Of a stretch of 34,619 nt of DNA, positions 1-34,619 are shown piece by piece; position 1 is the stretch's first letter; each line of letters begins with the position of its first letter. The position numbers were made by a program, and so were the translations under genes. This stretch comes from a bacterium (GTDB taxonomy: Bacteria; Patescibacteriota; Minisyncoccia; Phycocordibacterales; UBA2100), in contig JAEUQT010000002.1 in assembly GCA_016789445.1 (NCBI GenBank), forward strand, positions 291,857 through 326,475, given 5' to 3'. The notes below the pieces were generated by a model. It saw only the letters and a list, made by a program, of their open reading frames with translations. It was not told the DNA's origin and made no database searches.

Positions 1-3
1 CCG

Positions 4-201
4 ATGACAGACAGGGTAGCCGTTCTTGAGATCCGGGAGCGCGCAACGCGATGGAAGAGGGATGCAGTTCAACTGAAGAGAACTGCCGTCGAGCTTGATG
101 CAACGAATCCTGATCATGCCGCGATATGTCGGCGGGACGCGGAAACGTTGAACAAGCTCGCGCTCAGAGAAGAAGAGCTTGCCGCCGTTCTGAGAAGCTA
201 A
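4..201 (+). CDS. small helical hypothetical protein
   Basis: A 65-residue, highly charged protein predicted to be almost entirely alpha-helical, rich in Arg, Glu, Ala and Leu, with no signal peptide or membrane segment. It resembles no family I can name. The first ATG lies three bases from the window edge, so the true start could be further upstream and the gene may be partial. A hairpin with a T-rich 3' side follows the stop within about 15 bases, which supports a real gene end. The function is unknown. Confidence 0.45.
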   Translation: MTDRVAVLEIRERATRWKRDAVQLKRTAVELDATNPDHAAICRRDAETLNKLALREEELAAVLRS

Positions 202-215
202 AGTACCGTGTAATA

Positions 216-246
216 AAAGGCGTCGCTTTGCGGCGTCTTTTCTTTT
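216..246 (+). terminator. Rho-independent terminator after the first gene
   Basis: The arms around a TTT loop pair over about 12 positions, with two G-U pairs. The 3' side runs into a T-rich stretch. It sits 15 bases after the stop at 201. Confidence 0.65.
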
Positions 247-279
247 TTCCCTCGGCGTCTACAATGCGACAACTACGGT

Positions 280-1293
280 ATGTCCTTCTTCAAGCCGAAA
301 CTCGGGATCGACCTCGGAACGACGACCGTCCTCGTATTCGTTCCCGCCCGCGGCATCGTGCTGCATGAGCCGTCCGTGGTTGCGGTCTCTTTGGGAGATA
401 ACCGCATCCTCGCGGTCGGTAATGATGCTAAGGAGATGATCGGTCGTACGCCGGATGCGATCCGCGCCTATCGTCCGATGAAAGACGGCGTCATCGCGGA
501 TTATCGTGTGACCGAAGCGATGCTCCGCTACTACATCCGCAAAGCCTTGGGGCGTTGGAATCTCTTCCGACCGGAAGTCATGGTCTCGGTGCCGGCAGGT
601 GTTACTTCTACGGAGCGACGCGCCGTCGTCGAGGCGGCAACGAAAGCCGGCGCGCGCCAAGCGTATGTCGTGAAGGAACCGATCCTCGCGGCGATCGGTG
701 CGGGCATTCCGATCTACGAAGCGCGTGGACACATGGTCGTCGACATCGGTGGCGGTACGACCGACGTCGCCGTCATCTCGCTCGGCGGCATCGTCGCATC
801 GACGTCGGTGAAGTGTGCCGGTAACCGCATCGATCATGCGATCGCCGATTACATCAAGAAGAATTTCAATCTCTCCGTGGGAGATAAGATGGCTGAGCAG
901 ATCAAGATCGCGATCGGCTCCGCGGTGCCGGTAGAAGGGGAGCTCACCATGAAAGTGAAAGGTCGTGATTCGCTCACGGGTCTTCCGCGTACGCTCGAAC
1001 TCGGCACGAACGAGATCGTGAAAGCGATCTCGAAGGAATTGAGAATCATGATCGGCGCGATCAAGGACGTCTTGCAGGAGACACCGCCTGAGCTCGCATC
1101 GGATATCATCGACAACGGCATCACCCTCACGGGCGGTTCGTCGCAGCTGCGCAATCTCACGGAACTCATCCTGCGTCGCACGGGCGTCAAAGCGCAGGTC
1201 GCGAAGGACGCGCCGTTCTGCGTGGCGAAGGGAACCGGCGAAGCCCTGAAGCATCTCGATGTATATAAGAAGGCGATCATCTCGAAGCGTTAA
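280..1293 (+). CDS. mreB: MreB-family actin homologue (paralogue 1)
   Basis: A 337-residue bacterial actin. MreB proteins polymerise on ATP along the inner face of the membrane and guide the elongation machinery. The N-terminal phosphate-binding loop reads IDLGTTTVLVFV, and the second phosphate loop DIGGGTTDVAVISLGG is present. The length matches the family norm of about 335-350. Unlike the copy at 6758, it has no long N-terminal extension and no mreC/mreD downstream; an unrelated Nudix-like gene follows with its own promoter. A TACAAT box at 260-265 would give a very short leader. The family assignment is very secure, but a distinct role relative to the second copy is inference. Confidence 0.95.
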   Translation: MSFFKPKLGIDLGTTTVLVFVPARGIVLHEPSVVAVSLGDNRILAVGNDAKEMIGRTPDAIRAYRPMKDGVIADYRVTEAMLRYYIRKALGRWNLFRPEVMVSVPAGVTSTERRAVVEAATKAGARQAYVVKEPILAAIGAGIPIYEARGHMVVDIGGGTTDVAVISLGGIVASTSVKCAGNRIDHAIADYIKKNFNLSVGDKMAEQIKIAIGSAVPVEGELTMKVKGRDSLTGLPRTLELGTNEIVKAISKELRIMIGAIKDVLQETPPELASDIIDNGITLTGGSSQLRNLTELILRRTGVKAQVAKDAPFCVAKGTGEALKHLDVYKKAIISKR

Positions 1294-1299
1294 GAAGAT

Positions 1300-1328
1300 T
1301 TGCGGAAATAAAAATTTCGTGCTATAAT
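1300..1328 (+). promoter_or_regulatory. sigma-70-type promoter for the Nudix-like gene
   Basis: TTGCGG at 1300-1305 and a perfect TATAAT at 1323-1328 are separated by 17 bases. The start codon at 1358 follows after a short leader with a GGAGG ribosome-binding site around 1348-1352. Confidence 0.85.
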
Positions 1329-1357
1329 AATTACAGTGCAATCGAACGGAGGAAGGA

Positions 1358-1903
1358 ATGAAAAGTGTTCGAATGTATCACGATCCGCTTGATCCCACTC
1401 GTGAAGTAAGTACGCGTGATCCGTGGATCAGCCAGGGGGCATATGGCGAGGTCGTGCAGAAAATGCCGATCCCGTGCACTGACTCGGTGTTTACCGTGCA
1501 GAACGACAATGCCCTCTACCTCGCGATGCGTAGCGTGTATCCGATGAAAGGTATCTGGTGTTTCGGCGGCCGCATTTCGTTCAACGATCGTTCGCTCGAG
1601 GAGGCGGTGGCACGGTGCATCGATCTGGAGACCGGGTATCGTATCCCGGTCGAGCGATTCGAGTTTGTCGTTACCCACTACTATACGTGGGTGAAGACCG
1701 CCCAAGGAGACTTCGGCGGAAAGAACCTTGCGGTTACTTTCAATTGCAAGGTCACCCCGTCGGAACTTGATCTCATGCGCTCAGGGCTCGTGGCGAGCGA
1801 ATACGATCGCTCGTTCGGCATTCAGCGTTTCGATCGGAAACGCCTGAAAGACGAAAACGCGCATCCGGCGATGCTGGATATCTTCGACGATCTTTTCAAG
1901 TAA
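1358..1903 (+). CDS. Nudix-like protein with a degenerate Nudix box
   Basis: A 181-residue protein. The stretch around residues 68-94 follows the spacing of a Nudix box (GGRISFNDRSLEEA, then a segment ending LETGY). Nudix enzymes hydrolyse nucleoside diphosphates linked to another group. In the expected REUxEExGU core, the Glu after Arg is Cys and one of the paired Glu residues is Leu. Metal binding may therefore be altered, as in GDP-mannose hydrolase-type members that use a modified box. An upstream strand with FTVQNDNALYLAM also fits the fold. It has a consensus promoter and SD, and the SciP-like gene follows within 10 bases, so the two are probably co-transcribed. The fold call is moderately sure; the substrate is unknown. 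Confidence 0.6.
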   Translation: MKSVRMYHDPLDPTREVSTRDPWISQGAYGEVVQKMPIPCTDSVFTVQNDNALYLAMRSVYPMKGIWCFGGRISFNDRSLEEAVARCIDLETGYRIPVERFEFVVTHYYTWVKTAQGDFGGKNLAVTFNCKVTPSELDLMRSGLVASEYDRSFGIQRFDRKRLKDENAHPAMLDIFDDLFK

Positions 1904-1912
1904 GGGATGATC

Positions 1913-2182
1913 ATGAGCAAGACTCGAACGGTTAAGGGTCCGGATGGACAATCCATAACCATCGCGGATCTGCCATCGCCGGATACGAAGCGATGGGTGA
2001 TCAAGAAGAAGGCGATCGTCGTAGCGGCGGTGAGCGGTGGACTTCTCACCATCGCCGAAGCATGCGAGCGGTATTCGCTCAGTCTCGAAGAATTCCTCGC
2101 GTGGAAACGGGCGATCGAAAAACATGGCACGCCCGGCCTGCGCTCGACGAAACTGCAGCAGTATCGGAACGGACACGAATAA
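1913..2182 (+). CDS. SciP-like DUF1153 transcriptional regulator
   Basis: An 89-residue protein matching the DUF1153 family. The best-known member, Caulobacter SciP, binds DNA and inhibits CtrA-dependent transcription in the cell cycle. Diagnostic segments are GPDGQSITIADLP, RWVIKKKAIVVAAV, GGLLTIAEACERYSL and FLAWKRAIEKHG, ending near LQQYR. The central part is a helix-turn-helix of the Trp-repressor-like type. The ATG at 1913 is preferred over 1907 because AAGGG at 1902-1906 then sits six bases upstream. It follows the Nudix-like gene directly and ends at a strong terminator. The family is, to my knowledge, mainly alphaproteobacterial, so its presence in this genome is unexpected and suggests lateral transfer. 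Its target here is unknown. Confidence 0.85.
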   Translation: MSKTRTVKGPDGQSITIADLPSPDTKRWVIKKKAIVVAAVSGGLLTIAEACERYSLSLEEFLAWKRAIEKHGTPGLRSTKLQQYRNGHE

Positions 2183-2187
2183 CTACA

Positions 2188-2215
2188 AAGGCGGACCAAT
2201 GGTCCGCCTTTTCTT
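2188..2215 (+). terminator. terminator after the SciP-like gene
   Basis: A ten-base-pair stem, AAGGCGGACC with GGTCCGCCTT, is followed by a T-rich run. It lies between convergent genes and overlaps the end of the reverse-strand gene that stops at 2214. Confidence 0.85.
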
Positions 2216-2756
2216 ATTCCTTCTTCTTAAGTTTCTCGATGTCGATGAGGAGACGCTGGAGATCGTGATGGATGGCATCGAGCGTTTCCTTATGTGCCTT
2301 TTCGCGCTTCTCGTCTTCCTTCTCTTCCTCCTCCTCGTCTTCAGACATCTCTTCGACGTCCTCGGAGATCTCCTCCACGTCTTCCGAGATCTCCTCCACG
2401 TCTTCCTGGAGTTCCTCCATGTCTTCCTGGATCTCCCCGACATCTTCGGAGATCTCCTCGACGTCTTCCTGGATCTCACCGATGTCTTCGGTGAGTTCTT
2501 CGACGTCCTGACTGACCTCGGCGATCGATTGCGATTGGTAGTTGATCGTCATCTGGATGAAGAGCGCGAGGTAGATCGCTTCAAGTGAGACGATCGTCGT
2601 GAGAAGAAGGAGCATGCGGTCGAAATCGACGAGACCCCAGAATGCGAGAAGGAAGCTCCCCAAGAAGAGGAGCGAATGGACGACGATCGATGCAGGAGAA
2701 CCGACCGCTTTGGTTATCTGCAGTGCGGTCTTCTCGAGCTGTTTCGGGTCGGTCAT
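2214..2756 (-). CDS. two-TM protein with long acidic coiled-coil repeat tail
   Basis: A 180-residue protein. An N-terminal helix is followed by two membrane segments at about residues 24-45 and 48-70. A long coiled coil then repeats units such as EEISEDV and GEIQEDV about ten times, passes through a run of Glu and ends with a basic helix. The membrane part resembles DUF1003 or low-affinity iron-permease-like proteins, but only loosely. The Asp/Glu heptads could act as a cytoplasmic spacer or oligomerisation stalk. The start at 2756 is chosen because a TATACT -10 box ends six bases upstream, which places transcription start on the ATG itself. It is divergent from the delta' gene and shares its promoter palindrome. 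The function is unknown. Confidence 0.75.
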   Translation of the reverse strand: MTDPKQLEKTALQITKAVGSPASIVVHSLLFLGSFLLAFWGLVDFDRMLLLLTTIVSLEAIYLALFIQMTINYQSQSIAEVSQDVEELTEDIGEIQEDVEEISEDVGEIQEDMEELQEDVEEISEDVEEISEDVEEMSEDEEEEEKEDEKREKAHKETLDAIHHDLQRLLIDIEKLKKKE

Positions 2757-2762
2757 GCGGTG

Positions 2763-2770
2763 AGTATACT
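2763..2770. promoter_or_regulatory. shared palindromic -10 box for divergent leaderless genes
   Basis: AGTATACT is its own reverse complement, so it presents TATACT on both strands. On the forward strand six bases separate the box (2765-2770) from the ATG at 2777. On the reverse strand six bases separate it (2768-2763) from the ATG at 2756. Both transcripts would start at the A of the start codon. Confidence 0.7.
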
Positions 2771-2776
2771 GTGTCG

Positions 2777-3445
2777 ATGGCAAAAACGGATGCGCGTGCC
2801 GCGTACGTCGGTGCATATCTCATCGAAGGAGCGGCTGAGGCGCTTGAGCAGCTCGTCGACAAGCTTGCCGATGACGGGATCATCGAGCGCGGCAATCCGG
2901 ATCTCTTCCTGCGGGCATATCGCAGTTTCGGTATCGATGATGCGCGCGATATCCGCGATCGGGCCCAACGCAAAGCCGTGACGCGCGACGGACGCGTCTT
3001 CGCATTCTTCGCGCCCGGAATGACCACGGACGCACAGAATGCACTCCTCAAGGTATTAGAAGAACCGCCGGCGGGAGCGATCTTCTTCCTTATCGTGCCG
3101 TCCCCGCACCTTCTCCTGCCGACGCTGCGCAGCCGCATGCAGACGATGCGTCTCGAAGGGAAGCGCGTCGATACCGAAGCGGATGCGTTCCTCGCGGCCA
3201 CACCACCCAAGAGACTGGAGATGCTGAAAACCATCTACGAGCACGAAGACGATGAGGGGCGCGACATGGGCAAGGTCTTAGCCTTCTTGGAAGGACTTGA
3301 AGCGCGCTTCGCGAAAGAGAAACCGACGCCGACGCGGCAAGCAGGACTCCTCGCGATCTATCGTGCGCGTAAATACGCATCGGATAAGGGGTCGCTCCTG
3401 AAGCCGTTGTTAGAACAGATCGCGCTTCTTATGCCGCGTATTTAG
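2777..3445 (+). CDS. holB: DNA polymerase III delta' / clamp-loader subunit, short form
   Basis: A 222-residue AAA+-type clamp-loader subunit. The delta' subunit helps load the sliding clamp on DNA at the replication fork. The hallmark is AQNALLKVLEEPP near residue 95, followed by SRMQTMRLEG, corresponding to the delta'/gamma sensor region. No P-loop is visible, as expected for a non-ATP-hydrolysing delta' protein. It is shorter than the roughly 330-residue E. coli protein because much of the N-terminal nucleotide-binding part is missing. There is no SD; a -10 box lies exactly six bases before the ATG, implying a leaderless mRNA. frr follows 12 bases downstream. Confidence 0.85.
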   Translation: MAKTDARAAYVGAYLIEGAAEALEQLVDKLADDGIIERGNPDLFLRAYRSFGIDDARDIRDRAQRKAVTRDGRVFAFFAPGMTTDAQNALLKVLEEPPAGAIFFLIVPSPHLLLPTLRSRMQTMRLEGKRVDTEADAFLAATPPKRLEMLKTIYEHEDDEGRDMGKVLAFLEGLEARFAKEKPTPTRQAGLLAIYRARKYASDKGSLLKPLLEQIALLMPRI

Positions 3446-3457
3446 AGGTAGTATTCA

Positions 3458-4015
3458 ATGTATATGGCATACGACTTCAAGAATCTGGAAGGCAAGCTCG
3501 CCGGAGCGAAGGAATGGCTCTCGCGTGAATATCAGGGACTCCGCACCGGCCGTGCAGCACCCGCTATCCTCGACGGCATCTCCGTCCAGGCCTACGGCTC
3601 CATGATGCCGCTCAAGCAGGTGGCGACGATCGGCGTCGAAGATGCGCGCTCGCTGCGTGTCCAGGCATTCGATCAATCACTCATCAAGGATATCGAGCGT
3701 GCGATCACGCAGGCTGATCTCGGTGTCGGCATCGGCTCCGATGCTTCCGGTGTACGCGTCACATTCCCCGAGCTTACGTCGGAGCGACGCGAGCAGCTCA
3801 TCAAGCTCGCGAAGAGCAAATTGGAAGATGCGCGCACCACGGTTCGTCTCGCGCGCGAAGAAGCATGGAAGGAGATCCAGGATCAGGAGAAAGAAGGGGG
3901 CATGGGTGAAGACGAGAAGTTCCGACTCAAAGAGGAGATGCAGAAGAAAGTCGACGCAGCCAATGAAGAGCTCCAGAAGGTATTCGATAAGAAGGAGACG
4001 GAGATGAGTTCATAA
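3458..4015 (+). CDS. frr: ribosome recycling factor
   Basis: A 185-residue protein of normal length for RRF, which with EF-G splits the post-termination ribosome. The family signature is clear: EYQGLRTGRAAPAILDGI near the N-terminus, then YGSMMPLKQVATI, and the long coiled-coil arms with LTSERREQLIKLAK. An AGAGG at about 3444-3448 serves the ATG at 3458; a second in-frame ATG at 3464 is also possible. rseP starts seven bases after the stop. The order frr then rseP then proS resembles the common bacterial cluster with uppS, cdsA and dxr removed. Confidence 0.97.
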   Translation: MYMAYDFKNLEGKLAGAKEWLSREYQGLRTGRAAPAILDGISVQAYGSMMPLKQVATIGVEDARSLRVQAFDQSLIKDIERAITQADLGVGIGSDASGVRVTFPELTSERREQLIKLAKSKLEDARTTVRLAREEAWKEIQDQEKEGGMGEDEKFRLKEEMQKKVDAANEELQKVFDKKETEMSS

Positions 4016-4021
4016 ACCTGC

Positions 4022-5107
4022 ATGACCACCGTTCTTTTGGTTTTAGGGATCCTCGTATTCCTGATCGTCGTGCACGAGATCGGCCACTTCGTCGCGGCGA
4101 AGATCTTCAAAGTGAAAGTCGAGGAATTCGGCATCGGCTATCCGCCGCGTGCATTCCTCATGACCGTCGTGAAGGGGACGGAATACACGCTCAACTGGCT
4201 TCCGTTCGGCGGATTCGTCCGTCTGTTCGGTGAGCATGGCGAAACCCACGTGAAGGGAAGCTTCGCGGGTGCGCCGAAATACGCACAGGCAGTCATCCTC
4301 ATTGCAGGAGTCACCATGAACGCGCTCACCGCATGGTTTCTTTTTGCCGGCGCTCTCGCCGTCGGCGTGCCGCGCGTCATCACGGACCGCGCGCAGATCG
4401 AGCATGCACAGCTCTTCGTGAATACCGTCGTCCCGGGTTCTCCTGCAGATGCCGCAGGCATCCGCACCGGCGACGAGATCACACAGATCCTTGATTCGAA
4501 TGGAAAGCAGGTCGGCCTCACGCCGATGGAAGTGGTGAATTTCATCGGGGACCGCGGAGGCAAGCCGCTCGATGTGACGTACCGTCGTGAGAGCGAGGTC
4601 TTCCAGACGACGGTCATCCCGGCGCACGCCGTGGTCTCGCAGGCAGCGGATAGGCCGGCGGTCGGTGTGGGGTTGGTCTTGGTTACCGATGATGCGATGT
4701 CAGTCTGGCAGGCATTAAAGGAAGCAGGGCCGCGTACGATGGGGGCATTCCGCGATACGGTGAACGGCTTATGGAAATTGGTGCGTGATGCTGCAGCAGG
4801 GGAACCTGATCTTAAAGAGATCGTCGGCCCTGTCGGTTTGGTGGATTTCGTCGGCAACGCATCGCGTCACGGCGTCGGGCACGTACTCGCGCTCGCGGCG
4901 TTCATCTCGGTCAATCTCGCGGTCATCAACCTCGTGCCGATCCCGGCGCTCGACGGCGGACGTCTCTTCCTTCTCGGTATCGAAGCGATCATCCGCCGAC
5001 CGCCGAACAAGCTCGCGGTGCAGCTTCTCAATTTCGCGGGAGTATTGCTCATCATCTTCCTCATGGTGACGGTGACGTACAACGACATTGCGCGGCTTCT
5101 CGCATAA
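4022..5107 (+). CDS. rseP: site-2 intramembrane metalloprotease RseP (M50)
   Basis: A 361-residue membrane zinc protease that cuts transmembrane anti-sigma factors or signal-peptide remnants within the bilayer. The zinc site H18-E-x-x-H22 (HEIGHF) lies in the first TM helix. A PDZ domain spans roughly residues 125-190 (VVPGSPADAAGIRTGDEI). The second metal-ligand motif NLVPIPALDGG is at about 303-313, with D311, and the last TM helix follows. The length is slightly below the E. coli protein, consistent with one PDZ domain instead of two. No SD is visible before the ATG; it follows frr closely and is probably translated from the same mRNA. Confidence 0.96.
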   Translation: MTTVLLVLGILVFLIVVHEIGHFVAAKIFKVKVEEFGIGYPPRAFLMTVVKGTEYTLNWLPFGGFVRLFGEHGETHVKGSFAGAPKYAQAVILIAGVTMNALTAWFLFAGALAVGVPRVITDRAQIEHAQLFVNTVVPGSPADAAGIRTGDEITQILDSNGKQVGLTPMEVVNFIGDRGGKPLDVTYRRESEVFQTTVIPAHAVVSQAADRPAVGVGLVLVTDDAMSVWQALKEAGPRTMGAFRDTVNGLWKLVRDAAAGEPDLKEIVGPVGLVDFVGNASRHGVGHVLALAAFISVNLAVINLVPIPALDGGRLFLLGIEAIIRRPPNKLAVQLLNFAGVLLIIFLMVTVTYNDIARLLA

Positions 5108-5137
5108 AAAATGCCTCGTCCGAGATCGGACGAGGCA
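5105..5137 (-). terminator. terminator of the reverse-strand 86-aa gene
   Basis: Twelve-base arms 5112-5123 and 5126-5137 are perfectly complementary. The run of A at 5105-5111 becomes a U run only on reverse-strand RNA, so it ends transcription coming from 5401. The stem may also slow forward transcription leaving rseP. Confidence 0.8.
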
Positions 5138-5140
5138 AAG

Positions 5141-5401
5141 TTATTCCATCCAGAATGGCTTGAGTTGATGTTGACGCAAAAGAAAGATCGCGTCATCAAA
5201 CAATTCTCCAAACGAAGCGCGAAGCTGTGGTTCAGTCATGTTCGCGAGCTTGCACAGCATACTGACCGTTCTGTGATCGACGTCATCCATAAACGGTTTT
5301 GCAACATCCTTGCGACTTCGGATTGTGCCGTCCGCCCGCAGGCACTCAACGGCAACGATCGCCATAAGCATTCTGTGAGCATGAGTTCGAGAGACTGGCA
5401 T
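5141..5401 (-). CDS. hypothetical protein, 86 aa
   Basis: A soluble, mostly helical protein with Cys, His and Met residues and no signal peptide. I do not recognise a family. It is convincing as a gene because it is complete with signals: a promoter at 5432-5460, GGAG seven bases before the ATG, and a strong terminator directly after the stop. It stands alone, convergent to rseP and divergent from proS. A segment with DDVDHRTVSMLCKLANM could be a small helical bundle. The function is unknown. Confidence 0.7.
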   Translation of the reverse strand: MPVSRTHAHRMLMAIVAVECLRADGTIRSRKDVAKPFMDDVDHRTVSMLCKLANMTEPQLRASFGELFDDAIFLLRQHQLKPFWME

Positions 5402-5431
5402 TTGATTTCTCCAATCCGGCTAACTGTAAAT

Positions 5432-5460
5432 ATAATATCATAGAAAGGTTTCATAGTCAA
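5432..5460 (-). promoter_or_regulatory. consensus promoter of the 86-aa gene
   Basis: Read on the reverse strand, TTGACT (5460-5455), 17 bases and TATTAT (5437-5432). The spacing is optimal and both boxes are close to consensus. Confidence 0.85.
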
Positions 5461-5498
5461 GTTTGGGGATTCGCTAAAGCCGCGTAGAATAACGATTA

Positions 5499-6755
5499 AT
5501 GCGACAGTCTCAATTGTTCACGCGAACGCGAAAGGAAGCTCCGAAAGACGAGGTCGCGAAGAACGCGCAGCTCCTCATCCGCGCCGGATACATCCATAAG
5601 GAAATGGCGGGCGTGTATTCGTTCCTCCCGCTCGGCGTGCGCGTCCTCGAGAAGATCAACACCATCATCCGCGAGGAGATGAACAAGATCGGCGGACAGG
5701 AGCTCCATATGACCGCGTTGCAGTCGAAGGAATTGTGGGAGAAGACCGATCGCTGGAGCGATGAGGTCGTCGACAACTGGTTCAAGACGGAATTGAAAGG
5801 CGGCAGCGAAGTGGGGCTCGGGTTCACCCACGAAGAGCCGCTTACCAACATCATGCGTTCGTTCGTGAGTTCGTATACGGACTTGCCGCGTCTCGCATAC
5901 CAGATCCAGTGGAAATTCCGCAACGAAGAGCGCGCGAAGAGCGGCATCATGCGCGGTCGCGAATTCCTGATGAAGGATCTCTATTCCTTTGCGACTTCGC
6001 AGGAAGAACACGAGATCATCTACGAGAAGGTCGCGAAAGCATACGAAACCATCTTCAAGCGTCTCGGGATCGGCGATATGACGTATCGCACGTTCGCATC
6101 CGGCGGATCATTTGCAAAGTACTCGCACGAATACCAGTGCCTGCTGCCGGTCGGCGAGGATACCGTTCATGTCAGCAAGGAAAAGAAGATCGCCATCAAT
6201 AAGGAAGTGTTGAACGAGGAGGTGCTGAACGATCTCGGTCTTTCGGAAGATGAGCTTACCGAAGAGAAAGCCGTGGAAGTCGGGAACATCTTCAGTCTCA
6301 GCACGCGATTCTCTGAGCCGCTTGGTCTCGTCTATAAGGATACGGAGGGTAACGATACGCCGGTCATCATGGGTTCCTACGGCATCGGTCCATCACGTCT
6401 GATGGGCGTACTCGTCGAGGCATTCGCGGACGACGCCGGAATCATCTGGCCGAAAGAAGTCGCGCCGTATCAGGTGCATCTCGTTTCCATCACGGGGGGA
6501 AACGCAGAAATCGAGAAGGAGGCTGATCGCGTCTATGAGATGCTCGAGGAATGCGGTATCGAAACGCTCTATGACGATCGCGACGTGCGTGCAGGAGAAA
6601 AATTCGCAGACGCCGATCTTATCGGCATACCGTTGCGCCTGGTGGTCTCAGAAAAGACCGTGTCCGCCGGGGGCGTTGAAATGACTGAACGAGGCAAGGG
6701 CAAGGGAACCCTAGTCGCGGAGAGCGACATAATCGAACGAATCAATGGCAAATAA
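5499..6755 (+). CDS. proS: prolyl-tRNA synthetase, short form without editing domain
   Basis: A 418-residue class II synthetase that charges tRNA-Pro; two tRNA-Pro genes lie in this window. Motif 2 is around FRNEERAKSGIMRGREF (about residues 141-157), motif 3 around GSYGIGPSRLMG, and the C-terminal anticodon-binding domain runs from about 325. The roughly 180-residue YbaK-like insertion of E. coli ProRS is absent, so cis-editing of mischarged alanine is not expected, as in other short bacterial ProRS enzymes. TAGAAT at 5485-5490 lies eight bases before the ATG, suggesting a near-leaderless mRNA. mreB follows two bases after the stop. Confidence 0.97.
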   Translation: MRQSQLFTRTRKEAPKDEVAKNAQLLIRAGYIHKEMAGVYSFLPLGVRVLEKINTIIREEMNKIGGQELHMTALQSKELWEKTDRWSDEVVDNWFKTELKGGSEVGLGFTHEEPLTNIMRSFVSSYTDLPRLAYQIQWKFRNEERAKSGIMRGREFLMKDLYSFATSQEEHEIIYEKVAKAYETIFKRLGIGDMTYRTFASGGSFAKYSHEYQCLLPVGEDTVHVSKEKKIAINKEVLNEEVLNDLGLSEDELTEEKAVEVGNIFSLSTRFSEPLGLVYKDTEGNDTPVIMGSYGIGPSRLMGVLVEAFADDAGIIWPKEVAPYQVHLVSITGGNAEIEKEADRVYEMLEECGIETLYDDRDVRAGEKFADADLIGIPLRLVVSEKTVSAGGVEMTERGKGKGTLVAESDIIERINGK

Positions 6756-6757
6756 TC

Positions 6758-7825
6758 ATGGACAAGCTGCGACAGTGGAAGGAACGGATATTGGGACTCG
6801 TTTCCAATGACATAGGTATCGATCTTGGAACAGCGAATACGTTGGTGTACGTGAAAGGGCGTGGCATCGTCATCAATGAGCCGTCGATCGTCGCGTTGAA
6901 TCAGAAGACCGGACAGGTGGTTGCGGTCGGTGCCGAGGCCAAGAACATGCTCGGACGGACGCCCCCGCACATCGTCCCGGTGCAGCCGGTCATCGACGGC
7001 GTCATCTCAGACTTCGAGATCACCTCGGAGATGCTTTCGTATCTCATCAACAAAGCGCAGGCAGGGCACACCAAACTGCTGGGCCCGCGGGTCGTCGTCG
7101 GTGTCCCGTCCGGAATAACGTCGGTTGAAGTGCGTGCGGTGCGCGATGCGGCGCGCGGCGCGGGTGCGCGCGAAGTGCATATCGTCGAGGAGCCGATGGC
7201 GGCAGCGATCGGCATCGAGCTTCCGGTGCATGAGCCGACGGGAAGCATGGTGATCGATATCGGGGGCGGCACGACCGACGTCGGCATCATCTCGCTCGGC
7301 GGTCTCGTCGTCTCACGCAATATACGTATCGCGGGAGACAAATTCAGTCAGGACATCACGGGGCACGTACGCAATGAGCACAAGATCCTCATCGGCGAAA
7401 AGACGGCGGAGGAGCTGAAGATAGCCGGTGCATCGATACTCCGCGGCGATAAGATCGCGATGACGGCGCGTGGGCGCGACCTCGTGACCGGACTTCCGCG
7501 CGAGATCGAAGTCACCGATGAGGATATCCGTGCGGCGATCGGGCATAGCGTCGATGATCTCGTCGAGCAGGTGAAAGACGTCATCGAGGCGACGCCGCCG
7601 GAATTGCTCGCCGACGTCATGCAGCGCGGTATCTATCTTGCCGGCGGCGGCGCCATGATCCGCGGGCTTCCTGAATTCCTCACCGCCGCCCTCGGTGTGC
7701 CGGTGGTCGTCGCGAGCGATCCTCTTACGGCAGTCGTGCGTGGTACGGCAGTCATATTGGAAGACATGGATGCATTCCGTGCCGCGCTTCTCACCAACGA
7801 AGACGAGCTCGTGCCTACCGAATAA
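6758..7825 (+). CDS. mreB: MreB rod-shape determining protein (paralogue 2)
   Basis: A 355-residue actin homologue with phosphate loops at GIDLGTANTLVYV and DIGGGTTDVGIISLGG, and LAGGGAMIRGLPEFL near the end. An N-terminal amphipathic-looking stretch of about 16 residues (LRQWKERILGLV) precedes the fold, as in membrane-bound MreB proteins. It heads the mreB-mreC-mreD-PBP2 block and starts two bases after proS, so it shares that transcript. This is the canonical cell-elongation copy; the gene at 280 is its paralogue. Confidence 0.97.
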   Translation: MDKLRQWKERILGLVSNDIGIDLGTANTLVYVKGRGIVINEPSIVALNQKTGQVVAVGAEAKNMLGRTPPHIVPVQPVIDGVISDFEITSEMLSYLINKAQAGHTKLLGPRVVVGVPSGITSVEVRAVRDAARGAGAREVHIVEEPMAAAIGIELPVHEPTGSMVIDIGGGTTDVGIISLGGLVVSRNIRIAGDKFSQDITGHVRNEHKILIGEKTAEELKIAGASILRGDKIAMTARGRDLVTGLPREIEVTDEDIRAAIGHSVDDLVEQVKDVIEATPPELLADVMQRGIYLAGGGAMIRGLPEFLTAALGVPVVVASDPLTAVVRGTAVILEDMDAFRAALLTNEDELVPTE

Positions 7826-7828
7826 GGT

Positions 7829-8626
7829 ATGGATCCGCTCTATCGTCCCCGTCGTCGATCGATTGATGCAGACATGCCGCTCTTCGTGGCGTTCATCGCG
7901 ATACTCTTCGTGGCAGCATTCGTCTTCGGCATCGACAGGATCTCCGGTGGCGCGGTGCGCGGCTATGCGCGCCAAGGTGGCAGCCTGATCTGGGCGACCG
8001 CATCTGCCGCAGGTTCCGCAGTCACGGGAAACGGCGTCTTGAGTGCCAAGCAGACGCTCATCGAGGAGAATGAACAGCTGAAAGATGAGATCGCGAAGCG
8101 TGACGAAAATGCCATGCGGTATGCAGCGCTCGCCGAGGAGAATGCGGCCCTGCGCGAGCAACTCGGTCTCGTCTCGGAAGAAGGGGTAACGGTTCCGGTC
8201 CTTTCTTCGTTCGAATCATCCCCCTATGGCACCTTCCGCATCGGCGGCGGTGCCGCTGCAGGCATCGAAGAGGGAAGTATCGTGCTTACTCCCGGCGGAT
8301 TCGTGCTCGGCGCGGTTACGTTCGTTTCCCCGCGAACCGCCACCGTCGAAGCGTTCTTCGCTCCCGGAAAAGAACTGCAGATGCAGGTGAATGGCATCCC
8401 GTTCATGGCTGATGGTCGCGGCGGCGGGAATGCGCGCGGCGAGATCCCGCGTGATGCGCAGGTCGCACTGAACGATGCGGTGATCGTCCCTGCCTTCGGC
8501 GGGCGCACTGCCGGTATCGTCGGTAAGATCGAATCGGCATCATCGAGCGCCTACACGACATTGTTCATACGTATCCCGCGCAATCTGGATTCGCTCCGCT
8601 ATGTTCACGTACTACCGCTTCAGTAG
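7829..8626 (+). CDS. mreC: rod-shape determining protein MreC
   Basis: A 265-residue bitopic protein that links MreB filaments to the periplasmic peptidoglycan synthases. A short cytoplasmic N-terminus rich in Arg precedes the TM helix at about 18-37. A coiled coil follows (IEENEQLKDEIAKRDEN to EENAALREQLG), then the beta-rich domain with SSFESSPYGTFRIGGG. It begins four bases after mreB and its 3' end overlaps mreD by 26 bases, a sign of translational coupling. Confidence 0.93.
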   Translation: MDPLYRPRRRSIDADMPLFVAFIAILFVAAFVFGIDRISGGAVRGYARQGGSLIWATASAAGSAVTGNGVLSAKQTLIEENEQLKDEIAKRDENAMRYAALAEENAALREQLGLVSEEGVTVPVLSSFESSPYGTFRIGGGAAAGIEEGSIVLTPGGFVLGAVTFVSPRTATVEAFFAPGKELQMQVNGIPFMADGRGGGNARGEIPRDAQVALNDAVIVPAFGGRTAGIVGKIESASSSAYTTLFIRIPRNLDSLRYVHVLPLQ

Positions 8627-8897
8627 ATTCAGGATATTCCTCGGTATCATCATGTTCACGAGCGCGGTCTTCGCGCCGTGGTGGGTGCCGCTCATTGCCG
8701 CCGTCATCCTTTCCTTGCGTTTCCGTGCATGGGAGGTGATCCTGGCGGGCATGTTCATGGATCTCTACTGGATGCCGGCCTACGTTTCTTTTGCTTCGTT
8801 CGATTCCATTCCTTTTGCCACGGTTGTCGCGGCAGTGCTGGTTTTCGGTTTAGAACCTATTCGCAAACAACTGCTGGTGGGGCCTGAGATACTCTAA
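8601..8897 (+). CDS. mreD: MreD-like membrane protein, short
   Basis: A 98-residue protein with about three hydrophobic segments. The position directly after mreC, overlapping it by 26 bases, and the motif LAGMFMDLYW (typical MreD has a G-x-x-x-D signature) identify it. It is much shorter than the usual 160-170 residues, so one or two TM helices may have been lost. It is expected to act in the elongation complex with MreC and PBP2. The family is assigned mainly on context plus the short motif. Confidence 0.8.
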   Translation: MFTYYRFSRFRIFLGIIMFTSAVFAPWWVPLIAAVILSLRFRAWEVILAGMFMDLYWMPAYVSFASFDSIPFATVVAAVLVFGLEPIRKQLLVGPEIL

Positions 8898-8913
8898 TTC
8901 ATCCCATCTTTGA

Positions 8914-8919
8914 TATAGT
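8914..8919 (+). promoter_or_regulatory. -10 box for a leaderless PBP2 transcript
   Basis: TATAGT ends seven bases before the ATG at 8927, so transcription would start at or beside the start codon. No SD is seen. It gives PBP2 an internal promoter inside the mre block. Confidence 0.6.
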
Positions 8920-8926
8920 GCTGCCC

Positions 8927-10609
8927 ATGTGGCGACGGAAGAAGGTGTTCGTACGCGAGATCGAGCCGGACGAGATATTCCTCGATTCTTCCAATCTCCC
9001 GAAACTCGATGCATCCCAATTCGAGGGGCGTGTCGAGCGACCGGTATCCTCGTTCGCGATCCTTGCCGTCGGCGGGATCTTCGGCGTGGTAATGCTCGCG
9101 TTCGGTGCGCAGGCATTCAGCCTGCAGGTCCTCAACGGCGAGACGTATGCGGACATCTCGCGTAACAACCGCCTCGAACGCGATGTCATTTTTGCGACGC
9201 GCGGTATTCTGACCGACCGCAACGGGAAGGAGCTCGCGTGGAACGAGCTCGATACTGATCCGAATGCGACGACAACGCTACCGTATGCGATGCGTCATTA
9301 CACCGAGCTGCCAGGCTTCTCGCATCTTCTCGGCTTCGTGCGCTATCCGAAGGCCGACGCTTCCGGATCGTGGTGGCGTGAAGAGTATGTCGGCGTATCC
9401 GGCATCGAAGGCGTCTATAACGATCGCATCGCGGGGGAAAACGGCAGTTCGATGGCTGAGACGAACGCACGCGGCCAGCTGGTGCGCGAGGATATCGTCG
9501 ATCCGCCGGTGGATGGCGAAACGCTGAAGCTTTCGATCGATGCGGACATCCAGACGGAGCTCGCCCGTCGATTGGAAGCGCATGCCGAGAATCAGCGATT
9601 CCAAGGAGGTGCGGCGGCGATCATGGATGTGCATACCGGAGAACTCATCGCGCTGGTGAGTTTTCCCGAATATGACAACGATGCATTCGCGAACGGAGAT
9701 AGTGCGATCGTCGCCGCTGCGAATACCGATGCGCGTACGCCGCTCCTCAATCGAGCGGTGGCCGGACTCTATGCGCCGGGCTCCATCGTGAAGCCGATGT
9801 TCGCGGCAGCAGCGCTCGCCGAAGGTATCATCTCGCCGGATAAGGCGATCCTTTCCACCGGATCGATCTCGATACCGAATCCGTATTTCCCGGACAAGCC
9901 GTCGATCTTCCGCGACTGGAAGGCGCATGGCTACACCGACATGCGTCGTGCGATCGCGGTCTCCGCCGACGTCTACTTCTACGCGATCGGCGGCGGATAT
10001 CAGGATCAGAAAGGTCTCGGCATCCGGCGTATCGACGAGTGGGCGAAGAAGTTCGGCTTCTCGACGGTCACCGGCATCGCGCTCGGCGGCGAACCGCTGG
10101 GAACCATCCCGACACCGGAGTGGAAGAAAGAGGTATTCGATGATGATTGGCGATTGGGAGATACGTACAACACCGCGATCGGCCAGTATGGATTCCAAGT
10201 GACGCCGCTGCAGGTCGTCCGGTTCATCGGCGGTATCGCGAGCGGAAAACTCGTCGTCCCGCAGCTGCTTGCAGGAGGGCAGGGAGCAACGACGGACCTC
10301 GGCATCAGCGAAGCGCATCTGAAGATCGTGCGTGAAGGCATGCGCGCAGCGGTGACCGACGGCGGAACGGCACAAGCGCTCAATATGGGCGGAATAGATA
10401 TCGGCGGGAAGACCGGTACCGCGCAGGTGGGGAATCGCAATCAGTATATGAATTCGTGGGTGGTCGGTTTCTGGCCGTATGATAATCCGAAGTACGCGTT
10501 CGCGGTGGTTTTGGAGAAGGCGCCGGCGAATACGCTTTCGGGTGCATCACCTGCCATGGCACCGTTCTTCCAATGGCTGCGGGACAACAAGCCTGAGTAC
10601 GTGCGTTGA
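8927..10609 (+). CDS. mrdA: penicillin-binding protein 2 (elongation transpeptidase)
   Basis: A 560-residue class B PBP that cross-links peptidoglycan during cell elongation. There is one TM helix at about 42-65, a dimerisation/pedestal region, then the transpeptidase domain. The active site has S286-I-V-K289 (APGSIVKP), a second motif S346-A-D348 (the SxD variant seen in PBP2 proteins) and K495-T-G-T-A. The ATG at 8927 is chosen over the GTG at 8918 because the -10 box TATAGT overlaps the latter. The gene closes the mre block. No rodA is present next to it, which is unusual since rodA commonly accompanies this gene. Confidence 0.95.
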   Translation: MWRRKKVFVREIEPDEIFLDSSNLPKLDASQFEGRVERPVSSFAILAVGGIFGVVMLAFGAQAFSLQVLNGETYADISRNNRLERDVIFATRGILTDRNGKELAWNELDTDPNATTTLPYAMRHYTELPGFSHLLGFVRYPKADASGSWWREEYVGVSGIEGVYNDRIAGENGSSMAETNARGQLVREDIVDPPVDGETLKLSIDADIQTELARRLEAHAENQRFQGGAAAIMDVHTGELIALVSFPEYDNDAFANGDSAIVAAANTDARTPLLNRAVAGLYAPGSIVKPMFAAAALAEGIISPDKAILSTGSISIPNPYFPDKPSIFRDWKAHGYTDMRRAIAVSADVYFYAIGGGYQDQKGLGIRRIDEWAKKFGFSTVTGIALGGEPLGTIPTPEWKKEVFDDDWRLGDTYNTAIGQYGFQVTPLQVVRFIGGIASGKLVVPQLLAGGQGATTDLGISEAHLKIVREGMRAAVTDGGTAQALNMGGIDIGGKTGTAQVGNRNQYMNSWVVGFWPYDNPKYAFAVVLEKAPANTLSGASPAMAPFFQWLRDNKPEYVR

Positions 10610-10610
10610 T

Positions 10611-10638
10611 TTTGATATATCGCGGCGGGGAGTATAGT
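10611..10638 (+). promoter_or_regulatory. promoter of the Cys-rich secreted protein
   Basis: TATAGT at 10633-10638 with a weak -35 (TTTGAT, 16-base spacer). About 105 bases of purine-rich leader follow, containing a second SD-like sequence near 10683, before the gene's own SD. Confidence 0.45.
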
Positions 10639-10747
10639 TCGGATACGGACGAGTGATCGTCCTGGAGATCTTTGTATACGAAAAGGAGGAACGACGAGGA
10701 GAAACCCTGTCGTGATCATGCGGCAGGAATCTGAAAGGAGACAGGCA

Positions 10748-11149
10748 ATGAAGCGATTGCTGGCGGCTTTCGCTTTTGTGTTGGTGACGGTGTCGGCCTA
10801 TGCCGAACCGCCACGCCCGTATAACTGCCTCACGTCGAAGGCCGGATGCGAGATCGTGATCCGCATCCCCGACGGCCAACCGGGGCAGATCCTCAAGTTC
10901 GAGACCTGCAAGCCTTCATGCGACCCCGCGTATCCGGAGCATCCTTTCAAACCGGGGGAATGCTTCAAGACGTGTGATCGCAATCATAAGGAGCGAGGCT
11001 GGGAGACTCATTACATCACTCCTCCTGACGGTGAAGTCTGCAGGAACCGTGACGGCATCGATGAGGCGCTGCGCTGGATCGAGCAGCATAGACCTGGATG
11101 GGTCTGGGCCGGCTCGGGATGCGTCATGAACCGATTCGCGGATATGTGA
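10748..11149 (+). CDS. secreted cysteine-rich protein
   Basis: A 133-residue protein with a clear signal peptide (MKRLLAAFAFVLVTVSAYA, cut before EPP). The mature part has eight Cys, an even number that suggests four disulfides, in pairs such as TCKPSC and ECFKTC. It contains no membrane segment after the signal. AGGAG lies seven bases before the ATG. I recognise no family. It is monocistronic, with promoter and terminator, and matches the style of the small secreted genes at 20.5-24 kb. The function is unknown. Confidence 0.8.
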   Translation: MKRLLAAFAFVLVTVSAYAEPPRPYNCLTSKAGCEIVIRIPDGQPGQILKFETCKPSCDPAYPEHPFKPGECFKTCDRNHKERGWETHYITPPDGEVCRNRDGIDEALRWIEQHRPGWVWAGSGCVMNRFADM

Positions 11150-11154
11150 TACGA

Positions 11155-11186
11155 AAGGCCGAGACGATTGTCTCGGCCTTTTTTTG
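11155..11186 (+). terminator. strong terminator
   Basis: AAGGCCGAGAC and GTCTCGGCCTT flank a GATT loop and are followed by seven T. It ends the Cys-rich gene. Confidence 0.95.
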
Positions 11187-11190
11187 CAGC

Positions 11191-11218
11191 TTGCGTATAA
11201 ATGGGGGCAGGATACAAT
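11191..11218 (+). promoter_or_regulatory. greA promoter
   Basis: TTGCGT at 11191-11196, a 16-base spacer and TACAAT at 11213-11218. The leader to the ATG at 11240 would be about 15 bases and contains no clear SD. Confidence 0.65.
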
Positions 11219-11239
11219 ACGGACGCCTCTCATTTTTCT

Positions 11240-11710
11240 ATGATCGCAGACGAAAACACCTATCTCTCTCGCGAGAAATTCGACGAGCTTACCAAGGAAT
11301 TGGAACACCTGAAGACGGTGCGCCGCCGCGAGATCGCGGAGCAGCTCGAATACGCACGCTCCTTGGGCGATCTTTCAGAGAACGCCGAATACGAAGAAGC
11401 GCGTAACCTCCAGGCTGCGACTGAAGACCGCATCCGCGCCGTCGAAGAGCAGCTCTCCCGTGCACGCATCATCGAACACACCAAGGGCTCGAACGTCTCC
11501 CTCGGTTCGCACGTCACCATCCAGAAGATCGGCGAGAAAGACGAGCACACCTACGAGGTCGTCGGTTCCGCGGAAGCGAACATGCAGGATCGTAAGATCT
11601 CGCATCTCTCCCCGCTCGGCTCCGCGCTCATGGGCAAGAAGAAAGGGGATCAGTTCTCCTTCAATACGCCGAAGGGTGCTCAGAAGTACAAGATCGTTGC
11701 GGTCAAATAA
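11240..11710 (+). CDS. greA: transcription elongation factor GreA
   Basis: A 156-residue protein of normal GreA length. GreA enters the RNA polymerase secondary channel and stimulates cleavage of backtracked RNA. The N-terminal coiled coil (KELEHLKTVRRREIAEQLEYA, then the tip GDLSENAEYEEA with the two acidic residues) is intact. The C-terminal FKBP-like domain includes SPLGSALMGKKKGD. The start at 11240 is chosen because a longer in-frame option at 11201 would begin inside the promoter. A large inverted repeat lies 18 bases after the stop. Confidence 0.97.
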   Translation: MIADENTYLSREKFDELTKELEHLKTVRRREIAEQLEYARSLGDLSENAEYEEARNLQAATEDRIRAVEEQLSRARIIEHTKGSNVSLGSHVTIQKIGEKDEHTYEVVGSAEANMQDRKISHLSPLGSALMGKKKGDQFSFNTPKGAQKYKIVAVK

Positions 11711-11728
11711 AGACTCGCTCGCGGAGTA

Positions 11729-11826
11729 TGCAAAATACTTCTCTCGGGTCGCTATCTGCGCCTGCTGGCGCAGCGCTCAGTCTCGGCCCCGTCGGGCCTG
11801 CGAAGACCCTCGTGAAGTATTTTGCA
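11729..11826. repeat. large inverted repeat with nested hairpins after greA
   Basis: Outer arms of 13 bases are perfectly complementary (11729-11741 and 11814-11826). After a 4x4 internal loop another five pairs form (GGGTC with GACCC). Inside are two smaller hairpins, CTGCGCC/GGCGCAG and GGCCC/GGGCC. It has no T run typical of a terminator. It may be a structured RNA, a strong 3' stability element for greA mRNA, or a non-autonomous repeat. Confidence 0.6.
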
Positions 11827-11870
11827 CACCCCGTCTCGCTTCGTTTGTGAGGAATGCGAATTCAGAAATA

Positions 11871-11885
11871 CTGTACTTTGTACAG
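11871..11885. promoter_or_regulatory. palindrome upstream of the DoxX gene
   Basis: CTGTAC-TTT-GTACAG is a perfect inverted repeat about 70 bases before the start at 11954, close to a possible TATACG -10 box (11909-11914). It could be an operator; no regulator can be assigned. Confidence 0.35.
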
Positions 11886-11953
11886 TTATCCACTTGCGTA
11901 AGCGGGACTATACGCTACGCTTCCTGCATTAGTTGCTAACAAACGTGCGCAAT

Positions 11954-12316
11954 ATGCAAAAGTGGCTTCCCGTAATCGGGCGTGTGCTCATCGGTCTTCT
12001 CTTCCTCGGAGGTGCGATGAAATTTATGAATATCGCCGGAACGACGGCGTTCATCGCTTCTGTCGGTCTTCCGATGGCAACCGTGGTGTTCTGGCTCTCG
12101 ACCCTGCTCGAGGTCGGCGCAGCGCTCGCGATCATCTTCGGTTTCAAGACGCGCATCGCGGCCTGGGCGCTCGTGGCATATACGTTCCTCACGATCGTCT
12201 TCTTCCATAATCCGATCGCGGATCAGATGCAGCTGACGCAGGCTCTGAAGAATCTTGCGATCATCGGCGGCCTCCTGCTTCTCATCGTCCATTCGGACAA
12301 GAAGGAGATCGCGTAA
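11954..12316 (+). CDS. DoxX-family membrane protein
   Basis: A 120-residue integral membrane protein with four hydrophobic segments. The N-terminal helix GRVLIGLLFLGGAMKF is typical of DoxX, followed by LSTLLEVGAALAIIFGF and the loop with HNP. DoxX proteins are linked to redox and thiosulfate metabolism or membrane stress in other bacteria, but the biochemical role is not settled. The ATG at 11954 is preferred; a TTG at 11933 would add only seven non-hydrophobic residues. It ends at a GC-rich hairpin terminator. Confidence 0.85.
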   Translation: MQKWLPVIGRVLIGLLFLGGAMKFMNIAGTTAFIASVGLPMATVVFWLSTLLEVGAALAIIFGFKTRIAAWALVAYTFLTIVFFHNPIADQMQLTQALKNLAIIGGLLLLIVHSDKKEIA

Positions 12317-12342
12317 GCGGATCTCTCGTTGGTTTCGGAAAT

Positions 12343-12370
12343 GCGCGGCCGAAAGGCCGCGCGTTTGCTT
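12343..12370 (+). terminator. GC-rich hairpin after the DoxX gene
   Basis: GCGCGGCC and GGCCGCGC close a GAAA tetraloop and are followed by a moderately T-rich stretch. Confidence 0.75.
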
Positions 12371-12405
12371 GAAGAAGCAGGTGTTTTGGGTGATACTGCC
12401 CGCAC

Positions 12406-12479
12406 GCGCCTTTAGCTCAGTTGGTTAGAGCGTTCGATTCACATTCGAAAGGTCTCAGGTTCGAATCCTGAAAGGCGCA
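12406..12479 (+). tRNA. tRNA-Val (anticodon CAC)
   Basis: The cloverleaf is complete. Acceptor GCGCCTT pairs with AAGGCGC, the D stem is GCTC/GAGC, and the anticodon stem TTCGA/TCGAA holds the loop TTCACAT. The T arm is TCAGG-TTCGAAT-CCTGA. The anticodon CAC reads GUG. CCA is not encoded. Confidence 0.95.
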
Positions 12480-12511
12480 CCCGTCGTGTGACGGATGCTC
12501 GTGTCTTGTGT

Positions 12512-12585
12512 CGGGCCGTAGTATACCGGTAGTACGTGCGATTCGGGTTCGTAAAGACCGGGTTCGATTCCCGGCGGCCCGACCA
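12512..12585 (+). tRNA. tRNA-Pro (anticodon CGG)
   Basis: Acceptor CGGGCCG pairs with CGGCCCG, the D stem is GTAT/GTAC, and the anticodon stem TGCGA/TCGTA holds the loop TTCGGGT. The T arm is CCGGG-TTCGATT-CCCGG. CCA is encoded after the discriminator A. The anticodon CGG reads CCG. The next protein gene starts within or just after this tRNA. Confidence 0.95.
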
Positions 12586-12607
12586 AAGACATGATCCCGA
12601 TCGGCTT

Positions 12608-13987
12608 ATAGCAACCAAACCCACCAAAAAGAAGAACGGTCACAAGAAATTCTGGAAACTCGGTGTCGAGGAATTCAACACCGCGCATTTCGATATCTCT
12701 CCGGAGGGGGAGCTGGTGGTGCGCGAGGGCAACTACCAGTACAACATCCATAAGATCGTAAAGAAGTTCGGCACGTCCACCGAGATCGCGTTCCCGACCA
12801 TCATCGAGAACCGCGTGCGCGATCTCATCGAGACCTTCAACGCATACATCAAGATCCTCGGTTACAAAGGGAAGTTCCACTACCACTATCCGATGAAGGT
12901 GAACCAGAACAAGGAGTTCGTGCTTCCTGCCGTCGCAGAGGGCGCGAACCTTGATGTCGCAAGCGCGAACGAGCTCTATCTCGTGAAGAAGATGATCGAG
13001 AGCGAGCGGTTCAATGCGAAGATCCGCGTGACGTGCAACGGCCCGAAGACGCCGAAGTACATGGATCTCATCGAGGAGCTGCGCGGCAAGGGGCTCAACG
13101 TGGTGCCGATCATCGAGGATTATGTGGAGCTCGAGCGCATGAAGAAGTTCGACGGTCCCGTCGGTATCCGCGTGAATCTCGATGTGAAGATCAAGGCGCA
13201 CTGGGATAAGAAGTTCAACCGCTTCGGATTCACCGAAGACGAACTCCTGAAGCTCGGCAAGGTGCGCAACCTCACCATCCTCCACTACCACATCTCGAGC
13301 CAGATGGAATCGACGGATTCATTCGCAAAGCCGTTGAAGCGTGCGATCGAGCTCTTCGCGAAATTGCGCGAGAAGAATCCCGGACTCGACACCATAGATC
13401 TCGGCGGTGGTGCGGCAGTCCCGTATGAGAAGAAGCGCATGTATACCGGCAAATCGCTCATCCAGAAGATCGTAAAGACCGCGAAATCGCATGCCGACAA
13501 GATCGGCGTGCGTCATCCGCACATCATCGTGGAATGGGGCAGATATGTCGCGGCTCCCGCACAGATGACCATCTATAAGATATTGGCCGAGAAGACGATC
13601 GAGACGAAGAGCGACAAGCAATGGTATGTCATCGACGGTTCATTCATGAACGATCTCATCGATTCGTGGGCGATCCATCAGAAGTGGCACGTCGTCCCGG
13701 TGAACGCCATGCATGCGCGCAAGCTCGTGAAGACGTGGCTCGCGGGATCATCATGCGACAGCGATGACAAATACACGGCCGGTGGTACGCATATTCTTCT
13801 CCCGTCTCTCGAAAATGTTGAGGAGCTGTATGTTGCGATCCTCGACACCGGTGCGTATCAGGATCCTCTGGCATCACACCACTGCCTTCTCTCTTCACCG
13901 GCGAAACTCGTCGTTGCAAATGGGGAGATCAAGCTCGCACGTAAGCGGGAGCTGCCGGAAGATGTAGGTAAGCTTTTCGGGTGGTAA
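12608..13987 (+). CDS. speA: biosynthetic arginine decarboxylase-like PLP enzyme (SpeA-type), start uncertain
   Basis: About 459 residues of a fold-type III PLP decarboxylase. The PLP lysine is in HYPMKVNQ, the family signature of SpeA. Other supporting motifs are LHYHISSQM, IDLGGGAAVPYE and the C-terminal active-site segment GSSCDSDDKY. SpeA converts arginine to agmatine, the first step of one polyamine route; related decarboxylases could share these motifs, so substrate is inferred. It is shorter than the roughly 630-660 residues of proteobacterial SpeA. The homologous N-terminus (near FWKLGVEEF) has no ATG, GTG or TTG before it outside the tRNA. The in-frame GTG at 12536 is inside tRNA-Pro, and the ATG at 12591 is in another frame. 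The coordinate given is the in-frame ATA at 12608 and is a guess. Confidence 0.8.
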   Translation: MATKPTKKKNGHKKFWKLGVEEFNTAHFDISPEGELVVREGNYQYNIHKIVKKFGTSTEIAFPTIIENRVRDLIETFNAYIKILGYKGKFHYHYPMKVNQNKEFVLPAVAEGANLDVASANELYLVKKMIESERFNAKIRVTCNGPKTPKYMDLIEELRGKGLNVVPIIEDYVELERMKKFDGPVGIRVNLDVKIKAHWDKKFNRFGFTEDELLKLGKVRNLTILHYHISSQMESTDSFAKPLKRAIELFAKLREKNPGLDTIDLGGGAAVPYEKKRMYTGKSLIQKIVKTAKSHADKIGVRHPHIIVEWGRYVAAPAQMTIYKILAEKTIETKSDKQWYVIDGSFMNDLIDSWAIHQKWHVVPVNAMHARKLVKTWLAGSSCDSDDKYTAGGTHILLPSLENVEELYVAILDTGAYQDPLASHHCLLSSPAKLVVANGEIKLARKRELPEDVGKLFGW

Positions 13988-14003
13988 CATACGCCCGATA
14001 AAA

Positions 14004-14074
14004 CGGGCCGTAGTATACCGGTAGTACGCATGCATGGGGTGCATGTAGATCGGGTTCGATTCCCGACGGCCCGA
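14004..14074 (+). tRNA. tRNA-Pro (anticodon GGG)
   Basis: Acceptor CGGGCCG/CGGCCCG, D stem GTAT/GTAC, and anticodon stem CATGC/GCATG with loop ATGGGGT, giving anticodon GGG (reads CCC and CCU). The T arm is TCGGG-TTCGATT-CCCGA. No CCA is encoded; AAAAT follows. Its first 25 bases are nearly identical to tRNA-Pro(CGG). Its 3' end is duplicated about 168 bases downstream. Confidence 0.93.
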
Positions 14075-14247
14075 AAATAGCAAAGCGATTTTCGGGCTGC
14101 AGCGATATGCCGGTGGCATGTCGCGGCGGGAATCGAAGGGCGGAGCGGGGCCCGCATCAGCGGATGCGGGTGCGAGCCGGGGTCGCGGAAATTTCCGAGC
14201 GTCGGCGAGGAAATTATCCGTGACCGATTCCGACGGCCCGAAAAAAG
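14058..14247. mobile_element. small insertion-like element duplicating the tRNA-Pro 3' end
   Basis: The tRNA 3' end (CGATTCCCGACGGCCCGAAAA, starting at 14058) is repeated at 14225-14244 with one base missing. The 150 or so bases between hold no gene. They contain an inverted copy of part of the T arm (CGGGAATCGAA near 14128), a perfect ten-pair hairpin GCCCGAAAAT/ATTTTCGGGC that uses the tRNA 3' end, and a GC hairpin CCCGCATC/GGATGCGGG. They also contain the dispersed repeat at 14179-14225. The layout resembles an attachment-site duplication or a hairpin element inserted at a tRNA end; no integrase is present. Confidence 0.5.
14179..14225 (+). repeat. dispersed hairpin repeat, copy 1
   Basis: Begins GGGGTCGCGGAA and ends TATCCGTGACC; the ends GTCGCGGA and TCCGTGAC pair. 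It shares both ends with the copy at 26644-26681 and a core with the reverse copy at 15186-15217. It lies just upstream of the leaderless cupredoxin-like gene. Confidence 0.6.
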
Positions 14248-14252
14248 TGGGG

Positions 14253-14258
14253 TATACT
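14253..14258 (+). promoter_or_regulatory. -10 box of a leaderless transcript
   Basis: TATACT ends seven bases before the ATG at 14266, and there is no SD. It sits immediately after the duplicated tRNA 3' end. Confidence 0.6.
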
Positions 14259-14265
14259 TTTGTTC

Positions 14266-14646
14266 ATGAATCGGGGATTCCTGATAATCGCGCTTTTCCT
14301 TGCGATCGGCATCGGCATGTACTACTACCTGCAGCCGCAGGGTGGCGGGATCGCGAGCGGCGATACCGTTGATGTCATCATCCAGAACCGGCACATGGAG
14401 CCGTCGGTAATCCGTACGGAAAAAAGTTCGACCATCACGCTTGTGTTCCGTACCGATGAGGAAGGCACGGTGCTCGTCGAGGATTACAACATCACTGCAG
14501 TGACGGCGCTCGGTCGTTCCATCGATATGACCATACCGGCACGCCGATCGGGGACATTCCCGATCGTGATGTATCCGCTCTCCGCACCGAAGCAGAAGAT
14601 CCAGATAGGGACATTAGAGGTGGCTGAGCCACGCCGAGGCTGGTGA
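14266..14646 (+). CDS. membrane-anchored cupredoxin-like protein
   Basis: A 126-residue protein with an N-terminal membrane anchor (GFLIIALFLAIGIGMYYYL) and an all-beta extracellular domain. The pattern of VDVIIQNRHMEPSVIR, then STITLVFRTDEEGTVLVEDYN, and a closing GTFPIVMYP resembles EfeO/plastocyanin-type cupredoxins. No Cys is present and the usual Cys-His-Met copper site is not evident, so it may bind copper weakly or not at all. The start is fixed by the -10 box seven bases upstream. tspO begins two bases after its stop, so the two form an operon. The fold call is moderate. Confidence 0.65.
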   Translation: MNRGFLIIALFLAIGIGMYYYLQPQGGGIASGDTVDVIIQNRHMEPSVIRTEKSSTITLVFRTDEEGTVLVEDYNITAVTALGRSIDMTIPARRSGTFPIVMYPLSAPKQKIQIGTLEVAEPRRGW

Positions 14647-14647
14647 T

Positions 14648-15118
14648 ATGCGACGCTTGCTCCGCTACGTACTCTTCATCGCACTCGCACAGGCCGCGGG
14701 ACTTATCGGTACCATCTTCACGATGGATGCGATCCCGACCTGGTACGCATCGCTTCAGAAGCCGTCTTTCGCTCCGCCGAACTGGGTGTTCGGTCCGGTG
14801 TGGACGACACTCTACACACTCATCGGTATCGCGGGCGCTCGCGCATGGGAGCTGCGGACGCGCAAGACGAACGCGGACCGCGGTCTCACCTGGTTCTGGA
14901 TCCAGCTCTTCCTGAACGCGATCTGGTCGCCGATCTTCTTCGGTGCGAAGAATCCCGGTCTCGCGCTCATCGTGATCGTCTTCATGTGGCTCACGATCGC
15001 CATGACGATCCGTGAATTCTGGAAGGCAGAGAAGCGAATGGCGCTGCTGCTTATCCCGTACATCGCGTGGGTCTCCTTTGCTACAGCTCTGAATTACGCG
15101 TACTGGACGCTGAACTAG
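14648..15118 (+). CDS. tspO: TspO/MBR family tryptophan-rich sensory protein
   Basis: A 156-residue, five-TM protein of normal family length. TspO binds porphyrins and cholesterol-like ligands and modulates stress responses in other bacteria. Conserved features are present: WYASLQKPSFAPPNWVFGPVW in the first part, FLNAIWSPIFFG in TM3-4, and PYIAWVSFATALNY near the C-terminus, with many Trp residues. It is co-transcribed with the cupredoxin-like gene. A structured repeat region follows the stop. Confidence 0.95.
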   Translation: MRRLLRYVLFIALAQAAGLIGTIFTMDAIPTWYASLQKPSFAPPNWVFGPVWTTLYTLIGIAGARAWELRTRKTNADRGLTWFWIQLFLNAIWSPIFFGAKNPGLALIVIVFMWLTIAMTIREFWKAEKRMALLLIPYIAWVSFATALNYAYWTLN

Positions 15119-15137
15119 GGCGGAGGCGAGTCGGGAC

Positions 15138-15230
15138 GGTGCGTGTGCCTCTCGAGGGGTCTTTCGCAGCGCGTCGGCGCGAGAAGGCGAATTTTTCAGA
15201 GAAAACTTACACGACCCGAGAGAGGTATGC
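15138..15230. repeat. imperfect long hairpin after tspO enclosing repeat copy 2
   Basis: Left arm 15138-15161 and right arm 15208-15230 pair over about 22 positions with several mismatches. The loop carries, on the reverse strand at 15217-15186, GGGTCG.G.AAGTTTTC followed by GAAAAATTCGCC, related to the repeats at 14179 and 26644. The 249-base gap 15119-15367 otherwise holds only the palindrome at 15310-15327. Confidence 0.5.
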
Positions 15231-15309
15231 GCACTGCCTCGCGAGCGAAGCTTTTTCATGAAGGTGCGGGTTGCTCATCTTCGATACCTTCGTATCATCG
15301 GGTTACGGG

Positions 15310-15327
15310 CGTCAGGAATTCCTGACG
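15310..15327. promoter_or_regulatory. perfect 18-base palindrome, candidate operator
   Basis: CGTCAGGAATTCCTGACG is exactly self-complementary. It lies about 40 bases before the glycosidase start and covers TTCCTG (15319-15324), which is 17 bases from TGTATA and could be a -35 box. A dimeric repressor bound here would block that promoter. Confidence 0.5.
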
Positions 15328-15367
15328 ATATCGTCATACCTTGTATAGCAGCTAAGCAGTGAGGAGT

Positions 15368-16678
15368 ATGCAGCAGTCAGTCAAACAGAACATCCATCCT
15401 CACGCGCAGCTGTGGGATGCCGGACTCATCTCTCTCCGTGAACTCGAAGCGGAGCGGGGCATCCTTGCGTCGGGGCGCGATGAAGTCTACGGCTGCATCT
15501 TCGGTAGGGATTCGCTCATCACCAGTCTCACGCTTCTCGATGTCTACGATCGCACGGAAGATACCTACTTCCTCCACCTTGTCCGTAAGGTACTTCTCAA
15601 TCTCGCCGAATTGCAGGGCAGGGAAATAAATATCGAGAGCGGCGAAGAACCGGGGAAGATGATCCATGAGTATCGTCCTGAGCGGCACGAGCATCTCACG
15701 CAGCATGCGGAAAGCCCGTGGTATCTCTATCCGGATTCCGTGATGCGCAACTACGACACCGTCGATGCGACGCCGCTTTTCCTCATGGCGGTGCATCGCT
15801 ACTACCGCGCGACCGGTGATCGCGCCTTCATCGACGAGCTGTTGCCGAACGTGCATGCGGCACTGCGATGGATCGAAACATACGGTGATTCGAATGGGGA
15901 TGGCTTCATCGATTATCGTTTCCATCCGGAGAGGAAATACGGAGGACTGGTCACGCAGAGCTGGATGGATAGTGCGGAGTCGGTTTTCTTCGAAGAGCGC
16001 GATGAGAAGCCGCACTATCCGATCGCGCCGGTGGAAGTGCAGGCGTATACCTATCATGCACTCCGCGCATGGGCTGATTTCTTTGCCGGTGATGACGGCT
16101 TTCTCTCGGAGAAGCTGAGTACACGCGCGGATGATCTGAAGAGGAAATTCGGTGCAGCGTTCGTCGTGGAAGAGAAGCGCGGCCGCGTCTCGCTCGCATT
16201 CGCGCTTGATGGCGAAGGACGGCAGCTCGTCTCGCCGCGTTCAAGCATGGGACATTGCCTGTGGGCATCGTGGCAACCGGAGCAGGGAGCGATGCCGGAT
16301 TCCATTATCGATGCGGGAATCGTCCCTGACATCGCGCGTCGGCTCATCGCGCCGGATCTCTATGTGCCGCGTGCCGGTATCCGTACGCTGAGCGTCCGCT
16401 CGCGCGCGTACGATGCGGATAGCTACCACAACGGCTCCATCTGGCCTCATGATACCGCGATCGTCGCCGACGGACTCGAGAAAGTCGGTTTCCGTGAAGA
16501 GGCCAAGAGGGTACGCGCTTCGCTTATGAACGCGTATCGGCATTTCAATACGCCGCTGGAGCTCTTCGTGTACCGGCAGGGGGAGTATCGCGAGTACTGC
16601 GGACCGTCCGGCCAAGGAGCGTGCCGCAATCAGGCATGGAGCGTCGCTTCGCTCCTTGCGGTCTTGAAGAGTGATTAA
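15368..16678 (+). CDS. amylo-alpha-1,6-glucosidase / GH15-like glycosidase
   Basis: A 436-residue protein with the alpha/alpha-toroid glycosidase pattern. Motifs are G46-R47-D48 (IFGRDSLITSLTLLDVY), DTVDATPLFLMAVHRYY, the repeat-like SNGDGFIDY, SWMDSAE and near 353-364 YHNGSIWPHDTA. The family includes glycogen-debranching C-domains and trehalase-like enzymes that cleave alpha-glucosidic bonds. No signal peptide is seen, so it is cytoplasmic, acting perhaps on stored or imported glucans. The ATG at 15368 is close behind GAGGAG; a GTG at 15359 is also in frame and would have better spacing to nothing obvious. It is monocistronic, and a candidate operator lies upstream. The exact substrate is unknown. 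Confidence 0.85.
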   Translation: MQQSVKQNIHPHAQLWDAGLISLRELEAERGILASGRDEVYGCIFGRDSLITSLTLLDVYDRTEDTYFLHLVRKVLLNLAELQGREINIESGEEPGKMIHEYRPERHEHLTQHAESPWYLYPDSVMRNYDTVDATPLFLMAVHRYYRATGDRAFIDELLPNVHAALRWIETYGDSNGDGFIDYRFHPERKYGGLVTQSWMDSAESVFFEERDEKPHYPIAPVEVQAYTYHALRAWADFFAGDDGFLSEKLSTRADDLKRKFGAAFVVEEKRGRVSLAFALDGEGRQLVSPRSSMGHCLWASWQPEQGAMPDSIIDAGIVPDIARRLIAPDLYVPRAGIRTLSVRSRAYDADSYHNGSIWPHDTAIVADGLEKVGFREEAKRVRASLMNAYRHFNTPLELFVYRQGEYREYCGPSGQGACRNQAWSVASLLAVLKSD

Positions 16679-16726
16679 AGCATCACGGAGTTACGCACAT
16701 CGGGAAGGGTGGACAGGGCGGATTTT

Positions 16727-16734
16727 GCTATACT
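16727..16734 (+). promoter_or_regulatory. extended -10 box of a leaderless gene
   Basis: TATACT at 16729-16734 is preceded by TTTTGC, which supplies the TGn extension, and ends six bases before the ATG at 16741. No SD is present. Confidence 0.65.
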
Positions 16735-16740
16735 GCCGCT

Positions 16741-17229
16741 ATGCAGGCCTTGAAGACCGTCGGACTCCTCGCTCTCGCCGCGGTGCTCGTGGTTGTCGGC
16801 ATGATCGTCTACGGTCTCGCGCCGAAAATGTCGGCATCCATCCCGCAGCCGATCATCACGAATTTCCAGGAATGCGTTGCTGCAGGGAATCCGGTCATGG
16901 AATCCTATCCGGAACAGTGCCGCACGGCAGATGGCCGGCTCTTCGTGAACGATGACGGAGGTGCCGCCGGAGGCACGTTCCCCGCTCAGGGGGAGGGGAT
17001 GGTGTTCAACGGTTGCGCGGTCGCCGGTTGCAGCCAGCAGCTTTGTGTCTCGGCGGATGAGGCGGCCACCATGGTGACGACCTGCGAATATCGTGCCGAG
17101 TATGCCTGTTATCGCGAAGCGTCGTGCGAACCGCAGGCGAACGGAAAGTGCGGCTGGACGGAAACCGCTGAGCTGAAGCAGTGTCTCGCGAATCCTCCGA
17201 TGATCGAAGGCGGCCTTGAAGTGATGTAA
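16741..17229 (+). CDS. membrane-anchored eight-cysteine-cluster protein
   Basis: A 162-residue protein with an N-terminal TM anchor (about residues 5-28). A short motif follows, ECVAAGNPVMESYPEQC, which recurs in secreted proteins of related bacteria. The C-terminal domain (about 87-150) contains exactly eight Cys in the arrangement GCAVAGCSQQLC, TTC, YACYREASC, KCGWT and QCL. It resembles the eight-cysteine-cluster domain found in assorted bacterial lipoproteins and secreted proteins, presumed disulfide-bonded and of unknown function. The start is set by the leaderless -10 box. The DUF1360 gene begins two bases after the stop. Confidence 0.8.
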   Translation: MQALKTVGLLALAAVLVVVGMIVYGLAPKMSASIPQPIITNFQECVAAGNPVMESYPEQCRTADGRLFVNDDGGAAGGTFPAQGEGMVFNGCAVAGCSQQLCVSADEAATMVTTCEYRAEYACYREASCEPQANGKCGWTETAELKQCLANPPMIEGGLEVM

Positions 17230-17231
17230 CC

Positions 17232-17675
17232 ATGACTGAGCGCGATCGCAGCTTCTGGAACTTCACGGCGCTGATCGTCTTTCTATTGCTTCTTGCGCTC
17301 TCCACCTACCTCGTCCGGGTCTCTGGCGGCCTGCGCATGCTCTGGCTCTTCAATGCATTCGATCTTGTGGTCATCTCGCTCGCTACGTTCCGTTTCGCGC
17401 ATCTTCTTACCTACGACAAGATCTTCGGATTCGTCCGCCATTTCTTCCTCGAGGAAAGTAGGGAAGGTGAGGCGAAGCCGACTCGTATCGCGAGCCGCGT
17501 CGTCTACGAGATGCTCGAATGCCTCTGGTGCACCGGCATCTGGTCGGCGCTTATCGTCTTCACGGTGTATCTTCTCGGCGTATGGGGCCAGTTCATCGTC
17601 GTGGTATTTGCGATCGCCGGTGCAGCTGCAATCCTTCAAGTCGCTACCAAGGCGCTGATGAAGGAGCGGATCTGA
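17232..17675 (+). CDS. DUF1360 membrane protein
   Basis: A 147-residue protein with three to four TM helices. The DUF1360 signature is visible: ATFRFAHLLTYDKIFGFVR in the middle and ECLWCTGIWSA in the third segment, with the paired Cys of the CxxC-like site spaced as C-L-W-C. The family is of unknown function; members occur with spore or stress genes in other phyla. It is translated from the same mRNA as the eight-cysteine protein, with a two-base gap. Confidence 0.85.
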   Translation: MTERDRSFWNFTALIVFLLLLALSTYLVRVSGGLRMLWLFNAFDLVVISLATFRFAHLLTYDKIFGFVRHFFLEESREGEAKPTRIASRVVYEMLECLWCTGIWSALIVFTVYLLGVWGQFIVVVFAIAGAAAILQVATKALMKERI

Positions 17676-17714
17676 TCGCGTCGTCTTTCTGTTTTTGTTA
17701 GGATATCTCGCGAA

Positions 17715-17790
17715 GGGCCGTTAGCTCAATTGGTAGAGCGTCCGCATGGCATGCGGAAGGTAACCGGTTCGATCCCGGTACGGTCCACCA
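17715..17790 (+). tRNA. tRNA-Ala (anticodon GGC)
   Basis: Acceptor GGGCCGT/ACGGTCC with one G-U pair, anticodon stem TCCGC/GCGGA and loop ATGGCAT. The T arm is ACCGG-TTCGATC-CCGGT. CCA is encoded. The anticodon GGC reads GCC and GCU. Confidence 0.95.
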
Positions 17791-17876
17791 CAGCGCTTAA
17801 TACTCCCCTCATGTGCTCTCGCTAGGGTAGACATAGGTCGAGATTATGAGGCCGGAAGGATTAACCATACGCGTAT

Positions 17877-18068
17877 ATGGCCGACATGGAACGCGAAGGT
17901 GGAGGACGCGGATTCGCCAGCCTGACACAGGAAGAGCGACGCGAGATCGCTTCGAAGGGCGGCCGCAGCCAAGGGAAGGAAACGAATCCTGGCAACTTCG
18001 CCAACAACCCGTCACGTGCCGCTGAAGCGGGACGCAAGGGTGGACAGGCGAGTCATCGCGATGAATAA
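17877..18068 (+). CDS. KGG-motif stress protein
   Basis: A 63-residue hydrophilic, Gly-rich protein of the KGG family (YciG/GsiB-like general stress proteins). Two repeats are seen: TQEERREIASKGGRSQG and PSRAAEAGRKGGQASH, with NFANNP between. Such proteins are disordered and hydration-related; their molecular role is not settled. A second ATG at 17886 lies six bases after TATATG (17874-17879), so a leaderless start there is possible. A perfect ten-base palindrome ATACGCGTAT overlaps the start region. It is monocistronic. Confidence 0.85.
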   Translation: MADMEREGGGRGFASLTQEERREIASKGGRSQGKETNPGNFANNPSRAAEAGRKGGQASHRDE

Positions 18069-18110
18069 GCCTGAAGGATGAGCCTCCGCGATGGAGGCTC
18101 GTTCTTTGCG

Positions 18111-18119
18111 TGCTAGAAT
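18111..18119 (+). promoter_or_regulatory. extended -10 box of a leaderless gene
   Basis: TGC-TAGAAT ends at 18119, six bases before the ATG at 18126. No SD is present. Confidence 0.65.
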
Positions 18120-18125
18120 CCGTGC

Positions 18126-20186
18126 ATGCAAGGAAGCGTGCGCGGCTACCTCCTTTTTGCTACGACGATTTTTCTCAGCGCGTTCCTCCTCTTTGTCGTG
18201 CAGCCGATCGCGGGGAAATTACTGCTGCCGTGGTTCGGCGGATCTTCCTCGGTGTGGGCAACGAGCATGCTCTTTTTCACCAGCGTGCTTTTCCTCGGCT
18301 ATTGCTACACCTACTTCCTCACACGGCTCCCGCTCGCGAAGCAGGTACGTATCCATCGCATCGCGATCGGCATAGGCGGCGTCGCCGCACTCGTATCGCT
18401 TTTCATATGGCAGGGGCTCTTCCCGTCGCTCGATTGGACGCTCTCGAGCGCACTGCCTCCGGCACTCAAAACGCTCGCCGCGCTGCTGTTCGGAATCGGT
18501 ATCCCGTACTTCCTCCTCGCTACGACGGGGCCGCTTATCCAGTTCTGGTACGGCATCTCGTCGGCAAAGGAACCCTATAAGCTCTATGCGATCTCGAATG
18601 CGGGCTCGCTCCTCGCGCTGGCGAGCTATCCGTTCGTGGTCGAGCCGTTCGCGCTCTTGGCCGAGCAAGAGACGATCTGGTCGCTGCTGTTCGTCGTATT
18701 CGCCGCGCTTCTGCTCGTCATCATGCGCGACATCCGCGGCGTCGTCCCTGAACCAGCGGTGAGCGAAAGTATCGAGCAGCCGCGGATGCTGCTGTGGGTA
18801 CTCTACGCAGCGCTTCCGGCATTCATGCTGGTTGCCACGACGACGGAAATCACGCAGACCATCGCACCGCTACCGCTTTTGTGGATCATCCCGCTGTCGC
18901 TCTACCTGCTTTCTTTCATCTTTGCGTTTGCCGGATATCGCGGGGGTATGTTCGTGCCGATCCTGCTGCTCGCATCTGCGTATGGCGCATGGGAATACGT
19001 CGACACCATCGCGCCGGGGATCGAGTGGCGCATCCTTTTCGATTGCGCCGTCCTCTTCTTCCTCGCATGGCATGCACATGCACATGTCTATCGTCTGCGA
19101 CCAAGTGTGGCGCAATCGCCGAAGTTCTACATGCTGGTCTCGTTCGGCGGCATGCTCGGGACGCTCCTCGCGAGCGTCGTGCCGCCGCTGGTGTTTCCGG
19201 ATTACTACGAATTCGCGATCGGTCTCGCGCTCTCGGCCGCCGTCGCATTCCATATTTCTCCGGCGCCGTGGCTGTTTCGATCCAGCGATGTGCGGCTCTA
19301 TGCGATCCGTGTCGCGCTCACGAGCCTCGTGGTGACGCTCATCGCCTATGCACTTTATGCGAACATCACCGAACGACGCGATGCAGGCTACACGCATATC
19401 TCACGCAACTTCTACGGCACGGTGAAGGTGTACGTGGATCAGGGATACCGTTCGCTCATGCACGGCATGACGCTGCACGGCGTGCAGGTGACCGATCCGG
19501 AACTCGAATTCATCCCGTTCGCGTACTACTCGCCGGAGAGCGGCGCCGGCAGGGCGATCATGTATTCGCGTCTGCGTAATCCTGATGATTCGCTCTCCAT
19601 CGGCATCCTCGGCCTCGGTGCGGGTATGACCGCCGCGTACTGCACCCCGAAGGACCGCTTCGTGTACTACGAGATCGATCCGCGCGTGGAAGGAATCGCA
19701 CGTGAATATTTCACGTATCTCTCGCGTTGTCCGCAGGTGGAGATCCGCTTGGGTGACGGCCGCATCCGCATGGATCAGGAATATCGCGAAGGAACGAAAG
19801 GGAACTATGACGTCGTCCTTGCCGATGCGTTCGCCGACGATACGATTCCGGTGCACCTCATCACGAAGGAGGCGATCCAGCGATATGTCTCCCACTTGAA
19901 AGACGAGCAGGGGATCGTGGGTATGCATATCTCGAATCGCTATCTCGATATGCTGCCGGTCTTGATGGCGATCGCGCAGGAAGAAGGGCTTTCGCTCCTC
20001 GATGTATACACGAACAGCGAAGTGAGCGGACAGATGACGAATTCGCACTGGGTGCTGCTCTCGCCATCTCCTGAAACGTTCACGGCAGAGATCTTCAAAG
20101 ACGCCGCGACGCCGCTGCCGGAGAAACGGGTGCGTGCGTGGACGGATAGCTACAGCAACCTGCTCTCGGTCTTGGATATCCGGTAG
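18126..20186 (+). CDS. fused multi-TM / spermidine synthase-like protein
   Basis: A 686-residue two-part protein. Residues 1-420 hold about eleven TM helices, beginning FLSAFLLFVVQPIAGKLLLPWFGG, the typical start of the fused MFS/spermidine synthase family. Residues 430-686 form a methyltransferase-fold domain with the glycine loop G496-L-G-A-G500, the acidic ribose ligand in YYEIDPRVEGIA, and the putative catalytic stretch ADAFADDTIPVHL. Soluble spermidine synthases transfer aminopropyl from decarboxylated SAM to putrescine; whether the fused form does this is not known. Together with the SpeA-like gene it hints at polyamine chemistry. The start is set by the -10 box. Confidence 0.9.
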   Translation: MQGSVRGYLLFATTIFLSAFLLFVVQPIAGKLLLPWFGGSSSVWATSMLFFTSVLFLGYCYTYFLTRLPLAKQVRIHRIAIGIGGVAALVSLFIWQGLFPSLDWTLSSALPPALKTLAALLFGIGIPYFLLATTGPLIQFWYGISSAKEPYKLYAISNAGSLLALASYPFVVEPFALLAEQETIWSLLFVVFAALLLVIMRDIRGVVPEPAVSESIEQPRMLLWVLYAALPAFMLVATTTEITQTIAPLPLLWIIPLSLYLLSFIFAFAGYRGGMFVPILLLASAYGAWEYVDTIAPGIEWRILFDCAVLFFLAWHAHAHVYRLRPSVAQSPKFYMLVSFGGMLGTLLASVVPPLVFPDYYEFAIGLALSAAVAFHISPAPWLFRSSDVRLYAIRVALTSLVVTLIAYALYANITERRDAGYTHISRNFYGTVKVYVDQGYRSLMHGMTLHGVQVTDPELEFIPFAYYSPESGAGRAIMYSRLRNPDDSLSIGILGLGAGMTAAYCTPKDRFVYYEIDPRVEGIAREYFTYLSRCPQVEIRLGDGRIRMDQEYREGTKGNYDVVLADAFADDTIPVHLITKEAIQRYVSHLKDEQGIVGMHISNRYLDMLPVLMAIAQEEGLSLLDVYTNSEVSGQMTNSHWVLLSPSPETFTAEIFKDAATPLPEKRVRAWTDSYSNLLSVLDIR

Positions 20187-20189
20187 GTG

Positions 20190-20217
20190 TTTACGGGAAA
20201 ACGTCCTGTGGTAGAGT
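20190..20217 (+). promoter_or_regulatory. promoter of the 75-aa gene
   Basis: TTTACG at 20190-20195, a 16-base spacer and TAGAGT at 20212-20217. An AAAGGAGAT site follows before the ATG at 20251. Confidence 0.55.
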
Positions 20218-20250
20218 CCAAACAGCGGGTAGTCACAAAGGAGATAGGAA

Positions 20251-20478
20251 ATGACCACTAAGAAGCGGACCGGTGTCCGAGCGCGAGCGCGCGAGTTTGC
20301 GGAATACATCCTTGAGATATCAGCCTCTCCAAAGGATTGGAAGAAGTTCTGCGACGAGGCCGAGAAAAGCCTCAAGAAGGAGGCGCGCGGTCTCGAGAAG
20401 AAGACCCATCTGCGTCAGGCGCGACGACTCCGCGCCATGGCAGGGTCGTTCGAATCCCTTTCATTCTGCGGGTATTGA
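20251..20478 (+). CDS. small basic helical protein, 75 aa
   Basis: A soluble, strongly basic protein (many Lys and Arg) predicted to be helical, with no signal peptide. Two Cys (KKFCDEA and FCGY) are far apart. AAGGAG lies close upstream and a GC-rich hairpin follows. I recognise no family; a nucleic-acid-binding role would fit its charge, but this is only a guess from composition. It opens the array of small genes. Confidence 0.7.
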   Translation: MTTKKRTGVRARAREFAEYILEISASPKDWKKFCDEAEKSLKKEARGLEKKTHLRQARRLRAMAGSFESLSFCGY

Positions 20479-20483
20479 GAGAT

Positions 20484-20515
20484 CGGGGCGGCGCATCGGC
20501 GTCGCCCTCTCTGCT
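20484..20515 (+). terminator. GC hairpin after the 75-aa gene
   Basis: GGGCGGCGC and GCGTCGCCC pair with one mismatch around an ATCG loop, followed by a short T/C run. It is weaker than the other terminators here. Confidence 0.5.
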
Positions 20516-20570
20516 TGACGGTCTCCATCAAATAGGGCAAAACTACTGCGGTTTGAAAGGGAGGATCCCC

Positions 20571-20921
20571 ATGAGGGACATCGTATACATCCTGGCCGGC
20601 ATGGCGTTCCTAGCCCTGCTCGGCATGGGTGCCGCTAAAGCCGATTTGAAGCACGATCTGCAGGCGCGTATCGTCATGCTGAAGGATCGCGTGATCTTCC
20701 AGCAGATGCAGCGTTGCCCATCGCAGCCGAAGGCGGGCGAATGCTCGCATGACGCGACGGTGATCATCCAGGCGCTCGATACCGTGCAGGCCGAAAACGA
20801 AGAGATGGGTTTCGGGCCGTATGGTTCGGAAGATCCCGGCGTCCGCGCGTATCTCGATCATCAGTTCGGTCTGCAGATGCAGGCATTCGAGGAGTTCAGG
20901 AGGAAATATCCTTCGCAATAA
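20571..20921 (+). CDS. small secreted protein, 116 aa
   Basis: A signal peptide or N-terminal anchor (YILAGMAFLALLGMGAAKA) is followed by a helical domain with two Cys (RCPSQPKAGEC) spaced nine residues apart. GGGAGG lies six to seven bases before the ATG. TTGACG at 20515-20520 is a candidate -35. It shares the layout of the genes at 21803, 22286, 22821 and 23579: a secretion signal, a helical mature part and one or two Cys pairs. A bidirectional terminator follows. No known family; the function is unknown. Confidence 0.75.
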   Translation: MRDIVYILAGMAFLALLGMGAAKADLKHDLQARIVMLKDRVIFQQMQRCPSQPKAGECSHDATVIIQALDTVQAENEEMGFGPYGSEDPGVRAYLDHQFGLQMQAFEEFRRKYPSQ

Positions 20922-20924
20922 CTA

Positions 20925-20955
20925 GCGCCCCGGAACGGAAGTTCCGGGGCGTCTT
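20925..20955. terminator. bidirectional terminator between convergent genes
   Basis: GCGCCCCGGAAC and GTTCCGGGGCGT flank a GGAA loop. It ends the forward 116-aa gene and lies directly at the end of the reverse 38-aa gene. Confidence 0.8.
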
Positions 20956-21072
20956 TCAGTGCATCTCTTCGAGGTGATGCTGCGGCGCATCGATGAGCGC
21001 GATCACCATCACGCCCGCGAAAAGAGCCCCTGCAATGATGAGTGCGAAAACAATACGTACATTTCGATCCAT
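20956..21072 (-). CDS. 38-aa single-TM small protein
   Basis: The protein begins MDRNVRIVFALIIAGALFAG, continues hydrophobic to about residue 27, and ends with the polar tail DAPQHHLEEMH. The signals are complete: promoter TTGACA-17-TACCGT at 21122-21094, a strong AAAGGAG seven bases before the ATG, and a hairpin right after the stop. It is a short one-TM peptide with a His/Glu-rich C-terminus; a metal-binding or regulatory role is possible but unproven. Standard gene callers may miss it because of its size. Confidence 0.7.
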   Translation of the reverse strand: MDRNVRIVFALIIAGALFAGVMVIALIDAPQHHLEEMH

Positions 21073-21093
21073 GCATTACTCCTTTCTTCCCTG

Positions 21094-21122
21094 ACGGTAT
21101 TCGTTCACTGGGGATGTGTCAA
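21094..21122 (-). promoter_or_regulatory. promoter of the 38-aa gene
   Basis: On the reverse strand a perfect TTGACA (21122-21117), a 17-base spacer and TACCGT (21099-21094). Confidence 0.75.
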
Positions 21123-21188
21123 CTTCACAGATGAAGCGCGCATGCTATCCTAGCGACTTCGCCTATGGGCGGAATACAGGAGGAACGA

Positions 21189-21422
21189 ATGAGGACGATC
21201 TTTCTCGGTGTCGGCATGTTCGGCGTCGCGGCATTCGCTATCGCTTTCTCTCCGAAGATGCATCTGAGCATGGGGGATCCCGTGCTCACGGCAAACGGAC
21301 TACGCGTCCCGCAACCACGTGAGAAGCGTGGTCCGCGGATGCCGACGCGATGCCCGAAGTCGGAACGGATGGCGCGGCAGCGGCAGACCGATCGGCGCGA
21401 TGCGGTGCTTCGGTACTCTTGA
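21189..21422 (+). CDS. small membrane-anchored basic protein, 77 aa
   Basis: An N-terminal hydrophobic segment (IFLGVGMFGVAAFAIAFS) is followed by a very basic, Arg- and Pro-rich tail with one Cys. The tail has no predicted fold. AGGAGG sits five bases before the ATG, and TATCCT at about 21146 may be the -10 box. A perfect terminator follows. It could be secreted or anchored facing out. No family is recognised. Confidence 0.65.
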   Translation: MRTIFLGVGMFGVAAFAIAFSPKMHLSMGDPVLTANGLRVPQPREKRGPRMPTRCPKSERMARQRQTDRRDAVLRYS

Positions 21423-21427
21423 TAGAC

Positions 21428-21456
21428 GGCGGCATGCTTTCGCATGCCGCCTTTTC
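21428..21456 (+). terminator. terminator after the 77-aa gene
   Basis: GGCGGCATGC and GCATGCCGCC close a TTTC loop and are followed by TTTT. Confidence 0.9.
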
Positions 21457-21463
21457 ATATGCA

Positions 21464-21490
21464 AAATCTCCCGCACGTGGTGCGGGAGAT
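21464..21490 (-). terminator. terminator of the 47-aa reverse gene
   Basis: ATCTCCCGCAC and GTGCGGGAGAT form an 11-pair stem; AAAA on the forward 5' side becomes the U run on the reverse transcript. Confidence 0.75.
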
Positions 21491-21506
21491 CTGGAGGGAA
21501 CTCGCG

Positions 21507-21650
21507 TCAGCCGCGAGAGCCGATAGTCGGACTGTCGCCGCAGTCATCATCATCGAAGACGTCCTGACCGATCCTGTCTCGCTCGGATTGAGCGGTTTTC
21601 GGTAGGGGACTGTAGCCGTTGTCCGTCTCGGTAAGCTGAGTCTTTGGCAT
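21507..21650 (-). CDS. 47-aa acidic soluble small protein
   Basis: It begins MPKTQLTETDNGYSPLPK and has an acidic patch DVFDDDDCGD near the C-terminus with its only Cys. It has no signal peptide and is probably disordered. Support comes from the signals: promoter CTGACA-17-TATAGT at 21710-21682, GGAGG six bases before the ATG, and a strong terminator after the stop. No family is recognised. Confidence 0.65.
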   Translation of the reverse strand: MPKTQLTETDNGYSPLPKTAQSERDRIGQDVFDDDDCGDSPTIGSRG

Positions 21651-21681
21651 CGTTTCCTCCGTTTGTTATATGCCAGAAATC

Positions 21682-21710
21682 ACTATACTCCCGCTATTTC
21701 CCGCTGTCAG
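21682..21710 (-). promoter_or_regulatory. promoter of the 47-aa gene
   Basis: On the reverse strand CTGACA (21710-21705), a 17-base spacer and TATAGT (21687-21682). Confidence 0.7.
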
Positions 21711-21738
21711 GCCTTCGGAGTGCATAATTCCATACATG

Positions 21739-21767
21739 TTGACTATCAGCAAATAATGTGATAAAAT
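21739..21767 (+). promoter_or_regulatory. consensus promoter of the 117-aa secreted protein
   Basis: TTGACT at 21739-21744, a 17-base spacer and TAAAAT at 21762-21767; the ATG at 21803 has CAGGAG six bases upstream. Confidence 0.85.
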
Positions 21768-21802
21768 ACAAGCAGGTGGGGTTACTGCAACAGGAGATGG
21801 CA

Positions 21803-22156
21803 ATGAAAACAACTCTCGCCGCAATCGTGTTGGCCGCAGTCGCCGGATACTCGGCAGCGGGTGATCCACAGCAGGAGATGAATCGGGTCTTCAGCGACCT
21901 GACGAACCTCACGCTGATCGGTACCGCAGAACGAGAGCAACGATGCTCGAAGTCGGCGGAGAAAGACGGCTGCAGATCGGCGTTTGATCAGCTCATCACT
22001 CAGACGTTCGATGCGGAGAGTAAGTTCTTCCAAGCGGCTCGTGCTGCTGCAGCCGGAGATTACGCCCGTCGGGATGCCCTCTTCTCGGAGATGAACCAGG
22101 CGTTGCGTGATGGACGAGCTGAACTCGAACGACTCAAATCCCTCCATGTTCCGTAG
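21803..22156 (+). CDS. small secreted protein, 117 aa
   Basis: The signal peptide MKTTLAAIVLAAVAGYSAAG is followed by a helical mature domain with two Cys nine residues apart (RCSKSAEKDGC), then long amphipathic helices ending with RAELERLKSLHVP. The Cys spacing and helical style match the 116-aa protein at 20571. It has a consensus promoter and a terminator stem shared with its neighbours. The start is set by CAGGAG. No known family; the mature domain may be an extracytoplasmic helical bundle. Confidence 0.8.
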   Translation: MKTTLAAIVLAAVAGYSAAGDPQQEMNRVFSDLTNLTLIGTAEREQRCSKSAEKDGCRSAFDQLITQTFDAESKFFQAARAAAAGDYARRDALFSEMNQALRDGRAELERLKSLHVP

Positions 22157-22192
22157 CGTCAGATGCTACTGCAGACGGGGCTCACATGAATC

Positions 22193-22226
22193 GCGGCAGG
22201 TACAAAGCACCTGCCGCTTCTTCTTT
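22193..22226 (+). terminator. terminator with GCGGCAGGT stem (copy 1)
   Basis: GCGGCAGGT and ACCTGCCGC flank a short loop and are followed by a T-rich run. The stem is near-identical to those at 22728 and 23164. Confidence 0.85.
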
Positions 22227-22254
22227 GCAAAATGTCCGGAAATATTGCTTAATA
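22225..22254 (+). promoter_or_regulatory. promoter of the 145-aa secreted protein
   Basis: TTGCAA at 22225-22230 and TTAATA at 22249-22254, spacer 18. The -35 box overlaps the T run of the preceding terminator. Confidence 0.5.
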
Positions 22255-22285
22255 TCTCCAGACTCGAAATCGATGGAGGAAATTG

Positions 22286-22723
22286 ATGTTTCGAGCACTT
22301 TCAGTACTTCTTCTCTTCCTTTCCACGGTACCTGCGGGTGCGGTGGAGGCGACAGAGAGCGAAACCGGCAAATCGCCGGCGCAGCATCTCATCGTCCAGC
22401 GATCGGTGACGTTCGCGTTCGCGCAGACACGCGCGACCGTGAGCGGTCTCATGATGACGGCGAAACAGATGGCGGACGAACTCTGTCAGCAGACCGAAGA
22501 ACCGATCAGTTGCACGCTTGCCTTCAAGGCGTTGCATTACGACGTGGAGCGATTGGAAGTGGATCTCGCCCGTCTTGATGCGCAAGCGCTCGCAGCCTCG
22601 CTCACGCTCGATCGGAATCTCTTCGATATCGAGCGAGCGCAGATCGAGAAGCAGTGTGCGAAGTACGCGATGGAGATCGAGCGACTGACGGAACAGTATC
22701 CGCTCATCCCGCTCGGTCCCTGA
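22286..22723 (+). CDS. small secreted protein, 145 aa
   Basis: The signal peptide MFRALSVLLLFLSTVPAGA is cut before VEA. The mature protein is helical with three Cys (ELCQQ, ISCTLA and KQCAKY) and heptad-like stretches such as VERLEVDLARLDAQAL, suggesting a helical bundle or coiled coil. GGAGG lies six bases before the ATG at 22286; a TTG at 22283 is less likely. It follows the same cassette plan as its neighbours. No family is recognised. Confidence 0.8.
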   Translation: MFRALSVLLLFLSTVPAGAVEATESETGKSPAQHLIVQRSVTFAFAQTRATVSGLMMTAKQMADELCQQTEEPISCTLAFKALHYDVERLEVDLARLDAQALAASLTLDRNLFDIERAQIEKQCAKYAMEIERLTEQYPLIPLGP

Positions 22724-22727
22724 CGCA

Positions 22728-22757
22728 GCGGCAGGTGCTACGCACCTGCCGCTTTTC
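22728..22757 (+). terminator. terminator with GCGGCAGGTGC stem (copy 2)
   Basis: A perfect 11-pair stem, GCGGCAGGTGC with GCACCTGCCGC, a TAC loop and TTTT. Confidence 0.92.
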
Positions 22758-22759
22758 TG

Positions 22760-22787
22760 TTGCGGAATATCACAGGGAAGGTATAAC
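22760..22787 (+). promoter_or_regulatory. promoter of the 112-aa secreted protein
   Basis: TTGCGG at 22760-22765, a 16-base spacer and TATAAC at 22782-22787, followed by TACGCG. The same TATAACTACnnCGG pattern occurs at 23546. Confidence 0.75.
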
Positions 22788-22820
22788 TACGCGCGGTCAG
22801 TCCCAAAAAAGGAGGAATGA

Positions 22821-23159
22821 ATGAAAACCATTGTGGCGGCACTGATGTGGTGTCTCTTGGTCGTAGCTCCTGCGGTAGCGCACGAGGAGCCGGGAGATGA
22901 GTACAACTCGATGATCGCGAGTCTGGAAAGCATCGGCGAGAAGTTGCGGGACTTCGAGTGTCCCTCGGACGATCACGGCAGTTCTCAGGACGGCACCTGC
23001 GATGATCTGCGTGTGCAGTATCAGGAACAGGTGAACATCCTTATCGGCAAGGCCGAGAAGAACATCGAGACCGGCGGTACGAGCTACGAGGAGTACAAGA
23101 GCCTGTTCGACGAGCATCTCGAGCTCTCCAACGATGTCGACGCGTTCGTCGGTGAATGA
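22821..23159 (+). CDS. small secreted acidic protein, 112 aa
   Basis: The signal peptide MKTIVAALMWCLLVVAPAVA is cut before HEEPG. The mature domain is acidic and helical with two Cys (FECPSDDHG and GTCDDLR) 13 residues apart. It is similar in plan to the 124-aa protein at 23579, which has Cys around a comparable loop followed by an LQKQVDEML-like helix (here VQYQEQVNILIGKAEKN). The two may be distant paralogues. AGGAGG precedes the ATG. No known family; the function is unknown. Confidence 0.8.
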   Translation: MKTIVAALMWCLLVVAPAVAHEEPGDEYNSMIASLESIGEKLRDFECPSDDHGSSQDGTCDDLRVQYQEQVNILIGKAEKNIETGGTSYEEYKSLFDEHLELSNDVDAFVGE

Positions 23160-23163
23160 AAAT

Positions 23164-23197
23164 GGCGGCAGGTGCTTTGCACCTGCCGCCTTCTTTT
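23164..23197. terminator. terminator with GGCGGCAGGTGC stem (copy 3), between convergent genes
   Basis: A perfect 12-pair stem with a TTT loop and TTCTTTT on the forward side; the reverse side has a weaker T-rich run and may also end the gene that stops at 23207. Confidence 0.92.
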
Positions 23198-23206
23198 GTG
23201 GAGGGA

Positions 23207-23443
23207 TTACTTCGCGTCCTTCCAGACGCCCTTGCCGTCCTCGATGACGCAGACCTGCTTGAGCGGCTGGCCGTCGATGCTCGTGTCGATCGTCTTGGCG
23301 CCTTCCGAATAGACCATGTCGCTGTCGACGCAGTCGGTCGGCTGGCGCGTCGCGCCGGTAGCTTCGGCATGATCGTCACAGGCGACGGCGCCGGCGAAGG
23401 GGATCGAAGTCGCAAGAATCGCAAGCATTCCCAACTTAGACAT
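23207..23443 (-). CDS. small secreted protein, 78 aa
   Basis: The signal peptide MSKLGMLAILATSIPFAGAVA is followed by CDDHAEATG, and there are three Cys in all (ACDD, DCVD and VCVIED). The mature part is mixed alpha/beta with VYSEGAKTIDTSIDG. GGAGG sits about six bases before the ATG at 23443. It has a TTGACA promoter on the reverse strand and a small hairpin CTGAG/CTCAG in its leader. It is the only reverse-strand member of the secreted set and shares a terminator with the 112-aa gene. No family is recognised. Confidence 0.75.
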   Translation of the reverse strand: MSKLGMLAILATSIPFAGAVACDDHAEATGATRQPTDCVDSDMVYSEGAKTIDTSIDGQPLKQVCVIEDGKGVWKDAK

Positions 23444-23483
23444 TCGTACCTCCAATAGGAACTGAGACAACCTCAGCGGGGAT

Positions 23484-23512
23484 ATAAAAACATTATTCGA
23501 CAATTATGTCAA
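23484..23512 (-). promoter_or_regulatory. promoter of the 78-aa secreted protein
   Basis: On the reverse strand a perfect TTGACA (23512-23507), a 17-base spacer and TTTTAT (23489-23484). Confidence 0.75.
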
Positions 23513-23523
23513 ACAAGAGGTCG

Positions 23524-23551
23524 TTGCTCTTTTGCCGGTAAGGCGTATAAC
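23524..23551 (+). promoter_or_regulatory. promoter of the 124-aa secreted protein
   Basis: TTGCTC at 23524-23529, a 16-base spacer and TATAAC at 23546-23551, then TACGGCGG. This is the same pattern as at 22760-22787. Confidence 0.75.
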
Positions 23552-23578
23552 TACGGCGGTCATCTCAAGGAGGAAAAC

Positions 23579-23953
23579 ATGAGATTGCTCGCCCTTGTCC
23601 TGCTCTGCTTCACGGCAGTAGTAGCGAATGCGCAGGATGGTGATCGGCCGTTCTGGCCGAGTGAAATGAAGAAGATCCACATCACGCTGCAGGGGATCAA
23701 GTCCCGTTTGGGATTCGTCTCCTGTATCCAAGACGGCCACCCGTCGAAGTATGAACTCGACTGTGACGCAAAGCATACGGCGCTGCAGAAGCAGGTCGAC
23801 GAGATGCTTGCCCGTATCGAGGAAGTGGCGCGTCCGGGAGCGTATGCAGGTGAATCTGCATACCAATCCGCACTGAAAGATACCGAGGCCGCGGCACAGC
23901 TCCTCGAAGAGGATTGCGAGAAGCTGCTTCTGGAACTAGAGTCGGAAGAATGA
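23579..23953 (+). CDS. small secreted protein, 124 aa
   Basis: The signal peptide MRLLALVLLCFTAVVANA is cut before QDGDR. The mature protein has three Cys (VSCIQ, LDCDAK and EDCEKL) and a long helix LQKQVDEMLARIEEVA. It is similar in layout to the protein at 22821. AGGAGG is seven bases before the ATG. It has the same TTGCnn-16-TATAAC promoter as 22821. A terminator follows the stop. No family is recognised. Confidence 0.8.
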   Translation: MRLLALVLLCFTAVVANAQDGDRPFWPSEMKKIHITLQGIKSRLGFVSCIQDGHPSKYELDCDAKHTALQKQVDEMLARIEEVARPGAYAGESAYQSALKDTEAAAQLLEEDCEKLLLELESEE

Positions 23954-23958
23954 AACAA

Positions 23959-23993
23959 GCGGCGGTTGCACAGCAATCGCCGTTATCTTTTTG
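23959..23993 (+). terminator. terminator after the 124-aa gene
   Basis: GGCGGTTG and CAATCGCC pair with one G-U, followed by TATCTTTTTG. Confidence 0.85.
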
Positions 23994-24041
23994 TGCCACA
24001 ATCATGCGGTATACTGTGATTGTGTTCGCGGAAATCGGGTA

Positions 24042-24047
24042 TACTCC
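24042..24047 (+). promoter_or_regulatory. -10 box of the DUF4258/DUF2283 pair
   Basis: TATACT, with a weak TGATTG about 17 bases upstream. A second TATACT lies near 24011. Confidence 0.45.
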
Positions 24048-24070
24048 GTTCATCCTAGCTTCATCGTCAT

Positions 24071-24313
24071 ATGATGAAATTACTCTTCACGACGCATTTC
24101 CAGTCTCGCATGGTCGAGCGAGGGATTGACATCGATCACCTTAAGCAAGCCATCAAGAATCCAGACTTTACAAGAGACGCATATGAAGGTAAAATACTAG
24201 CCCGTAAGAAGATCGACGAAAAGCGTGTCATTGAAGTCATATACTTCAAGCAGGGGTTCAAAGACGCCAATAATCCAGTCATCGTCACCGCCTACTATCA
24301 GCCCATTGAATAA
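24071..24313 (+). CDS. DUF4258 protein, candidate RelE-like toxin
   Basis: An 80-residue basic protein with the DUF4258 pattern: LLFTTHFQSRMVERGIDIDHL, then AIKNPDF, and the central strands RKKIDEKRVIEVIYFKQG and IVTAYY. DUF4258 shares the RelE/ParE-like fold and is proposed to be a toxin where it is paired with a small partner. The second gene here is DUF2283, seven bases downstream, which fits that pairing. Two in-frame ATG codons (24071 and 24074) are possible. No SD is visible. Toxicity has not been shown for this pair. Confidence 0.8.
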   Translation: MMKLLFTTHFQSRMVERGIDIDHLKQAIKNPDFTRDAYEGKILARKKIDEKRVIEVIYFKQGFKDANNPVIVTAYYQPIE

Positions 24314-24320
24314 CAAGCAT

Positions 24321-24560
24321 ATGAAAATCGATTTCGACATGATGGCAGATGCCGTATACGTCAATGTCACCGAAGGAAAGGTGGCGAAGACGGTGAAGAC
24401 CGAAGACCGGTTTCTTGTCGATTTGGACAAAGATGGCAATGTTGTCGGGATCGAGATTCTTCAAGCTTCGGCACAACAGGAACTCATCGACAATCTGAAT
24501 GGTCGCGTCGCGAACGGTGTTCCAGTGAATATCCAGAACAACACCCCTGTCGTTGCATAA
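24321..24560 (+). CDS. DUF2283 protein, candidate antitoxin partner
   Basis: A 79-residue protein with the DUF2283 signature: MKIDFDMMADAVYVNVTEGK, then FLVDLDKDGNVVGIEIL, the characteristic beta motif ending with AS. It lies directly after the DUF4258 gene, as in predicted toxin-antitoxin modules. The C-terminal tail (NGRVANGVPVNI) is longer than the core domain. A strong terminator closes the operon. A DNA-binding segment is not obvious, so autoregulation is uncertain. Confidence 0.85.
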   Translation: MKIDFDMMADAVYVNVTEGKVAKTVKTEDRFLVDLDKDGNVVGIEILQASAQQELIDNLNGRVANGVPVNIQNNTPVVA

Positions 24561-24581
24561 GTACGACTTTCAGATTTTGAA

Positions 24582-24619
24582 TAGCGGCGGATGCGAATGC
24601 ATCCGCCGCTATCTTTTTT
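24582..24619 (+). terminator. terminator closing the DUF4258/DUF2283 operon
   Basis: TAGCGGCGGATGC and GCATCCGCCGCTA form a 13-pair stem with a T run TCTTTTTT. Confidence 0.95.
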
Positions 24620-25010
24620 GTATATGTGATGTGTGGTGCCGCTTTTGATAAAAACGCCTTTCGTGTTCAAAAATATTTCCTTCATTTTTCCGAGAGAAGA
24701 AATTGACGAGAAAAAGAAAAAATTATGTGCAATGAAAAACTGTGGATTTCATGTTCGCGTCATTTTCAGTTCATTACTATCATCACAGTGTCTTCAAGAG
24801 TTTGCGGGGAAACAACGAAGACACTCCGCAAATGCTGTACATCAGCTTCATTACAAGCTCAATGAGCTCTTTCGAAGAGCCGTCCCGCCTGCGCGACTTG
24901 TTCGCGAGGCGCGACGGCTCTTTGTCGTGAGCGATTGTCAGGGAACTAACGGTCGATCCCGACAAGGAACCAATTACAAGAATTACAAAAATTAGACACT
25001 TACAAAACAT
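24620..25010 (+). other. 390-base leader/intergenic region before the TasA-like operon
   Basis: AT-rich in its first half (about 24630-24790), with no convincing ORF; short frames here lack an SD. It holds the strong hairpin at 24875-24922 and an AT-rich stretch with two copies of AATTACAA just before the start at 25011. A TTGACG near 24696 has no well-placed -10 box. The region probably contains the promoter and a structured leader of the operon. Confidence 0.5.
24875..24922 (+). promoter_or_regulatory. leader hairpin, possible attenuator
   Basis: Ten pairs (AAGAGCCGTC with GACGGCTCTT) close an inner stem with GCCT/AGGC and CGCGA/TCGCG. Only a short T run (TTT) follows, so it may pause rather than fully end transcription. 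It ends about 90 bases before the TasA-like start codon. Confidence 0.5.
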
Positions 25011-26510
25011 ATGACAGGAATACTCAACGCACGCATCGTCGCGTCTATCGCGATGCTCGTGTTCGTGGGAGCTGCGATCGCGGCTTCCACTGGTGCATTC
25101 TTTTCGGATACGGAAACCTCGACGGGTAATACATTTACGGCAGGCGATGTTGATATTACGATTACTGACCTGAGTCATCTCTACACTGGTGGGGGTGTGT
25201 CGCCGGATCAGCCGACCTACACCAAGAATGGCTTTTCATTCGCGCTTGGCGACCTGAAGCCACTCGATAGCGGTACGGTTACGTACAATCTTGGAAACGG
25301 TACGAATGACGCATATCTCTGCGCGGCAGTCGTCGAGACGGGCAACAACGAGAATTCGCGCTTGGAACCGGAAACGGAAGCAGGCGATGTGACCGATGGC
25401 GCAGGAAATGGCGAACTCGGCCAATTCCTTTCATTCAAGTTCGGTACGACAACAGGAACTCTTAATGGTCAGTGGCAGTCGCTTGGCGTGATTGCGGCAA
25501 ATGGCGCGACTTCGACCGGCATCGGTTACTGCTTCGGTACATACGTCGGCGGTGTATGTCAGGCAAGCGCACTCCCGAACATCAATCGCGCACAGACAGA
25601 CTCGATTACAGCTGACGTTCTGTTCTATGCTGTTCAGACACGAAATAATCCTGGTTTCCAGTGCTCACAGCTTCCGCCGGCGACTGGTACAACGACGCCT
25701 CCGACGGTACAGGTTGGCGCTGCGCTTGCAACTTATGCAGCGCCTAGTTGTTCAGTAACGGTGACAGGATCTAATTCCATCCAGGCGGCTGTCAATGCTG
25801 CATCGTCAGGACAAACGGTTTGCGTAGCTGATTCCTATGACAGGACAGGTGATAACACGGCAATTCGAATTGAAAATTCCGGAGTAACTCTTGCTGCGGT
25901 TACGCGCGGTATTGATCTCGATGTTCCTGTGGTCTTGAGCGCAAGCGGCGTCACCGTAACTGGTTTTGACGGTGTAATTGGCCAGGCTGAAAGTCCGGCT
26001 GAACAGGCTGCCTTTTATCTCGACAACGATGCCTCGGGATTTTCTCTCACCTTCAATACGGTGACAGGTGGAACGGGCGCTGCCATTCTGACGGAGACAG
26101 GCGCTGCACTTGGAGGTGGATTGATTGCAAACAATGTTCTTAGTGGTGCGACTCAGGGAGTCTACACAAATCCTCATACCGGAGTATTTATTATCGAATA
26201 CAACGACATCGATAACAATGTCGCAGGTATCGCAGGCTTGATGGGTGCAACGGTTCGTTACAACGAATTCGAGCACACAAGTGCAGCTCAGGAAGCGATT
26301 GGGGTGGATTCAACGATCGATAGTAATCCAGCTACGGTTAGCTTCAATAACTTCTTAGGTGACACACGAGTCAACACTTATGGCTCCATTGTTGGCGACC
26401 TTAGTGCTGAAAACAACTTCTGGGGCCCTAACGGGGGTGCTGCACAAACAGGTGGATCGGATGAAGTGGACTTCACGCCACAGGCGGGTGCTGCTTACGC
26501 ACATAAATAG
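25011..26510 (+). CDS. TasA/camelysin-like SipW substrate with beta-helix C-terminus
   Basis: A 499-residue secreted protein. The N-terminus has a hydrophobic segment (about 9-27) followed by the SipW-type cleavage motif GAFFSDTETSTGNTFTAG at 28-45. Residues 45-225 resemble the TasA/CalY Ig-like fold, with FALGDLKPLDSGTVTYNLGNG and four or five Cys. Residues 245-499 have a repeating pattern of short strands (AIRIENSGVTL, VVLSASGVTVTGFDG, GLIANNVLSG, FIIEYNDIDNNVAG), typical of right-handed parallel beta-helices of the NosD/pectate-lyase style. TasA proteins polymerise into matrix or surface fibres. The start at 25011 has no SD. A surface-fibre or adhesive role is inference. Confidence 0.85.
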   Translation: MTGILNARIVASIAMLVFVGAAIAASTGAFFSDTETSTGNTFTAGDVDITITDLSHLYTGGGVSPDQPTYTKNGFSFALGDLKPLDSGTVTYNLGNGTNDAYLCAAVVETGNNENSRLEPETEAGDVTDGAGNGELGQFLSFKFGTTTGTLNGQWQSLGVIAANGATSTGIGYCFGTYVGGVCQASALPNINRAQTDSITADVLFYAVQTRNNPGFQCSQLPPATGTTTPPTVQVGAALATYAAPSCSVTVTGSNSIQAAVNAASSGQTVCVADSYDRTGDNTAIRIENSGVTLAAVTRGIDLDVPVVLSASGVTVTGFDGVIGQAESPAEQAAFYLDNDASGFSLTFNTVTGGTGAAILTETGAALGGGLIANNVLSGATQGVYTNPHTGVFIIEYNDIDNNVAGIAGLMGATVRYNEFEHTSAAQEAIGVDSTIDSNPATVSFNNFLGDTRVNTYGSIVGDLSAENNFWGPNGGAAQTGGSDEVDFTPQAGAAYAHK

Positions 26511-26525
26511 TCCTCTCTAGCCTGA

Positions 26526-26550
26526 TCCCGCCCTTACCAAAAGGGCGGGA
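26526..26550. terminator. hairpin after the first TasA-like gene
   Basis: TCCCGCCCTT and AAGGGCGGGA pair around ACCA. No T run follows, so it may be a processing or stability element rather than a true terminator. Confidence 0.5.
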
Positions 26551-26643
26551 GGGGCTGTAGAGGATACAGCGCCACTTTATTAATTCGGGGGTGAGATGGG
26601 GTTGGGGCCCCATCGCAAGGCCGGAGGAGCTTGGCTCCGAGGC

Positions 26644-26681
26644 GGGGTCGCGGAAGTTTTCAGTAGAAAACTATCCGTGAC
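26644..26681 (+). repeat. dispersed hairpin repeat, copy 3
   Basis: GGGGTCGCGGAAGTTTTC, a four-base loop, then GAAAACTATCCGTGAC, forming a stem with one bulge. It is related to copies at 14179-14225 and 15186-15217. GC-rich small hairpins (GATGGGG/CCCCATC and GGAGC/GCTCC) precede it in this 187-base gap. Confidence 0.65.
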
Positions 26682-26697
26682 TTAAATAAAAAACATT

Positions 26698-28338
26698 ATG
26701 AATCTGAACTTATCAAGAATCGCTTTGTCGTTGATGCTCATCGTCGGAGCAGGTGGGGCAATCGTGAACGGTACTTCTGCGTTCTTCTCCGATACGGAGA
26801 CCTCACAAGGAAACACCTTCACCGCAGGTGCAATCGATCTCAAGGTGGACCACACGCTGCAGACCTATAACGGGAACCTCGTCGGCGGGAGTCTCACGAT
26901 CGTCTCCGACACGCAGACGACCGTGAATGGTGATCCGGCCATCGCACTCGCATTCGTGCATCCAGGATGGACGGCGACCGGAGAAATCCCGGGCGCGACG
27001 TGGATATGGGGTACGCAAGGACCGACAGACCCGACCACGGATGAATCCTTTACGTTTACCCGCACCTTCAACTGGAGCGGCCCTGCAACAACGGCGACAC
27101 TCCAGGTCGCGGCGGACAATTACTACGACGTCGACCTGAACGGACAGGATGTCGGCGCGGAACTCGCTGATGAGAATAACTTCCAGGCGGGCACGTACGA
27201 CACCTACGATGTCTTGACCAAGCTCGTTCCGGGCGTGAACACGCTTACGTTCGTCGTTACGAATAAGGGCGTACCCGGCTCGAACGGGCAGAGTAATCCC
27301 GCCGGGCTCCTCTTCAAGCTCGTCATCGACGGACCGGCAACGACCTGGACGGAGAAAGACCTCGCATCCGGCGATGTCTTCTGGAACTTCAATGATGTGA
27401 AGCCGGGGGATAGCGGTACGAACGTCATCTCGCTCCATGTGTACGACAACGATGCGTATGCCTGCTTGATGGCGACGAACGTCGAGGACAACGAGAACTC
27501 GAATATCGAGCCGGAACAATCGGCAGGGGATACGGATACTCCGGAGGGCGAACTCTCTCCGTTCCTCAAGCTCTTCGTCTGGAATGACGGGCTTGCGGGC
27601 GATGGCGTCTACACGCCGGGCGAGACTATCGTCTATGGCCCTGACCAGCCGCTCAGTGGATTCAGCACAGCGCAGAAGCTTGCTCTTCAGGCGACGACCA
27701 CGCAGTACATCGGCGCTGCATGGTGCTTCGGCGAACAGAACGTGGATGGCGGCGGTGTCATCACCTGCGATGGTTCGGCTGACGGATACAATGTGGCGCA
27801 AACCGATAGCGTAGTCGCTGACCTCGAATTCCTCGCGGTGCAGCAGCGCAATAACGCGAGCTTCCAGTGCCCGATGCCTGAGGAGCCGGAGCATCCGAAC
27901 ACAAGCCTCCTGCATGCGACGAAGATCGAGTGTCCTGCAGAGGCTTCACTTCCGAACTGGGGCAATAACGGACCGGACGTGACTTCGACGACAGCCGATG
28001 TATTCCTTGCCGCTCATCCTGAATGTAAGGAAGTGCCATGGGATTTCCAGTGGTCGACCTCTAATGTTGACCCAGATGACCATGCAGGCGTACTCGCCGG
28101 ATGGACGACCTTCTCGGCTGGCAACCCAGCAGAGATTCCGGTCGGAGGCACCGTCTATGTGCGTGAGGTGTTCCAGCAGGGCTACATCGGATTTACCGGA
28201 CAGAACACTGACCAAAGTAATTCCGCAGAACTGTACTGCAGCACGGACGTCATGAACTACGACAACTGGGAATGGGTGCCGACAGCAGCAGCGGGCGAGG
28301 ATTACTACTGTGTTGCGTTCAACGTTCCTCAGCAATAG
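26698..28338 (+). CDS. TasA/camelysin-like SipW substrate, 546 aa
   Basis: The N-terminal signal segment (about 8-27) is followed by SAFFSDTETSQGNTFTAG at 27-44. A TasA-like region then appears in two parts: an inserted domain of about 150 residues (TVNGDPAIALAFVHPGW to PGVNTLTFVV, resembling a galactose-binding-like beta domain), and then VFWNFNDVKPGDSGTNVIS with DNDAYACL, the standard TasA-domain core. The C-terminal 130 residues, after an EEPEHP linker, form a separate Cys-containing beta domain. There is no SD; the dispersed repeat ends 17 bases upstream. It is presumably exported and cut by the signal peptidase encoded at 29335. Confidence 0.85.
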   Translation: MNLNLSRIALSLMLIVGAGGAIVNGTSAFFSDTETSQGNTFTAGAIDLKVDHTLQTYNGNLVGGSLTIVSDTQTTVNGDPAIALAFVHPGWTATGEIPGATWIWGTQGPTDPTTDESFTFTRTFNWSGPATTATLQVAADNYYDVDLNGQDVGAELADENNFQAGTYDTYDVLTKLVPGVNTLTFVVTNKGVPGSNGQSNPAGLLFKLVIDGPATTWTEKDLASGDVFWNFNDVKPGDSGTNVISLHVYDNDAYACLMATNVEDNENSNIEPEQSAGDTDTPEGELSPFLKLFVWNDGLAGDGVYTPGETIVYGPDQPLSGFSTAQKLALQATTTQYIGAAWCFGEQNVDGGGVITCDGSADGYNVAQTDSVVADLEFLAVQQRNNASFQCPMPEEPEHPNTSLLHATKIECPAEASLPNWGNNGPDVTSTTADVFLAAHPECKEVPWDFQWSTSNVDPDDHAGVLAGWTTFSAGNPAEIPVGGTVYVREVFQQGYIGFTGQNTDQSNSAELYCSTDVMNYDNWEWVPTAAAGEDYYCVAFNVPQQ

Positions 28339-28363
28339 CCGCAATTCTAAGTAGGTAAGACCC

Positions 28364-29332
28364 ATGCTTCGTCTCAAACTACCAGCACGCATAGTATTCA
28401 CCGCCGGCATCATGTCGGTGGTGATACTTGCGTTCGGTTTCCGGACGGAGGCGACGGGCTTCACCTATGCGACGGGCAGCGGATTCAATCTCCGCATCGA
28501 TTCGCAAGCGTTTTACAACGGACAGGCCGTCCCTTCGTCGACCTGGTCCTTGAAGAATCTCCAGCCGAATTCCGACAAATTCTTTAACTTCAATGACATC
28601 AAGCCCGGGGACAGGGGTACAACGACCCTCAGCTTCCATGTGAACAAGGATGCGTGGATCTGTCTCGATTTCGAGAAACTGAAGGAATATGAGAACGGGC
28701 GCAATGAGCCGGAGATGGCGGAAGATAGCACGGGGGGCGCAAACTCGGGGGAACTAGCGGATGGTACTGAATTCTTCGCCTGGTACGACGACGGCGGACC
28801 GCACCCAGGTGACGGCGTGTACCAAGTAGGTGAGCGGTCTATATTCGGTACCTCGACAGGAAAACAGGCGGCGACGAAGGTCTTTGACAACAAGACCTAT
28901 GCGCTCGCTGATTCGGTATTCGGCACCGCATTCACCGCTTCGACGACGCGCTACGTGGGCATCACGTGGTGCGCGGGGGATCTGGCGGTGAACGTAGCAA
29001 CGGCGGCTATCAGCTGCGATGCGACGAAGCTCGGCAACGAGGCACAGACGGATTCCTTTACGGTGGATGTCTCCATCCGCGCGGAAGGATCGAAGGACAA
29101 CAAGAACTTCAAGTGCGTGAAGAAGGGAACGACCTGCGAATACGCCGGGCCGGTCAAGGTGAATATCACCAACAGCGCGACGGTGACGAACACGACGACC
29201 TCCAGCTCGAATACCGGTGGCAATTCGGCGGGCGCAGGCGGAACGGTCGTCACCGGCAACGCCACGAGTTCTTCAGCAGTGAAGAATATCCTGAACACGG
29301 TGAACATCCTCATCGGAGGAAGGAGTAGGTAA
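28364..29332 (+). CDS. TasA-like surface protein with low-complexity tail, 322 aa
   Basis: The signal segment IVFTAGIMSVVILAFGF is followed by TEATGFTYATGSGFNLRIDS. The SipW-type SDTETS...FTAG motif has been replaced, so cleavage may differ from the other two. The core of a TasA-like domain is present (FFNFNDIKPGDRGTTTLSF and KDAWICLDFEKL, then TRYVGITWCAG). The C-terminus is a Thr/Ser/Asn/Gly-rich linker (about 265-305) with a short hydrophobic end. It starts 26 bases after the previous gene and ends just before the peptidase, so all three are co-transcribed. Confidence 0.82.
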   Translation: MLRLKLPARIVFTAGIMSVVILAFGFRTEATGFTYATGSGFNLRIDSQAFYNGQAVPSSTWSLKNLQPNSDKFFNFNDIKPGDRGTTTLSFHVNKDAWICLDFEKLKEYENGRNEPEMAEDSTGGANSGELADGTEFFAWYDDGGPHPGDGVYQVGERSIFGTSTGKQAATKVFDNKTYALADSVFGTAFTASTTRYVGITWCAGDLAVNVATAAISCDATKLGNEAQTDSFTVDVSIRAEGSKDNKNFKCVKKGTTCEYAGPVKVNITNSATVTNTTTSSSNTGGNSAGAGGTVVTGNATSSSAVKNILNTVNILIGGRSR

Positions 29333-29334
29333 CT

Positions 29335-30462
29335 ATGATGAAAGCACTCAATTACATCTTCTACGGAATCTTCGTGACCATGATGCTCGCCATCGCGGGG
29401 CTTCTCGTGGCGTCGATGCTGCCGATTCCGGGGAATATCGAATTGAAGATCGTGAAATCCGGCTCGATGGAACCGACGATCCCGACGGGCTCCTTGGTCA
29501 TCGTGAAGCCGATGCAGAGCTATGGGATCGACGATGTGATCACGTTCGGTGCTGATACGAAGACGGAAATCCCGACGACACACCGCATCATCGGGTACGA
29601 GAGTGATGCAGAAGGCCGCAGTGTCTTCCGTACGAAGGGCGATGCCAACGAGGATCAGGATGCGAATCCGGTACCGCGAGGGGAGGTCATCGGTAAAGTG
29701 GTCTTCCACCTGCCGTATGTCGGATTCGTATTGGATTTCGCGCGGCAGCCGCTCGGCTTCGCGCTGCTTATCGGCGTACCGGCGGCACTCGTCATCGTCG
29801 AAGAGGTGCTCACGATCACGAAGGAAGTGAAAGCCGCGCTGGTGCGACGCCGCAAGAAGGAAGAAGGTGATGAGGATACGGATGACGAACCTTCGCATGG
29901 CTCGGGCGGCACCCGATTGCGCGAAGTGGCAGCGGAGCGCACGGTGTATCTGCGCAAGCGCGCGATGGATGAGATCTTCGTACCGATGGTCTCGGAGACG
30001 CGCACGTGGGTACGTGAGAAATTGCCGCTGCCGAAGGATGCGTATGCGAGCGGCACGATCGCGGTCGGAGTTCTGGTAGGTATTTCCGTACTCACGACGG
30101 GTGGCATGCAGGGAACTTTGGCGTATTTCACTGATATCGAGACTTCGATCGGGAATGTCTTTCGTGCCGGTGAGTGGGGTGAAGAGGAGGAAGAGCAGCC
30201 GATAGAAGTCGCTCGCATGTTGGCACCGGAAGGCGAAGTGGCGGGCGCGGCGACGGAATCTGAGACACCAACAGAGATTCCTGCGGAAGAACCAGCCCCC
30301 GAGGAGGAGGAGGCGGCTCAAACGGCGCCAATTGAGCCGGTCGAGCCTGCTGCAGAGCCGGAAACCCCTGCCGAGAGTACCGGGGGTCAAACGGCGCCGA
30401 TTGAACCCCCAGCCGCAGAAACCCCTGCGCCGGAACCGGCTGTTGAGGAAGCGATACTTTAG
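29335..30462 (+). CDS. sipW: ER/SipW-type signal peptidase I fused to a substrate-like motif and acidic tail
   Basis: A 375-residue protein. Residues 1-165 form a signal peptidase I of the SipW/ER type: TM helix 8-30, catalytic S44 in KSGSMEPTIPTG, H83 in TTHRIIG (His in place of the bacterial Lys), acidic residues at D103-D109 in GDANEDQD, and a second TM helix at about 140-160. A charged linker follows, then a third TM helix at about 241-258. Next comes TLAYFTDIETSIGNVFRAG (261-279), which matches the cleavage motif of the operon's substrates. The last 95 residues are Glu/Pro/Ala-rich with QTAPIEP twice. GGAGGAAGGAG lies upstream. Self-cleavage of the tail is inference. Confidence 0.9.
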   Translation: MMKALNYIFYGIFVTMMLAIAGLLVASMLPIPGNIELKIVKSGSMEPTIPTGSLVIVKPMQSYGIDDVITFGADTKTEIPTTHRIIGYESDAEGRSVFRTKGDANEDQDANPVPRGEVIGKVVFHLPYVGFVLDFARQPLGFALLIGVPAALVIVEEVLTITKEVKAALVRRRKKEEGDEDTDDEPSHGSGGTRLREVAAERTVYLRKRAMDEIFVPMVSETRTWVREKLPLPKDAYASGTIAVGVLVGISVLTTGGMQGTLAYFTDIETSIGNVFRAGEWGEEEEEQPIEVARMLAPEGEVAGAATESETPTEIPAEEPAPEEEEAAQTAPIEPVEPAAEPETPAESTGGQTAPIEPPAAETPAPEPAVEEAIL

Positions 30463-30508
30463 ACCTATACTTCGTGTGGTCGCTCCCCGAGTGACCTGCG
30501 CAAACTTC

Positions 30509-30537
30509 GCACCTCTCTTCGGAGAGGTGCTTTTTTC
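30509..30537 (+). terminator. terminator of the TasA/SipW operon
   Basis: GCACCTCTC-TTCG-GAGAGGTGC followed by TTTTTT; a UUCG tetraloop and a perfect nine-pair stem. Confidence 0.97.
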
Positions 30538-30566
30538 TTGACTCCGTCCATGCTAAGGGATTAAGT
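30538..30566 (+). promoter_or_regulatory. promoter of the first PDZ protein
   Basis: TTGACT at 30538-30543, a 17-base spacer and TTAAGT at 30561-30566; AAAGGAGG precedes the ATG at 30595. Confidence 0.7.
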
Positions 30567-30594
30567 ACAGGAAGAAGGCACAAAGGAGGAACTG

Positions 30595-30990
30595 ATGTAT
30601 CGCATCGGAGTATTCCTGCTCGCGCTGCTCTTCGGCATCTCGCATGTCGAGGCGCGTGAACAGATACGGACTATCGGCACACAGCTTTTTGAGGCGGTCT
30701 CAGACGACGAACCGCCGACGCTTCTTGATCTCATCGTGATCGGCGTCGCCTGCGGCAGCTCAGCTGCTGCGGCCGGTCTCGAGATCGGGGATAGCATCAT
30801 CGAGATCAACGGACACGAGATCCTGCAGAAGGAGATCTCGGCATACCTGCGTGCAGCACACGAGGTCGAATCGACCGAGAAGGCAGTGTTGAAGGTCAAA
30901 CGACCGAGCGGCATCGTGCGCACGGTCACGCTCGTGCCGACACTCCATGACGATGAATTCAAATGCGGGAAACTGCTGCAGGATTCATAA
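30595..30990 (+). CDS. small secreted PDZ-domain protein, 131 aa
   Basis: The signal peptide MYRIGVFLLALLFGISHVEA is followed by a PDZ domain at about 45-115: VIGVACGSSAAAAGLEIGD, SIIEINGHEILQ and TLVPTLHDD. PDZ domains bind peptide C-termini. There is no protease or other domain. Cys residues at about 53 and 125 could form a disulfide. It stands alone on its own promoter and terminator, 130 bases after the SipW operon. Its paralogue-like neighbour at 31080 has the same plan. A role in handling surface or exported proteins is inference. Confidence 0.8.
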   Translation: MYRIGVFLLALLFGISHVEAREQIRTIGTQLFEAVSDDEPPTLLDLIVIGVACGSSAAAAGLEIGDSIIEINGHEILQKEISAYLRAAHEVESTEKAVLKVKRPSGIVRTVTLVPTLHDDEFKCGKLLQDS

Positions 30991-30993
30991 ACT

Positions 30994-31021
30994 AAGCCGC
31001 CCGTCAGGGCGGCTCTTTCTT
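30994..31021 (+). terminator. terminator between the two PDZ genes
   Basis: AGCCGCCC and GGGCGGCT around GTCA, followed by CTTTCTT. Confidence 0.9.
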
Positions 31022-31049
31022 GACGATATGAATACGTGCGGAGTAAGGT
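31020..31049 (+). promoter_or_regulatory. promoter of the second PDZ protein
   Basis: TTGACG at 31020-31025, an 18-base spacer and TAAGGT at 31044-31049; AAAGGAG precedes the ATG at 31080. Confidence 0.6.
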
Positions 31050-31079
31050 AGCGGAAGTGGAAACGGAAAGGAGATACCC

Positions 31080-31466
31080 ATGCGTTTCTTCATCGCCTGT
31101 ATGGCGCTCGCACTCTCAACGAACCTCGCGTCCTCGGAAAACGAGATGCGCCGCGGATTCGAGGTGAAGCTCATCCGCACGCAGCAGGGCTTCAAGCATC
31201 CGCAGTACGCGATCGTGACGAAAGTGTATTGCGAGAGCTCGGCGAAGCGGGCCGGACTTCTCTACGGAGACATCCTGTGGCGGATCGATGGCAAGCCTGT
31301 CGATTCGATGAGCGATGCGGAGTTCATCGTGGCGATCGCGCGTATCGAGCAGATCCCGTGGCTCGTCATCTCCGTGCGACGCGGGACCGAACATGGTCCC
31401 GTCCAGAAGGTGATTCATTTCCCGCCGCGCACCGGCGGATATGACTGTCCGGAGCAGGATATCTAG
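31080..31466 (+). CDS. small secreted PDZ-domain protein, 128 aa
   Basis: The signal peptide MRFFIACMALALSTNLASS is cut before ENE. A PDZ domain follows, with AIVTKVYCESSAKRAGLLYGD, ILWRIDGKPVDSM and VQKVIHFPP, and two Cys in the mature part. Like the gene at 30595 it is a single PDZ domain with an export signal and no partner domain. The PDZ cores are alike but the flanks are divergent, so the two may be old duplicates. Function is unknown; binding of exported protein tails is plausible. Confidence 0.8.
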   Translation: MRFFIACMALALSTNLASSENEMRRGFEVKLIRTQQGFKHPQYAIVTKVYCESSAKRAGLLYGDILWRIDGKPVDSMSDAEFIVAIARIEQIPWLVISVRRGTEHGPVQKVIHFPPRTGGYDCPEQDI

Positions 31467-31478
31467 TACAAAAGAAGA

Positions 31479-31507
31479 AGGGCCATCCCGCTGGGATGGC
31501 CCTTTTG
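31479..31507. terminator. bidirectional terminator
   Basis: AAGGGCCATCCC and GGGATGGCCCTT form a nearly perfect stem with T on both sides; it separates the PDZ gene from the convergent gene ending at 31511. Confidence 0.88.
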
Positions 31508-31510
31508 ATT

Positions 31511-31912
31511 TCATGCCCGCCGTTCCAGTACCGTCACCAGCAGGCTGAGCGAGACGAGGATGGTGAACATGCCGATGACGCCGGATGTCGCGTGCGCGAA
31601 CCAGCGCCATTCGTAATTCGTGAGCGCGGCGAGCGTCCCTAGTGCAAGCGCGAGAAACCCGAGCACACGCAGCACGCCGTTCACGTCGCGCGTCTTCCAC
31701 GTGAGATAGGTGAAGAAGAAGCAGAGCGTCGTGCTGACAAAAAGGAATTTCTCCTCCCACGCTTCGAGCGCGTTGCCGCTGAGTTTCGCGATGCCGACGT
31801 CGAACATCTTGCATCCGATGTAGAACGCCACGACGCATCCGATCAGCTTCAATAGCTTCAATCTCAACCGCTGTCCGCGGGGAAGCGGGGCAGGTGCCGT
31901 GATTTCTATCAT
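31511..31912 (-). CDS. inner-membrane protein, 133 aa
   Basis: A protein with four hydrophobic segments (LIGCVVAFYIGCKMF, FLFVSTTLCFFFTYLTW, GVLRVLGFLALALGTLAAL and GVIGMFTILVSLSLLVTVL) and short charged ends. I do not recognise a family. The start at 31912 uses GGAGG about nine bases upstream, and TGGTATAGT at about 31963-31955 on the reverse strand is an extended -10 box. It is monocistronic and divergent from the gene at 32060. Confidence 0.75.
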   Translation of the reverse strand: MIEITAPAPLPRGQRLRLKLLKLIGCVVAFYIGCKMFDVGIAKLSGNALEAWEEKFLFVSTTLCFFFTYLTWKTRDVNGVLRVLGFLALALGTLAALTNYEWRWFAHATSGVIGMFTILVSLSLLVTVLERRA

Positions 31913-31976
31913 TTCGTAACCCTCCAAATGCAAAGAACAAAGCGGCACTATACCAGATGATAGTCAAGCGGGGGAT

Positions 31977-32005
31977 TTGACGCTGAATAAATATGGTGGT
32001 ATAAA
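31977..32005 (+). promoter_or_regulatory. consensus promoter of the 174-aa gene
   Basis: TTGACG at 31977-31982, a 17-base spacer and TATAAA at 32000-32005. Confidence 0.85.
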
Positions 32006-32059
32006 TTTTACGGACTTAGAAAGATAGTCCGTTTCTGAGATGCATAAGGAGAGATAGGA

Positions 32060-32584
32060 ATGTTTGCAGCGAAAGCTTCCCAAAGCGCGCCCGCATTCGA
32101 GCACGTGATCGACGTGATTCAAAAACGCGTCGACGCTCTCTCGGAAAAAGACCTTCTTCCTCCGGAAGAGTGGTCGAAAACCGGGGCGTATGTCGGGGAT
32201 TTGCCGATAAAGCATCGCAAGCTCTCAACGCTCATGAGGCAACTAAGTCTCGAGCTCGAGCCCCTGATGAAGGAGCACGAGAAGGAGCAGCGTTTCGTGC
32301 ATTCCCAATTGGGGGCGCAAACGACGCTTCGGCGGCTTATCGACGTGTCATCGAAGAAAGATGTGCAAGAGAGCGTAAAGCGGCTCGAGCAGATCGAACT
32401 CGCGATAGCACCAATAAAAGGCGTTCGCGAAATCGTTCGCCTGATTTTCTGGCAGGATGTGAACGCGATGTTCTCGTGCTGGGAAAAGAACGTAAGCATC
32501 CAGCCTGACTGGTCGGTACGGACAGTCGAGGTCGAGGAGCCTGACTCTTCCGAATCGATCCTTTCACGTCTGTTCGGCCGGTAG
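32060..32584 (+). CDS. hypothetical helical protein, 174 aa
   Basis: A soluble protein without signal peptide. It is largely helical, with a coiled-coil part (LRQLSLELEPLMKEHEKEQ and DVQESVKRLEQIELAI). The central part contains VREIVRLIFWQDVN. The tail is acidic then basic (EEPDSSESILSRLFGR). AAGGAG sits upstream, together with a consensus promoter and a strong terminator. I recognise no family. It lies just before the dcw cluster, but has its own transcription unit. Confidence 0.75.
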   Translation: MFAAKASQSAPAFEHVIDVIQKRVDALSEKDLLPPEEWSKTGAYVGDLPIKHRKLSTLMRQLSLELEPLMKEHEKEQRFVHSQLGAQTTLRRLIDVSSKKDVQESVKRLEQIELAIAPIKGVREIVRLIFWQDVNAMFSCWEKNVSIQPDWSVRTVEVEEPDSSESILSRLFGR

Positions 32585-32603
32585 GTCGGAGAGAGGAAAT
32601 ATC

Positions 32604-32637
32604 ACCGCGCGCAGCGTAGCTGCGCGCGGTTTTATCA
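32604..32637 (+). terminator. terminator after the 174-aa gene
   Basis: ACCGCGCGCA and TGCGCGCGGT pair around GCGTAGC, followed by TTTATC. Confidence 0.9.
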
Positions 32638-32728
32638 TTTCATGAAGCATTTTCAATGCTTCCGCTTCATGTCTATTTCATCGCAGAAACCCTAGGCATT
32701 TTGTGTGGATAAGTGCTATTGCATGGAG

Positions 32729-32744
32729 TATAGTGGGGTATACT
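32729..32744 (+). promoter_or_regulatory. tandem -10 boxes before mraZ
   Basis: TATAGT at 32729-32734 and TATACT at 32739-32744 lie four bases apart. The -35 sequences are weak (CTATTG is 17 bases before the second). Confidence 0.6.
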
Positions 32745-32753
32745 CTAATCCAG

Positions 32754-32779
32754 TGGGAGAAAGTGGGATTGGGATGGGC
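32754..32779 (+). promoter_or_regulatory. candidate MraZ operator repeats
   Basis: TGGG repeats start at 32754, 32764, 32770 and 32775; the first two are TGGGA ten bases apart. E. coli MraZ binds three TGGGN repeats with five-base spacers upstream of its own operon, so this fits autorepression. Confidence 0.7.
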
Positions 32780-32810
32780 GATTAAACGTTGCGCGTCCAT
32801 CTTGATCCCA
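32764..32810 (+). other. 17-pair RNA stem in the mraZ leader
   Basis: Positions 32764-32780 and 32794-32810 pair along all 17 positions in RNA, four of them G-U, with a 13-base loop. The left arm contains three of the TGGG repeats. Confidence 0.6.
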
Positions 32811-32838
32811 CAAGCCTCCCAAAAATAAGGTTTCAATC

Positions 32839-33273
32839 ATGTTCATCGGCGAATACGAACATACTCTCGACGAGAAGAATCGCGTCAGCATTCCGAAGCA
32901 CTACCGTACGGGCCTCGGAAAGAAGATGGTTATGACGCGTGGTTTAGACAACTGCCTTTTCGTATATTCACGTTCAAGTTGGGAGAAAGTCGCCGCGAAA
33001 CTGCAGGAGCTTTCATTCGCGCAGGCAGACACGCGCGGATTCAATCGCTTCATCCTATCTGGTGCTGCGGAAGTCGAAGTTGACGCCGCGGGTCGGGTCC
33101 TCATTCCGGAGCACCAGAGGCAGTTCGCGAAGCTTTCAAAGACGGTCGTATTCGCGGGAGTATCGGATCGGGTCGAGATCTGGGATGCGGATGCCTGGAA
33201 GGCATACAAGTCTGAGATCGAGAAGAAGGCCGAGGACATGGCGGAGACACTCGGGCAGATCGGTGCACTGTAG
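32839..33273 (+). CDS. mraZ: transcriptional regulator MraZ
   Basis: A 144-residue protein with the family-typical tandem SpoVT/AbrB-like repeats: FIGEYEHTLDEKNRVSIPKHYR with LDNCLFVYSRSSWEKV, then VDAAGRVLIPEHQRQFAKL with VSDRVEIWDADAW. MraZ forms rings and represses the dcw (division and cell wall) cluster, which it also heads here. AAGG sits eight bases before the ATG. The leader contains TGGG repeats and a long RNA stem. rsmH follows 84 bases downstream. Confidence 0.97.
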   Translation: MFIGEYEHTLDEKNRVSIPKHYRTGLGKKMVMTRGLDNCLFVYSRSSWEKVAAKLQELSFAQADTRGFNRFILSGAAEVEVDAAGRVLIPEHQRQFAKLSKTVVFAGVSDRVEIWDADAWKAYKSEIEKKAEDMAETLGQIGAL

Positions 33274-33294
33274 TTGCGTCTGATAGTGATCTGG

Positions 33295-33354
33295 GGTAGC
33301 TAGAGGATTTGCATATCGTCATGCGCACGCGACGTCAACTATCCTCTAGCGACC
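33295..33354 (+). other. hairpin between mraZ and rsmH
   Basis: GCTAGAGGAT (33299-33308) and ATCCTCTAGC (33341-33350) are perfectly complementary. Three more pairs form beyond one mismatch (33295-33297 with 33352-33354). The loop is 32 bases, contains an ATG (33321) in frame with rsmH, and the 3' arm ends two bases before the rsmH ATG at 33357. Confidence 0.6.
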
Positions 33355-33356
33355 CG

Positions 33357-34259
33357 ATGTCACTTATCGGTGGTCATCGATCAGTTCTTTTACAGGAAGT
33401 AATCGAAAGCTTGCAGATCCGTCCTGACGACATCGTCCTCGACGGGACTCTCGGCGGAGCAGGGCATGCGCAGAGAATAGTGCACCTCCTCGGGATGAAA
33501 GGCGCATTCATCGGCATCGATGCTGATGCGGCGGCTATCGCCCGCGCGAAGGAGGCACTGAAAGACTCGGTCGCGAAGGTCCATCTCGTTGAAGGCAACT
33601 TCCGTAATACGGGCATGTATCTCGATAATCTCGGGGTCACGCACATTACGAAAGCGCTTTTCGACCTCGGTTGGAGCGGATTTCAGCTTACGGCAGGACG
33701 AGGGTTCTCGTTTTTGCAGGATGAGCCGCTTCTCATGACGTACGACGAAGATCCTACCGAACACACGCTTACGGCGAAGCTCGCCGTGAACACGTGGAAG
33801 GAGGAATCGCTCGCCGACGTTATCTACGGCTGGGGAGAAGAACGGTACGCGAGGCAGATCGCCCGTGGTATCGTTAAAGCGCGCACGACGAAGAGGATTG
33901 AGACGTCGAAGGAACTGGCGGAAATCATCCGCGAGTCGGTTCCTGCTTTTTATCGCCGGGGGAAACTGCATCCCGCAACCAAGACTTTCCAGGCACTCCG
34001 CATCGCCGTTAACGACGAGATGGGGGCGCTCAAATACGGCCTTTCAAGCGCGTTCCAGAAGCTCGCGCCGGGAGGACGGATGGCAGTCATCACCTTCCAT
34101 TCCATCGAAGATAGGGAAGTGAAGCGGATGTTCCTCGAGTGGGCGCAAAACGGAAATGCAGAACGCATCACGAAATCGCCGCTTAAGCCGAGTGCCGAGG
34201 AATTGAAAGCGAATCCCCGTGCGCGAAGCGCCAAGCTCAGAGTACTTCAGAAAATCTAA
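33357..34259 (+). CDS. rsmH: 16S rRNA C1402 N4-methyltransferase RsmH
   Basis: A 300-residue SAM-dependent enzyme that methylates 16S rRNA cytosine 1402. Motifs include HRSVLLQEVIESL at the N-terminus, VLDGTLGGAGHA (SAM-binding loop), GIDADAAAIARAKEAL, GFQLTAGRGFSFLQDEPLLM, and LAPGGRMAVITFHSIEDREVKRMF near the end. The length is normal. The start at 33357 matches the family N-terminus; an upstream in-frame ATG at 33321 is within the hairpin loop. It follows mraZ as in most dcw clusters, and the ftsL-like gene follows. Confidence 0.97.
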   Translation: MSLIGGHRSVLLQEVIESLQIRPDDIVLDGTLGGAGHAQRIVHLLGMKGAFIGIDADAAAIARAKEALKDSVAKVHLVEGNFRNTGMYLDNLGVTHITKALFDLGWSGFQLTAGRGFSFLQDEPLLMTYDEDPTEHTLTAKLAVNTWKEESLADVIYGWGEERYARQIARGIVKARTTKRIETSKELAEIIRESVPAFYRRGKLHPATKTFQALRIAVNDEMGALKYGLSSAFQKLAPGGRMAVITFHSIEDREVKRMFLEWAQNGNAERITKSPLKPSAEELKANPRARSAKLRVLQKI

Positions 34260-34294
34260 CTAATCAGAACGCCAAGCTGACAGGGAAACCAGCT

Positions 34295-34619
34295 ATGCAC
34301 CGAAAAGACAATCACATTTTCATACGAGTCAACGCTCTTCCGGGCGAACACTACCTTTTGCATGTCCTCATTTTGGGCATCGTGCTCACGATCGTGGGCT
34401 ACACCTACTTCGTTTCTCTTTCCATCTTCAACGTTATTGCACACAAGGAAGCTATCGCCGCAAGCGAGAAGCTCCAGAGCGAGGTCGGTCTTCTCGAGCA
34501 GGAATACTTCGAATTGACCAAGGCAATCACGCCGGCAATCGCCAGCAATCTCGGCATGACTAAGACTTCGGACACCACGTTCGTCCGCAAGCCGGGCGCC
34601 GTCGGTTCCGCACAGGGTG
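34295..34619 (+). CDS. ftsL: FtsL-like division protein, partial at the window end
   Basis: The first 108 residues of a bitopic protein, cut by the window end. A short cytoplasmic part (MHRKDNHIFIRVNALPGEH) is followed by a TM helix (LLHVLILGIVLTIVGYTYFV) and then a heptad-bearing segment with EKLQSEVGLLEQEYFEL. This is the arrangement of FtsL/DivIC proteins that link the division machinery to the septal synthase. The order mraZ-rsmH-ftsL is the common dcw gene order, which supports the call; sequence identity in FtsL is always low. It starts 35 bases after rsmH without a clear SD. Confidence 0.7.
   Translation, partial: MHRKDNHIFIRVNALPGEHYLLHVLILGIVLTIVGYTYFVSLSIFNVIAHKEAIAASEKLQSEVGLLEQEYFELTKAITPAIASNLGMTKTSDTTFVRKPGAVGSAQG

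Follow-up and report, generated by a model that had tools for sequence, protein, structure and literature searches.

A SipW-type signal peptidase of a patescibacterium joined to a substrate module that it probably cuts, with a possible role of the product in fibre priming

The signal peptidase SipW of Bacillus subtilis processes TasA and TapA. The donor strand of TasA comprises residues 28–38, just after the cut, with contacts made by F29, I32, and F39, and the same study regards TapA as the probable cell anchor of TasA (PMC9674648). Mature TapA starts with AFHDI, which is nearly the AFNDI of TasA, its residues 44–57 suffice for biofilm structure, its C-terminus is negatively charged, and the stop codon of tapA overlaps the start of sipW (PMC10151520). 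The locus analysed here lies in a window of 34,619 nucleotides (the whole stretch of DNA under analysis), which is part of contig 2 of an 850-kb genome that is 99% complete. It is like tapA-sipW-tasA in that a SipW-type peptidase is linked to proteins with the same cleavage-site and early-mature motif. In B. subtilis peptidase and substrates are distinct proteins and tapA precedes sipW, whereas in the window the substrate module is located on the C-terminus of the peptidase (Table 1). The fragment that would be cut from this module shares with TapA an N-terminus like a donor strand and an acidic C-terminal end, and in A↓YFTDIETSIGNVF the residues F, I, and F occupy similar places. TapA has an Ig domain, whereas the window module lacks one and is not filed as TapA because residues 280–375 contain no folded part. 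The window protein is a variation of the SipW system and not a new category. The LexA/UmuD-type proteases, which cut a segment of their own chain, have the same superfamily fold as the window peptidase according to Foldseek, but they are soluble Ser-Lys enzymes that cut upstream of the catalytic domain, whereas in the window protein the site lies downstream, after the third transmembrane (TM) helix. We know of no signal peptidase for which self-cleavage is a built-in design, and the recurrent peptidase-substrate fusion described below would, if our reading is true, make it one. SipA of Streptococcus pyogenes is a signal-peptidase-like protein tied to the building of surface fibres, and 4n31 is among the Foldseek matches; the abstract of that report deals with sortase pili and describes no fused substrate motif (PMC4049620). 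An open-access literature search found no report of a peptidase-substrate fusion.

Table 1. Coordinates of the fused gene, its parts, and its neighbours in the window
Feature	Position	Strand	Basis
Terminator-like hairpin, 14 pairs then T-run, upstream of operon	24581..24612	+	Consensus scan
Surface protein 1, 499 aa, N-terminal SipW-type signal, probable substrate	25011..26510	+	TIGR04088, 25.0 bits
Motif AFFSDTETSTGNTFTAG of surface protein 1	25095-25145	+	Above TIGR04088 cut-off of 19
Surface protein 2, 546 aa, probable substrate	26698..28338	+	TIGR04088, 26.0 bits
Motif AFFSDTETSQGNTFTAG of surface protein 2	26779-26829	+	Above TIGR04088 cut-off of 19
Surface protein 3, 322 aa, degenerate motif	28364..29332	+	Alignment to proteins 1 and 2; genome search
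Fused gene, SipW-type signal peptidase and substrate module, 375 aa	29335..30462	+	ORF, profile, homologue alignment
Signal peptidase region, residues 8-160	29356..29814	+	TIGR02228, 98.9 bits
Codon of S44	29464-29466	+	Invariant in 30 homologues
Codon of H83	29581-29583	+	Invariant in 30 homologues
Codon of D103	29641-29643	+	Invariant in 30 homologues
Codon of D109	29659-29661	+	Invariant in 30 homologues
Conserved cytoplasmic box in linker, residues 204-219, YLRKRAMDEIFVPMVS	29944..29991	+	Counterpart of N-tail of split substrates
Third TM helix (TM3)/signal anchor, residues 236-256	30040..30102	+	Hydropathy; AF2 helix
SipW-substrate motif TLAYFTDIETSIGNVFRAG, residues 261-279	30115..30171	+	TIGR04088, 21.8 bits
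Predicted cut	Between 30121-30123 (A263) and 30124-30126 (Y264)	+	Sequence prediction
Acidic Pro-rich tail, predicted disordered, residues 280-375	30172..30459	+	Composition; low pLDDT
Terminator-like hairpin downstream of fused gene	30509..30530	+	Consensus scan

The first part of the 375-aa protein matches TIGR02228, which covers archaeal, ER, and SipW-type signal peptidase I, with a score of 98.9 bits against a cut-off of 51.85 (residues 8–160). The catalytic residues S44, H83, and Asp at 103 and 109 are present where the initial annotation had placed them within the open reading frame at 29335–30462. The catalytic pair is Ser-His, not Ser-Lys, and S44, H83, D103, and D109 are all invariant in 30 homologues. 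The Bacillus-specific SipW model NF046067 scores 112 bits, below its cut-off of 190, indicating that the window peptidase does not belong to the Bacillus equivalog. Among solved structures human SEC11A/C come closest, both by sequence (1.6e-15) and by fold (Foldseek, 8.6e-7). In the AF2 model the mean pLDDT reaches up to 95 in the catalytic domain, helices are seen at residues 2–28, 139–176, and 236–256, and the tail is without structure. A Foldseek search with the whole fused protein confirmed the signal peptidase fold and returned nothing beyond it. Cleavage of SipW-type substrates is the predicted activity of this enzyme. A separate P-type signal peptidase (126 bits) is encoded on contig 1 of the same genome and appears to handle the general work, and for this reason the window peptidase looks dedicated.

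The peptidase domain is followed by a linker and a third hydrophobic helix with a hydropathy peak at residues 236–254 (AF2 helix 236–256). The placement in the initial annotation of a SipW-type motif at 261–279 after this helix is exact, and TIGR04088 matches residues 257–281 with 21.8 bits, above its curated cut-off of 19. The same holds for its statement about the two adjacent surface proteins, in which AFFSDTETS[TQ]GNTFTAG starts at 25095 and 26779, after the signal helices. Comparison of the peptidase motif with the neighbours' AFFSDTETSTGNTFTAG resulted in a BLOSUM62 score of 59, whereas 50,000 shuffles gave a mean of 13.6 (sd 4.1) and a maximum of 43 (Gumbel p ~9e-7) and no other segment in the six frames of the window scores above 28; these values rule out a chance motif. 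In the whole genome TIGR04088 has only three sites, which are those of the two upstream surface proteins and of the peptidase itself. The tail is acidic and Pro-rich, as had been described (29% D/E, 1% K/R, and 18% P), but it counts 96 residues after the motif and not 95. Residues 280–375 have low pLDDT and contain no secondary structure or folded part in the AF2 model. The signal helix is internal in the fused protein, after residue 235, compared with an N-terminal position in the split homologues.

In the taxonomic family of the window, 11 of 70 genomes have this peptidase, which occurs there in two forms. The seven long, fused forms (the window protein, L003, L004, L005, L006, L007, and L011) all contain TM3, the motif, and an acidic tail of 89–158 residues; homologues that keep the tail without the motif, which the initial annotation had named as evidence against its reading, were not found among them, as all seven keep both. 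The four short forms (L008, L009, L010, and L012) have 188–208 aa and end before TM3, and the gene that follows, which overlaps the peptidase gene by 4–8 nt, encodes a conserved N-tail, a TM helix, the motif, a folded part, and a P/E-rich end. Profile comparison of the C-terminal half of the fused proteins with the N-terminal half of the split substrates gave a match with 98.5% probability and E=1.8e-15 over 77 columns. For the cytoplasmic segment alone, without the motif and most of the TM helix, the E value is 7e-4 compared with 0.2–0.6 in column-shuffled controls, with a probability of only 26% as the segment is short. In L019 (2097–2555) the TM helix, motif, and acidic tail form a gene of their own encoding 152 aa, with a 4-nt overlap with the peptidase gene. 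Because the split relatives encode the homologous segment in the next gene, the window protein is, on sequence grounds, two joined genes, the second of which encodes a peptidase substrate. This identity of the C-terminal module as a fused substrate gene is absent from the initial annotation. The split Paceibacteria pairs (L008–L012, L019, and others) thus have a homologous peptidase, N-tail, TM helix, motif, and tail, but these are distributed over two overlapping genes and usually include a folded ectodomain (camelysin-like or LTD), whereas the window fusion lacks an ectodomain. The same fused architecture is seen in L013, which is labelled Candidatus Kaiserbacteria, and fused and split forms coexist within one genus. 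Some fused relatives score below the TIGR04088 cut-off of 19, such as L003 (16.5) and L005 (17.4). An assembly or frameshift artefact is ruled out by the presence of the same fusion in several genomes at 42–53% identity. The short peptidases L008, L009, L010, L012, and L022, which belong to this family or its surroundings, have a common (V/T)LDLR motif near the C-terminus, which is missing from the fused peptidases of the family and is retained by L023 inside the fused linker.

Genomes were also searched, as had been proposed, for signal peptidases with the motif after the catalytic domain, and these were found in many Patescibacteria relatives. In the order and class surveys the peptidase is present in 42 of 397 and 45 of 384 genomes. 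A motif-bearing next gene follows 38 of 52 short peptidases by a strict pattern and about eight more by eye. The short forms often have a 4-nt overlap with the next gene, and none of the five fused genes with a visible next gene is followed by a separate motif gene. Fusions outside the family include L018, L021, and L033, which retain a large ectodomain, and L023, which lacks one like the window protein. Across the phylum TIGR02228 is found in 98 of 380 genomes, with clear motif-bearing fusions in L087, L096, L097, L100, L103, L104, and L107, several of them with large ectodomains, and weaker motifs in L086, L093, L094, L095, and L098. A single-genome oddity is ruled out by the fusions found in the family, order/class, and phylum surveys. 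The fused state changes five times on a tree of 64 peptidases and 12 times on a tree of 92, with two and three changes, respectively, forced by well-supported branches; many branches are weakly supported, so these counts are a minimum on uncertain trees. By this reconstruction the fusion of SipW-type peptidases arose or was lost several times in Patescibacteria. In Bacillota, no C-terminal motif was seen in the eight readable of 15 long frames from 61 genomes with TIGR02228, a provisional result; these eight carry either N-terminal extensions or motif-free C-termini. SipW substrates of Patescibacteria repeatedly contain lamin-tail-domain (LTD) segments, both in fusions with the peptidase and in the next gene; these segments are identified by Pfam in L008 (2120–3535) and L020 (2–1516) and by eye in the C-terminal parts of L096, L100, and L103.

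When the seven fused family members are compared in pairs, mean identity reaches 62% in the catalytic domain and 63% in the motif, whereas it is 42% in the cytoplasmic box, 29% in TM3, 11–23% elsewhere in the linker, and 14% in the tail. All 18 clear fusions have T/A/S at position -3 and A/S at position -1, and none of them departs from E(+6), N(+11), and A(+15). This invariance results partly from the selection of the set, as the 18 fusions were chosen for a clear motif and weaker-motif fusions exist; position -3 was not among the criteria. Cleavage at TLA263↓Y264, in cis or in trans, is likely because the motif is as conserved as the catalytic domain and the residues at -3 and -1 are small in 18 of 18 fusions. 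With the retention of the motif in seven of seven family members, this conservation, and the presence of only three sites in the genome, cleavage by the enzyme itself or by a sister copy is the most economical explanation. We infer self-cleavage from the conservation and the genome-wide motif count, and the recurrence of the fusion in many relatives points to an enzyme that acts on its own chain and sets part of it free. We consider it probable that the protein is a fusion of the peptidase with its own substrate and cuts its own C-terminal module.

The gene is a translational fusion of a peptidase with a substrate N-tail, a signal-anchor TM3, the SipW motif, and an acidic disordered tail, and the peptidase would cut both neighbouring surface proteins 1 and 2. 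TM3 comes after a long linker, and because this linker begins with a positively charged stretch after TM2, TM3 should have the orientation of a signal peptide. The motif would reach the outer face, which is also the place of cleavage for the other substrates, and would be cut there at TLA263↓YFTD, either within the same molecule or between sister copies. The peptidase and TM3 would stay in the membrane. The initial annotation had predicted the release of a 95-residue tail of about 10–11 kDa; computed from the cut between A263 and Y264, the released fragment would be somewhat larger, with 112 residues, ~11.7 kDa, and an acidic pI of 4.05, and would start with YFTDIETSIGNVF. A semi-tryptic peptide of the cleaved fragment would start with YFTDIETSIGNVFR.

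The motif may also be the donor strand of TasA-like fibres, and for this reason the product may serve to prime fibres instead of being a free peptide or a wall stalk. By analogy with Bacillus, the secreted peptide or stalk of the initial annotation is more aptly described as a putative strand for fibre priming, whether released or held. The equivalents of F29, I32, and F39 of TasA in the window protein are F265, I268, and F276, the spacing of the last two being longer by one residue, and all three lie within the candidate donor-strand peptide YFTDIETSIGNVFRAG. The position of I268 is occupied by T in several fused relatives, and in the alignment the fused form has no counterpart of the latter half of the substrate strand (xIDLxV) behind the motif. 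The new N-terminus would act as a donor strand in the manner of TasA and TapA and would prime, cap, or attach fibres of surface proteins 1 and 2, so that one polypeptide would supply the processing enzyme and the fibre initiator at a 1:1 ratio. Use as a fibre strand is the most likely fate of the fragment because its layout is that of TapA in short form, and a priming role is proposed tentatively on this analogy. It is conceivable, and put forward with reserve, that Patescibacteria SipW-type peptidases were repeatedly fused to substrates and that in the window family the substrate has shrunk to a bare strand and tail, a self-made 1:1 initiator that would start TasA-like fibres at the site of trimming. 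Such a system would make the surface fibres of uncultivated Patescibacteria accessible through sequence and would be, with one polypeptide, one cut, and one short strand, a minimal system for testing how fibres start by donor strand.

The main rival to a released strand is one that stays uncut, where TM3 holds the motif at the membrane and the peptidase anchors the fibre base and docks freshly processed subunits. This would agree with the coincidence of the motif with the TasA donor strand and with the anchoring of TasA to the cell that is attributed to TapA (PMC9674648), as well as with the conserved cytoplasmic box that precedes TM3. Small residues at -3 and -1 would, however, be needless without cutting, yet they are kept in all 18 clear fusions, and the corresponding split substrates look like ordinary SipW substrates, making an uncut strand unlikely. 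Still less likely is a neutral fusion, in which the stop between the overlapping genes was lost and the joined protein works as the two separate proteins would, an explanation that itself still needs the self-cut. The common 4-nt overlaps of the short forms, the coexistence of both forms in one genus, and the several gains or losses of the fused state are in line with such an origin, but the window family is without a folded ectodomain and yet keeps the fusion, the motif, and the acidic tail at 42–53% overall identity, which suggests a specific use of the fusion; neutrality would explain its origin and not the retention of motif and tail without a folded domain. That the motif is a pseudosubstrate, filling the active site and restraining the peptidase until it is displaced by substrates or by self-cleavage, is conceivable since LepB is bound and inhibited by peptides of the TasA cleavage site (PMC10269814), but LepB is a P-type enzyme and not SipW, the large ectodomains after the motif in L018, L021, L033, L096, L100, and L104 would be needless for an inhibitor, and the split genes argue for a substrate, so that this explanation is very improbable.

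The presumed partners of the fragment are encoded upstream, and the four genes that start at 25011, 26698, 28364, and 29335 follow one another in the same direction between the two terminator-like hairpins. A TasA-like fold of the neighbouring surface proteins is weakly supported, as Foldseek with a neighbour model of pLDDT 65 placed the TasA fibre 8aur at rank 33 (prob 0.57, E 0.04) and a search of the PDB with the neighbour sequence profile found no TasA. Surface protein 2 scores 20.9 bits for Peptidase_M73/camelysin, below the cut-off of 22.5, and an insert in this protein resembles the alpha-L-rhamnosidase N-terminal domain (NF041573, 37 bits; PF08531, 21.9 bits; both below cut-off). The gene for surface protein 3 ends 2 nt before the peptidase start, and its product has no TIGR04088 match in the profile searches of the window and the whole genome. 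It is homologous to both substrates with a degenerate motif, FGFRTEATGFTYATG, and its relatives upstream of other peptidases likewise have a degenerate motif, several of them ending in an N/T/S/G-rich repeat and a hydrophobic C-terminus. Just past the operon terminator are genes for two small secreted single-PDZ proteins (30595–30990 and 31080–31466, + strand), and a similar protein adjoins the fused gene in L003 (730–1155, - strand); the PDZ assignment was profile-tested for the window pair only. Two MreB-like genes, recognized by eye from their translations, are present in the window of this one reduced genome at 280–1293 and 6758–7825 (+ strand).
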